Translations under genes and position numbers: made by a program
Notes under the pieces: model-generated
Databases searched by the model: none
What the model saw: the letters and a program-made list of their open reading frames with translations, nothing else
What the model was told of the DNA's origin: nothing
IMG/VR virus record: IMGVR_UViG_3300037838_000080
Span: 1-43,830 of that record
Reading direction: 5' to 3' (one strand)
From: a virus
DNA: 43,830 nucleotides
Shown here: in pieces, positions 1 to 43,830 of the stretch
Numbering within the stretch: the first letter of the stretch is position 1
How the letters are laid out: each line of letters opens with the position of its first letter

Positions 1-1283
1 GTGGAGCAACTCGTTCTAACAGAACCCCAATGAAAATGAAAGATGGATCAATGGCATATGCATTATCCAATTTAGAACATTATGAGGTTGCAGTATGTAA
101 AGATCCAGCAGTACCAATGGCAATCATTACAGATTATAATCCTATAGCAAAAGCAAATTATTCATCAAGTAGAAGAGATGATGATAAAATGGTTATTCAG
201 TGTACAAATATGGGATGTTATGTAGAAAAAGCAGATCTAAACGAATCACAAACATTTGAGCAAAAGGTAGAGGCACTTGTAAGAGAGGGTAAGTCAAGAG
301 AATCAGCAGAAAAGATTGTAGGTTCATTTGTTCATAAAGAGAGAACATTTGGTCATTCTGATGGTAAAGTTGAGTATAAAGATCCTAATGATAAAGAAAC
401 TAATACTGATAAAATAATGGAGAACGCTAAAGAGTCAGCAAAGAAACCACATTTAAAAAATACATCTGCATATCAAACTGAAGCAGGTAATGATCAATTA
501 GGTGGTCAAGGTAAAACAGAAGATGATAAAGATAAACGAGAAAAAGAGGATGAAGAGAAAGATAATGATGAGGTTAAACGTAGAGACCATTCTGATGCAG
601 GTGGAGATATACATTCTATGTATAATCAAAATGTAGGCAGAGAAGCATCATCAGGACGTAAATTGAAAGGTGATACAACTGCAAACCAAGTTGGAGGCGT
701 AAGAGGAGGATTAGATCCACATTTTCAAGGAAGTGGAGAAACCAATGATATTAATATTGTTCAAGAAGAACCTGAAAGAGCCGAAGATAAAGGAGCAGCA
801 AATATTAAACTAGTTAAATCAGAAAGAGTGGGTGATATGAATTCTCCGTCATATGAAGGAGCTTATAATGAAGGTGCTGATGATGTTAGAGAGAATATCA
901 AGTATGGAGCACCAAAACTTACAACTGATCTTGCTCATAAAGTGTTAGGAGCAAAAAAAATTAAGGCAATCAAATACTCTCTTGAGAAACACGCACAAAT
1001 ACAACAATTAAAGAAGATAAAAGGAAAATTACCTGAATTAGGAGATGTAGATACGGAAGATTTTGATAATGATCAAACATCACAAGGTCAATCCTCAAAT
1101 CAAAAATTCCATAATCATTATGATCCTATGACACTTGATCAATATGCAACCAGTGATATTAAAGGAGATTCAAATAAATTACTTAATATTAAACTTAGAA
1201 AACACGCACAAACACAAACATTAAAAAAGATTAATAATTCACTTGGTGATGCTCGTGGATGTACTGAACATCTTCACGAATAA
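1..1283 (+). CDS. Probable prohead protease, C-terminal part with scaffold-like tail (5'-partial)
   Basis: The frame is open from base 3, so the first ATG at 30 is unlikely to be the start and the gene is cut by the window edge. The first visible 35 residues include EVAVCKDPAVPMAIIT, which resembles the last strand of HK97-type prohead proteases (pattern EvslvdxPAnpxA); the catalytic part would lie upstream. The rest is very hydrophilic, rich in K, E, D and Q, like a scaffold domain. A helical segment reads KVEALVREGKSRESAEKIV. A short motif, KHAQxQxLKKI, occurs twice near the C-terminus (about 980-1020 and 1200-1232). It sits just before a scaffold-like gene and the capsid gene, the usual place for a protease. 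Family assignment is inference from one motif plus order. Confidence 0.5.
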   Translation, partial: GATRSNRTPMKMKDGSMAYALSNLEHYEVAVCKDPAVPMAIITDYNPIAKANYSSSRRDDDKMVIQCTNMGCYVEKADLNESQTFEQKVEALVREGKSRESAEKIVGSFVHKERTFGHSDGKVEYKDPNDKETNTDKIMENAKESAKKPHLKNTSAYQTEAGNDQLGGQGKTEDDKDKREKEDEEKDNDEVKRRDHSDAGGDIHSMYNQNVGREASSGRKLKGDTTANQVGGVRGGLDPHFQGSGETNDINIVQEEPERAEDKGAANIKLVKSERVGDMNSPSYEGAYNEGADDVRENIKYGAPKLTTDLAHKVLGAKKIKAIKYSLEKHAQIQQLKKIKGKLPELGDVDTEDFDNDQTSQGQSSNQKFHNHYDPMTLDQYATSDIKGDSNKLLNIKLRKHAQTQTLKKINNSLGDARGCTEHLHE

Positions 1284-1311
1284 CCAACATAATATAAACG
1301 TTTACACAATC

Positions 1312-1319
1312 TTTATAAG
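1312..1319 (+). promoter_or_regulatory. TATA box for the scaffold-like gene
   Basis: TTTATAAG lies 35 nt before the ATG at 1347. A second AT-rich box, CTTATATAA (1322-1330), lies closer, so the exact promoter is uncertain. Confidence 0.4.
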
Positions 1320-1346
1320 CACTTATATAATAGTTTCTATAACAAC

Positions 1347-1904
1347 ATGACTATCGAAGAAATCGCAAAATCAAGCGACGACAAGAAAGTAGAAGAAAAA
1401 GATGAAGAGAAAGATGCTAAAAAATCTTTTGATGAAACATTGATTGAAACTCTTTCAACTTTGACAGAACACGTTAAAGCACAATCAGAATCCCTAGTTG
1501 CACTCGATGAGAGACTTACAAAAGCCCTCGAAGAGAAACCAGAGACTCAACTGGACTTCCCAAATACTTCAGATGATGAAGGAATTGGTGAAGACGTAAA
1601 AGTCCCAGATACCTATCAATCCAATTCTGTTCAAGCAGAATTAGATGCTGATGGCGAAGGTGCAGAGAAAGATCCAGAAGACCTTGTTATGCAAGAAAAA
1701 TCTGAGAAAACTAACTTTGATTTCACCACTGAGACTCCAAGACCAGCAGCATCTGTTGAAACTATAAACAAATCAGAGCAATCTGAATTGAATATGGTTC
1801 TAAAAGATGCACGAGAACAAGGTTTCGACAGTTTATCTGTCGTAGCACAACGAATTTTGAAAGGTGATTACTACACTCCTACACAAGAGGAGGCATGGTT
1901 CTAA
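1347..1904 (+). CDS. Scaffold-like acidic protein upstream of the capsid gene
   Basis: This 185-residue protein is strongly charged and acidic. Residues 12-30 are almost all K, E and D, and residues 30-65 (FDETLIETLSTLTEHVKAQ and onward) form a probable coiled coil. The middle is disordered and acidic, and the C-terminal 40 residues are again helical. Such proteins immediately before the major capsid gene usually act as assembly scaffolds or as a delta domain supplied in trans. The stop codon TAA overlaps the capsid start as TAATG, so the two are probably translationally coupled at a set ratio. There is no recognisable catalytic motif. The role is inferred from composition and position only. 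Confidence 0.6.
   Translation: MTIEEIAKSSDDKKVEEKDEEKDAKKSFDETLIETLSTLTEHVKAQSESLVALDERLTKALEEKPETQLDFPNTSDDEGIGEDVKVPDTYQSNSVQAELDADGEGAEKDPEDLVMQEKSEKTNFDFTTETPRPAASVETINKSEQSELNMVLKDAREQGFDSLSVVAQRILKGDYYTPTQEEAWF
1887..1893 (+). promoter_or_regulatory. Shine-Dalgarno site of the major capsid gene
   Basis: GAGGAGG ends 10 nt before ATG 1904 but only 1 nt before ATG 1895. This spacing favours the downstream ATG as the real capsid start. It is one of the strongest SD sites in the window, fitting high output of a promoter-less internal gene. Confidence 0.7.
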
Positions 1905-3118
1905 TGGTTCAAATCAGAACTATTGACGAACTAGAGGCACTCTATTATGGACAGAATAGAAACCTAATCAGAAAAGCTGATTCCCCTGTTACTACATCAA
2001 CATCTGGCGTTTTCAACGCTATATTTGGTGCATATGCATGGGCTCAACTCAACTTAGAAGCAAATGCTTTTGGTATCTTACCAAAAGTTCCTTGGGACAA
2101 ATCTGGTTGGAGGGCAATCACTGCCAAACCAACTTTGAATACGAACCAAGGTAATACAACTCTAGGTGGTACTTCTGAAGGTGGAAATATTGCTGAAACC
2201 GTAAAGCCAACTTTACAAGAGATTGACGTCAGACCAAAAACTGCTCAGTTGCCATTCAGTGCATCTGAAGTTATGGAGTGGCTCGCAACTCACAGTAAAG
2301 ACGATATCTGGGGAGGCTTAGGCTCACTCAGATTATACATGGCTGTTCAGCATAAAGAATTCATGAATAGAATGTTGCTCGCAGATGTTGAATCAGAAGC
2401 AGCAGGAGCAAGTGCAAATAACGCAGGTACAACCAATTTCGAATCATTGGATAGAATTATTTCTTCCAATGCAGAAGAAACAGCATTAGGTGGTACTTAC
2501 GATGGAATGTACGATCCTTGGGCAGCTAACGCTACCATTGACCGTGACGGTTCAAGCACTTTTGACTGTACTGTTGAATCAGCATCAGGTACAATAGGAA
2601 CAGATGGTGTTCTTACCGATGATACACTACGAACTTTCCTTAGAAAGATCCGTATTGCAGCAGGTAAAGATCCAAACGTATTCCTAGGTTCTCACGAAGT
2701 TTATTCCGAAATACAAGGCTTATACATGCCTTCAGTCCGTATTCCAAACCCTTACGGTGAAGCATTAGTACAAGTTGATGTAAACGGTATCCAAACTTTC
2801 AAAGGAACTGGAGTCGGAATTCACGTAGATTCTATCTATGGTATCCCATTCATCCCTTCAAAAGATGCCCCATCTGGTGGCGGAAATGAAGTCGGAAGAC
2901 TATTTGCATTAGATACTTCTGATGCAGAAGGTTACGGATATCCAAGAATTGGAATTCAAGTCGCAATCCCAACTGAGTACTATGAAGCAACACGTAGAAC
3001 ACCAGCTTATCCATTCGTGAACAACGCTTTCGTTGAGAAAGGTGTTTACAGAACAATGGGTGAAACCGTTTGTCGTCACTTCAAATCACAAGGTAAGATC
3101 AGAGACATTAAACTCTAG
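1904..3118 (+). CDS. Major capsid protein (probable HK97 fold)
   Basis: The 404-residue product follows the scaffold-like gene in the canonical position and has the expected length. It begins MVQIRTIDELEALYYGQN and is rich in small polar residues and beta-prone stretches, without enzyme motifs or membrane segments. An in-frame ATG at 1895 exists, but the SD at 1887-1893 points to 1904, which forms a TAATG junction with the upstream stop. Codon use is visibly different from the neighbours: many C-ending codons (AAC, TTC, TAC, ATC), as expected for a very highly expressed gene in an AT-rich genome. A T-run terminator follows. I infer the HK97 fold from order and length, not from a sequence match. 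Confidence 0.8.
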   Translation: MVQIRTIDELEALYYGQNRNLIRKADSPVTTSTSGVFNAIFGAYAWAQLNLEANAFGILPKVPWDKSGWRAITAKPTLNTNQGNTTLGGTSEGGNIAETVKPTLQEIDVRPKTAQLPFSASEVMEWLATHSKDDIWGGLGSLRLYMAVQHKEFMNRMLLADVESEAAGASANNAGTTNFESLDRIISSNAEETALGGTYDGMYDPWAANATIDRDGSSTFDCTVESASGTIGTDGVLTDDTLRTFLRKIRIAAGKDPNVFLGSHEVYSEIQGLYMPSVRIPNPYGEALVQVDVNGIQTFKGTGVGIHVDSIYGIPFIPSKDAPSGGGNEVGRLFALDTSDAEGYGYPRIGIQVAIPTEYYEATRRTPAYPFVNNAFVEKGVYRTMGETVCRHFKSQGKIRDIKL

Positions 3119-3133
3119 TCGAACCAAAATAAA

Positions 3134-3149
3134 TTTTTTATTTTTTTTA
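3134..3149 (+). terminator. T-rich terminator after the capsid gene
   Basis: A run of 14 T broken by a single A lies 15 nt after the capsid stop. Archaeal RNA polymerase terminates on such U-tracts. No hairpin is needed or seen. Confidence 0.6.
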
Positions 3150-3154
3150 TTACA

Positions 3155-3162
3155 TTTATATA
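3155..3162 (+). promoter_or_regulatory. TATA box of the PEFG-CTERM gene
   Basis: TTTATATA begins 29 nt before ATG 3184, which places the predicted transcription start at or next to the start codon (leaderless mRNA). Confidence 0.7.
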
Positions 3163-3183
3163 CCCATCTCTATAAACAAACTC

Positions 3184-3612
3184 ATGAAGTATTTATTACT
3201 CATGTTACTCGCAGTGACATTCATACCATTGGCATACGCTGACTATTCTTTAGAAGCATATGTTTTGGACGATTCAAATACTGTGGTGATAACAGGGGAG
3301 TCTGTTTCATTGGAAGAAGTTACTTTCATTGTTCAAAGTCCGTCTGGAAACATCATTACAGTTGATCAGATAACTCCGACACATACAGGTCAAATAACAA
3401 CCATGCTGACAGCAGGTGGTGCATTATGGAGTGAAGATGGTATTTACACTGTCAAAGTAATACAAGAAGGGATATCTGAAACCATTGATATAGAGTTATT
3501 GGATGGAAACATAGTCCCAGAATTTGGTGTGATAGCAATGATGATACTTGCAGTGTCAATTGTATCAATATTAATGATAACATCAAAAAGTAGACTGTTA
3601 CAAAGAATCTAA
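3184..3612 (+). CDS. Secreted surface protein with PEFG-CTERM sorting tail
   Basis: This 142-residue protein has three parts. Residues 1-19 (MKYLLLMLLAVTFIPLAYA) form a signal peptide. Residues 20-108 form a beta-rich, Ig-like domain (SLEEVTFIVQSPSGNIIT; DGIYTVKVIQEG). Residues about 110-142 carry VPEFGVIAMMILAVSIVSIL, a hydrophobic helix and the basic end KSRLLQRI. This tripartite tail (PEFG, transmembrane helix, basic residues) is the PEFG-CTERM signal of thaumarchaeal surface proteins, which are thought to be processed by an archaeosortase. The protein should be anchored on the host cell surface, or be carried there during infection. It has its own leaderless promoter and lies between capsid genes, so it may be expressed late. 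Possible roles are superinfection exclusion, cell-surface remodelling or egress; none is shown by the sequence. Confidence 0.85.
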   Translation: MKYLLLMLLAVTFIPLAYADYSLEAYVLDDSNTVVITGESVSLEEVTFIVQSPSGNIITVDQITPTHTGQITTMLTAGGALWSEDGIYTVKVIQEGISETIDIELLDGNIVPEFGVIAMMILAVSIVSILMITSKSRLLQRI

Positions 3613-3677
3613 CAGTCCACACCTTTATTTTATTTAAATGTTTGTCCAATGTTACCAACTTTTAGTTTCTGTAAAAA

Positions 3678-3709
3678 CTTAGTTAACTTATCTTAGTTAA
3701 CTTAACTAA
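3678..3709. repeat. Direct repeat plus inverted repeat, possible operator
   Basis: CTTAGTTAACTTA occurs twice with a 14-bp period (3678-3690 and 3692-3704). Overlapping the second copy is a perfect inverted repeat, TTAGTTAA-C-TTAACTAA (3693-3709). The block lies about 70 bp upstream of the TATA box of the 3807 gene, in one of the longest non-coding gaps of the head region. It could bind a dimeric regulator. Confidence 0.45.
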
Positions 3710-3776
3710 CTTTTTACACGATAAGAAGAGATATAATATAGGGCAAGAATTTATATAATATGAATGATCCTCAATC

Positions 3777-3784
3777 TTTATATA
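3777..3784 (+). promoter_or_regulatory. TATA box of the 3807 gene
   Basis: TTTATATA begins 30 nt before ATG 3807, giving a leaderless or nearly leaderless mRNA. Confidence 0.7.
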
Positions 3785-3806
3785 TGGTTGATATTGATAT
3801 AGAATA

Positions 3807-4199
3807 ATGGCAATCACAATCGCACAGAATTCAGACCATAAGAGTCTAACAGGAAAGACTTTGTCAGTCCAAGCAGAATTGACTTCTAAACTAAAGTCAT
3901 GTGTAGTAGATGTCACCTATGGTGCAGCAGATACTTACACAACTGGAGGAAACACAGTTGACCTTTCTTTGGGTGGTAGAATAAGCACAGTTATCGGAGC
4001 AGAAATACTTCATAGTAATGCAGGTCTACTTTTGCAATATGTCCCAGCAGCAGCAGGGGCAGCAGCCACAGGTAAGATTAAAGCTTATGGTCAAGAACCA
4101 ACGAGTGCCACAGCAACAGTTGTAGCTCTTGGGGAATTAGATGCTAGTGATACGGCAGTCAATTCATTGACCATACGTATTAGAGTATTTGGTTTCTAA
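3807..4199 (+). CDS. Probable capsid decoration or minor head protein
   Basis: The 130-residue product begins MAITIAQNSDHKSLTGKT and contains DVTYGAADTYTTGGNTVDLS, then an Ala/Gly-rich stretch (PAAAGAAATGKIKAYGQEP) and a beta-rich C-terminus. The segment with YTTGG recalls small structural proteins found after the capsid gene in many marine phages, from memory. It has no signal peptide or enzyme motif. It has its own promoter and a T-run terminator, so it is a single-gene transcription unit, consistent with a product needed in many copies. Assignment rests on position, size and composition. Confidence 0.45.
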   Translation: MAITIAQNSDHKSLTGKTLSVQAELTSKLKSCVVDVTYGAADTYTTGGNTVDLSLGGRISTVIGAEILHSNAGLLLQYVPAAAGAAATGKIKAYGQEPTSATATVVALGELDASDTAVNSLTIRIRVFGF

Positions 4200-4202
4200 A
4201 CC

Positions 4203-4216
4203 TTTTTTTTATTTTT
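4203..4216 (+). terminator. T-rich terminator
   Basis: Eight T, one A and five T directly after the stop at 4199; a typical archaeal U-tract. Confidence 0.55.
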
Positions 4217-4223
4217 AATAATG

Positions 4224-4231
4224 TTTATATA
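4224..4231 (+). promoter_or_regulatory. TATA box of the 4253 gene
   Basis: TTTATATA begins 29 nt before ATG 4253. Confidence 0.7.
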
Positions 4232-4252
4232 TGACTAATTGTACAATTAATT

Positions 4253-4522
4253 ATGGTAGAACTTAATCATAATGTTGCTAATGTTAACTCTGATGGTGTA
4301 GTAAAAGGAGGTCACGGAGTTATTGTAGGAGTTAAAGTAACAAAAGCAGGTTCTAGTGGATCTAAAATAGAATTAAAAAACGGTGTTGTCAGTGGTGCAC
4401 CAGTTGAATTTACTGTATATGCAGAATCAACTCAAGATTTAGGTAATATAAATAGACGTTTTGAAGCAGGTATTTATGCTGATATCACAGGCGATGCAGA
4501 GTATTTAATAATATTTAAATAG
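4253..4522 (+). CDS. Small beta-rich probable head decoration protein
   Basis: The 89-residue product has an all-beta look: short hydrophobic strands alternate with Gly, Ser and Asn turns (GVIVGVKVTKAGSSGSKIEL, then IYADITGDAEYLIIF). Similar 80-100-residue proteins occur beside capsid genes of marine tailed phages and are thought to sit on the head; this comparison is from memory. It is a separately promoted single gene between the capsid and head-tail adaptor genes. No catalytic, metal-binding or membrane features are visible. Confidence 0.45.
   Translation: MVELNHNVANVNSDGVVKGGHGVIVGVKVTKAGSSGSKIELKNGVVSGAPVEFTVYAESTQDLGNINRRFEAGIYADITGDAEYLIIFK
4514..4521 (+). promoter_or_regulatory. TATA box of the adaptor gene
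   Basis: TTTAAATA begins 29 nt before ATG 4543 and overlaps the end of the preceding gene. Confidence 0.55.
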
Positions 4523-4542
4523 AAAGCAACAGTTATATATTC

Positions 4543-5166
4543 ATGGCAGTAACATATTGTACAGTCGCTGATGTCTCCGATTTTTTACGTGTTCCAATCA
4601 CTGCTACTACTACTCCAAATAAGACTCAAGTTGAAAAGATTATAAATCGAAAGGAAGAGGAGTTAGACAGACGTATAGGTCATACGTTTGGAAGAAATAA
4701 AACAGCATCAAGAGAAGTTCACGATTTACCATTATTATACACTTATGGATGGGGTACACCACTTTTCCTTAAACATAGAAATTGTAGAGATTTAGATCCA
4801 GCATTGGGTGACAAGATAGAGGTATGGGAAGGTGCAGGTAGTACTTATACTGATATTCTAGGTAACTCACAATGGTATGACTTTGAACCAGTTTATGGTA
4901 AACTATTCCTTAGAGGTTATATATTTACAATTATTAGAAAACATAGATGTAGAATTACATATCGTTATGGTGATGATACAGTTCCATTAGATGTAGCAGA
5001 TGCATGTATTAAACTTACAGCAATAGATCTATTGAATTCTAGTTTCAGAATGGATATACTTCCAACTGGTGGAAATGGTGTAGATATGGGTGCTTCTAAA
5101 TCTGATTGGAGAATTGATATAGAGAATTGTATAGATAATAGACAAGAAGTATTCTTTATACCATAA
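4543..5166 (+). CDS. Head-tail adaptor (gp6/gp15-like connector)
   Basis: The 207-residue product begins YCTVADVSDFLRVPI, then has a helix with QVEKIINRKEEELDRRIG. This N-terminal pattern (T-x-x-D-V-x-x-x-L, later a helix with an I-D/E-R motif) is typical of head-tail connector proteins of the HK97 gp6 / SPP1 gp15 group, which bind below the portal. A beta-rich insert occupies residues 50-145, and a second helical part includes VPLDVADACIKLTAIDLL. The order capsid, decoration, adaptor, neck, tail terminator, tail tube supports the call. The next gene starts 4 nt after its stop. Confidence 0.7.
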   Translation: MAVTYCTVADVSDFLRVPITATTTPNKTQVEKIINRKEEELDRRIGHTFGRNKTASREVHDLPLLYTYGWGTPLFLKHRNCRDLDPALGDKIEVWEGAGSTYTDILGNSQWYDFEPVYGKLFLRGYIFTIIRKHRCRITYRYGDDTVPLDVADACIKLTAIDLLNSSFRMDILPTGGNGVDMGASKSDWRIDIENCIDNRQEVFFIP

Positions 5167-5170
5167 TGAT

Positions 5171-6487
5171 ATGCCATCTAAACAAGCAAAATATGTTCCA
5201 AATCTATCAGAAATAGAACAAACCGCTAAAAATACATTCACAAATAAAAGAAGTGCTGTAGATGCAATGGTTCATCAATTAGTTGCTAGAACTAATGGTG
5301 ATATATATTTAAAATTTAGAGAATTAGGAATGGATTATGTACCATTTAAATTAGTGTATAATTCTCGTCCTGTATTAAGAGAATTAAAAAAAGTAAATGA
5401 TACATGGTATAAGAAGTTTAGGACAGCACGTTCAATACGTTTAGAGATAGATCATAAATTCACAAAAGCATATTTTCAAAAAAAAATAACATTTGAAAGT
5501 TGGTTATCAAGTAAATATCCTGAAGTGTCAAAAATACATTATTTTCATATTAGAAATATGGGTGAGGAACACCCAAATATATCTAAATATATAGCAGAAT
5601 TTAATAGAGAAGTACCTGTTGAAAAACAACATCCTAAACTTCAAAGTGATCATAACAAGGCTTCTATTTTAGCAGCACATATTACAGAAAAACGTGCCGA
5701 AACAGTACAGGAGTATAGAATCTTTAAATCATTTACTGGTGAACAGTTATCAAAGTTTCTAGAGAATGAAAAATATATATTTTCAGGTCAATTATTAAAT
5801 AAAAAAGCAGAACCTAACATGGCAAAATTCTTCAAGGCAGATACAAATACATCTGATATAATAAATAAAGTATTAAAAGAAGTTCTAACTAAATTCAATG
5901 ATGATTTTCTAGAATTTGATTTGAATAATATATTAGAAAGTAAACATATGAAGGAAAAATATACTGAATATAATTCACCTAGAAGTGAACAGCATCAGAA
6001 ATGGTTAGAAGAATTACCTGAAATTGAAGCACAGTGGAAAGTGAAACCCAAATTTCCAAATATTAAAAATATAAGGACATGGTTTCTTAAAACAGGATTG
6101 TTTAAATCATATAGATTTAATGATTTTCAAAACATAAAAACAGTTAAAGGAAGAAAGAGTTTCATAGACAGTTCTATATTTCTTATAGCAAATGGTATTT
6201 ACACTAGAAAATTAGGACAAAAAACATTCAAATATACAAGAGACCCAGAAACACCAAATGCATCATTTCGTAAATATAGGGAAACTGCTGGGGCTAAGAT
6301 TAAAGCATCTACCATGATGAGACGTTCAAAGTTAGATATACGTTCTAGAAGAAGAAAGGATAAATATGATAATTGGGATAAAGAGATAGAACGTATTTCA
6401 AGAGGTTGGAATAATAGAGGTACTAAATACTCTAGAATAAGACGAACCAGTGGAAATACTCGTAAACCAAGGAAAGATCCACGGTAA
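5171..6487 (+). CDS. Long basic neck / minor head protein, function unassigned
   Basis: This 438-residue protein occupies the slot of the head-closure / HK97 gp10-like neck protein, but is about three times longer than that family. It is largely helical and basic. The C-terminal 60 residues are extremely rich in Arg and Lys (RRSKLDIRSRRRKDKYDNW and onward) and could contact DNA. A stretch near residue 330, KGRKSFIDSSIFLIANGIYTR, resembles the final helix and strand of gp10-like neck proteins, so the neck domain may be C-terminal with a novel N-terminal part. No enzyme motif is seen. Position is clear; domain reading is tentative. Confidence 0.45.
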   Translation: MPSKQAKYVPNLSEIEQTAKNTFTNKRSAVDAMVHQLVARTNGDIYLKFRELGMDYVPFKLVYNSRPVLRELKKVNDTWYKKFRTARSIRLEIDHKFTKAYFQKKITFESWLSSKYPEVSKIHYFHIRNMGEEHPNISKYIAEFNREVPVEKQHPKLQSDHNKASILAAHITEKRAETVQEYRIFKSFTGEQLSKFLENEKYIFSGQLLNKKAEPNMAKFFKADTNTSDIINKVLKEVLTKFNDDFLEFDLNNILESKHMKEKYTEYNSPRSEQHQKWLEELPEIEAQWKVKPKFPNIKNIRTWFLKTGLFKSYRFNDFQNIKTVKGRKSFIDSSIFLIANGIYTRKLGQKTFKYTRDPETPNASFRKYRETAGAKIKASTMMRRSKLDIRSRRRKDKYDNWDKEIERISRGWNNRGTKYSRIRRTSGNTRKPRKDPR

Positions 6488-6488
6488 A

Positions 6489-6496
6489 TTTAATAA
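6489..6496 (+). promoter_or_regulatory. TATA box of the tail terminator gene
   Basis: TTTAATAA begins 30 nt before ATG 6519. Confidence 0.5.
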
Positions 6497-6518
6497 GTAA
6501 CATACTATTATATAAATC

Positions 6519-6935
6519 ATGGGTGCTTCAAATCTATATGCAACAGTATCTGATACCAAATCACTGTTAGCCGATAATTGGACTATTGGAAACTTACCAG
6601 ATGTAAGTTTTATGTGGGATGAAAGATCAACTGGTTTTATGGATGATAGGAGAGATTTTATACTTTTAACTCCAACAAACGAGGATGCTCAATATTTTAG
6701 TCTTCACGGTGAGGATTTTTTACACTATATAAATGTTAAAATTGATGTACATACATTCCAGAATCTAGAATATCATGAGAATGTGGTTAATGAGGTATTT
6801 CGAATAGTAAAAGCAAATATAAGAAGAACAAATTATGTTGACCTTGTGATTGCTTCATCATATCATGAAAATGATATGTTTAGAAATATATTTAGGCATA
6901 CCATAATAGTCAGATATAGAAAATTGAATCCATAG
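6519..6935 (+). CDS. Tail terminator / tail completion protein
   Basis: The 138-residue product lies immediately before the tail tube gene, the normal place for the tail terminator. It has the expected length and pattern: a central strand INVKIDVHTF, then a helix ENVVNEVFRIVKANIRR, and a final strand pair ending in FRHTIIVRYRK. In tail terminators the helix between these strands follows the same layout (strand, N-x-V-x-E-V helix, R-x-x-I-x-V-R-Y strand). It caps the tail tube at the head side and stops tube growth. Confidence 0.7.
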   Translation: MGASNLYATVSDTKSLLADNWTIGNLPDVSFMWDERSTGFMDDRRDFILLTPTNEDAQYFSLHGEDFLHYINVKIDVHTFQNLEYHENVVNEVFRIVKANIRRTNYVDLVIASSYHENDMFRNIFRHTIIVRYRKLNP

Positions 6936-6941
6936 ATAAAC

Positions 6942-6949
6942 TTTATAAG
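6942..6949 (+). promoter_or_regulatory. TATA box of the tail tube gene
   Basis: TTTATAAG begins 29 nt before ATG 6971. Confidence 0.6.
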
Positions 6950-6970
6950 TCATAATTATAATATAAATTC

Positions 6971-7951
6971 ATGGTTAGAACTGGTGCTCATGCATATGTA
7001 AAATATGATTTCGAGACTTCATATGGTGCTGGAGGAACTGCAAATAAGAAATTTGGTCTACAAGACAAATTATCCAGTCTATCATTAACTAATAATAGAA
7101 CCAATTTATCACAATTAAATCAGAATACTATTCATAAATTCGCTTACGGTCAACAACAAGGAACTGCCTCAATGGGATTTACACTTTCAAATCCTTGGAT
7201 ATTTGGAGCAATTTTAGGTGCACCAGCACCATCAGGTTCATCACCTAACTATATTTATACTTATGGAGCAACAGCAAATCTTAAAACTCCACGAACTATT
7301 CGTATGGAAGTTGGTATTGATGGAGTTTCAGCAGATGTTGTTAGAACATTAAAAGGTGGCTTAGTAAATAATATTTCATTATCAGCCGCAGTTGGTGGAA
7401 TGGTTGAAGGTACAGCGGATATTACTTATGGACAAGAAACAGCACCATCATCATCATTAGGTACAGCCCCTTCAGAACCATCACAAGAATTTCCTTATAC
7501 TTTTGCACATGCAGAATTAACATTAAATGATACAGTGGTTGCACAATGTCAAGATGTAAATCTATCCATTGCACAAAACAGTGAATTATTATACAGATTA
7601 GGATCACATTCTGCAACTGATTCATACAGAAGAGTTTTAGATATTACAGGTTCATTTAGAGCATCCTTCATTAACAAAGATTTATTAGAAAAACTACTTG
7701 CACAAATCAAAGCAGATAGTTCTACAACTTATCAAGAAGAAGTAGATGCTTCTGGAGCAACAGCAAAATTCAAATTAACATTCATTCAAAGTTCTACTAA
7801 CCAAGAAATTGTTATAAATATGACAGGTCTATCAATATCTGACTTGGCAATATCTGGACTAGAACCAGTAGAACCAATATTTGAAGAGATTAACTGGCAA
7901 GTTAAAACTATACAAGTTGTTGCAAAATCAACAGCAGCCACAGAGCCATAA
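6971..7951 (+). CDS. Major tail tube protein
   Basis: The 326-residue product lies between the tail terminator and the tail assembly chaperones. It begins MVRTGAHAYVKYDFETSYGA and contains alternating beta segments such as GTASMGFTLSNPWIFGAILG and the later repeat-like VAQCQDVNLSIAQNSELLYR. Tube proteins of archaeal and bacterial siphoviruses share this start and the scheme of two related beta domains, with conserved Asn-Pro-Trp and NxSL elements. The visible two-fold architecture (about residues 25-160 and 170-320) suggests a tube protein with a duplicated or additional domain. No sheath gene follows, which favours a siphovirus. Confidence 0.8.
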   Translation: MVRTGAHAYVKYDFETSYGAGGTANKKFGLQDKLSSLSLTNNRTNLSQLNQNTIHKFAYGQQQGTASMGFTLSNPWIFGAILGAPAPSGSSPNYIYTYGATANLKTPRTIRMEVGIDGVSADVVRTLKGGLVNNISLSAAVGGMVEGTADITYGQETAPSSSLGTAPSEPSQEFPYTFAHAELTLNDTVVAQCQDVNLSIAQNSELLYRLGSHSATDSYRRVLDITGSFRASFINKDLLEKLLAQIKADSSTTYQEEVDASGATAKFKLTFIQSSTNQEIVINMTGLSISDLAISGLEPVEPIFEEINWQVKTIQVVAKSTAATEP

Positions 7952-7970
7952 TCATAAGTCTTTTATACTA
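7952..7970 (+). promoter_or_regulatory. Duplicated 19-bp promoter element, copy 1
   Basis: TCATAAGTCTTTTATACTA lies exactly 38 nt before the start codon at 7990 and contains a TATA-like TTTATAC. An identical copy at 32915-32933 lies exactly 38 nt before another start codon (32953). The identity and equal spacing mark it as a functional promoter and support the unusual TTG start at 7990. Confidence 0.75.
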
Positions 7971-7989
7971 TAAATTATAAACATTTATA

Positions 7990-8385
7990 TTGGCAACCAA
8001 GTCATTTAAAATAGATTGGAAAGATACTAAAGAATCAGTAGAATATGAAGATGATATTACATTTGGTGAATTAGAAAATATATTAAATAAATGTCTTGAT
8101 ATGACAGATGTTAGTAAACCAAAGGTTAATATTCCATTATACAGACAAATGATTTTAACAGCAGTTATAACAAAAGCACCTTTTCAGATAAAAGAGATTG
8201 CAGAAATTAGAAATCTTAAATCTAGTGTAGCAAAAGTAATCATGAAGGAGGTCATGAAAGACTACCCTTTAGCAAAATATCTGGAAGAATGGGTGGAGAC
8301 TTTCGTGGGGGAGATGGAGCAAGAAACAACTCCTCAATTTACTACTTCTTCGCAAGGGAATTCGGTTGGACAAAACATCAAGTAG
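7990..8385 (+). CDS. Tail assembly chaperone, short form (gpG-like)
   Basis: The 131-residue product lies between tail tube and tape measure genes and is followed by an overlapping -1 frame, the layout of lambda gpG/gpGT. It starts with TTG; promoter spacing and the sequence (M)ATKSFKIDWKDTKESVEYED support this start, as tail chaperones usually begin with a short beta domain. The helical part KDYPLAKYLEEWVETFVG precedes the overlap. These proteins coat the tape measure during tail assembly and are absent from the mature virion. Expected stoichiometry is an excess of this form over the frameshifted form. Confidence 0.75.
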   Translation: MATKSFKIDWKDTKESVEYEDDITFGELENILNKCLDMTDVSKPKVNIPLYRQMILTAVITKAPFQIKEIAEIRNLKSSVAKVIMKEVMKDYPLAKYLEEWVETFVGEMEQETTPQFTTSSQGNSVGQNIK

Positions 8386-8477
8386 ATGACCAACATATAG
8401 GGTATCTTAACGGAATCATATATGAATATCAAGAAGAAGCACGCAAAGATAGAATAAATTTAAATAGACGTAAGTAA
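8226..8477 (+). CDS. T-domain frame of gpGT-like tail chaperone, read after -1 frameshift
   Basis: This frame is open from 8226 (previous stop TAG 8223-8225) to the TAA at 8475-8477. It encodes IYYFFAREFGWTKHQVDD, then a helix YLNGIIYEYQEEARKD. The pattern of a helix, F-G-W-T and a long amphipathic helix is typical of T domains. It has no good start of its own and overlaps the end of the short form. If slippage occurs on the G-run at 8307-8311, the fusion has 107 + 55 = 162 residues. Confidence 0.7.
   Translation, partial: CSKSNHEGGHERLPFSKISGRMGGDFRGGDGARNNSSIYYFFAREFGWTKHQVDDQHIGYLNGIIYEYQEEARKDRINLNRRK
8305..8313 (+). promoter_or_regulatory. Probable -1 ribosomal frameshift site
   Basis: The short-form frame reads GTG GGG GAG. 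A tRNA on GGG (8308-8310) can slip back one base to GGG (8307-8309), then GGA, entering the T frame. It is the slip-prone run nearest to the short-form stop. Weaker alternatives are A-AAA-G at 8232-8236 and A-AAA-T at 8274-8278. It is not a perfect X-XXY-YYZ heptamer. Confidence 0.5.
8459..8466 (+). promoter_or_regulatory. TATA box of the tape measure gene
   Basis: TTTAAATA begins 29 nt before ATG 8488, inside the end of the T-domain frame. The tape measure therefore seems to have a separate transcription start. Confidence 0.5.
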
Positions 8478-8487
8478 TAAGATTTAT

Positions 8488-10467
8488 ATGTCAGCAGTTC
8501 CTCAAGATGATGATTTTAATATTGAGATAGGTATCAAGAATCTTCAGCAGGCTATGAAGGATATATCTAAAACTGTCAATGATAGTTTAACTGCTGGTGT
8601 TGATAGAAAGACATTAAAGTATACAGAGTTTCTTAAAAGACAATCAATAATGGATAAACAAAGAAATCAGTTTTTAGAAAAACGCTATAAATTAATGAAT
8701 AATGCACGTTCAATGGAATTATTAACACGTAGTACTGGTAGTGGAATGATGGGTGGGGCAATGAATTTTATGTCAGGAATGGGAAATGCAAAGATGGGGG
8801 ATTTACAAAGACTAAAAGAGTTAAAAGGTGAAGAGAGATCAAAAATATTAGATCCTATTGAAGCAAAAGAAAGAAATAAATTACAAGGAATGAAATCTAT
8901 CAGTATATTAGAAAATATATCTGACAGACTTGATGATACTTTTGGTGGAACATCTAAATGGAATAAAATGTTTGGTGGTCATGGTAAAATGGCAGCAGGA
9001 GCAATGGGTGTAGGTGCTGTAGGTGGAGGAATATCATTGGCAAAAATGGTAATAGATAGTTCACCAGCATTTCAACAGTTGCTTAAACTCACAAAGTTTG
9101 CAACTACTCTTATTCTCAGACCTATAGGAGATTTCTTTGGATTCGTATTCAGACCAATACTTATATTATTACTTCGAAAATTTATTATACCATTCTATCA
9201 AAAGGTATATCCTTGGTTTATTAGAAATGGTAAGATTTTAGGAGAGTTACTTACATCATTTGATGGATTTGGTGATGCAATAGGAACTGCATTTACATCA
9301 AGTTTAAAAGTACATTTAGCAGAATTTGAAACAATGTTTGCAAAATTCTTCCCAAAGTTAAAAGTAGAAGATATACCAAAACCAGAAGATCCTGCAAAAC
9401 AAAATGTTATTGCTTCAAAGAAGATGGATGAATTGGTTGAAGTTACTAAAAAAGCATTACCAGATCCTAACATTCATGGGGTTCTTGCTAAACTAACAAC
9501 AAAACAAGTAATAGCAAACACAAAAGTACCAGCATTAGAAGATAAAACAAAAAAAGTTATGAAAAAATTACCTGTAAAATCAAAAACAATGGATTGGACT
9601 GATGGTGGTAAAGCACTTAAAACAGGTGCTAAAGTTGCTGCTGATTCTGCAAAGGCAGCAACAACTGCATCAAAAGTTACAAGTGGGGCATTAAAAACAT
9701 TAAAAATATTAGACAGAGTAGCTGGGCTACCAGCAGAGATTGCAATAAAAGCAATAAAAGGAACTACACAAATAGTTGGTGGTGCATTGAAAACATCTAT
9801 AGGAACAGCAGATAAATTAATTACAGGTGGTGTAGGAGGGAAGGTTGCAAAGACTGCAACAAAACCAGCAGTTGAAGCAATAGGTAAAGTGTCAGGAGTA
9901 ATTGCTGCAAAATTAGCAGGAAAGACAGCATCCAAATTTATACCAATAGTTGGACAAGTATTAACTGCAATAGATGCAGCAGGATCTATTATGAAGCAAT
10001 ATGCACCAGATCAATACGAAGGAATACATTCAGGTGGTGTAGGTTTAATGAAAGGTGTTGTAGGCGAAGATATAGCAGAAGGAGTAATGGATTTTATTGG
10101 ATTCGGTAAACAGTCTACAGCAGAACAACTTGTAGGATTAGCAGGAGCAGGAGCAGATTTAGTTACAGGTAAGAAAAGAGAAGAAAATGAAGGTGCGTTT
10201 GGATGGGGAGGAGGATTTTTTGGATTGGCACAAGGAGGAATTATAAGAGAACCAATTAAAGGTATAGGTAAATCAGGTCAAAAATATATGCTTGGTGAAA
10301 GTGGGTCAGAAGCAGTAATACCTATGAATAAGATGGGTGGTAATTCAGGAACAACAATTAATATAACAGTAAATGGTAGTATATATTCAGATAAAGATAT
10401 GCTTAAATTCCAGAGAACTATAATGAGAGCCATAGAATCAAGTAATACGAGGAAAGCAAGACTATGA
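8488..10467 (+). CDS. Tape measure protein
   Basis: The 659-residue product follows the tail chaperones. The N-terminal 130 residues are helical. Residues about 200-245 are strongly hydrophobic (ATTLILRPIGDFFGFVFRPI, then LLLRKFIIPFYQKVYPWF), typical of the membrane-active part of tape measures. Residues 350-530 are Ala/Gly/Lys-rich helices. The C-terminus has GQKYMLGESGSEAVIPMNK followed by TTINITVNGSIYSDKDM, a widespread tape measure ending. At the usual 0.15 nm per residue the tail would be roughly 100 nm. Its stop overlaps the next start (ATGA, 10464-10467), so the tail tip gene is coupled to it. Confidence 0.9.
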   Translation: MSAVPQDDDFNIEIGIKNLQQAMKDISKTVNDSLTAGVDRKTLKYTEFLKRQSIMDKQRNQFLEKRYKLMNNARSMELLTRSTGSGMMGGAMNFMSGMGNAKMGDLQRLKELKGEERSKILDPIEAKERNKLQGMKSISILENISDRLDDTFGGTSKWNKMFGGHGKMAAGAMGVGAVGGGISLAKMVIDSSPAFQQLLKLTKFATTLILRPIGDFFGFVFRPILILLLRKFIIPFYQKVYPWFIRNGKILGELLTSFDGFGDAIGTAFTSSLKVHLAEFETMFAKFFPKLKVEDIPKPEDPAKQNVIASKKMDELVEVTKKALPDPNIHGVLAKLTTKQVIANTKVPALEDKTKKVMKKLPVKSKTMDWTDGGKALKTGAKVAADSAKAATTASKVTSGALKTLKILDRVAGLPAEIAIKAIKGTTQIVGGALKTSIGTADKLITGGVGGKVAKTATKPAVEAIGKVSGVIAAKLAGKTASKFIPIVGQVLTAIDAAGSIMKQYAPDQYEGIHSGGVGLMKGVVGEDIAEGVMDFIGFGKQSTAEQLVGLAGAGADLVTGKKREENEGAFGWGGGFFGLAQGGIIREPIKGIGKSGQKYMLGESGSEAVIPMNKMGGNSGTTINITVNGSIYSDKDMLKFQRTIMRAIESSNTRKARL

Positions 10468-11474
10468 CATTAAAATTACAATTATTTAAAATACATCCAC
10501 AATCATATACATCTAATACAAGTGTTGCAACTACCCAATATATGATAGAAAGATTTGAAACTACAGCATTTGAGTCATTAAACATAAATTTATCTTCACC
10601 AATATCACCAATGCCATTACCAGAAGATACAGCAGATTCTAATCTATTGGTAAAAATGGAAGGTAATACAAAACAGATTAGATTTTCATGTAAATTTGAT
10701 TCTAATTTAATAACATTGGCTCAGAATACAACCCCATTTGTAGAATCTAAATTAAAATATAGAGGAACAAATATTAATGTTGATGAAAACACAGATGGAA
10801 CTATAATATATGAAGATAATTCAGAAACTAACAATGTTGCATTGGTTGCATTATTTACTGAAAAATTTGAATCCAGATCAATTACAGATTCATTTTATTT
10901 CAGAGTATATGATACCACTTCAACAGCAGATAATAAAGCATTATTTGAGGGAACTGGATCTATAACATCCATAGATACATCAGTAGACTCAAGTTCACCT
11001 GTAGTTTGGACAGTAAACATTGATTTTATAGTAGGTGATGTAATATCAATTTATGATGCAGATACACCTGATGAAGTTGACAGTCTGGAAATAACATCTT
11101 CTGCCTCTGGAGAATTACAATTTGTATGGAAAGATCCAACAAGGGTAGGTGGTACAGCCGTAACATCATTTATGTTAGAGTGGCAAAATAATGATACTAA
11201 TGATAAACAATATGAAACACTTGATTATACAGAATCACGGGTTGTAGCAGAAGGAGTATTTGATTCAGCAACTGGTAAATATACTAGGGTTATATCAGGG
11301 TCAACATCGGCAGGGGTTAGAGTAAATTTTACAACAATAATACCTACTGTAGGAGCAGGAGTGGATGCTGGATATGTAGTGGATTCTGGAACAAGATATA
11401 CCTGTTATGTTACTGCACGTAATACTGGAGGATCAGGAGTTAAATCTGACAGTATTATCGTGAAGGCACAGTAG
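10464..11474 (+). CDS. Distal tail protein with C-terminal fibronectin III domain
   Basis: The 336-residue product directly follows the tape measure, the usual place of the distal tail (Dit-like) or first baseplate protein. Residues 1-205 are beta-rich, containing KMEGNTKQIRFSCKF and a late strand WTVNIDFIVGDVISIYD. Residues 208-336 form an FnIII domain: DSLEITSSASGELQFVWKDP, then TSFMLEWQND-like strand and the ending TRYTCYVTARNTGGSGVKSD, which has the typical Y-x-C/F-x-V-x-A-x-N-x-x-G. FnIII domains on tail tips often help bind surface carbohydrates. The start overlaps the tape measure stop by 4 nt. Confidence 0.65.
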   Translation: MTLKLQLFKIHPQSYTSNTSVATTQYMIERFETTAFESLNINLSSPISPMPLPEDTADSNLLVKMEGNTKQIRFSCKFDSNLITLAQNTTPFVESKLKYRGTNINVDENTDGTIIYEDNSETNNVALVALFTEKFESRSITDSFYFRVYDTTSTADNKALFEGTGSITSIDTSVDSSSPVVWTVNIDFIVGDVISIYDADTPDEVDSLEITSSASGELQFVWKDPTRVGGTAVTSFMLEWQNNDTNDKQYETLDYTESRVVAEGVFDSATGKYTRVISGSTSAGVRVNFTTIIPTVGAGVDAGYVVDSGTRYTCYVTARNTGGSGVKSDSIIVKAQ

Positions 11475-11483
11475 GTGTAACAG

Positions 11484-13385
11484 TTGAAATCTAATGTTAA
11501 ATTATTAAAAACAGATGCAGTTACTGGTAAAGTATCTGAGATAGATGTTAACCATGCAGAAATATCACGAGATGGTTTAAGAGCAGTGGATTCTGGAGTA
11601 TTTACATTCACATCAAAATTAGATATAAATATAGGTGATGAGATTAAATATATTCAAGATGTTGCAAACACCAAACATCTCCGTGGGGCATATTTGTTTC
11701 AGGGAACTGTGTTAGATGAAAGTGGATATAATGTAGATCCAGTGGATCAAACACATTCAACTATATCAGGTTATACAAATTATGAAGGATTAGATTATTC
11801 ATTAAATACAATACCCAATCATAAGTTTAGAGGAATGTATGAAGGAACAGTATTATCTAGTGGTAAAGGTGCAATACTTGAAAATAAACTACAAGAGGAC
11901 GGAACTACACCTGTTCATGATTTTTCTGGTGATTTTGAAATATATGCTTGGGTAACTACTCCATCATCAGGAACTGCTGGTGTAATATATTCTAAAACTG
12001 ATATTAATGATGTAGGAATAACATTAAAACTTAATAAATCTGGAAGTAATTTCTATCCAAGTTTTGATTTCAAGAATAATTCAGGAGGAAGTTCTAAAAA
12101 TGTAAGTACGTATGGAGTAAAAAATATAACATATAACTCAACAGCATTAATAAGAATACAACGTGTAGGGAATGATTTTAATTTATATATGGTGGACGGA
12201 ACAGAAAATACACCATTTAGTTCAGTAGATGGTAACTATCCATATAATCCATCATACCCTCATAGTGCAGGATCTTTTAATGTTCCATCACAAGCAACCA
12301 TTGGATCTGATGCCTCTTCTTGGTCAGTAAATTCTGTTATTGGCACAGCAAATAAATTTGGAGGTGAATTACATCAACTTAGAATATATTGTGGAGGTAA
12401 TTTAGATCATCAAAGTGCATCACAAATATTCTCATCCAGACCAATACCATTAATCATGAAGTTAGCTGGTACTATATGGAAGATAGAATCTAATTTGGAT
12501 GAAAAGAAGGTATTTGTAAAAGGGTTTGGAAAAGTAATTACAGATACCTTAGTTAGTGAGACATTATTAACAACAGGAACAACAACTGGTGAATGGTATT
12601 CAGGGTCAGGTGCTAGAATATTAACAGCATTTACAAATGTATCCTCACAGGAGGTAGTAAGAGCAATAATAGCAAAACTGAATACAAAATTATCTGGAAC
12701 ACAGACATTCAAACTAAGTGTTATTGACACAACTGGAACAAGTGCAAATATAAATACATATACTGCTGAAGGTAATTTTCTTGAAATAATAAATCAATTA
12801 ATGATGATAGGTACTGGAAATGCAAATCCTACATCATTCTATATATCACCAAGAGGTAAATGTATAATAGAAGTTAAAGACATTGATATGACTAACACGT
12901 TAACGTTCAAACATGGTAAATATCAAATTAGTCAAGACGGATTTGACGATACAAGTACGGTAAATGACTTGTATGTGTCAAGCCGTGCAGGTGGAAGTTT
13001 TGGTATAGTTCATGCAGATAACACAGTATCAATTAATAAAATAGGATTATATTCAAGGAGAATTTTAACACCACAATTAACTGATGCAGCAGCAGTTACA
13101 ATATTCAAAGATAATTTTATAGGAGAGTTTAACAGTATTAACACTAGATATACAATACAGTGTCCATTCTTGTTGGATTTTATTAGAGAAAATTTTCAAG
13201 TAAAAGTGATAAATTCAATCAAATCATTAGATAAAAGTTCAACCATAAAATCTATAACTTGGACTTATCCTGAATCAAGAACAATAATAGAGACAGGTGA
13301 TTTCTTACTTGATGGATTTGATTTAGAGAAAGTATCAGCAGATACCATAAACAATATAATCACAGATACTAACCTTAATCCATAG
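11484..13385 (+). CDS. Baseplate hub / tail tip protein with inserted LamG-like domain
   Basis: The 633-residue product starts at TTG 11484, 9 nt after the previous stop, with a weak SD (GTAGGTG at 11471-11477). The first 55 residues (HAEISRDGLRAVDSGVFTF; INIGDEIKYIQD) look like the first barrel of gp27/Tal-like hub proteins. Residues about 65-310 look like a concanavalin/laminin-G module: DFEIYAWVTTPSSGTAGVIY, ALIRIQRVGNDFNLYMVDG, ATIGSD and LHQLRIYCGG. From about 320 the hub resumes (MKLAGTIWKIESNLDEKKVF, FLEIINQLMMIGTGN, YISPRGKCIIEVKDID). Such a LamG insertion would place a glycan-binding module on the tail tip. Hub identity is inferred from order and these patterns. Confidence 0.6.
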   Translation: MKSNVKLLKTDAVTGKVSEIDVNHAEISRDGLRAVDSGVFTFTSKLDINIGDEIKYIQDVANTKHLRGAYLFQGTVLDESGYNVDPVDQTHSTISGYTNYEGLDYSLNTIPNHKFRGMYEGTVLSSGKGAILENKLQEDGTTPVHDFSGDFEIYAWVTTPSSGTAGVIYSKTDINDVGITLKLNKSGSNFYPSFDFKNNSGGSSKNVSTYGVKNITYNSTALIRIQRVGNDFNLYMVDGTENTPFSSVDGNYPYNPSYPHSAGSFNVPSQATIGSDASSWSVNSVIGTANKFGGELHQLRIYCGGNLDHQSASQIFSSRPIPLIMKLAGTIWKIESNLDEKKVFVKGFGKVITDTLVSETLLTTGTTTGEWYSGSGARILTAFTNVSSQEVVRAIIAKLNTKLSGTQTFKLSVIDTTGTSANINTYTAEGNFLEIINQLMMIGTGNANPTSFYISPRGKCIIEVKDIDMTNTLTFKHGKYQISQDGFDDTSTVNDLYVSSRAGGSFGIVHADNTVSINKIGLYSRRILTPQLTDAAAVTIFKDNFIGEFNSINTRYTIQCPFLLDFIRENFQVKVINSIKSLDKSSTIKSITWTYPESRTIIETGDFLLDGFDLEKVSADTINNIITDTNLNP

Positions 13386-13395
13386 TATAATAATC

Positions 13396-13403
13396 TTTAA
13401 ATA
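13396..13403 (+). promoter_or_regulatory. TATA box of the 13425 gene
   Basis: TTTAAATA begins 29 nt before ATG 13425. Confidence 0.6.
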
Positions 13404-13424
13404 TATAAACTTTTAAGTGATATC

Positions 13425-14024
13425 ATGGTTACATTAGTAGAAGGATCACAATATGAAGTCCCAACTTCAATCGATCCAAAAAACAACATTTGTGTTGTAA
13501 AAACAAGCACAGATGGAACAAAACAATGGTTTTATGGAGCTAATATAGTAACTAACGATGGAGACATCTACTATGCAAAAAGAGCATGTGGAGAAAGCCC
13601 ATCAACCAATGAAAACTTTGGAGCAATAGCAGCAGGAGCAGGAGCAACCTGTGTTTTAAACAACCCAGCAAGCTCAGACACTACAGCAAAAGCAGATGAT
13701 TATGGTGAAGTAAACAATCCTATAGTCACTTCTGGAGCACAAAAAGACTGTACTACAGCATACCCAAAGACTAATGACGGAGATGCAGATAACACTGGAT
13801 CAGGTGTTGATGTAGTCACATACAAATTCTCATGGACTACCTCACAAATTGATACAAGTGCAGGCAACGCAATCACAGGTGGTTGTATTGTTGACAAAGC
13901 AGCAACTCTAGCAGACGGTGTGAAAATCCTAACTCATTGGAACTTTAGTAGCCCAACTAGCTTCCATAAAACCAGTACAGATACATTAACATTGTATGTT
14001 AATCACACAATGAATGGCGTATAG
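13425..14024 (+). CDS. Probable abundant virion protein, function unknown
   Basis: The 199-residue product has no signal peptide, membrane segment or enzyme motif. It is rich in Thr, Asn, Asp, Ala and Gly, contains five cysteines (in KNNICVV, KRACGE, GATCVL, QKDCTT, TGGCIV) and ends with beta strands (VKILTHWNF, TLTLYVNH). Codon use is enriched in C-ending codons like the capsid gene, suggesting high expression. It is a single-gene unit with its own TATA box and a strong T-run terminator, within the tail gene cluster. It may be a tail-associated or fibre-base protein. I do not recognise the family. Confidence 0.5.
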   Translation: MVTLVEGSQYEVPTSIDPKNNICVVKTSTDGTKQWFYGANIVTNDGDIYYAKRACGESPSTNENFGAIAAGAGATCVLNNPASSDTTAKADDYGEVNNPIVTSGAQKDCTTAYPKTNDGDADNTGSGVDVVTYKFSWTTSQIDTSAGNAITGGCIVDKAATLADGVKILTHWNFSSPTSFHKTSTDTLTLYVNHTMNGV

Positions 14025-14034
14025 TAATACATCA

Positions 14035-14057
14035 TTTTTTCTTTTTTTTTGCTTTTT
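14035..14057 (+). terminator. Strong T-rich terminator
   Basis: Three T-runs (6, 9 and 5) separated by single C and GC lie 11 nt after the stop at 14024. This is the longest U-tract signal in the window. Confidence 0.65.
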
Positions 14058-14078
14058 ACCCCTAATCTTAACGGAATA

Positions 14079-14086
14079 TTAATATA
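14079..14086 (+). promoter_or_regulatory. TATA-like box of the 14108 small gene
   Basis: TTAATATA begins 29 nt before ATG 14108, the same spacing as other promoters here; this favours 14108 over the upstream ATG 14099. Confidence 0.45.
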
Positions 14087-14107
14087 CCATTAACCATTAT
14101 GTTAAGC

Positions 14108-14266
14108 ATGTCTAAATTATCAATGAGTAAGATATTTAATTTATTAGAGAAACTTAACATGAAATTTCCTGACGGAAAAGGTGGACTTGATGACAAAGTC
14201 AGATTTGAGGAAAAATTAAGTTTTAAATTAACTAAAGGTAATGGGAAGGTAATTAGTGGTAAATAA
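14108..14266 (+). CDS. Small hypothetical protein coupled to the tail fibre gene
   Basis: This 52-residue ORF (MSKLSMSKIFNLLEKLNMKF at the start) has an amphipathic helix followed by a charged, beta-prone half rich in Lys and Gly. Its stop overlaps the next start as TAATG, so it is the first gene of the tail fibre transcript. ATG 14099 would add three residues, but the TATA spacing fits 14108. A small protein before a fibre gene could be a chaperone or connector; this is only position-based. Confidence 0.5.
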   Translation: MSKLSMSKIFNLLEKLNMKFPDGKGGLDDKVRFEEKLSFKLTKGNGKVISGK

Positions 14267-16626
14267 TGGTACGAAAAGCAATTTATAAACACGCTACACA
14301 AGTAGATACTGCAACATATCCAGATGATGGTTCATCCCCAGTCGGTTCTAATGAATGGAATGAAGCACCAGATCAAGCAGGAATGATTGGTAATACTCCA
14401 ACAACATCAACAATTACAATAGCAACTGGTGTAGCAACAATAACAGATTCAGTTACAGTAGTAGCAGCAGAAACTGGCACTACTGACACTTTAGATAAAC
14501 TATCAATTACAAACACAAATGAATTCGATCTTGTATATCTCTTCGCAGATACAGGTGATACGATTACACTAACACATACTTCAAGCCCATCAGCAGACGG
14601 TCACATAGCAACTGTGAGTTCTGTAGATGAAACACTTTCTTCCACAACCCCAACAATACTTATCAGGAAAGGTAATTACTGGTACGGTTACGGTGGAGGA
14701 GTGGTTAATGCGGTAAGCGACATCGGGGATGTAACCATTACTTCAAACAGTGCAGGAGAGATTTTAAAATGGAATGGTTCAGCATGGGTTAATAATACTT
14801 TAGCAGAAGCAGATATTGGTTCAGCAACAGCAGTTGCATTAAACACATCTAAAACAGGAATTACAAGTGGACAAGCAAGTGCAATAACAGCAAATACAGC
14901 AAAAGTTACTTACCCTTCAGCAGATTCAACTAAACTAGCAGGGATTGAAGCAAGTGCAACTGCTGACCAGACTGGTGCTGAAATTAAATCTGCATATGAG
15001 GCTGAGACTAATGCATTTACAGATTCACAATTTACAAAACTATCAAATATAGAGACATCAGCCACTGCTGACCAAACTGATGCAGAAATCAGAACCGCAG
15101 TTGAAGCAGCCACTGACTCAAACGTATTCACTGATGCTGATCATTCTAAATTAAATGCTATTGAAGCAAGTGCCACAGCTGATCAATCCAATGCAGAGAT
15201 TGTAGCTGCCGTAGAAGCAGGTACTGACTCAAACACATTCACTGATGCTGATCATTCTAAATTAAATGCAATAGAAGCAGCAGCAGATGTAACAGATGCT
15301 ACAAATGTAAATGCAGCAGGAGCAGCCATGTTATCAGATACAACCACAGCAGGTATGGGATTTGTAATTGATGAAGATACATTATCTTCTAATCTTGATA
15401 CAAAAGTTCCAACACAACAAAGTGTAAAGGCTTATGTAGACTCAGTTTCAGCATCAGATATTTCATTACAAGGAGATTATAATGCAAGTACAAACTCCCC
15501 AGATTTAGATACAGCCCCTTCAGGTATATCAAAAGGAGATCACTATGTTGTATCAGTAGCAGGTACATTCTTCAGTGAGGCATTACAGGCAGGGGATTCA
15601 CTAATTGCTAAACAAGATTCACCTACAACATTTGCACACTGGATTTTAACAAATAACAATTTAACCACACCTATTACAAACAACGAAGTATCAGTAACAG
15701 CAAACATTGCATTATCTAAATTAGCAACCGATCCTGTAGCAAGAGCAAATCACACTGGAACTCAAGCAGCATCAACCATTTCAGACTTTGATACAGAAGT
15801 TGCCAATAACTCAGCAGTAACATTAAACACTGCTAAAACAGGAATCACATCAGGACAGGCTAGTGCAATTACTGCCAACACAGCTAAGACTGGAATTACA
15901 AGTGGACAAGCATCTGAAATTACAGCCAATACAGCTAAGACTGGAATTACAAGTGGACAAGCAAGTGCCATTACAGCAAACACATCAAAGGTTACAAACG
16001 CAACTCACACTGGAGATGTTACAGGTTCAACATCATTGACTATCGCAACAGGTGCAGTAGATATTCCTATGTTATCTGCAACAGGAACAGCAAGTTCTTC
16101 AACATACCTTAGAGGAGATAATTCATGGGGTGCAGTAACTACATATTCTGCACCAACTATTGGAAGTACATCTATTGCTTCTGGTGCAACTGTTACAACC
16201 ATAGCAGGATTAACATTAACAACACCTAACATTGGAACACCTTCAGCAGGAATATTAACAAGTTGTACTGGTCTACCACTAGCAGGACTTACAACATCAG
16301 CAAAAACAGAAGCCCTAATTATCGCTTGTTCAGATGAAATTACTGCATTAGCAGGTACTGAAACAGCCAAATTCGTTTTACCATATGGTTTTGAAGTTAC
16401 TAAAGTTAAAGGTTCATTAAATACAACAGGTGCATCCAACGTGGTTGCAACCATTCTTAGAGGTGCAAGTGCATTAGCAACCGTTACAATATCAGGTACT
16501 ACAGCAGATGATGCATCTCCAACAAATACAACTGGATCAGAAAATGATGTTATCTCAATTTCCATCGGTGGAGCAGATGCAACTGCAACAGGATTAAAAA
16601 TATACATAATAGGATATCGTACTTAG
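14266..16626 (+). CDS. Tail fibre protein with tandem repeats
   Basis: The 786-residue product is low in aromatics and rich in Thr, Ala and Ser. Residues about 215-350 carry three copies of a 36-40-residue unit with the motif FTDADHSKLNAIEASATADQ, a pattern common in tail fibres of marine bacteriophages. The motif TGITSGQASAITANT occurs once near residue 195 and three times in tandem at about 523-573. A stretch from about 400 (DISLQGDYNASTNSPDLDTA) matches a recurring fibre module, and STYLRGDNSWGAVTTYSAPT is a typical fibre element. The C-terminal 100 residues form a beta-rich globular end, probably the receptor-binding tip. It follows the 14108 gene through a TAATG overlap. Confidence 0.75.
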   Translation: MVRKAIYKHATQVDTATYPDDGSSPVGSNEWNEAPDQAGMIGNTPTTSTITIATGVATITDSVTVVAAETGTTDTLDKLSITNTNEFDLVYLFADTGDTITLTHTSSPSADGHIATVSSVDETLSSTTPTILIRKGNYWYGYGGGVVNAVSDIGDVTITSNSAGEILKWNGSAWVNNTLAEADIGSATAVALNTSKTGITSGQASAITANTAKVTYPSADSTKLAGIEASATADQTGAEIKSAYEAETNAFTDSQFTKLSNIETSATADQTDAEIRTAVEAATDSNVFTDADHSKLNAIEASATADQSNAEIVAAVEAGTDSNTFTDADHSKLNAIEAAADVTDATNVNAAGAAMLSDTTTAGMGFVIDEDTLSSNLDTKVPTQQSVKAYVDSVSASDISLQGDYNASTNSPDLDTAPSGISKGDHYVVSVAGTFFSEALQAGDSLIAKQDSPTTFAHWILTNNNLTTPITNNEVSVTANIALSKLATDPVARANHTGTQAASTISDFDTEVANNSAVTLNTAKTGITSGQASAITANTAKTGITSGQASEITANTAKTGITSGQASAITANTSKVTNATHTGDVTGSTSLTIATGAVDIPMLSATGTASSSTYLRGDNSWGAVTTYSAPTIGSTSIASGATVTTIAGLTLTTPNIGTPSAGILTSCTGLPLAGLTTSAKTEALIIACSDEITALAGTETAKFVLPYGFEVTKVKGSLNTTGASNVVATILRGASALATVTISGTTADDASPTNTTGSENDVISISIGGADATATGLKIYIIGYRT
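15832..15984 (+). repeat. Three tandem 51-bp repeats in the tail fibre gene
   Basis: Each 51-bp unit encodes AKTGITSGQAS(A/E)ITANT. Units 2 and 3 are closer to each other in DNA sequence than to unit 1, suggesting a recent tandem duplication. A fourth, more distant copy is at about 14850-14900. Confidence 0.7.
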
Positions 16627-16635
16627 GAATAAATA

Positions 16636-17883
16636 ATGGATAAAGACTTTTTCCTGAAGAAAAGTAGGGAATATAATTCACCATTTATTACACATCCATT
16701 TAGATATGCAGAAGCTGAAAGTGAACCTGATACACCGTCAAATATGACAGCACAACCAGCAAGTGGATCAATAATTAATTTATCATGGAGTGCTGTTGAG
16801 GCAAATCCGAGTGTAACAGGATACACAGTTGAAAAAAGTACTAACAATTCAAATTGGACTCCTGTTACAACCACATCTTCTACAAATCCAGATGCAACAG
16901 GTTTATCAGCAAATACATTATATTATTTAAGAGTTAAAGCCAATAATAGTTTAGGTTCAAGTCCATGGGTGTCAGTAAATACAACATCTGGTGTAACAAC
17001 ACCAAGTGGAAGTAGAGCAGTTCTTGGAGGAGGAAGATATACAGGATTTGTAAATACAAATAATATGGAATATTTCTCTACATCATCATCAGGATCTAGT
17101 GCAACTTTTGGTACTTTACTTGCTGCTAGATACGAACACGCAGCTGCTCATTCAACTACAAGAGGAATATTTGCATTGGGATACCCTCCTTCAGGCTCAT
17201 CGATGGAGTATATAACAATAGCAACTACAGGAAATTCATCTAATTTTGGTACTTACAGTATTACCACCTCAGGTGCAGGAGGTTTAAGTGATGGTTCAAG
17301 AGCAGTGTTTGGAGGAACAGGTTCTACAGGAACTCAGTATTATGTAAATTATTATGTCACAATAGCAACTGCAAGCAATAGTACACTTTTTGGTGATATG
17401 AGGTCTGGAAATTATCAGTGGACAAAATTCTATCAACCAGCTACAGTAGCATCACATACAAGAGGAATATTTGCAGGTGGAGGTTCTAGTTCAACTCGTA
17501 ATAAAATGGTTTATATCACAATAGCAACTGCAAGTTATTCTCAGGATTTTGGTAATTTGACAACGAATGAAAATGGAAAGAAAGGCACAGATAATCGCAC
17601 AAGAGGAATATTTTTAGGTAGTTGGGATTCTAACACTATTTGTTATATAACTATTGCAACATTGGGCAATGCCACTGACTTTGGTGATATGACAGTTGAT
17701 AAAGCTTCTTTTGCTACTGCTGGAAATGGAACTTTAGGATTTTTTGCTGGAGGAAGAAGACGTGGAACTTATGCATGGCAGTCAGATATTGCAAAATCTA
17801 CAATAGCAACATTAGGAAATTCATCTAATTTTGGTAGTTTGAGTGCAGCTAAATCACAATCTACTGGTGTAGACAACAGTTAG
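16636..17883 (+). CDS. FnIII plus beta-propeller-like tail adhesin
   Basis: The 415-residue product has two parts. Residues about 33-120 form an FnIII domain (PSNMTAQPASGSIINLSWSA; GYTVEKSTNNSNWTPV; LYYLRVKANNSLGSSPW). From about 128, five to six repeats of about 43 residues follow with the pattern YITIAT-x-GN-x-x-x-FG-(D/N/S)-L, spacer, TRGIFAGG. This Kelch-like repeat (about six blades) is frequent in marine phage tail proteins, from memory. It starts 9 nt after the fibre gene stop without its own TATA box, so it is probably co-transcribed. Likely role is adhesion to the host surface. The last repeat is short, so the propeller may close with the N-terminal strand. Confidence 0.65.
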   Translation: MDKDFFLKKSREYNSPFITHPFRYAEAESEPDTPSNMTAQPASGSIINLSWSAVEANPSVTGYTVEKSTNNSNWTPVTTTSSTNPDATGLSANTLYYLRVKANNSLGSSPWVSVNTTSGVTTPSGSRAVLGGGRYTGFVNTNNMEYFSTSSSGSSATFGTLLAARYEHAAAHSTTRGIFALGYPPSGSSMEYITIATTGNSSNFGTYSITTSGAGGLSDGSRAVFGGTGSTGTQYYVNYYVTIATASNSTLFGDMRSGNYQWTKFYQPATVASHTRGIFAGGGSSSTRNKMVYITIATASYSQDFGNLTTNENGKKGTDNRTRGIFLGSWDSNTICYITIATLGNATDFGDMTVDKASFATAGNGTLGFFAGGRRRGTYAWQSDIAKSTIATLGNSSNFGSLSAAKSQSTGVDNS

Positions 17884-17891
17884 TTTATATA
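17884..17891 (+). promoter_or_regulatory. TATA box of the 17913 gene
   Basis: TTTATATA begins 29 nt before ATG 17913, directly after the preceding stop. Confidence 0.65.
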
Positions 17892-17912
17892 TTGGAATAA
17901 TTATTACATAAT

Positions 17913-18704
17913 ATGGATTATATTGAAATTTTTAATAAAAATAAAAATTTATCTACATTAAATGAAACCCAGATAAAAAAAATTATATCAAGATTACCAG
18001 AATATAAGGAAGGTGTATCCCTAATAGGTCATGGAACATCACAAACAAGTTATTCATTACAAACAATGCAGATGATTAGTGACTCACCATTATCTAGAAT
18101 GAAGCAATGTTTATCACAAATTGATCAAAAATATCAAGCATTACAATCAACATATTGGTCATTAGAAAAAAAGAAATTGTCAATATTAAAATTAATTAAT
18201 AAAACTGATGCTCATTCTAAATTACTTGTTAGTGAATATAATTCTTACATAGAGTCAAACACAGTATTAATGAATCTTACATTAAGGGAGATTGGTATGT
18301 TCCAAGATATGTATGATTCCATCAAAAAGAGTAATAATATACCTGATAATTGGACAGAAAAGGATTTTGAAAAACAAGAGATAGATCATATGATAAGGAG
18401 TTCATTTAGACTTGGTATTCAGGATTTAAGTTCTACTGGTCGTACATCAAATGCCGTTGTAGAATATTGGGAACAGTTAGGTATACATCCACAATTAGCA
18501 GAAACATTGATAAAAGGATATTTAACATCAATTCAGATGAGGATAAATAAACAAGAATATGTTACTATTAATGAAATGTATGCTTTTTTAGATCAAATGG
18601 TATTAGAGTTCAAATATTCCTATAAAGATGCATTAAAGAGGATTGGTTTGAATGATATAGGTAGTGAAGAATTTATGGCTAAAGGAAATACAAAGCCACA
18701 ATGA
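17913..18704 (+). CDS. Coiled-coil protein of the tail region, function unknown
   Basis: The 263-residue product is mostly helical. Residues about 65-95 (MKQCLSQIDQKYQALQSTYW, then SLEKKKLSILKLI) form a probable coiled coil. A second helical half contains YWEQLGIHPQLAETLIKGYL. Proteins with this Q-x-x-x-x-x-E-K-K-K-L pattern occur near tail genes of marine phages, with unknown function. It has its own leaderless promoter, and its stop overlaps a 16-codon ORF (ATGA) that may be a remnant of a lost downstream gene. No enzyme motif is visible. Confidence 0.5.
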   Translation: MDYIEIFNKNKNLSTLNETQIKKIISRLPEYKEGVSLIGHGTSQTSYSLQTMQMISDSPLSRMKQCLSQIDQKYQALQSTYWSLEKKKLSILKLINKTDAHSKLLVSEYNSYIESNTVLMNLTLREIGMFQDMYDSIKKSNNIPDNWTEKDFEKQEIDHMIRSSFRLGIQDLSSTGRTSNAVVEYWEQLGIHPQLAETLIKGYLTSIQMRINKQEYVTINEMYAFLDQMVLEFKYSYKDALKRIGLNDIGSEEFMAKGNTKPQ

Positions 18705-18751
18705 AGCAATTTTATTATCTATGTGGATTACCTAAAAATGTAGATGAATAG
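18701..18751 (+). pseudogene. 16-codon ORF, possible remnant of a sulfotransferase-like gene
   Basis: The ORF overlaps the preceding stop as ATGA and reads MKQFYYLCGLPKNVDE. The start resembles the P-loop strand of sulfotransferase-like proteins found near tail genes of marine phages (pattern FyyLCGLPRsGnT). After its stop the same frame continues for 10 codons (YRLEPFWREE) to a second stop. It could be a relic of a deleted gene or a random short ORF. Confidence 0.25.
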
Positions 18752-18836
18752 TATAGATTAGAACCGTTTTGGAGAGAAGAGTAAAATATTATATAAATGT
18801 TTTTAATAATGTAACAAATATCGACAAACGATAATA

Positions 18837-18844
18837 TTTATATC
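18837..18844 (+). promoter_or_regulatory. TATA box of the giant-gene transcript
   Basis: TTTATATC begins 29 nt before ATG 18866, the start of an 18-codon ORF, and about 100 nt before the giant gene. A small hairpin-capable sequence, TATCG-5 nt-CGATA (18819-18833), lies just upstream. Confidence 0.5.
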
Positions 18845-18865
18845 ATATAAGAACTAGAATTAAAC

Positions 18866-18922
18866 ATGTATACTAAACAATATTATATAACTTCGAAACA
18901 TATATGGTATAAGGCAGGATAA
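18866..18922 (+). CDS. 18-codon leaderless upstream ORF
   Basis: MYTKQYYITSKHIWYKAG ends at TAA 18920-18922, 18 nt before the favoured start of the giant gene. Its ATG sits at the standard distance from the TATA box, so a leaderless mRNA would begin with it. It may serve as a leader for re-initiation at the giant gene, which has no good SD site, rather than encode a functional peptide. Confidence 0.4.
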   Translation: MYTKQYYITSKHIWYKAG

Positions 18923-18940
18923 TAAATAATCTTGACTGTA

Positions 18941-21900
18941 ATGAGTCAAGTTTTTCAGACAAACATATTCCAATCTAACATATATCAAGGGGAATGGGGA
19001 GGTTACACATTCCAATCCAATGTATTTCAAGGTAAATACAAAAAGAAAGTGTTCCAAAATGATGTATTACAATCAGATATATTCTCAGCAGGTCACATAT
19101 ACTCCAAAGTATTCGATGTAACAGATATTATAATAAAAACAATCAATGAGTCATTAAATATAACTGTCAATATAACCAACATAAGAAGTTTAATCAGAAT
19201 AACTAATGAATCTATATCAATACAACAATTCAGATCAAACCTTAGAGAATTAATTAAACTAGTATTAGAGAGTTCAAGTATATCGGACAACCGAAACTCC
19301 ACTAGAGGGTTGATGAGGTTGGCTGATGAGTCCATACAATCAGATGAAAACATTACAAAGTATCAGATTATAATAAGGAATCTAGCAGAGGGTATACAGC
19401 CATCAGAATCAAAATCCATACTAAGAGGACTGAAGAGAACCATATCAAATACATTATCAGTATCTGAGGTAAAGAATAAGGCTAGTGGATTAACCAAACA
19501 TATATCTGACACATTATCAGTGCAATCATTCAGAATAAAGACAAGACAGATAGTAAAGAAGGTTGCTGATACAATACAGTCATCTGAAACAACTAACAAA
19601 TTAAGAGTATTAAACAGATCAATATCAGAAACTATACAATCATCTGAGATATTAAATCCACTCAGAACCCTTGTAAGAACTGTATCTGATAACGTGTCAA
19701 TTCAATCATTCAGAGTTAAGACTAAACAAATAATTAAACATATATCTGACACATTGTCAGTGTCATCTGCATTTACAAAGTTAAAATCAATGACCAAACT
19801 TATAAATGAGTCATATCAGTTAGTAGAGAATGATATTAAACTAAGATCACTTGGAAGGATAATCAATAACACAGTCCAATCAACAGAAGGAATAATAAGA
19901 TTAAGAGGTCTTACTAGATTGATAAACGAGTCAGTTACAGTGCAAACATTTAGATTGAGAACACGATATATAATAAAATTATTAAATGAATCAATTCAAT
20001 CATCTGAAACATTCTACCGTTCAGTCAGTAGAATATTTAATGAATCAATACAAGTTACAGTCAATAGATTATTCCAATCTGATATATTCCAGAATATATT
20101 CCAGAGTGGTAGTGAGGCTTTAAGATTAATGAGTAAGGTTAAATTAATAAACGAATCCATCTCAGTACAGACCTTCAGATACAGACTCAGAACATTAACT
20201 AGAATGGTAAATGAATCTATCCAGTCATCAGAAGGAATTATAAGACTCAGAGTGTTAACTAGATTATTTAATGAATCAATCCAAACCGCTGAGGGATTAG
20301 TTAAACTCAGAGGTCTCACTAGAATAATAAACAATTCAATATCAATCCAAACGTTTAGACTAAACATAAGACAATTAATCAAACATATATCTGATACAGT
20401 AAATTCAACTGATAATACAATTAAACTTAGAACCCTTGGTAGAGTAATTAATAACACAATTAACACCTCAGAAGGAATACTTAAACTTAGATCATTAACC
20501 AGAACTGTATCTGATAGTGTATCAATTCAAACGTTTAGGTTAAACACAAGACAGATAATTAAACATATATCTGACAGTGTAAGTGTATCAGATTCATTAG
20601 TAAGGTTAAAATCAATTACTAAATTATTATCTGAGTCAATTCAGTCATCTGAAGGTATCATAAGACTTAGAGGAATAACCAGATTAATTAATGAGACCAT
20701 ACAATCATCCGAAGGAATAACAAGATTAAGAATTCTTACCAGAATGATTAACGAATCAATCTCAATTCAATCATTTAGATTAAGAGCAAGAGTTATGATA
20801 AAATTATTAAATGAATCAATTCAATCATCTGAAACATTCTACCGTTCAGTCAGTAGAATATTTAATGAATCAATACAAGTTACAATCAATAGATTATTCC
20901 AATCTGATATATTCCAGAATATATTCCAGAGTGGTAGTGAGGCTTTAAGATTGATGATCAAAGTTAAACTAATCAATGAATCCATCTCAGTTCAAACCTT
21001 TAGGGATAGACTCAGGATTATAAAAAGAATACTAAACGAATCAATTCAGTCCTCTGAATCATTCCGTAAATCAATGACAATGTCATTTAACGAATCAGTT
21101 CAAGTTAGATTTGGTTATGTATCAAGAAATTCAATGTTGAGACTAATCAACGAATCTGTATCAATCCAAACCTTTAGGGAAAACCTTAGAACAATAATTA
21201 GAATTATCAATGAATCCATACAATATTCTGATGTAATATTGAGATTGAGAGTATTGACAAGACTTGTTACTGATAATGTATTTGTCAATGAATCATTGAT
21301 ACATTTAAGCAGTATGTTACGAGTTGTAAATAACACCATATCAATATCATATGTAAATGTAAATCTTAGATCATTAATCAGAACTGTATCTGATAATGTA
21401 TCAATCCAAACATTTAGATTAAACACACGTCAACTCATCAAACACATATCTGAATCAATCCAATCATCTGAAACAATTACAAGATTATTAACAATAGGAA
21501 GAATAATTAATAATAATTTATCTGTAAATGAATCAACTATAAAATTAAGAGTACTTATAAGGAACATAAATGAATCCATATCAATCCAATCATTTAGAGA
21601 CAGATTAAGAATGTTAATCAAACATGTATCTGAATCATTATCAATATCTGAGGGTCTAACTGAACTCAGATCTATAAACAGAATTATTAATAATACAATT
21701 CAATCAACAGAAGGAATAATAAGATTAAGATCTATTACCAGACTCATTAATGAATCAATTTCAGTACAAACCTTCCGTGATAGACTTAGAGGACTTACTA
21801 GAATCATCAATGAATCCATAAATTCATCTGAAAATATAACTAAACTTAGGTCATTAACTAGAGTTGTCAATAATATTATATCCGTATTATTTAGTTCTGA

Positions 21901-24900
21901 TAGATTAAGAGTTTTAACCAGATTCATCAATGAATCAATCTCAGTTCAATCATTCCGTGATAGACTTAGAGGACTTACTAGAATCATCAATGAATCAATT
22001 CAGTCATCAGAAGGTATCATAAGACTAAGAATAATAGTTAAATCAATATCCGATACAGTACAATCATCAGAGTATATAATCAGATTAAGAAATATTACTA
22101 GAATTATAAACAATATAATCCAATCAACAGAAGGAATAACAAGATTAAGAATTCTTACCAGAATGATTAACGAATCAATCTCAGTTCAATCATTCCGTGA
22201 TAGACTAAGATTATTAACTAGAATAATTAATGAATCAATTCAGTCCTCTGAAACATTCTACCGTTCAGTCAGTAGAATATTTAATGAATCAATACAGATA
22301 ACATTTAGTAGATTATTCCAATCCGTAGTATTTCAGAATATATTCCAAGGTGGTAATGAAGCTTTAAGAGTGATGAGTAAAATTAGAATTATTACAGAGA
22401 ATGTATCTGTTCAAACTTTCAGAGACAGACTTAGAGGACTCACCAGAATGGTTAACGAGTCAATTCAATCATATGAAGGAATATTAAGATTGAGATTATT
22501 GACTAAAATCATTAATAATACATTATCTATAAATGAATCACAGATAAAATTATCATCTTTAATTAGATCCATATCTGAATCAATATCTGTTCAGACATTC
22601 AGAGAAAAACTCAGAATATTAACCAAATTAGTTTCTGAAACAGTAAACACATCTGACGGTGTGATAAGAATAAGAGATATAATAAGAATAATAAACAGTG
22701 TTATAAACACCACTGAATCATTAACAAGATTAAGAGTATTAACCAGAACTATAGTGGACTCCATATCAATCAACACTGGAGTGTTAAACACTAGACAATT
22801 AATCAAACATATTACAGACACAATAAATTCAACTGAAGGATTAGTTAAACTTAAATCTATAACTAAATTATTATCTGAATCAATCCAATCATCAGATGGG
22901 GTAATTAAACTTAGAACCCTTGGTAGAATAATAAATGAATCAATCCAAACCACTGAAAGTATAATAAAACTTAGAGGTTTAACCAGAATGATTAATGAGT
23001 CCATATCAGTACAGACTTTCCGTGATAGACTTAGAGGTCTTACTAGAATCATAAATGAATCAATACAGTCATCTGAAACATTCTACCGTTCAGTCAGTAG
23101 AATATTCAATGAATCAATACAAGTTACAGCAAATAGAATATTCCAATCTGATATATTCCAGAATATATTCCAAGGTGGTACTGAATACATTAAATTAATG
23201 GGAAGAATAAGAGTTGTAAATAATAATATAAGTGTAGCAGAATCATTTGTAAGGTTATCATCTTTCCTTAGAGTGATAAGTAACACTGTTCAAACTACTG
23301 AATCATATGTAAGAAACATATCATTAAAGAGAATTATTAACAATACAGTACAGTCATCAGAAGGTATAATAAAACTTAGAGGTTTAACAAGATTGATCAA
23401 TGAGTCAGTATCTATACAAACATTTAGAGAAAAATTACGATTCATTATTAGAATATTAAATGAATCTGTACAATCTGTAGAAGATATATTATATACAAGA
23501 GTCTTATTCAAAGTATTAAATGAATCATTGTCCATACTTGAATCACATGTAAATCTCAGGGTATTAAGTAGGGTAATTAACAATATAATACAGTCATCAG
23601 AAGATATCATAAGACTTAGAGGACTAACCAGAATTATAAGTGAGTCCATTTCAGTTCAAACATTTAGAGATAGACTTAGAGCATTGACCAGAATGGTAAA
23701 CGAATCTATACAATCATCTGAATCATTCCGTAAATCAATGACAATGACATTCAGTGAATCTATTTCCACACTTGAATCACATGTAAATATTAGAGTATTA
23801 AAACGAGTAATAAACAATACAATACAATCATCTGAAGGAGAAATAAAGGTGGGTGGGTTCATAAAAGTTATCAATAATACATTGAATATTACATTTGGAT
23901 ATGTTAAGAATAGATCTATTACAAGAGTGATCAATAACATCATACAATCATCTGAAACCTTCTACCGTTCAATGAGCAGAACATTCAATGAAATAGTACA
24001 GGTTAGAATTGGATATGTATTCAGAAGATCATTATTAAGACTCATAAATGAATCAGTATCAGTACAAACATTCAGGGACAGATTAAGATTCCTTACTAGA
24101 ATAATAAATGAAACTGTCCAATCATCAGAAGGATTAACAAGACTTAGAGTACTTGTAAGGATTATCAATAATACATTATCTGTATCAGAGTTGTTGGTTA
24201 AATTACAAACAATTAATAGAATCATATCTGAATCAGTATCCATTCAAACATTCCGTGAAAAACTCAGAGTATTATTGAGAGTAGTATCAGATAATATATC
24301 TGTATCAGAAGGTATCACGAAACTAAGAGGAATTAATAGAGTTATATCTGAAGTTGAATCTTATTCAGAATCACTTGTTAAATTACAAACAATAAAGAGA
24401 GTGATTAATAATACATTAAATGTATCTGAATCAAATGTAAAGTTACAAACAATCATTAGAACATTCAATGAATCAATATCTGTTCAAACATTCAGGGACA
24501 GATTAAGATTCCTTACTAGAATAATTAACGAGTCTATACAATACTCTGAAGGAGTGGTACGATTAAGAGGAATAATTAGATCTGTAAACAACACCATTCA
24601 ATATACAGAATCATTCAGAAAGGCAGTAAGCATGTCATTCAGTGAATCATTATCATTGTCTGAAGGGAATATACCACTTAGAAGTTTAATTAGAACCATA
24701 TCTGAATCAGTATCCATTCAAACTTTCAGAGAAAAACTTAGAGTGATGTTCAAAGTATTAAATGAATCAGTATCATTAAGTGAAACATCATTATTCCTTA
24801 GAGGTATAATTAGAACAATATCTGAAACAATGTATATATTAAGAATACGTATAGGTGTATTCCAATATGTATTCCAGAATAATGTATTCCAATCTGGTTA

Positions 24901-27250
24901 TGAAATAGTAATGTTAAGAGGACTTACAAGAGTAATAAACAATTCAATATCAGTGTCAACTAGTGTAAATAAACTACGTTCATTAACCAGAATTATAAGT
25001 GAGTCCATATCAGTACAAACATTCAGAGACAGACTTAGAGCACTTACCAGAATGATAAATGAATCTATACAGTCATCTGAAACATTCTACCGTTCAGTCA
25101 GTAGAATATTTAATGAAAGTATTCAGGTATCAACTGGAGTAGTATTTGTAAGGTCAATGATGAAAATAATTAATGACAGTATAAACACATTGGAATCAAT
25201 CATATACACAAGAGGATTAATTAGAATTATAAATAACACTGTATCAGTACTATTTGATTCTGACAGATTAAGAGGATTAACTAGACATATAAACGAATCA
25301 GTATCCATTCAAACATTCCGTGAAAAACTCAGAGTATTATTGAGAGTAGTGGATGAATCAGTATCATTGAATGAAACAACTGTCAAACTCAGAGGTATGT
25401 TAAAAGTAATTAATAATACAATACAATCATCTGAGGGAACAATTAAACTTAGAGGTTTAACAAGACTCATAAACGAATCCATCTCAGTACAGACATTCAG
25501 AGACAGACTCAGAGCACTCACCAGAATAATTAATGAATCTATAAGTTCATCCGAATCATTCAGAAAGAGTTTCACTAGAACATTTACTGAAACAGTTCAG
25601 ACATCTGATGCAACCATATTTGTAAGAAGTATGTTAAAAGTATTAACAGATAATGTATCTATTAACACAATAACAGTACCAGTGAGAGGATTGATAAGAA
25701 GTGTCAATGACAATATACAATCATCAGAAGGTGTAATCAAACTTAGAGGCTTAACTAGAATGATTAATGAATCAGTATCAGTTCAAACATTCAGAGATAG
25801 ATTAAGAACAATGGTTAGAATTATAGATGAATCCATATCTTCATTTGAAGGAGTAGTAAGACTCAGAGGACTCACAAGACTTATCAATGAATCTATCTCA
25901 GTACAAACATTCAGGGATAGACTCAGAGTAATGACTAGAGTTATCAACGAATCAGTACAGTCAATAGAAGATACAATAAAATTAAGAGGAATGATGAAGA
26001 TAGTTAATAATACATTAAACATGAGTGAGGGTATCATAAGACTCAGAGGTTTAACCAGATTGATAAATGAGAATATGAATATATTAGAAACCGTACATTC
26101 AATAAAAACTATAATCAAATTATTGTCAGAGTCTGTATCAATACAATCATCTGTAGTAAGACTCAGAGGACTCACAAGATCAATAAACGAATCCACATCA
26201 GTTACTGAAACCACTAATAGATTGAGAGGAATATTAAGAAATATAGATGAATCTATAAACATATCAGAAGGGTTGATCAACCTCAAAAGTTTAACTAGAC
26301 ATATCAACGAGTCAGTATCCGTTCAGACATTCAGGGATAGATTAAGAACAATAATAAGAATGATTAATGAGTCAGTATCTTCATCTGAAGTGGTATTAAA
26401 TATAAGAGTATTAACCAGAATGGTAAATGAATCTATCTCAGTACAAACATTCAGAGAGAATCTTAGAACAATGGTAAGAATCATTAATGAATATGTTCAA
26501 ACATCTGAGGGATTAATAAGATTAAGAGAACTATCAAAGATAATTAATAATACCTTGAGTGTAGGAGAGGTTAACATTAAACTCATGAGTATAACAAGAT
26601 CCATATCTGATAATATAAACATGTCAGAAGGTATCATGAGGTTGAGAGGATTAACCAGACTCATAGATGAGTCCATATCAGTACAGACTTTCCGTGAAAA
26701 CCTTAGAACAATATTCAGAGTTATTAACGAGTCAGTTCAATCTACTGAAAACATAATTAGATTAAGAGGACTTGTTAAACAGATTGATTCTACCATTGGT
26801 ATATCAGAATCCATATTAAAAACAAGAGGATTGATTAGAATTATATCATCTAACATATCTGTCAGTGAAGGTATAATAAAGATGAAAAGTATAATCAGAT
26901 TGATATCTGATAGTATTAGTATAAATGAAATCATATTAAGATACAGAGGACTTACATTTATGGTTAATGAGGTAATTCAATTAACTGAATCATTAATGAC
27001 TATATTAGGAAGAGTGAAGGTGATAGTAGAATCAATATCAATACAAACATTCAGAACCAGTTCAAGAGGATTAATAAGAATAGTGAATGAATCCATAAGC
27101 ATATCATTATCACTATCCAAATTATTACAAGACGGTGCTGTAAGGGTTATAAAGACGTTTGGTATACATAGTAGATCTAAGACTGTAGGAACACATGATA
27201 GATCACAAAGTACAAATACTTATAAAAGAGATAAGGATATAGGTTGTTAA
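18941..27250 (+). CDS. Giant 20-residue-repeat protein, probable tail-associated fibre or adhesin
   Basis: About 2,769 residues (start ATG 18941; an in-frame TTG lies at 18932). The N-terminus has FQ motifs (VFQTNIFQSNIYQGEWGGYT). Most of the rest is a 20-residue repeat in two alternating flavours: L-T-R-(I/L)-I-N-E-S-I-Q-S-S-E-G-I-I-(R/K)-L-R-G, and the same start followed by S-(V/I)-Q-(T/S)-F-R-D-R-L-R; I count about 33 copies of the S(V/I)Q(T/S)FR form. Four FQ insertions recur inside (for example RLFQSDIFQNIFQSGSEAL). There is no signal peptide, membrane segment or enzyme motif. Similar ESL/SDS-type repeats occur in large phage proteins of unknown role. Position after fibre genes and before a BppU-like gene suggests a long virion fibre, but this is inference. 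Confidence 0.6.
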   Translation: MSQVFQTNIFQSNIYQGEWGGYTFQSNVFQGKYKKKVFQNDVLQSDIFSAGHIYSKVFDVTDIIIKTINESLNITVNITNIRSLIRITNESISIQQFRSNLRELIKLVLESSSISDNRNSTRGLMRLADESIQSDENITKYQIIIRNLAEGIQPSESKSILRGLKRTISNTLSVSEVKNKASGLTKHISDTLSVQSFRIKTRQIVKKVADTIQSSETTNKLRVLNRSISETIQSSEILNPLRTLVRTVSDNVSIQSFRVKTKQIIKHISDTLSVSSAFTKLKSMTKLINESYQLVENDIKLRSLGRIINNTVQSTEGIIRLRGLTRLINESVTVQTFRLRTRYIIKLLNESIQSSETFYRSVSRIFNESIQVTVNRLFQSDIFQNIFQSGSEALRLMSKVKLINESISVQTFRYRLRTLTRMVNESIQSSEGIIRLRVLTRLFNESIQTAEGLVKLRGLTRIINNSISIQTFRLNIRQLIKHISDTVNSTDNTIKLRTLGRVINNTINTSEGILKLRSLTRTVSDSVSIQTFRLNTRQIIKHISDSVSVSDSLVRLKSITKLLSESIQSSEGIIRLRGITRLINETIQSSEGITRLRILTRMINESISIQSFRLRARVMIKLLNESIQSSETFYRSVSRIFNESIQVTINRLFQSDIFQNIFQSGSEALRLMIKVKLINESISVQTFRDRLRIIKRILNESIQSSESFRKSMTMSFNESVQVRFGYVSRNSMLRLINESVSIQTFRENLRTIIRIINESIQYSDVILRLRVLTRLVTDNVFVNESLIHLSSMLRVVNNTISISYVNVNLRSLIRTVSDNVSIQTFRLNTRQLIKHISESIQSSETITRLLTIGRIINNNLSVNESTIKLRVLIRNINESISIQSFRDRLRMLIKHVSESLSISEGLTELRSINRIINNTIQSTEGIIRLRSITRLINESISVQTFRDRLRGLTRIINESINSSENITKLRSLTRVVNNIISVLFSSDRLRVLTRFINESISVQSFRDRLRGLTRIINESIQSSEGIIRLRIIVKSISDTVQSSEYIIRLRNITRIINNIIQSTEGITRLRILTRMINESISVQSFRDRLRLLTRIINESIQSSETFYRSVSRIFNESIQITFSRLFQSVVFQNIFQGGNEALRVMSKIRIITENVSVQTFRDRLRGLTRMVNESIQSYEGILRLRLLTKIINNTLSINESQIKLSSLIRSISESISVQTFREKLRILTKLVSETVNTSDGVIRIRDIIRIINSVINTTESLTRLRVLTRTIVDSISINTGVLNTRQLIKHITDTINSTEGLVKLKSITKLLSESIQSSDGVIKLRTLGRIINESIQTTESIIKLRGLTRMINESISVQTFRDRLRGLTRIINESIQSSETFYRSVSRIFNESIQVTANRIFQSDIFQNIFQGGTEYIKLMGRIRVVNNNISVAESFVRLSSFLRVISNTVQTTESYVRNISLKRIINNTVQSSEGIIKLRGLTRLINESVSIQTFREKLRFIIRILNESVQSVEDILYTRVLFKVLNESLSILESHVNLRVLSRVINNIIQSSEDIIRLRGLTRIISESISVQTFRDRLRALTRMVNESIQSSESFRKSMTMTFSESISTLESHVNIRVLKRVINNTIQSSEGEIKVGGFIKVINNTLNITFGYVKNRSITRVINNIIQSSETFYRSMSRTFNEIVQVRIGYVFRRSLLRLINESVSVQTFRDRLRFLTRIINETVQSSEGLTRLRVLVRIINNTLSVSELLVKLQTINRIISESVSIQTFREKLRVLLRVVSDNISVSEGITKLRGINRVISEVESYSESLVKLQTIKRVINNTLNVSESNVKLQTIIRTFNESISVQTFRDRLRFLTRIINESIQYSEGVVRLRGIIRSVNNTIQYTESFRKAVSMSFSESLSLSEGNIPLRSLIRTISESVSIQTFREKLRVMFKVLNESVSLSETSLFLRGIIRTISETMYILRIRIGVFQYVFQNNVFQSGYEIVMLRGLTRVINNSISVSTSVNKLRSLTRIISESISVQTFRDRLRALTRMINESIQSSETFYRSVSRIFNESIQVSTGVVFVRSMMKIINDSINTLESIIYTRGLIRIINNTVSVLFDSDRLRGLTRHINESVSIQTFREKLRVLLRVVDESVSLNETTVKLRGMLKVINNTIQSSEGTIKLRGLTRLINESISVQTFRDRLRALTRIINESISSSESFRKSFTRTFTETVQTSDATIFVRSMLKVLTDNVSINTITVPVRGLIRSVNDNIQSSEGVIKLRGLTRMINESVSVQTFRDRLRTMVRIIDESISSFEGVVRLRGLTRLINESISVQTFRDRLRVMTRVINESVQSIEDTIKLRGMMKIVNNTLNMSEGIIRLRGLTRLINENMNILETVHSIKTIIKLLSESVSIQSSVVRLRGLTRSINESTSVTETTNRLRGILRNIDESINISEGLINLKSLTRHINESVSVQTFRDRLRTIIRMINESVSSSEVVLNIRVLTRMVNESISVQTFRENLRTMVRIINEYVQTSEGLIRLRELSKIINNTLSVGEVNIKLMSITRSISDNINMSEGIMRLRGLTRLIDESISVQTFRENLRTIFRVINESVQSTENIIRLRGLVKQIDSTIGISESILKTRGLIRIISSNISVSEGIIKMKSIIRLISDSISINEIILRYRGLTFMVNEVIQLTESLMTILGRVKVIVESISIQTFRTSSRGLIRIVNESISISLSLSKLLQDGAVRVIKTFGIHSRSKTVGTHDRSQSTNTYKRDKDIGC
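19973..20127 (+). repeat. 155-bp internal duplication, copy 1
   Basis: Copy 1 matches 20798-20952 with a single mismatch at an offset of 825 bp (275 codons). It covers the SSETFYRSVSRIFNESIQ and FQ insertion module. Related but more diverged copies start near 22240, 23070 and 25078. Confidence 0.85.
20798..20952 (+). repeat. 155-bp internal duplication, copy 2
   Basis: Partner of 19973-20127, in the same reading frame. Near-identity of this pair against diverged neighbours points to a recent in-frame recombination or gene conversion event. Confidence 0.85.
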
Positions 27251-27251
27251 T

Positions 27252-27587
27252 ATGAGTATGAATATGGAAGGAAGATCAACGGAATTTAGAGTAAAAGTGG
27301 GGGCTACTGCTACCTTACAACTAACTATAGGTTTAGATTTATCCAATACTGTGACATTTGCTACTGGTAAATGGAAGGTTTGGAAGCCTGATGGAACACT
27401 AGTTATAAATGGAAACATAGTATATACCACAAGAGCAACTGGAATAGTATCATATACATTAACATCATCAGATACAGCCACAGCAAATGCTGGTAATTGG
27501 TCAGGAGAGGTGGAACTATTAGATAGTTCTGGTGGTATATCTGAACAGACAAAAACATTCAATTTTGTTATAGAAGAATCATACTAA
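27252..27587 (+). CDS. Small BppU-N-like baseplate domain protein
   Basis: The 111-residue all-beta protein reads GRSTEFRVKVGATATLQLTI, WKVWKPDGTLVINGNIVYTT, GIVSYTLTSSDTATANAGNW and a final strand TFNFVIEES. This layout (strand with binary polar/apolar pattern, K-x-P-D-G-T turn, G-x-V-x-Y-x-L-x-x-x-D, then G-x-W-x-G-E-V-E-L) matches the BppU N-terminal/Ig-like domain that attaches accessory fibres to baseplates. It starts one base after the giant gene stop, so it is translated from the same mRNA. It could be an adaptor for the giant protein. Confidence 0.55.
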   Translation: MSMNMEGRSTEFRVKVGATATLQLTIGLDLSNTVTFATGKWKVWKPDGTLVINGNIVYTTRATGIVSYTLTSSDTATANAGNWSGEVELLDSSGGISEQTKTFNFVIEESY

Positions 27588-27590
27588 CAA

Positions 27591-27598
27591 TATATAAA
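27591..27598 (+). promoter_or_regulatory. TATA box of the 27622 small gene
   Basis: TATATAAA begins 31 nt before ATG 27622. Confidence 0.5.
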
Positions 27599-27621
27599 TA
27601 CTATGTTATAATCATTATTAT

Positions 27622-27747
27622 ATGGCAGATCTTAAAGTAGTAGCATCTGGAGTTTGTGAAGAATGTAATCATACTCAATCAGCACATGAAGGTAATACAA
27701 CATGTGATATTGATGGTTGTAACTGTACAAACATTGGAAGTTACTAA
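27622..27747 (+). CDS. 41-residue Cys/His zinc-binding miniprotein
   Basis: The peptide contains CEECNHTQSAHEG, then TTCDIDGCNCTN: C-x2-C-N-H-x4-H followed by C-x4-C-x-C. Such small Cys/His proteins fold around one or two zinc ions. A second protein with the same C-x2-C-N-H-x4-H start and C-N-C end is encoded at 36687-36845. Its own promoter shows it is a real gene. Function unknown; possibly a small adaptor or regulator. Confidence 0.65.
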   Translation: MADLKVVASGVCEECNHTQSAHEGNTTCDIDGCNCTNIGSY

Positions 27748-27749
27748 CA

Positions 27750-27757
27750 CTTATATG
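27750..27757 (+). promoter_or_regulatory. TATA-like box of the Cas4-like gene
   Basis: CTTATATG begins 29 nt before ATG 27779. Confidence 0.5.
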
Positions 27758-27778
27758 TAGTTTAATTTAACATATAAT

Positions 27779-28543
27779 ATGTTAAAATTAGATGACATTA
27801 ATAATCATATTTACTTTGAATTCAGAAGAGCACAAGTAGAAGCAATGAAAACTGAGAGACTTGGTGTAATACATGTATCAGATATTATCAAACCGTGTAT
27901 GCGTAATGTAATTTATAAAAAGACTTTGACACATACAGGTATGTCAACAGAGGATTATAAATCTTTATACTTTGGACAAATTGTACATTCAAATTCTATG
28001 ATAGCCAAACCAGAACATCATGAAAAGTTTCTAGCATATAATTATGTAAAGGATGAACCTCTAACAAGAGAAGAAGCATTACAAATACCACCAGAAGACC
28101 CAGAGCATTTAGATATTATATATGGTAGTATAGATGATGTGTTGGAAATTGACGGGAAATGGGTGATTTGTGACAAAAAGACAACAGGATCTATAGACTA
28201 TTTTTCCAAGTATAATTCGAGACCAAGTGAATCACATACAGACCAAATCAATAGGTATAGAGTACTCTTAAAGAAATGCTATGATATTGATGCAGAGTTT
28301 GGATGTGTGGTATACATATCTAATAGAATAGAAAAGGATAAGAGAGAGAAACCTGCCATACTTTCATTTAAACTTAAACCTATAGAGGCTACATTAAAGG
28401 ATATGATAGAGAAATCACGTATAATTAAAGACTCTATGAATAATTGTAATCTTCCTGAGAGAACTAAATGTTATTTATGTGACGGTATGTGTGAGTATGC
28501 TAGTATGTGTTTCGAGGATAACAGGAAGAAATGGAAGGAGTAA
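27779..28543 (+). CDS. Cas4/RecB-like PD-(D/E)XK exonuclease with Fe-S cysteines
   Basis: The 254-residue product has the nuclease core: His in FGQIVH (H70), GSIDDVLEIDG (D119/D120), VICDKKTTG (D132-x-K134) and DQINRYRVLL (Q156), the Q-motif of RecB-family nucleases. Cysteines flank the core: C40 (KPCMRN) and C231, C234, C238, C244 (CYLCDGMCEYASMC). This arrangement is that of Cas4/AddB-type nucleases, which hold a 4Fe-4S cluster. Such enzymes trim DNA ends. No cas1 or CRISPR array is nearby, so a role in viral recombination or packaging is more likely than spacer acquisition. Its end overlaps the next small ORF by 13 nt. Confidence 0.8.
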   Translation: MLKLDDINNHIYFEFRRAQVEAMKTERLGVIHVSDIIKPCMRNVIYKKTLTHTGMSTEDYKSLYFGQIVHSNSMIAKPEHHEKFLAYNYVKDEPLTREEALQIPPEDPEHLDIIYGSIDDVLEIDGKWVICDKKTTGSIDYFSKYNSRPSESHTDQINRYRVLLKKCYDIDAEFGCVVYISNRIEKDKREKPAILSFKLKPIEATLKDMIEKSRIIKDSMNNCNLPERTKCYLCDGMCEYASMCFEDNRKKWKE

Positions 28544-28626
28544 AAATATCAGTACCTTGTCAAAAAGGATATCATACAAAGTGTTTTAAATGCTCATGTA
28601 TATGTCATAAAGTTGCTGGAGAGTAA
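28531..28626 (+). CDS. 31-residue Cys-rich miniprotein
   Basis: MEGVKISVPCQKGYHTKCFK begins the ORF, followed by CSCICHKVAGE. The cysteines and histidines (C-x4-H-x2-C-x2-C-x-C-x-C-H) could bind zinc. It overlaps the nuclease gene by 13 nt and abuts the next start (TAA then TTG), so it sits inside an operon. Too short to assign; evidence is metal-ligand density and tight packing. Confidence 0.5.
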   Translation: MEGVKISVPCQKGYHTKCFKCSCICHKVAGE

Positions 28627-29397
28627 TTGTTAATATATTTTAATGGGAATAACAAAGCCCATATGGAAACCTTACAGGCATGTAAGGTAAAGAATGTAGT
28701 ACTATCATTCAAGTATTCATATGCTAATATAACAAAATTTCATTCACGATTTGAAAAGATATTTGTGGTAGCAGGTACAAAGACTGAACCAGAAAGGTAT
28801 TATGAATTGTTAAAAAAACATAAGGAATTATATGATGTAGCAATACAGTTCGACAAGTTATATGATATGGATGCAACTATTAAATATTATCATAAGGAAA
28901 GAGAGATGGGTATAGACTGGACTATCCCTGTGTTACAAGAGAATTATATTAATCATTTGTCAAGGATACATCCAGAGCCTGATACATATGTTGCTCTAGG
29001 TGAAATACATGGTAAGTTAGAGACAGAAGATCAGATAAGGAAGTTACCTCCCAATCTAAAGTATCATGGTTTAGCAAAAGGAAAGTATGTTAATCAGACT
29101 AGACTGTTTGAATCAATAGATACATCAGGGTGGGTATCAGCAGCAATGTCTAAGAAATGTGAAGTATGGAGTAATAACTCTACTAACTTTATGTTCTTTG
29201 GAGACAAAGGTAAGGCAATGATACCAATGTTAAACCATGCATGTGAAGTACATAAAGAGTATATGGAAATATGTGGAATAGATAAGAACAAACTAATAGA
29301 AGGAGATTACTACACATTACTTAAAGCCCCATTCGCTTTACTATACATGCCAATGTGCAAACAATTAAATATACTAGATAAAAACTTTGATATGTAA
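28627..29397 (+). CDS. TIM-barrel protein resembling phage TGT/DpdA-like enzymes
   Basis: The 256-residue product starts at TTG 28627, directly after the preceding stop; the start MLIYFNGNNKAHMETLQACK forms the first strand and helix, so TTG is preferred over later ATGs. Later elements VKNVVLSFKYSY, MGIDWTIPVLQ, DTYVALGEIHGK, LKYHGLAKGKY and ESIDTSGWVSAA follow the order seen in tRNA-guanine transglycosylase-like barrels (IPVLQ strand; LGG strand; HGLG strand; SxDSxxW strand). In phages and islands, DpdA-type members insert 7-deazaguanines into DNA. The TGT zinc-site cysteines are not visible. No preQ0-synthesis genes are present; the archaeal host makes such precursors for archaeosine. The call is a pattern reading only. 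Confidence 0.45.
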   Translation: MLIYFNGNNKAHMETLQACKVKNVVLSFKYSYANITKFHSRFEKIFVVAGTKTEPERYYELLKKHKELYDVAIQFDKLYDMDATIKYYHKEREMGIDWTIPVLQENYINHLSRIHPEPDTYVALGEIHGKLETEDQIRKLPPNLKYHGLAKGKYVNQTRLFESIDTSGWVSAAMSKKCEVWSNNSTNFMFFGDKGKAMIPMLNHACEVHKEYMEICGIDKNKLIEGDYYTLLKAPFALLYMPMCKQLNILDKNFDM

Positions 29398-29399
29398 AG

Positions 29400-29407
29400 T
29401 TTAAATA
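29400..29407 (+). promoter_or_regulatory. TATA-like box of the terminase operon
   Basis: TTTAAATA begins 31 nt before ATG 29431. Confidence 0.5.
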
Positions 29408-29430
29408 CTTTGATTTAATTAAAGTTATAT

Positions 29431-29949
29431 ATGACTGAGGATATATTTAAGATTAAACCTTTAGATGAACATGGTGCAAAGGTTGTAGTTGATGGGCATA
29501 AGACCGTATCACCATTCAATTCTGCCAAACATTTAAAGACTGCAAACATACCAGCACTATGTGATCAATGTGTATATCGTAGTATAGACTCTGGTGGTAA
29601 CGGTAAATGTCCCAAGTATGAAGCAGGTGCAATGTGTGCAATTAGAAAAGATTTTGTTGCATTGATAAATGACTTGGATACAAGAAACCCAGAACATGTA
29701 AAGACCATGCTAGATATGTTAGCCAAACTGTCATTTGAAAATGTACTCATGGCTTTAACAGAATCAAAGTTTGATGGCAACATACCTGACAGGAATACTA
29801 AATCAGAGGTTAATACTTTACTCAAAATCATATCAACTATAGGTGAAATATCTTCCAAGATTACAATAAGCGAGGAGAAAACATTTAACAAGATGGGTGA
29901 TATAGAATCAATATTCAGACAGATTAAGGAGAAGAAATCTCTTGACTGA
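29431..29949 (+). CDS. Probable small terminase subunit
   Basis: The 172-residue product lies one miniprotein upstream of the large terminase gene, in the usual place of the small subunit. It has an N-terminal four-cysteine motif (CDQC, residues about 44-47, then GKCPKYEAGAMC, about 59-69) likely to bind zinc, and a helical C-terminal half (HVKTMLDMLAKLSFENVLMA; TLLKIISTIGEISSKI) suitable for oligomerisation. Small terminases recognise packaging DNA and form rings. No clear HTH is visible, so the assignment depends on position and the helical, DNA-packaging context. Confidence 0.5.
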   Translation: MTEDIFKIKPLDEHGAKVVVDGHKTVSPFNSAKHLKTANIPALCDQCVYRSIDSGGNGKCPKYEAGAMCAIRKDFVALINDLDTRNPEHVKTMLDMLAKLSFENVLMALTESKFDGNIPDRNTKSEVNTLLKIISTIGEISSKITISEEKTFNKMGDIESIFRQIKEKKSLD

Positions 29950-29953
29950 TAAA

Positions 29954-30037
29954 ATGAAATTGAGTGATTCATGTTGTGCAATATGTGGATGTGATTGTGA
30001 TGTTGATTGTGAATGTCCATGTCACGGAGTATATTAA
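29954..30037 (+). CDS. 27-residue ultra-Cys-rich miniprotein
   Basis: MKLSDSCCAICGCDCDVDCE continues to CPCHGVY: eight cysteines and one histidine in 27 residues, with C-x-C and C-C pairs like a metallothionein. It is placed between the two terminase genes, and its TAA touches the terminase ATG at 30038. It starts 4 nt after the previous stop. The packing and composition argue for a real peptide; function unknown (metal binding likely). Confidence 0.55.
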   Translation: MKLSDSCCAICGCDCDVDCECPCHGVY

Positions 30038-31420
30038 ATGGGACAAACTAAGAAAGAAATAATAGACGACAGAAAAGTATTCATGCAGAGTATATTAGAT
30101 TGTGCATATAAACCAAGTGTATTCAGTAAGGTTTTCTTAGGTCATGATTTATTTGATTATAATATAAAGTATGTAGATTGTAAGGATAGATTCATAGTAT
30201 ATCGTTCAGGAAGACAAGTAGGTAAAACCATGTCAACTGCTGTTAAATCAGTACACTTTGCTTTCTTTGCACCATTACTATCTAAAACAGTTAAGAAAGA
30301 ATGTATAATAGTTATTGCTGCACCTACACAAAACCAAGCTGGTATCATGTTTGATAGAATAAGATCACTTGTTATGAATAGTGATTTCTTAAAAGGATAT
30401 GTAGTTAGAAACACACAAACAGAATTATGGCTTAACTTTTTAGATAACACAGGTATGAGTAAAATCATTACAAGAGCAACTGGTGAAACTGGTACTGCAC
30501 TCAGAGGATATTCACCACACGTAATCATAGCAGACGAATGTTCTTTCATTAAAACAGATATACTTAGAGCCTTCTTGCCATCTGGTATGGCTACACAGGC
30601 TAAAGTGTGGTTAACATCAACACCTTTCTCCAAGGCAGGTTATTTCTTTGAGGCATGTCAGAACTCTACACCTAGAAACCCTGATGGTATGTGGACAGAA
30701 TTTCATGTAAAGTCAACAGAGAACCCTCTCATTCAAGAAGACCCTACATTCATTGAAGAAATTAAACGTCTTACCAAAGAGGAATATGTACAAGAGGTGG
30801 AGGGGGAATTCCTAGACATTGGTGATGCATTGATTCCAGCTTCATTAATACAAGAAGCAATAGTAGATGGTAAACCTAAAGGAAGAGTTCAATATTATAT
30901 GGGAGTAGATGTTGCTAGGACTGGTAGAGATGAGACAGTATTCACAATAATCAAAGTAGATGAAAATAATATAGTATTTGTAGAAGATGTTATAGCAGAG
31001 TCACAAAGTAATGTAGTAGATGTAGCAGGAAAAGTTAAAGATCTAGTAAGAGATTATCATATAGAGACAGTTTATGTAGATGAGACAGGACTTGGTGGTG
31101 GGTTGGTAGACCTTTGTAGATCACAAGATACCCCAGTAAGAGGAGTAATGTTCTCATTACAGGAGAAAGCAGAGATGTATAAGAACCTTAGATTACTATT
31201 TGAGAACCATAATATCAAACTTAAACAGATTAACAAACTAATATATCAACTATCATATCTTAGAAGAGAGTATACTGAATCAGGGGTAATGAAGATTAAA
31301 TCATATGAACACGACGACTATCCAGACTCACTTGTACTGGCTTGTCGAGCAGTGAGTGCTGGAAATCAATGGCATGTAATGGATATAGGTAAGAATATAC
31401 AAAAGGCATTGTTTGGGTAA
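30038..31420 (+). CDS. terL: Large terminase subunit (ATPase-nuclease)
   Basis: The 460-residue product powers DNA packaging into the head. Motifs: Walker A YRSGRQVGKT (residues 55-64), Walker B VIIADEC (162-168), coupling motif LTSTP (192-196). The RNase H-fold nuclease domain has MGVDVARTGRDET (D291), VYVDETGLGGGLVD (D348) and DDYPDS (D427 and/or D430). Order, spacing and total length match complete terminases, so ATPase and nuclease should both be active. It begins immediately after the stop of the Cys-rich miniprotein. The gene is about 30 kb from the visible head genes, unlike most siphoviruses where it is next to the portal, which is not in this window. Confidence 0.95.
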   Translation: MGQTKKEIIDDRKVFMQSILDCAYKPSVFSKVFLGHDLFDYNIKYVDCKDRFIVYRSGRQVGKTMSTAVKSVHFAFFAPLLSKTVKKECIIVIAAPTQNQAGIMFDRIRSLVMNSDFLKGYVVRNTQTELWLNFLDNTGMSKIITRATGETGTALRGYSPHVIIADECSFIKTDILRAFLPSGMATQAKVWLTSTPFSKAGYFFEACQNSTPRNPDGMWTEFHVKSTENPLIQEDPTFIEEIKRLTKEEYVQEVEGEFLDIGDALIPASLIQEAIVDGKPKGRVQYYMGVDVARTGRDETVFTIIKVDENNIVFVEDVIAESQSNVVDVAGKVKDLVRDYHIETVYVDETGLGGGLVDLCRSQDTPVRGVMFSLQEKAEMYKNLRLLFENHNIKLKQINKLIYQLSYLRREYTESGVMKIKSYEHDDYPDSLVLACRAVSAGNQWHVMDIGKNIQKALFG

Positions 31421-31421
31421 A

Positions 31422-31429
31422 TTTATATA
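31422..31429 (+). promoter_or_regulatory. TATA box of the 31451 gene
   Basis: TTTATATA begins 29 nt before ATG 31451, directly after the terminase stop. Confidence 0.65.
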
Positions 31430-31450
31430 GAATAATTACTTCATTTATAT

Positions 31451-32272
31451 ATGGTTAAGACCGATTCCAAGACTTCATCCAAACCAGTATCTGAAAAAGA
31501 ACTTGAGGAAGAATCTGATATAGAAGAAATTATAGAAAAAGATGGTCTTAATTCAGTAAATGTTACTCCAGATGATACAAATTATGATTCAGAAACATAT
31601 GTAGGGCTTCCAGCAGATAAAGAAGAAGAGTCTACAGGAGAAGAACCAAAAAAAGATAAGGACGGTAAAAGTTATATAGAACAAAGAAAGAGTTATAATA
31701 TGTCAAACGTGAATAAGAATAAACTTATGCATACACGTATAGGAGATCATATCAGTTATTTTGACAATGGCAGACAAGATAATGGTATTGTCACCAAAAT
31801 GGATTCTACTTTCATTACTATAGTTAAAGAGAATGGTCAAGTATCACAAGTACATATCAATGATACATTCTTTGTTAAGGACATTCTAATTAATAAAACT
31901 TGGAATGATATGTCTATGGAAGAAAGAACTGATCAATTACAAGAAATTCACGCTTATTCCCCACGATACCTATCAAAAACATGGGAACAATTACCAAAAG
32001 AACTTAGAGATGTTTTGAAAGTTGATAGAAAACTAGGAGCATATAAAAAGAATCAAGCATTAGGTCAATCAATTCAAGGTAATGTAGAGAAAGAAGGTGA
32101 TGCTGGAACTGCAACCACAGGAACTGAAGGAATGGATAATCCAGTGTATAATACTAAAAAACCACATGAACCATTAGGAAAAACAATAGATTATAAAACC
32201 AAAGGAGTACCAGAAGACGTAGGTGACTCTTGGGGCATAAAGTATATAAACAAGAAAGAGGATAAAGAATAA
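31451..32272 (+). CDS. Charged protein with a small SH3-like beta domain, function unknown
   Basis: The 273-residue product has an acidic, disordered N-terminus (residues 1-85), then a compact beta segment (HTRIGDHISYFDNGRQDNGI; STFITIVKENGQVSQVHIND) that resembles an SH3/KOW-like barrel. A helical part follows (WNDMSMEERTDQLQEIHAYS; WEQLPKELRDVLKVD), and the tail is disordered. It is the first gene of a two-gene unit, with one base separating it from the next start. It lies after the terminase, where portal or structural genes often are, but does not look like a portal. Possibly a virion or packaging accessory protein. Confidence 0.45.
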   Translation: MVKTDSKTSSKPVSEKELEEESDIEEIIEKDGLNSVNVTPDDTNYDSETYVGLPADKEEESTGEEPKKDKDGKSYIEQRKSYNMSNVNKNKLMHTRIGDHISYFDNGRQDNGIVTKMDSTFITIVKENGQVSQVHINDTFFVKDILINKTWNDMSMEERTDQLQEIHAYSPRYLSKTWEQLPKELRDVLKVDRKLGAYKKNQALGQSIQGNVEKEGDAGTATTGTEGMDNPVYNTKKPHEPLGKTIDYKTKGVPEDVGDSWGIKYINKKEDKE

Positions 32273-32273
32273 G

Positions 32274-32909
32274 ATGCCTTTATATTATACAGAGAAAAAA
32301 ACTGAGCGATTAACTCAAGCAGAGTATTTAAAACGTCAACGTGAAGCATCTAAAAATAAACCAAAACTAGAAACCCCAGCAAGTATAAGACCACGTAATA
32401 CAGCAGCAAAAAGAAAACGTGATCAAGAAACACATACACGGAATTTAAAAGTAGAAGAATCTGGAAAATCACCTTTAGGTAAAGTCATTGTAGGTAAAGA
32501 AATTCCAGTAAAGACAAAAAAGAAAAAAGGAAAGACAGGTAAACCTAAATCAGATGAACCTAAAACTAAAAAAATTACTAAACCAAGTGGTAAGTTCAGT
32601 AAAACAGGACAAAAGAAAGTTGAAGCAGCAAATGCAAGAAATGCTGGTATAAATATAATGGGAGCAGCAGGAGGAGAGAATTCAGATAAATATGGTACAC
32701 AAGCAAGAGGAGCTGGAAATAAATTCAGAGGTCAAGGAACTGGATTTAAGAAGCCTAAAGAAACAATAAAATCATTAGATTTAGTTCAAACAAATCTATC
32801 ATCTTTACTACAAGTAATGAAACAAGAGAAGAGGGATGAAGTAAAAGCACAAGTTTTCAAGAGTCTAGATGATTCAATGAGTCAACTCAAAAAAGAATTA
32901 AATTCTTAA
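32274..32909 (+). CDS. Lys-rich basic protein, function unknown
   Basis: The 211-residue product is very basic; residues about 75-110 are dominated by Lys (VKTKKKKGKTGKPKSDEPKT), and Gly/Asn-rich linkers follow. Only the last 40 residues look structured (SLDLVQTNLSSLLQVMKQEK; VFKSLDDSMSQLKKEL), a likely coiled coil. It may bind nucleic acid or neutralise packaged DNA. It begins one base after the previous stop, so the acidic 31451 product and this basic one may work together. Confidence 0.45.
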   Translation: MPLYYTEKKTERLTQAEYLKRQREASKNKPKLETPASIRPRNTAAKRKRDQETHTRNLKVEESGKSPLGKVIVGKEIPVKTKKKKGKTGKPKSDEPKTKKITKPSGKFSKTGQKKVEAANARNAGINIMGAAGGENSDKYGTQARGAGNKFRGQGTGFKKPKETIKSLDLVQTNLSSLLQVMKQEKRDEVKAQVFKSLDDSMSQLKKELNS

Positions 32910-32914
32910 CCTAT

Positions 32915-32933
32915 TCATAAGTCTTTTATACTA
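32915..32933 (+). promoter_or_regulatory. Duplicated 19-bp promoter element, copy 2
   Basis: Identical to 7952-7970 (TCATAAGTCTTTTATACTA), and again exactly 38 nt before the start codon (ATG 32953). Confidence 0.75.
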
Positions 32934-32952
32934 GACATATAAGTTTATTTAT

Positions 32953-33072
32953 ATGAGAAAGGATGAACCTAAAAAATGTATACAATGTGGAGCATCTTTA
33001 CCATTCAGGTATAAAGGTAGACAAAAGATATATTGTTCAGACATTTGTAGAAAGAGTTATAGGAAAGAATAA
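32953..33072 (+). CDS. 39-residue zinc-finger miniprotein
   Basis: MRKDEPKKCIQCGASLPFRY is followed by IYCSDICRKSYRKE, giving C-x2-C-G near the start and C-x3-C near the end. The pattern CxxCG...YCSxxCRxxYR is common in small zinc fingers of DNA-binding or nuclease-related proteins. It is driven by the duplicated promoter and followed 12 nt later by the RNase H gene, so both may be co-expressed. A complete small gene rather than a fragment. Confidence 0.65.
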   Translation: MRKDEPKKCIQCGASLPFRYKGRQKIYCSDICRKSYRKE

Positions 33073-33084
33073 TAAATAAATACA

Positions 33085-33435
33085 TTGAAGATATTTGTGG
33101 ATGGTGGGACTCGTGGGTCTAGAATATGTTTGGTTGATAGATATATTGAGATAATTAAATATAGAAAACATAAACCAACAAACAATGAATTAGAATATTT
33201 GGCAGTATTATATGCATTAGGATACATCAGAAATAAATACAAGGGTAAAAATATTACAATATACAGTGACTCTAAACTTATAGTGAATCAACTCACGGGT
33301 AAATGGAGAATAACAACAGAGTCATTAACACCTTTATATAATAAATGTATTGCAATGATGACTAAAAAAATAAAAATAATTTGGACACCGAGAGAATTTA
33401 ATTTAGCTGGTCATGTTCTTGACCGTCCTTTCTAG
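33085..33435 (+). CDS. Ribonuclease H-like protein
   Basis: The 116-residue product starts at TTG 33085. The RNase HI catalytic set is visible: D6 in MKIFVDGGTRG, E37 in NNELEYLAVLYAL, D62 in ITIYSDSKLIVNQL and D113 in the ending NLAGHVLDRPF. The order strand, helix with E, strand with SDS and final Asp is complete, though the enzyme is shorter than the usual 135-155 residues. It would remove RNA primers or R-loops during viral replication. Its 3' end overlaps by 38 bp, tail to tail, with the minus-strand gene. Confidence 0.8.
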   Translation: MKIFVDGGTRGSRICLVDRYIEIIKYRKHKPTNNELEYLAVLYALGYIRNKYKGKNITIYSDSKLIVNQLTGKWRITTESLTPLYNKCIAMMTKKIKIIWTPREFNLAGHVLDRPF

Positions 33436-33634
33436 GATATGTATCATGTGCAATAGTACCGTCAGTATTATCTTGGAATACTGTTAACATTCTATGAAAT
33501 ATAGCAGAGTCACTTTCATACATGTCACCGTTCTTTGTTTTCTTTACTAACTGAGCAAATTTTCTGAATTGATCTTTATCAGCCCAAGTTATACAGATGG
33601 TAGTGTGAGAGTTACCTATCTTTCTTTTAGCCAT
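33398..33634 (-). CDS. Putative ribbon-helix-helix-type DNA-binding regulator, only minus-strand gene
   Basis: The 78-residue product (start at 33634 on the minus strand) begins MAKRKIGNSHTTICITWADK, a short basic arm and beta strand, followed by helices DQFRKFAQLVKK and SDSAIFHRMLTVFQDN. This strand-helix-helix layout is that of RHH proteins. An upstream extension of the frame exists, but a TATA box (TTTATATA on the minus strand, 33661-33654) lies 27 nt before this ATG, supporting it. It is divergent from the secreted-protein gene at 33714, so it may control that gene, itself, or both. DNA binding is inferred. Confidence 0.6.
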   Translation of the reverse strand: MAKRKIGNSHTTICITWADKDQFRKFAQLVKKTKNGDMYESDSAIFHRMLTVFQDNTDGTIAHDTYPRKDGQEHDQLN

Positions 33635-33713
33635 ATTTATAGAATAAATAACATATATAAAAGTGTTATGAACAAAAGTAACATATATATAATCTATATT
33701 ATATGATGGTATC
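33635..33713. promoter_or_regulatory. Divergent promoter region
   Basis: This 79-bp gap holds the minus-strand TATA box (33654-33661) and the plus-strand box around ATATATAAT (33685-33692), each 27-29 nt from its start codon. It is the only divergent junction in the window and a natural place for an operator. Confidence 0.6.
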
Positions 33714-34664
33714 ATGTTAAAAATAACATTAGTTGCACTGTTATTCGTAGGAATGACAGTAGCATACGCAGAAGAAGCAACAGTACAAATACCATTTGAT
33801 TATCATGGTCAACAATGTACTTTCAATGAGATTGCAATTGAATATCATTGTGTATGGCAAGGAACATATGACACATTCACAGTAGAAGATTTGGAAGAAT
33901 TCAAACATGTTCTAAGTGAAGAAGTGTATGAGGAAGAACTTGCAAGACTTACATATGTAGAGCCAATAGTTATACCACAACTTAGTGCTGACGAAAAGAC
34001 AATTCAAGAACTTGAGTTAAAGTTAGTTGATGGAACTATGAAAAATCCAGATGCAGTATTACTACATATGTTGAGAACTCTTGATGAGTGTCAACAAGGA
34101 CTAGGTAACTCAGCTGCAATTCAAGAAGAGAGAACATTCGTAACATCTGACTATCAATTTTTGTCAGTAAGTAATGTTCAGATTGAAGGGCAGTTAGGTG
34201 AACTTGTAATGGCAATAGAGGAATGTAAAGCACAACAAGTGTTAGAACATAAAACACTATCAGTAGCATATGCACATTTTGCAGAGGCTAACAAAGCTGG
34301 TAACTATGACCACTATGGATCATTTGAAGGTATAAGTGCAATACCATATTCACAATACACCAAGAGTGATTTCAAGGTAGACATTGGAGTCATATGTGAT
34401 AGTCATGCATACTCACAGTCCTACAAAGATACAATGGGTTGTCCACCTGTACAATATGATGGATTCATATACCCAGAGGGTAACGGTTTAATCAGTTACT
34501 ACTCACCAATAATTGAGGAGTATACATTCTTCATGCAGGACTATGGTAACAAACAGGCAACTTTGCATGACAAACAGATACAAGCTGATATTGCAGAATC
34601 AATAGCAAGAGAACTGATAGAAGATAATCTATTCTATCAAAACCAACTCAAACGAGGGGACTAA
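33714..34664 (+). CDS. Secreted protein with signal peptide, function unknown
   Basis: The 316-residue product has a signal peptide, MLKITLVALLFVGMTVAYA, cleaved before EEATVQ. The mature part contains six or seven cysteines, the first pair in QQCTFNEIAIEYHCVWQG and a later pair in VICDSHAYSQSYKDTMGC, probably forming disulfides outside the cell. A helical middle part (ADEKTIQELELKLVDGTMKN; GELVMAIEECKAQQVLEHKT) is followed by an aromatic-rich C-terminal part. No transmembrane or PEFG tail is present, so it should be released or bound to the cell surface. It has its own promoter opposite a putative repressor gene, and a T-run terminator. Confidence 0.6.
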   Translation: MLKITLVALLFVGMTVAYAEEATVQIPFDYHGQQCTFNEIAIEYHCVWQGTYDTFTVEDLEEFKHVLSEEVYEEELARLTYVEPIVIPQLSADEKTIQELELKLVDGTMKNPDAVLLHMLRTLDECQQGLGNSAAIQEERTFVTSDYQFLSVSNVQIEGQLGELVMAIEECKAQQVLEHKTLSVAYAHFAEANKAGNYDHYGSFEGISAIPYSQYTKSDFKVDIGVICDSHAYSQSYKDTMGCPPVQYDGFIYPEGNGLISYYSPIIEEYTFFMQDYGNKQATLHDKQIQADIAESIARELIEDNLFYQNQLKRGD

Positions 34665-34667
34665 CCC

Positions 34668-34679
34668 TTTTTTATTTTT
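34668..34679 (+). terminator. T-rich terminator
   Basis: Six T, one A, five T beginning 4 nt after the stop at 34664. Confidence 0.5.
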
Positions 34680-34718
34680 ATATAGATTTAATTTTTAATT
34701 AGAAATCTTCTAAAAAGA

Positions 34719-34726
34719 TTTATATA
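34719..34726 (+). promoter_or_regulatory. TATA box of the 34748 gene
   Basis: TTTATATA begins 29 nt before ATG 34748. Confidence 0.7.
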
Positions 34727-34747
34727 TGGCACAATATATTACTACTC

Positions 34748-35131
34748 ATGGGAACTAAAATCAAAGCAAAGTATGATGGACTTTGTAAAATATGTGGTTC
34801 AGACTGGATAGTAGGTGACAGTATATACTATCAAAAAAATCCTAAAGCAATATGTGCTGATGAAAAATGTTTCAATCAACAAGGTGGAACGTTAAGTTCA
34901 TTCGGTTCTTATGGTAATAAATCTGATGTTATCATTACAAAGATTCCAGATGTAACTGTAAGTGATTCTGTTAAACAAGTAGCAGAAGTATTACAACAGT
35001 TTGTTGTAGTTGCACACCATCTCACAAAATCAATGTATCCAGAACTTGATGTCAACACACATGTGTTTGGACAGATACGTTCAAAGATGATTGACCAACT
35101 ATTGTACTGTACTGAAATACAGAAACAATAA
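34748..35131 (+). CDS. Zinc-finger protein of 127 residues
   Basis: The N-terminal 45 residues, KIKAKYDGLCKICGSDWIVG followed by DSIYYQKNPKAICADEKCF, form a zinc ribbon: C-x2-C-G, then C-x4-C, with the A-x-Y-x-G-x-C-x-x-C-G and G-D-x-I-x-Y elements common to a family of single-zinc proteins in archaea and phages. The C-terminal half is helical (VKQVAEVLQQFVVVAHHLTK; FGQIRSKMIDQLLY). It is a separate transcription unit ended by a T-run. Possibly a nucleic-acid-binding accessory factor; no catalytic motif. Confidence 0.6.
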   Translation: MGTKIKAKYDGLCKICGSDWIVGDSIYYQKNPKAICADEKCFNQQGGTLSSFGSYGNKSDVIITKIPDVTVSDSVKQVAEVLQQFVVVAHHLTKSMYPELDVNTHVFGQIRSKMIDQLLYCTEIQKQ

Positions 35132-35133
35132 TC

Positions 35134-35144
35134 TTTTTATTTTT
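35134..35144 (+). terminator. T-rich terminator
   Basis: Five T, one A, five T starting 3 nt after the stop at 35131. Confidence 0.5.
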
Positions 35145-35151
35145 AGATAGA

Positions 35152-35159
35152 TTTATATA
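35152..35159 (+). promoter_or_regulatory. TATA box of the 35182 gene
   Basis: TTTATATA begins 30 nt before ATG 35182. Confidence 0.7.
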
Positions 35160-35181
35160 ACCTACAATATATGATATAGTA

Positions 35182-35514
35182 ATGTTAGTGAGTGACGTAT
35201 TAGACATCGAGACAACAGGAAGTAATTCTGTAAAACTAGAAGCTGGTGATAAAATCACAGTGCAAGGTTTCAGTACAAAGTATATAGAATCTACTGGTGC
35301 AGATGTCGCAGAAATCAAGACTACAAAAGGTCTAAGACACTCTTTTGGTAAAGCCATTATCGGACAAGCTAAGAGTGATTATTGGAACGACGTAGTTGAA
35401 AAATGTTTAGACAAGGATGCAAGTGATGGACTTGACATATGGGTAGTTGAAAAACTAGCTGAAGGTACAGGAAGACCTATGTTAAGCATGTCAATGTTTC
35501 CACCTAAACAATAA
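35182..35514 (+). CDS. Small beta-rich protein, possibly OB-fold, function unknown
   Basis: The 110-residue product alternates strands and turns (VKLEAGDKITVQGFSTKYIE; ADVAEIKTTKGLRHSFGKAI), then a helix SDYWNDVVEKCL and a strand LDIWVVEKLAEGTGRPMLSM. The G-D-x-I-x-V-x-G element and strand layout would suit an OB-fold, such as a single-stranded-DNA-binding protein, but no diagnostic motif is seen. C-rich codons (GAC, ATC, TTC) hint at good expression. It has its own promoter and a T-run after the stop. Confidence 0.4.
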   Translation: MLVSDVLDIETTGSNSVKLEAGDKITVQGFSTKYIESTGADVAEIKTTKGLRHSFGKAIIGQAKSDYWNDVVEKCLDKDASDGLDIWVVEKLAEGTGRPMLSMSMFPPKQ

Positions 35515-35515
35515 C

Positions 35516-35527
35516 TTTCTTTTTTTT
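35516..35527 (+). terminator. T-rich terminator before the miniprotein train
   Basis: TTTCTTTTTTTT starts 2 nt after the stop at 35514 and ends 4 nt before the next ATG. The next gene has no TATA box of its own, so partial read-through may feed the train. Confidence 0.45.
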
Positions 35528-35531
35528 ACTA

Positions 35532-35639
35532 ATGAAATGTATTAAATGTGATAGTATAATGGATAAGATGACAGTGTGTCATCAAATATGTCCCAAATGT
35601 GGATCAGTTGTAGACTGTAGTGATGGGGTTTTTGAATGA
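35532..35639 (+). CDS. 35-residue zinc-ribbon miniprotein
   Basis: MKCIKCDSIMDKMTVCHQIC followed by PKCGSVVDCSDG carries C-x2-C near the start and C-x2-C-G later, a minimal zinc ribbon. Its stop overlaps the next start by 4 nt (ATGA). It is the first of a train of at least ten tiny overlapping genes. No promoter of its own is seen. Function unknown. Confidence 0.6.
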   Translation: MKCIKCDSIMDKMTVCHQICPKCGSVVDCSDGVFE

Positions 35640-35746
35640 ACTGTTTAAATTGTAATACTCTTATGATAGAATATGAGAAAATTAAAGATGGTAACAGTCA
35701 TATAGAGTGGGTATGTGTCAAATGTGAGGCAAGAGTGGGAGAATAA
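35636..35746 (+). CDS. 36-residue zinc-ribbon miniprotein
   Basis: MNCLNCNTLMIEYEKIKDGN then WVCVKCEARVGE: two C-x2-C pairs separated by 20 residues, a textbook zinc ribbon. It overlaps the previous gene by 4 nt and the next by 1 nt (TAATG). It may be a diverged duplicate of the preceding gene, since both start M-(K/N)-C-(I/L)-(K/N)-C. Confidence 0.6.
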   Translation: MNCLNCNTLMIEYEKIKDGNSHIEWVCVKCEARVGE

Positions 35747-35913
35747 TGAGTATACTAAGAAATTTCATTAGAGGACTGATAAAATCATTTGATGGTAAAG
35801 ATTATCTAAGAGAGATATATCAATGTAACAAATGTGGTAAACCATCTTTTACCGATACATGTTTATACTGTGAAACCGTAAGGAGTTATGATGACGAGAA
35901 CAATAAGACGTAG
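35746..35913 (+). CDS. 55-residue zinc-finger miniprotein
   Basis: An N-terminal amphipathic helix (MSILRNFIRGLIKSFDGKDY) precedes YQCNKCGKPSFTDTCLYC, with C-x2-C-G and C-x2-C eight residues apart. It starts on the TAATG of the preceding gene. The compact zinc-ribbon looks complete. Function unknown. Confidence 0.6.
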   Translation: MSILRNFIRGLIKSFDGKDYLREIYQCNKCGKPSFTDTCLYCETVRSYDDENNKT

Positions 35914-35992
35914 AAAGAGTAACCATCCTACAAGAGATGGTAATCATAACCCAATATGTAAAGATCCAGATAATTGTGAGGACTGTAAATGA
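35891..35992 (+). CDS. 33-residue basic Cys-containing miniprotein
   Basis: MTRTIRRRKSNHPTRDGNHN is followed by PICKDPDNCEDCK. It has a basic arm and a C-x5-C-x2-C end; with the histidines it could bind one metal ion. It overlaps the previous gene by 23 nt in another frame and the next by 4 nt. Reality is less certain than its neighbours. Confidence 0.45.
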   Translation: MTRTIRRRKSNHPTRDGNHNPICKDPDNCEDCK

Positions 35993-36075
35993 AATCACAT
36001 ATAATTTCAGACTGGAAAATAGACTGGTATATGGAAGGCGGTAAGGAAAGATGGGAATTAAATGAAATTAACTAA
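35989..36075 (+). CDS. 28-residue hypothetical miniprotein
   Basis: MKSHIISDWKIDWYMEGGKE begins the ORF, which is rich in Trp (three) and charged residues and has no Cys. It overlaps the previous gene by 4 nt and the next by 14 nt. Supported only by the overlap chain. Confidence 0.35.
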   Translation: MKSHIISDWKIDWYMEGGKERWELNEIN

Positions 36076-36286
36076 AGATAGATTCTCAGCATGGGAATGT
36101 AAAGACGATAAGGACTATGAACCAAAGTATGATGATGAACTAATCATAAATATAAAGAAAGGTGAATCAAGTAGGGACATGGCAGATTATATCTTAGAGT
36201 GTCAAGAAAAAGCAGAGAAATGGGATATGGCTAACACTGATATTTCACAGGATGATGTAGATATGCCAAAGGGAGATGAATCATGA
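36062..36286 (+). CDS. 74-residue acidic hypothetical protein
   Basis: The product is acidic (many Asp and Glu), with a likely strand DELIINIKKGESS and a helix RDMADYILECQEKAEKW. No motif is recognised. It overlaps the previous ORF by 14 nt and the next by 4 nt (ATGA). Its length and overlap chain support coding. Confidence 0.5.
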   Translation: MKLTKDRFSAWECKDDKDYEPKYDDELIINIKKGESSRDMADYILECQEKAEKWDMANTDISQDDVDMPKGDES

Positions 36287-36426
36287 GTGAACGACAAATG
36301 ATGATGGTATATCATAATAAAGATAATGGTTACACAATGGTGTTAAATTATGATGATGATGTTATAACACTTTCAGAAAGATTTCAATATGTTCTGGGTG
36401 AATACTTGACGGAGAGTGTATTATGA
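36283..36426 (+). CDS. 47-residue hypothetical protein
   Basis: MSERQMMMVYHNKDNGYTMV begins the ORF; a strand is followed by a helix VITLSERFQYVLGEYL. No Cys and no known motif. It overlaps both neighbours by 4 nt (ATGA junctions), which is good evidence for translation. Confidence 0.45.
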   Translation: MSERQMMMVYHNKDNGYTMVLNYDDDVITLSERFQYVLGEYLTESVL

Positions 36427-36542
36427 AACTAACAGGCACACCAAGAAAACATCCTTATTGTAAAATATGTAAAGAGATATACATGGATTTCTGTATGGAA
36501 CATGGTCACATTAAAGGCAGTTTTGAGATGAGAGATGTTTAA
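36423..36542 (+). CDS. 39-residue Cys/His miniprotein
   Basis: The ORF reads HPYCKICKEIYMDFCMEHGH in its middle, giving C-x2-C-x7-C-x2-H-x-H, a plausible single zinc site. It overlaps the preceding gene by 4 nt and the following one by 8 nt. Function unknown. Confidence 0.55.
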   Translation: MKLTGTPRKHPYCKICKEIYMDFCMEHGHIKGSFEMRDV

Positions 36543-36684
36543 ACATTTAAAAGATAACTGCATGGGATATAAGACTCATTGGTGGAGAGCAATGAGTATG
36601 AGTTTGGCATTGTTTTGTCACGCTTGGATTCCAGATTTATTTCCTACATACGCTAGTGACAAGATGAAAAAAAGTGATAAATAA
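36535..36684 (+). CDS. 49-residue membrane-associated protein, DUF6356-like
   Basis: The product begins MFKHLKDNCMGYKTHWWRAM, then has a hydrophobic helix SMSLALFCHAWIPDLFP and the end TYASDKMKK. The order F-x-H-L, Y-x-x-H-x-x-x-A-M, hydrophobic helix, H-A-x-x-P-x-x-F, A-S-D matches the short family called DUF6356, found in bacteria and many marine phages, from memory. One membrane-inserted helix is likely. It overlaps the preceding gene by 8 nt. Function is unknown; small viral membrane proteins can act in holin-like or membrane-remodelling roles. Confidence 0.6.
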   Translation: MFKHLKDNCMGYKTHWWRAMSMSLALFCHAWIPDLFPTYASDKMKKSDK

Positions 36685-36686
36685 TA

Positions 36687-36845
36687 ATGTCTAAAACTAC
36701 AAATATATGTCTTAAATGTAATCATGGTATGTTACTTCATGGGTGTATAAATAATATAGGTTATTGTTCTGAAGGTAATGGTGACTGGTGTAATTGTACT
36801 GTTAAAGGGTTAACATATGAACAAGAAATAGAGTTATTAAAGTAA
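36687..36845 (+). CDS. 52-residue Cys/His zinc-binding miniprotein, relative of the 27622 product
   Basis: The sequence ICLKCNHGMLLHGCINNIGY then CSEGNGDWCNCTVK repeats the C-x2-C-N-H-x4-H start and C-N-C end of the protein at 27622-27747, so the two are probably distant paralogues. Eight potential ligands could bind two zinc ions. A C-terminal helix (TYEQEIELLK) is extra. It starts 2 nt after the preceding stop and closes the train. Confidence 0.65.
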   Translation: MSKTTNICLKCNHGMLLHGCINNIGYCSEGNGDWCNCTVKGLTYEQEIELLK

Positions 36846-36847
36846 CG

Positions 36848-36855
36848 TTTATATA
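36848..36855 (+). promoter_or_regulatory. TATA box of the 36877 small gene
   Basis: TTTATATA begins 29 nt before ATG 36877. Confidence 0.65.
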
Positions 36856-36876
36856 ACTGGTAATGAGTGGTAATGT

Positions 36877-37005
36877 ATGGTAACAAGTACAAACGCATTA
36901 AAAGCATATTTCGAACTATGTGACAGTGCATACGAGACATGGAAATCATATACACAATCATATGTTCATGCAACACTACCCTATTGGGAATCCCTACGAA
37001 AGTAG
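36877..37005 (+). CDS. 42-residue helical hypothetical protein
   Basis: MVTSTNALKAYFELCDSAYE followed by TWKSYTQSYVHATLPYWESL is rich in aromatic residues spaced as in an amphipathic helix. The well-placed TATA box supports a real leaderless gene. There is no known motif. It is followed by the metalloprotease transcript. Confidence 0.5.
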   Translation: MVTSTNALKAYFELCDSAYETWKSYTQSYVHATLPYWESLRK

Positions 37006-37013
37006 GATAATTT

Positions 37014-37021
37014 TTTTATAT
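37014..37021 (+). promoter_or_regulatory. TATA box of the metalloprotease gene
   Basis: TTTTATAT begins 28 nt before ATG 37042 and follows a T-run that may also terminate the upstream gene. Confidence 0.5.
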
Positions 37022-37041
37022 TAGTATATACCTATGATTAC

Positions 37042-37593
37042 ATGATACATTTCTTTACCAAAAACATAGATCAAAAGAAATATACTGATATTATAAACAG
37101 AATCATAATGATAAATGCACATGATGGAACTAGTAATAGTGGGTATAAGGCACTTGAAAAGTTTAAAAAAGATTGGACACTTAATATTATCCCTGTAACA
37201 GAACAAGAAGACTTTAAAGTATTTTATAACCATCTAGATATTGAAGTTAGTGATGGTATAGCATGGGGAGTAACTGGAAGTAAAGTAATTTACATGTTTA
37301 TTAATGATATAAAAAACCCATTTATAATTAGACAAAATATAATGCCACTGGCACATGAATTATTACATGCAATATATCAAGACAGTGTAGGTACTTATCA
37401 TATAACTAGAAAATATAATTCTCCAGAAGGAAGAGCAGGTACTAGAGGGGCAGCCGCAACCGTGATAGTACATGACAACTGGTATGGAAGCAAAGAAACA
37501 ATAAAGATATGGATAAGATGGGGTATGATCTGGTTACCAATAACAATACCATTTATGCCAATAAAGAAAGCCAAAGAAGACTATTCCATATGA
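37042..37593 (+). CDS. Putative HExxH zinc metalloprotease
   Basis: The 183-residue product contains MPLAHELLHAIYQ (HELLH at residues 105-109), the zinc-binding helix of zincin peptidases, preceded by a strand VIYMFIND. The third ligand is not certain; H144 in VIVHDNWYG is a candidate. Residues 153-173 (TIKIWIRWGMIWLPITIPFM) are hydrophobic and may insert in or touch the membrane. No signal peptide is seen. In a virus of a cell bounded by a protein S-layer, a protease could act in lysis, entry or head maturation; this is inference. It has its own promoter. Confidence 0.65.
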   Translation: MIHFFTKNIDQKKYTDIINRIIMINAHDGTSNSGYKALEKFKKDWTLNIIPVTEQEDFKVFYNHLDIEVSDGIAWGVTGSKVIYMFINDIKNPFIIRQNIMPLAHELLHAIYQDSVGTYHITRKYNSPEGRAGTRGAAATVIVHDNWYGSKETIKIWIRWGMIWLPITIPFMPIKKAKEDYSI

Positions 37594-37605
37594 TAAAAGA
37601 AACAT

Positions 37606-37613
37606 TTTAATAA
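37606..37613 (+). promoter_or_regulatory. TATA-like box of the 37634 gene
   Basis: TTTAATAA begins 28 nt before ATG 37634. Confidence 0.45.
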
Positions 37614-37633
37614 CGATTTAACATGACATATTC

Positions 37634-38017
37634 ATGGGAAACAAAGTATGTAATAAATGTAAAAAGAAAGATCTCGGATGGGATATGGATTATAATAAGA
37701 AAACAGGAAAGTGGAAACTTGACGATCATAGAAGACAGGATGGCAAATGGTGTAACAAACTATCAGTAAAGTCACAGGAGATAAAACCAAAGAGTGGAGA
37801 CATAGAGAAATGTAAATTATGTAAGGGTAACTCAGGATGGGTATTGACTAAACAAGGCAGAGAAAGAAATCCTAATTGGGTATCTGTAACACCAGAAGAA
37901 CACGCAATGGTGTTTCATCCTAACAATGAAATATTAGATGATATTGATACCATGGTTATTACAGATGACGAAAAACAAGAGTTAAGAAATTATAGAAATT
38001 CTTTATTAGGTTTATAA
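37634..38017 (+). CDS. Zinc-finger protein of 127 residues, function unknown
   Basis: The start MGNKVCNKCKKKDLGWDMDY, then GKWKLDDHRRQDGKWCN, carries C-x2-C, H and C ligands in a pattern (C-x2-C, W, K-W-x-L-x-x-H, C) common in small phage zinc proteins. A second C-x2-C (EKCKLCKGNSGW, about residues 59-66) may form another site. The C-terminal part is acidic and helical (TDDEKQELRNYRNSLLGL). It probably binds nucleic acid or protein. The next ORF starts 2 nt after its stop. Confidence 0.5.
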   Translation: MGNKVCNKCKKKDLGWDMDYNKKTGKWKLDDHRRQDGKWCNKLSVKSQEIKPKSGDIEKCKLCKGNSGWVLTKQGRERNPNWVSVTPEEHAMVFHPNNEILDDIDTMVITDDEKQELRNYRNSLLGL

Positions 38018-38018
38018 A

Positions 38019-38177
38019 ATGAACGACAAAGAAAGATTGAAATATTTGAAAAACAGACTTTATTATATTTTACATAAAGAAGAAGTTAATAAAAAAAGGA
38101 GAGTTTATAAAAGACAACCTTGGTCTGAAAGAAAAGATAACCCTAAAAATAAAAGCAAAGACATAAATAACCTATAG
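38019..38177 (+). CDS. 52-residue basic hypothetical protein
   Basis: MNDKERLKYLKNRLYYILHK is a helical start, and the rest is very basic (KKRRVYKRQPWSERKDNPKN). No Cys, no known motif. It follows the previous stop by 1 nt and fills the gap before the phosphoesterase gene. It may bind nucleic acid. Confidence 0.45.
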   Translation: MNDKERLKYLKNRLYYILHKEEVNKKRRVYKRQPWSERKDNPKNKSKDINNL

Positions 38178-38190
38178 GTCATGATGATAT

Positions 38191-38991
38191 ATGTTTAGCA
38201 AGAAAGTAATAATTGATTTAGAAAAAAAAGATGATACAATTCATCTAGAACCAATAAGTGATATTCATATTGGTCATGCAGGATTCGATGAAGATTTGTA
38301 CAAGAAGCGAATCAAAGCAATTTGTAAAGATAAGAAAAGATATACATTCTTTGGTGGAGATGCTTTGGATGCAATAACAACTTATGATAAGAGATTCAAT
38401 CCAGATATGTCAATAGAACATGACATAGATAATCAGAGACAGAAATGGCAAGATATGACACAAAAACTATGTGATATACATAAAGAATCAGATAATGAGA
38501 AGGTGTGGGCATTTTATCATGGTAATCATGACTATAAGATACCTCAAATAACCAGAGCATATCTAGAGAATACAATGTGTACCCCTAATGGATTTACATT
38601 CATGGGAAGCAGAGGTGTTATGGGATTAGAAGTAAAATACAAGAATAAAATACTCTCACAATGGTCTATTCTATTCATACACGGAAGTGGTGGGGGTAAA
38701 CCTGAGAGAATGATGGAACAAATGAAACATAATGCCTATTATGACATATTCCTTTGTGGTCACTTGCACCAAAAGAGATATCAACCAGAAGTTGTATATG
38801 ACTTTGACTGGGCTTCAGGTAAGACTTGGGAAAGAGACATACACCTAGGTAACACAGGTACATTCTGTAAGACTTTAGTAGAAAATGCAGATGGATACAT
38901 GGATAGAAAGAATGAGATAATCGGGTCACAGTTAGGAACGTTGACTTTATCCTTCAACGCAGAGGCAGGAGAAATCAATGGTCACATCTAG
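38191..38991 (+). CDS. Calcineurin-like metallophosphoesterase
   Basis: The 266-residue product has all five phosphoesterase motifs: SDIHIGH (D24, H26), GGDALD (D57), YHGNHDY (N112-H113-D114), FIHGSGGG (H164) and CGHLHQKR (H191, H193). It would bind two metal ions (Mn or similar) and cleave phosphodiesters or phosphomonoesters. The motif set is shared by Mre11/SbcD nucleases and many phage phosphoesterases; the capping domain of Mre11 is absent, so the substrate is open. The next gene overlaps its end by 14 nt, indicating an operon with the winged-helix protein and location just upstream of the replication genes. Confidence 0.85.
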   Translation: MFSKKVIIDLEKKDDTIHLEPISDIHIGHAGFDEDLYKKRIKAICKDKKRYTFFGGDALDAITTYDKRFNPDMSIEHDIDNQRQKWQDMTQKLCDIHKESDNEKVWAFYHGNHDYKIPQITRAYLENTMCTPNGFTFMGSRGVMGLEVKYKNKILSQWSILFIHGSGGGKPERMMEQMKHNAYYDIFLCGHLHQKRYQPEVVYDFDWASGKTWERDIHLGNTGTFCKTLVENADGYMDRKNEIIGSQLGTLTLSFNAEAGEINGHI

Positions 38992-39256
38992 AGCAGTAAG
39001 ACCTAAGAAACAAACCCTCACAAGTGTTGTGGAAACAGGTACTAGGACTAAAAGAGTATCCACTAGGGATAAACTATTACTTGCATTAGAAAAACAAGAC
39101 AAGGGATTAAATCTGACTGACTTAGCATTTGAAGCAAATGTTAAAAGCTGTGGTAATCTATCCCAGATACTAAGATTTTTACTTAGGTCTAAAGAGGTTG
39201 TCAAGGAGACATGTCCGCACTGTAATCATACAGAGTTATATAAAATAAATATATAA
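38978..39256 (+). CDS. Winged-helix protein with C-terminal CxxC
   Basis: The 92-residue product has a basic N-terminal arm, then RDKLLLALEKQDKGLNLTDL and ANVKSCGNLSQILRFLLRSK, a helix-turn-helix with the layout of a winged helix. It ends with ETCPHCNHTELYKINI, a C-x2-C-x-H that may bind zinc. Such proteins usually bind DNA. It overlaps the phosphoesterase gene by 14 nt. It may regulate the neighbouring replication operon or act with the phosphoesterase. Confidence 0.55.
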   Translation: MVTSRAVRPKKQTLTSVVETGTRTKRVSTRDKLLLALEKQDKGLNLTDLAFEANVKSCGNLSQILRFLLRSKEVVKETCPHCNHTELYKINI

Positions 39257-39276
39257 CGGATATATATTCAGATAAG

Positions 39277-39284
39277 TTTATAAT
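39277..39284 (+). promoter_or_regulatory. TATA box of the 39306 small gene
   Basis: TTTATAAT begins 29 nt before ATG 39306. Confidence 0.6.
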
Positions 39285-39305
39285 ACCTGTCAACCATTAC
39301 CTTTT

Positions 39306-39446
39306 ATGTTTATCAATATTTGTTGGACAAAAGACGGTCAGACTAAAAAAACATTAATGGAAGTTAGTAAGGCAGTTCACATGGTACAAAAACTAGAAAA
39401 CCAAGGAATTAAAACTTGGCTTCAACAAGAACCAGTAACAGTTTAA
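39306..39446 (+). CDS. 46-residue hypothetical protein
   Basis: MFINICWTKDGQTKKTLMEV, then SKAVHMVQKLENQGIKTWLQ, suggests a strand, helix and strand. The TATA spacing and downstream T-run make it a compact single-gene unit. It resembles small beta-alpha-beta phage proteins in which a helix is followed by I-K-T-W; no function is known. Confidence 0.5.
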   Translation: MFINICWTKDGQTKKTLMEVSKAVHMVQKLENQGIKTWLQQEPVTV

Positions 39447-39460
39447 TATCATACCACAAT

Positions 39461-39474
39461 TCTTTATTTTTTTT
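39461..39474 (+). terminator. T-rich terminator
   Basis: TCTTTATTTTTTTT ends at 39474, beginning 15 nt after the stop at 39446 and just before the promoter of the replication operon. Confidence 0.55.
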
Positions 39475-39482
39475 CATCAACG

Positions 39483-39490
39483 TTTATATT
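39483..39490 (+). promoter_or_regulatory. TATA box of the replication/recombination operon
   Basis: TTTATATT begins 29 nt before ATG 39512. It is the only clear promoter ahead of the overlapping RHH, MCM, RadA, zinc-ribbon and nuclease genes. Confidence 0.65.
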
Positions 39491-39511
39491 CACCAAATTT
39501 CATATAGAAAT

Positions 39512-39850
39512 ATGAATTTTAATTCAACAATAAAAACAATATCAATAAGCAGTGAAGCAAGAAAAGTGTATGAGAAATTAGAAGTAATAAGACCAAATCA
39601 TATTTCTTTTAGTTTAATGTTAGCGATAGCAGCAGATGAATATACAAAGAGTCATAAAAAAGGAGTAATTAGATTAGATGATTTTTCTCCAACAGAAGAC
39701 AGTATTATAACACCAAACATATCATCTGGAATAGACACTTGGATAGGATTCATTACATCGATAGGTGTTGAAGAGTTTAAAGAAGTGCAACAAAAACTTA
39801 CACGCATACAAAACATAGTGGATGAGAGAAATGGTAACAACGTATACTGA
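39512..39850 (+). CDS. Putative RHH-type DNA-binding protein leading the replication operon
   Basis: The frame opens earlier (39416), but the TATA box at 39483-39490 places the start at ATG 39512, giving 112 residues. It begins MNFNSTIKTISISSEARKVY, a strand followed by helices KLEVIRPNHISFSLMLAIAA, as in ribbon-helix-helix or related proteins. The C-terminal half includes SGIDTWIGFITSIGVEEFKE and a coiled-coil helix VQQKLTRIQNIVDERN. It overlaps the MCM start by 29 nt. As first gene it could autoregulate the operon or help load the helicase at an origin; both are inference. Confidence 0.55.
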   Translation: MNFNSTIKTISISSEARKVYEKLEVIRPNHISFSLMLAIAADEYTKSHKKGVIRLDDFSPTEDSIITPNISSGIDTWIGFITSIGVEEFKEVQQKLTRIQNIVDERNGNNVY

Positions 39851-41816
39851 CTCTGCAATATTAGACCAGTTCTATAACATATCAGGGACTGGTATATTAC
39901 AAGGCAGTAAATATCATGGGATTCTAAATTCTCTTACACCATTCAGTACATTCACATTAAATGTAATGGATGATAAAATATATGAGTTCTTTATACTAAA
40001 GAAAAATGAATTTAAAGCAGTGATAAAGGAATGTGTATTAAGGTATTTGGAAGTGAAACATGCTGACTATGAAGATGTAAGAAACTCATTCAGAAATCTC
40101 AAGATTAATCTGGTAACAGATAATACCATACCAATGCATCATCTAAATGCAAGGGAACATGAACAGACAGTTATAACATTTGATTGTGAGGTAATAGCAG
40201 TTGAGAAAGAAAAGACTTATGTTAAGAAATGCACAGGACAATGTCCTCTATGTTTTAGAGACACAGAAGTCAAATGTACGTTCGAAAGAGATCTTAAGAA
40301 TCTAATATGTGATAACATTAAATGTAAAAGACATACATTAAAGGTTAAAAAAGAAGGACTTGTAACAGATAATATACAATATATATACCTTCAACAACAA
40401 TTATCTGATGCAAAGAACAGTACTCCAGTTACATTTAGGGCAGTATTAATAGATGACATGTCAGGCACAATATATGTGGGTCAAAAGAAAAGAATAACAG
40501 GTATGTATAAATCAGTTATTGATCAAACTAAACCAGAGAACCTTAACAACATAGTCATAGAAGTAATGTCTGCACAGGATCTGGAACAGAGAAATGATGA
40601 TTGTTTAACTGATGAAGAGATACAAAAACTAAAGAATGATTCCAAAGATCAGGACTTTACATATAGATTGACAACAAGTTTTGCTCCACTAATCATGGGA
40701 TATGAAGACATAAAGTTCTCCATTCTGTTGATGTTGGCAGGAGGATACTCTAAAGTAAAGAGAAATGACATCAATTTACTTTTGGTAGGAGATCCGTCTC
40801 TAGCAAAGTCAGAACTCTTAAAAGAATGTTCCAAGGTATCAAGCAAATCAATGTATACGTCAGGCAGAGGTGCAAGTGCAGCAGGACTTACAATAGGTCT
40901 AGTTAAAATGGAGAATGGTACTCAAGTAGCACAGGCAGGAGTCCTACCACTATGTAATGATGGTCATGCATGTATAGACGAGTTTGACAAGATGAGTACT
41001 GATGACAGAAGTGCAATGCACGAAGGTATGGAACAACAGACAGTATCCATAGCAAAGGCAGGGTTTAGAATGACATTACCAGCTAAGACAAGCATCTTGG
41101 CAGCAGCCAACCCAAAATATGGTAAATATGATTCTGATTCATCTCTTATAGATAATGTAAATATACCAGTCCCACTAGTATCAAGGTTTGATATGATATG
41201 GTTAATAAAAGACAAGGTAGATGTTAAAGAGGATAGAGCCAAGGCAGAGTTCATACTTGACACATTCACAGGAGATGATAAATCAAATTCTGTATATTTG
41301 AATCGAGATCAACTGACATCATATCTTAATCATGTACGTTCTATAAAACCTGTATTGACAACAGATGTTAAAAATAAAATGGTAGAAATATATCAAACTA
41401 TGAGAGCATTATCTACAGAGAAGGACTCACTTGGTGTGGGAATTCGTCAACTCGAAGCATTGGCTAGACTTGCGACAGCACATGCCAAACTTTTATTCAA
41501 AGATAAAGTGGAGATCAGTGATATATTAGCAGTAGAGAAACTAATGAAACGAATGTTCACCTCACTTGGTGTCGACACTGATAAAGAATTCAGTCAAGCA
41601 ACATTGGTAAGAACCACTAAAGAAAGTAAAGACCAAGTCGCAAACAGAGTGTGGGGAGAATGTGCAGACGATCAAAAACATGTTAGTCTACACAAGTTCA
41701 CAGAGAAACTTATAGAGACAGGAAAGTACTCAGAGATAGAAGTTGATAAACTTGTTGGACAATGGGAAAAGAATAATCATATAATGATGGTTGGGACAAA
41801 ATGGAAGAAGACATAG
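39822..41816 (+). CDS. mcm: MCM replicative helicase
   Basis: The 664-residue product has the full MCM layout. The N-terminal part holds zinc-ligand cysteines (C137, C141, C144, C152, C163, C168). The AAA+ domain has Walker A VGDPSLAKSELL (322-333), Walker B ACIDEFDKM (383-391), sensor 1 in LAAANPKYGKY (N430) and the arginine finger in PLVSRFDMIW (R455). A C-terminal winged-helix region includes SLHKFTEKLIETGKYSEIEV. Length matches cellular archaeal MCMs. ATG 39831 is an alternative start. It should unwind viral DNA ahead of host polymerases. The RHH gene overlaps its start and the RadA gene overlaps its end by 16 nt. Confidence 0.95.
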   Translation: MREMVTTYTDSAILDQFYNISGTGILQGSKYHGILNSLTPFSTFTLNVMDDKIYEFFILKKNEFKAVIKECVLRYLEVKHADYEDVRNSFRNLKINLVTDNTIPMHHLNAREHEQTVITFDCEVIAVEKEKTYVKKCTGQCPLCFRDTEVKCTFERDLKNLICDNIKCKRHTLKVKKEGLVTDNIQYIYLQQQLSDAKNSTPVTFRAVLIDDMSGTIYVGQKKRITGMYKSVIDQTKPENLNNIVIEVMSAQDLEQRNDDCLTDEEIQKLKNDSKDQDFTYRLTTSFAPLIMGYEDIKFSILLMLAGGYSKVKRNDINLLLVGDPSLAKSELLKECSKVSSKSMYTSGRGASAAGLTIGLVKMENGTQVAQAGVLPLCNDGHACIDEFDKMSTDDRSAMHEGMEQQTVSIAKAGFRMTLPAKTSILAAANPKYGKYDSDSSLIDNVNIPVPLVSRFDMIWLIKDKVDVKEDRAKAEFILDTFTGDDKSNSVYLNRDQLTSYLNHVRSIKPVLTTDVKNKMVEIYQTMRALSTEKDSLGVGIRQLEALARLATAHAKLLFKDKVEISDILAVEKLMKRMFTSLGVDTDKEFSQATLVRTTKESKDQVANRVWGECADDQKHVSLHKFTEKLIETGKYSEIEVDKLVGQWEKNNHIMMVGTKWKKT

Positions 41817-42865
41817 ATACCAACACTCTTATAGGAGATAATACTATTGACACTATGAGTGAAATTATAGAAGAAATTATAGAAGAACCAATAGAAGAAG
41901 AGATTGAACCTGTTAATCTTGAAGTGGATCAACTTGAAGGTGTAGGGGCAGTTACTAAAAAGAAACTTGAAGCATTTGGTATTAAAAATCTAATAGACAT
42001 ATGTGTAAGAGGTGGACAAGAGGTGTCAGAAATAACAGGTGTTGATAAAACCAAAGCAAACAACTGGGTATTTAATTCACAAAAGATACTTGAAGATAAT
42101 AAACTAGTAAGAAAGACTGACATGGATATTATGGAACTCTTAGATTATCAAGAGAAACAGCCACGACTTGCTTCTAAATGTGAAGCAGTAGATGGATTAT
42201 TCAACGGTGGACTTGTATCAGAATCAGTATATGAAGTGTATGGTGAATTCGGATGTGGTAAGACACAATTATGTCTATCATTAACAGCAGAGGCTATAGC
42301 ACAAGGTCAGGATGTTGTATGGGTTGATTGTGAAGATACATTCAAACCAAGAAGACTTCGAGAGATTCTAATAGCAAGAGAATTAGCAACAGATGAAAAT
42401 GTCAATGAGATGTTAGAACATGTAAGGTATTTCTACACACCTAACACAGAACAATTACTTGGAACAATAGATTCTCTATCACAACTCATGCAAGAGTTAG
42501 ATGTTAGATTACTAGTAATTGACGGTTCAATAGGACAATTCCGTGAAGAATACTTGGGTAGAGGACACTTGTCTGTAAGACAGAATCAGATAGCAAGACT
42601 CATGACACATATCAAGAACATCTCGTTCTACTTTAGATGTGTTGTACTATTCACAAACCAAGTACAATCAGATCCAAGTGTGATGTTTGGAGACCCTGTA
42701 AAACCAATAGGTGGTAATATTGTAGCACACGCAAGTACATACAGAGTATACTTTAAGAAAGCAGGTAAGAAAAGAATAGCAAGAATGATAGATTCTCCAG
42801 AACATGAGATGACAGATGCACCATATGCTCTAACAGTGAAAGGGATTGATGATGTCGAAAGTTAA
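41801..42865 (+). CDS. radA: RadA-like recombinase
   Basis: The 354-residue product has an acidic N-terminal extension (residues 1-40), a helix-hairpin-helix (QLEGVGAVTKKKLEAFGIKN, about 44-63), Walker A VYGEFGCGKTQ (146-156), Walker B RLLVIDGSI (236-244), the FREEYLGRGHLSVRQNQIAR segment and an L2-like end TNQVQSDPSVMFGDPVKPIG, then AHASTYRVYFKK. The linker where RadA normally carries the FxxA polymerisation motif reads MDIMELLDY, so that motif seems degenerate. It overlaps the MCM gene by 16 nt. It should act in strand exchange during viral recombination-dependent replication or repair. Confidence 0.9.
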   Translation: MEEDIDTNTLIGDNTIDTMSEIIEEIIEEPIEEEIEPVNLEVDQLEGVGAVTKKKLEAFGIKNLIDICVRGGQEVSEITGVDKTKANNWVFNSQKILEDNKLVRKTDMDIMELLDYQEKQPRLASKCEAVDGLFNGGLVSESVYEVYGEFGCGKTQLCLSLTAEAIAQGQDVVWVDCEDTFKPRRLREILIARELATDENVNEMLEHVRYFYTPNTEQLLGTIDSLSQLMQELDVRLLVIDGSIGQFREEYLGRGHLSVRQNQIARLMTHIKNISFYFRCVVLFTNQVQSDPSVMFGDPVKPIGGNIVAHASTYRVYFKKAGKKRIARMIDSPEHEMTDAPYALTVKGIDDVES

Positions 42866-43133
42866 TCTTAAAAATTCAAAGCCTCCACCACCACATACTA
42901 GACAATTAGGACTTGATTATTGTAAAGGTACTTGTCATAGATATAAATCACCTAAACCTAATCATGGTAAAGATCCATATGAAACCCATTCATATTGTAG
43001 GAAATGTGATGGGGTATGGATGAAAAAAGAGGATACAATTAAAGGACTCTACTGTCCTTGTTGTAAGATTAGAGTTGCAAACAGATCCAGAAAAAGAAAG
43101 GCAACAGGTAGTAAAAATAAAGTATATATTTAG
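42849..43133 (+). CDS. Zinc-ribbon protein like a conserved thaumarchaeal family
   Basis: The product (94 residues from ATG 42849; ATG 42852 is also possible) has three Cys pairs: LDYCKGTCHRYKSPKP, SYCRKCDGVWM and LYCPCCKIRVANRSRKR. The order C-K-G-x-C-H-R-Y-K, C-x2-C and C-P-C-C followed by a basic tail resembles a small zinc protein that I recall as common in thaumarchaeal genomes. Two zinc ions could be bound. It overlaps the RadA gene by 17 nt, so it is part of the replication operon, and the next gene starts 2 nt after it. Confidence 0.6.
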   Translation: MMSKVNLKNSKPPPPHTRQLGLDYCKGTCHRYKSPKPNHGKDPYETHSYCRKCDGVWMKKEDTIKGLYCPCCKIRVANRSRKRKATGSKNKVYI

Positions 43134-43135
43134 AT

Positions 43136-43486
43136 ATGAATCCGAGAGCACGAATGAGAGCCTCAAACAGAAAGGCAGTTCTATATCTACTAAAGAATGG
43201 TTATGATGAAATATGGTTAAAGGCACATGGTAGACGACAAGATTTGGTATACACTAGGGGGGAATGGTACAGGGCACTAGACCTTTGGAATCTATTTGAT
43301 GGTATATGTTTTGATTCAGATAATAATATAATAATGCTCCAGATAAAAACTAATGCATGGGCAAAGTCAGCACCATTACAAACATTTGCCGATACACATA
43401 ATAATACCAAAGTTCTATCAATAAATGTGAAAGGAGAAGGTAGAAAATGGATAGTATATACGAGGGAATATAATGCAAATAGATAA
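43136..43486 (+). CDS. PD-(D/E)XK nuclease (resolvase-like)
   Basis: The 116-residue product reads NRKAVLYLLKNGYDEIWLKA, then ALDLWNLFDGICFDSDNNII and IMLQIKTNAWAKSA. The elements D-L-W-N-x-F-D-G and L-Q-I-K-T form the PD-(D/E)XK core with Gln in place of the acidic residue, as in many phage nucleases and Holliday-junction-resolvase relatives; K and the DG aspartate are present. The last strand pair is VLSINVKGEGRKWIVYT. Location after RadA suggests processing of recombination intermediates. It overlaps the next ORF by 14 nt. Confidence 0.65.
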   Translation: MNPRARMRASNRKAVLYLLKNGYDEIWLKAHGRRQDLVYTRGEWYRALDLWNLFDGICFDSDNNIIMLQIKTNAWAKSAPLQTFADTHNNTKVLSINVKGEGRKWIVYTREYNANR

Positions 43487-43830
43487 ACAAGGTAACTTCA
43501 TAGGAAGAGGAGAATATGCTGCATTTGATCTATGTACTCAACTGTTCCCAGAATGTGAGATGAAAATTCAGGTAAAGTTTAAAGATTTACTTAAAGGTGA
43601 ATGGAAAGATACAGTATCAGGAAGACAAGAAAAAGAAACAATAGACATAGTAATATATTCAGATCCTATTATAGCAGTAAGAGTACAAGATCCTAGACAC
43701 ACAGGAAGATTACTCTCAATGAGAGATACAGTACAAAAGAAAACATTAGAATGGAATGACGTTAAAGTCGTAGATTTAAACCATTATGATTGTCCACATA
43801 TAATGAAAGAAGAGGTGACTGACGACTCTA
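43473..43830 (+). CDS. Hypothetical protein, 3'-truncated by the window end
   Basis: The ORF starts at ATG 43473, overlapping the nuclease gene by 14 nt, and is open to the window end (119 codons seen). It contains EYAAFDLCTQLFPECEMKIQ, EKETIDIVIYSDPIIAVRVQ and a later VKVVDLNHYDCPH. The pattern T-I-D-I-V-I followed by I-A-V-R-V-Q-D resembles a restriction-endonuclease-like fold (D, then V-x-V-Q), but the catalytic Lys is not clear. It may be a nuclease partner; the rest lies outside the window. Confidence 0.45.
   Translation, partial: MQIDKQGNFIGRGEYAAFDLCTQLFPECEMKIQVKFKDLLKGEWKDTVSGRQEKETIDIVIYSDPIIAVRVQDPRHTGRLLSMRDTVQKKTLEWNDVKVVDLNHYDCPHIMKEEVTDDS

Follow-up and report, generated by a model that had tools for sequence, protein, structure and literature searches.

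Reading frame and architecture of the PEFG-CTERM protein

The stretch of DNA analysed here, referred to as the window, is the whole of a 43,830-nt IMG/VR virus record (IMGVR_UViG_3300037838_000080), which carries genes for capsid, terminase, tail tube, MCM and RadA. An open reading frame on its plus strand, beginning with ATG at 3184 and ending with TAA at 3612, precisely where an earlier note on this DNA had placed it, encodes a protein of 142 amino acids designated P0001. The features of the window on which the analysis is based are as follows:

1895 to 3118, plus strand: gene for the major capsid protein (MCP; phrog_24667, 2e-26), directly upstream of P0001
3148 to 3672, plus strand: cargo cassette, absent from the closest relatives without the P0001 gene (blastn against L011, L013 and L015)
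3155 to 3162, plus strand: TATA box TTTATATA, 29 nt before the P0001 ATG, a spacing also found before other genes of the window
3184 to 3612, plus strand: P0001 gene, for a predicted PEFG-CTERM Ig-like surface protein of 142 aa (open reading frame, translation, TIGR04296)
3184 to 3240, plus strand: signal peptide, residues 1-19, AYA/D (inspection of the translation, hydropathy)
3241 to 3510, plus strand: one beta-sandwich of the Ig/MG-like type spanning residues 20-109; its homologue in host PEFG proteins with two Ig domains is the C-terminal one (homology, AF2, Foldseek)
3511 to 3597, plus strand: PEFG-CTERM sorting tail, residues 110-138, comprising VPEFG, hydrophobic helix and KSR basic end (TIGR04296)
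3807 to 4199, plus strand: conserved 130-aa gene bounding the cargo slot on its 3' side, present downstream of the slot in relatives
33714 to 34664, plus strand: gene for a second exported viral protein of 316 aa with a signal peptide; relatives lie in the cargo slot of L018 and beside the PEFG gene of a second virus lineage (L131 5336-6337)

The earlier note had described a virus-contig protein with a signal peptide, an Ig-like domain and a VPEFG tail, and all three parts were recovered: the signal peptide by inspection and hydropathy, the Ig-like domain by fold and homology, and the tail by the PEFG-CTERM model search that the note had proposed, in which residues 110-138 matched profile positions 1-29 of 30 of TIGR04296 at 41 bits (E 1e-10) in comparison to a curated cut-off of 25 bits. 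We regard this model as specific, because a match over the cut-off was found in none of 14 control genomes in comparison to 13, 6 and 12 places in three thaumarchaeal genomes. The N-terminus, MK-YLLLMLLAVTFIPL-AYA/D, has the form of a plain signal peptide. At the C-terminus, PEFG (residues 112-115) is followed by the helix (115-141 in the AF2 model), with KSR (135-137) at the very end, and in an alignment of P0001 with cellular Nitrososphaerota proteins PEFG was invariant and KSR near-invariant.

The AF2 model, which is of moderate confidence (mean pLDDT 73.5), contains 7 to 8 strands over residues 22-111 and the helix at 115-141, with the signal peptide disordered. Among the Ig/MG-like sandwiches returned by Foldseek searches with this model, mostly with modest E-values, were MG domains of alpha2-macroglobulin and 7ptp, an S-layer protein of haloarchaeal origin. 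The label "Ig-like" refers to this fold and to homology with the host family, because the Pfam Ig models gave sub-threshold matches and none over the cut-off. P0001 matched no PHROGs family and no INPHARED phage at E<=1, and it was the only protein found in the window with both a signal peptide and a C-terminal helix.

Promoter and insertion of the gene

Comparison by blastn with three relatives whose MCP is 98% identical (L011, L013 and L015) showed that homology stops at window position 3147 and resumes at 3673, while only about 35 nt separate the homology ends at the empty site of these relatives; the P0001 gene is therefore a clean cassette of about 525 bp. A TATA box at -29/-30 likewise precedes the genes at 3807, 4253, 6519, 6971, 8488, 13425, 17913 and other genes of the window, and the presence of the same element before P0001 suggests that the gene is most likely transcribed alone, as a monocistronic and leaderless transcript. 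With its own promoter and its clean insertion relative to close relatives, the gene thus has the traits of a moron.

The P0001 gene and 3.5 kb of flanking DNA were 100% identical in three more IMG/VR contigs (L002, L003 and L004) from other metagenomes, and chimeric assembly at this position was rejected on the basis of the four contigs being identical over 3.5 kb. Provirus or cellular contamination was also rejected, given that capsid, terminase, tail tube and MCM genes are on one contig and that the syntenic relatives are viral. Short palindromic repeats (TTAGTTAACTTA... and TTAATTAATTAA) were observed just 3' of the cassette at 3676-3715 in the window and at 11284-11330 in L011, i.e., at both filled and empty sites, and are possibly a recombination point or a regulatory site.

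The gene had been placed between capsid genes and was to be sought at the same place in related viruses. The first statement is right for the upstream side, where the MCP (phrog_24667, 2e-26; about 25% identical to haloarchaeal tailed-virus MCPs) is located, but not for the downstream side, where the small conserved protein of 3807-4199 matched no family. As for related viruses, the TIGR04296 search found a P0001-type gene in 0 of 43 relatives' contigs outside the gene's own population, and a scan of IMG/VR for other P0001-like PEFG proteins returned its own population only; the gene is not shared by the whole virus family.

Cargo slot behind the capsid gene

The distance between the MCP gene and the homologue of the 3807 gene ranged from 61 to more than 2000 nt in 80 related loci. 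In a rough script tally of slot contents in these loci, the slot was nearly empty in 24 of 80 and a spacer without any open reading frame of at least 45 aa in 16 of 80, small transmembrane (TM) proteins were found in 17 of 80, and a PEFG gene was present in two of the 80 loci plus the window. A protein of about 210 aa, in which a TM helix at the N-terminus is followed by a coiled-coil stalk and an Ig/MG-like head, was found in seven loci plus L008, and the slot of one locus (L018) holds a secreted protein related to that of window 33714-34664. The slot also accepts a nitrification gene, since in L059 (IMGVR_UViG_3300025818_002756; MCP 88% identical) positions 5309-5869 encode AmoC (PF04896, 51.8 bits, cut-off 26.7). 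The slot is thus a cargo hotspot whose contents are often membrane- or outside-directed.

In sister viruses with an MCP 96% to 98% identical to that of the window, the slot holds the TM-anchored, coiled-coil-stalked Ig/MG-like protein. The possibility that P0001 is a homologue of this protein was rejected (hhalign probability 0.5%), the two having place and fold class alone in common.

The exported 316-aa protein of the window belongs to a family with 13 further IMG/VR loci (L173-L185). None of 201 cellular genomes of the order returned a match in a search run without a positive control, and the family was found only in viruses here.

Host protein family and origin of the gene

Relatives of P0001 were found only in Nitrososphaerota records in a scan of one genome per species. 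In the Nitrososphaerota order searched, 141 of 300 genomes contained relatives at E<=1e-4, and high copy numbers within one genome were frequent. The identity between P0001 and the host PEFG proteins was 42% to 50% over residues ~20-138, which cover the Ig domain and the tail, and the best host match gave E 7e-33 with 47% identity over residues 19-138. Most of the host relatives are 270 to 310 aa in length with two Ig domains and the tail, of which P0001 matches the C-terminal Ig domain and the tail; P0001 itself has one Ig domain only, and a one-Ig cellular form, L108, is 38% identical to P0001 over its full length. The PEFG-CTERM double-Ig proteins of Nitrosopumilaceae, such as L085 (Ca. Nitrosomaritimum khambatensis, 268 aa) and L091, have the same order of signal peptide, Ig and PEFG as P0001, whereas they are cellular and mostly carry two Ig domains, in comparison to the single Ig domain, long branch and viral location behind a capsid gene of P0001.

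The homology of both Ig domain and tail to a multi-copy Nitrososphaerota surface family indicates that the gene was captured from a host, and by this sequence evidence it is host-derived and fast-evolving since capture. The tree gave P0001 a very long branch, with 1.5 changes per site, because of which we consider it changed far beyond mimicry, and its nearest rows, without strong support, were two-Ig proteins of a Ca. Nitrosomaritimum-type genus. The assignment of the host to the Nitrososphaerota, as made in the earlier note, is supported, because relatives of P0001 occur in these 141 of 300 genomes and AmoC is found in the same slot of a related virus.

Host thaumarchaeosortase

An archaeosortase over the TIGR04178 cut-off was found in all 20 PEFG-bearing host genomes tested, and in the two genomes checked there was one member of the thaumarchaeosortase family TIGR04297 per genome. 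No TIGR04297 match was found in 16 virus records covering both virus lineages that carry PEFG genes, and a virus-encoded archaeosortase was rejected on this basis. The distribution agrees with the earlier proposal of reliance on the host sortase system, in that the virus would depend on the host enzyme.

In an alignment of the thaumarchaeosortases of 20 genomes (L169, L191-L209), Ser was found at the position of the archaeosortase catalytic Cys (WPSAGVHS), while the later Arg and His were conserved. Because of this Ser, processing of the tail may differ from that by ArtA. We know of no experimental demonstration of cleavage of PEFG tails; no demonstrated thaumarchaeosortase activity was found, and the name itself was absent from the open literature searched.

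A second virus lineage with a PEFG protein

IMG/VR was scanned with patterns for the tail motif, a procedure which can miss divergent relatives. Besides the gene's own population, the matches included a PEFG protein of 271 to 273 aa on five contigs of another virus, in all cases over the TIGR04296 cut-off. The remaining matches of the scan were rejected as short or wrong-frame chance matches, so that by the patterns used PEFG-CTERM viral genes occur in two lineages in all of IMG/VR. The second lineage, represented by a 57-kb record, is a tailed virus (TerL phrog_675, 1e-19) whose terminase family differs from that of the window; no related MCP or TerL was found between the two. The genes in common are limited to those associated with the tail, a gene for a metallophosphoesterase and that for the exported 316-aa protein; in the second lineage, the relative of this exported protein is encoded near the PEFG gene.

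Two tail-region genes of window 16636-18704 are also found in G352, a member of the second lineage (L148 3581-5897), with 36% and 69% identity, while capsid and terminase are not; tail-region genes in common without a common capsid or terminase point to modular exchange between thaumarchaeal virus lineages.

The PEFG protein of the second lineage is closest (43% identity) to a host paralogue class other than that of P0001, and the presence of two host paralogues in two virus lineages is best read as two captures, the host gene having apparently been taken up separately in the second lineage. For a pair of variants of this protein, the overall dN/dS was 0.38; the N-terminal Ig part gave 0.43 and the 33-codon tail about 0.09, in comparison to 0.05 for the neighbouring DNA ligase used as control, although with one pair and a short tail the estimate is a weak one. 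These values point to a tail kept by purifying selection while the ectodomain drifts. An exported copy of the C-terminal domain of this protein (42% identical), without the PEFG tail, was also observed at L131 6381-6803 (minus strand) and L150 1504-1902, and appears to be a soluble protein that partners the anchored one.

Proposed function and alternatives

The sequence evidence consists of the sorting tail, homology to host proteins, the clean cassette insertion, a promoter belonging to the gene itself, a sortase encoded by relatives of the likely host and the apparent second capture with a selected tail. From it we infer the expression, export, anchoring and benefit of P0001 as follows. A tailed virus of ammonia-oxidising archaea would have captured a host PEFG-CTERM surface gene, which would have been trimmed to one Ig-like domain and the sorting tail and carried behind the capsid gene as an independently transcribed cargo cassette. 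During infection, P0001 would be exported through its signal peptide and retained in the membrane by the helix of its tail, and the thaumarchaeosortase of the host would anchor it in the envelope, so that the infected cell would present a virus-encoded counterpart of a host envelope protein. As its use we favour superinfection exclusion by modification or dilution of the receptor, in which case further virions would no longer adsorb productively to the changed envelope.

Display of P0001 on the surface of the infected cell is highly probable, because it follows from the parts of the protein, and the viruses of both PEFG-carrying lineages probably alter the surface of the cells that they infect. 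The adsorption role, in the form of superinfection exclusion, is put forward tentatively, and the combination of display and adsorption role with the same reserve. S-layer proteins serve as receptor or fusion trigger for haloarchaeal viruses, one of them being an archaeosortase-type PGF-CTERM protein (PMC8875312, PMC9973310), and altering such proteins could therefore stop further adsorption. Surface-directed cargo also recurs in the slot of sister viruses, in agreement with the proposed display and adsorption role. Against the adsorption role, a search for superinfection exclusion at the adsorption step in HFTV1, a haloarchaeal tailed virus, did not detect it (PMC9973310). The rarity of such genes, which the patterns used found in two lineages in all of IMG/VR, the long branch of P0001 and the Ser in the host sortase also weigh against the combined reading.

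The main rival to an adsorption role is one in egress, in which a one-Ig protein placed late among the host PEFG proteins would loosen the S-layer or block the sortase in a dominant-negative manner. Consistent with this are the one Ig domain of P0001 in comparison to the usual two, the virion-gene promoter type and the location in the structural module, which fit late expression, its position as the sole signal-peptide and C-terminal-helix protein found in the window, and the fact that no lysis gene was recognised among the window proteins searched. We nevertheless consider egress unlikely, since truncation is not needed in the second lineage, whose PEFG protein has two domains, and since close relatives are without the gene or carry other cargo, so that P0001 cannot be an essential lysis gene. 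A similarly low probability is given to a benefit to the host, in which P0001, in the manner of an auxiliary gene, would help the infected cell to adhere, aggregate or tolerate stress. The metabolic gene amoC in the slot of L059 and the rise of host PEFG proteins in Nitrosopumilus cultures grown without catalase (PMC6593220) are in its favour, whereas most slot cargo consists of membrane or secreted proteins, and the companion exported protein of 316 aa is virus-only, which together favour a surface role specific to the virus.

That P0001 is a passenger, i.e., a recently captured host gene which is functionless for the virus and heading for loss, is still less probable: its patchy presence and long branch could be read in this way, but the frame is intact with its own promoter in four contigs, the identity of 42% to 50% to any cellular copy indicates a long-lasting gene with motif-perfect ends, and an apparently independent capture with a selected tail is found in the second lineage. 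Least probable of all is decoration of capsid or tail by P0001, as suggested by an Ig-like fold encoded directly 3' of the MCP gene and by the common occurrence of Ig-like virion proteins in tailed phages, since a cytoplasmic protein free of export signals would be expected whereas P0001 carries an N-terminal export signal and a C-terminal membrane tail conserved to host standard, which would take it out of the cytoplasm where tailed-virus heads assemble, and since the gene is absent from relatives with a 98% identical MCP.

Taken across both lineages, the display and adsorption reading extends to the suggestion that tailed viruses of ammonia oxidisers repeatedly capture thaumarchaeosortase substrates and keep the tail under selection to remodel the envelope, which would be the first viral use of an archaeosortase; we regard this as possible rather than probable. 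The envelope-remodelling set proposed as part of this suggestion would consist of the PEFG proteins, the virus-only 316-aa family and the TM-anchored Ig-like proteins of the capsid-side slot.

Comparison with known systems

Phage morons and superinfection-exclusion proteins of the bacterial envelope are characterized by an autonomous promoter, a patchy cassette in the structural module and an envelope-directed product. P0001 has the same cassette traits, with no sequence relation to these proteins, and differs in its putative archaeal anchoring route; an exclusion role would be by analogy. Among anchored surface proteins, SasX of Staphylococcus aureus is attached by classical sortase A at an LPXTG motif. 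It is a cell-wall-anchored protein encoded on a PhiSPbeta-like prophage with a role in colonisation (PMC10232760), and is thus, like P0001, a host-type anchored surface protein encoded by a virus, while it differs from P0001 in belonging to a bacterial prophage and in its role in colonisation, in comparison to an archaeal virus and a Ser-type thaumarchaeosortase. The haloarchaeal PGF-CTERM S-layer proteins (HRPV-6, PMC8875312; HFTV1 receptor, PMC9973310) are archaeosortase-type proteins at the virus-host contact, as is proposed for P0001, but are encoded by the host rather than the virus.

Because SasX lies on a prophage, a virus-encoded sortase-anchored protein is not new as such, and the earlier claim of a new type of host-surface takeover needs tempering in this respect, while in another respect it is exceeded by the second independent lineage. 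The new finding here is that another lineage of tailed viruses, whose terminase is different, has a separately captured host PEFG protein. Occurrences of PEFG-CTERM were found in the open literature searched, none of them about viruses.

Knowledge is scarce on the ways in which the tailed viruses of marine ammonia oxidisers among the archaea handle the host envelope, for the takeover of which the PEFG proteins and the companion exported proteins are concrete candidates. The apparent capture of a PEFG substrate by viruses at least twice, with the tail selected in one lineage, suggests that the sorting tail is useful to viruses. P0001, with its 142 aa, could serve as a compact natural reporter for testing the Ser-active-site thaumarchaeosortase, and further host-modifying genes in a globally relevant nitrifier might be sought in the cargo slot downstream of the MCP gene, where amoC is also found.

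Elsewhere in the window, 18932-27250 encodes a 2772-aa protein with dozens of units of about 35 aa (INESIQSSEG.., RLRGLTRLINESISVQ..), whose relatives are shorter and diverged (24% to 35% identity); it is possibly a fibre or surface protein.
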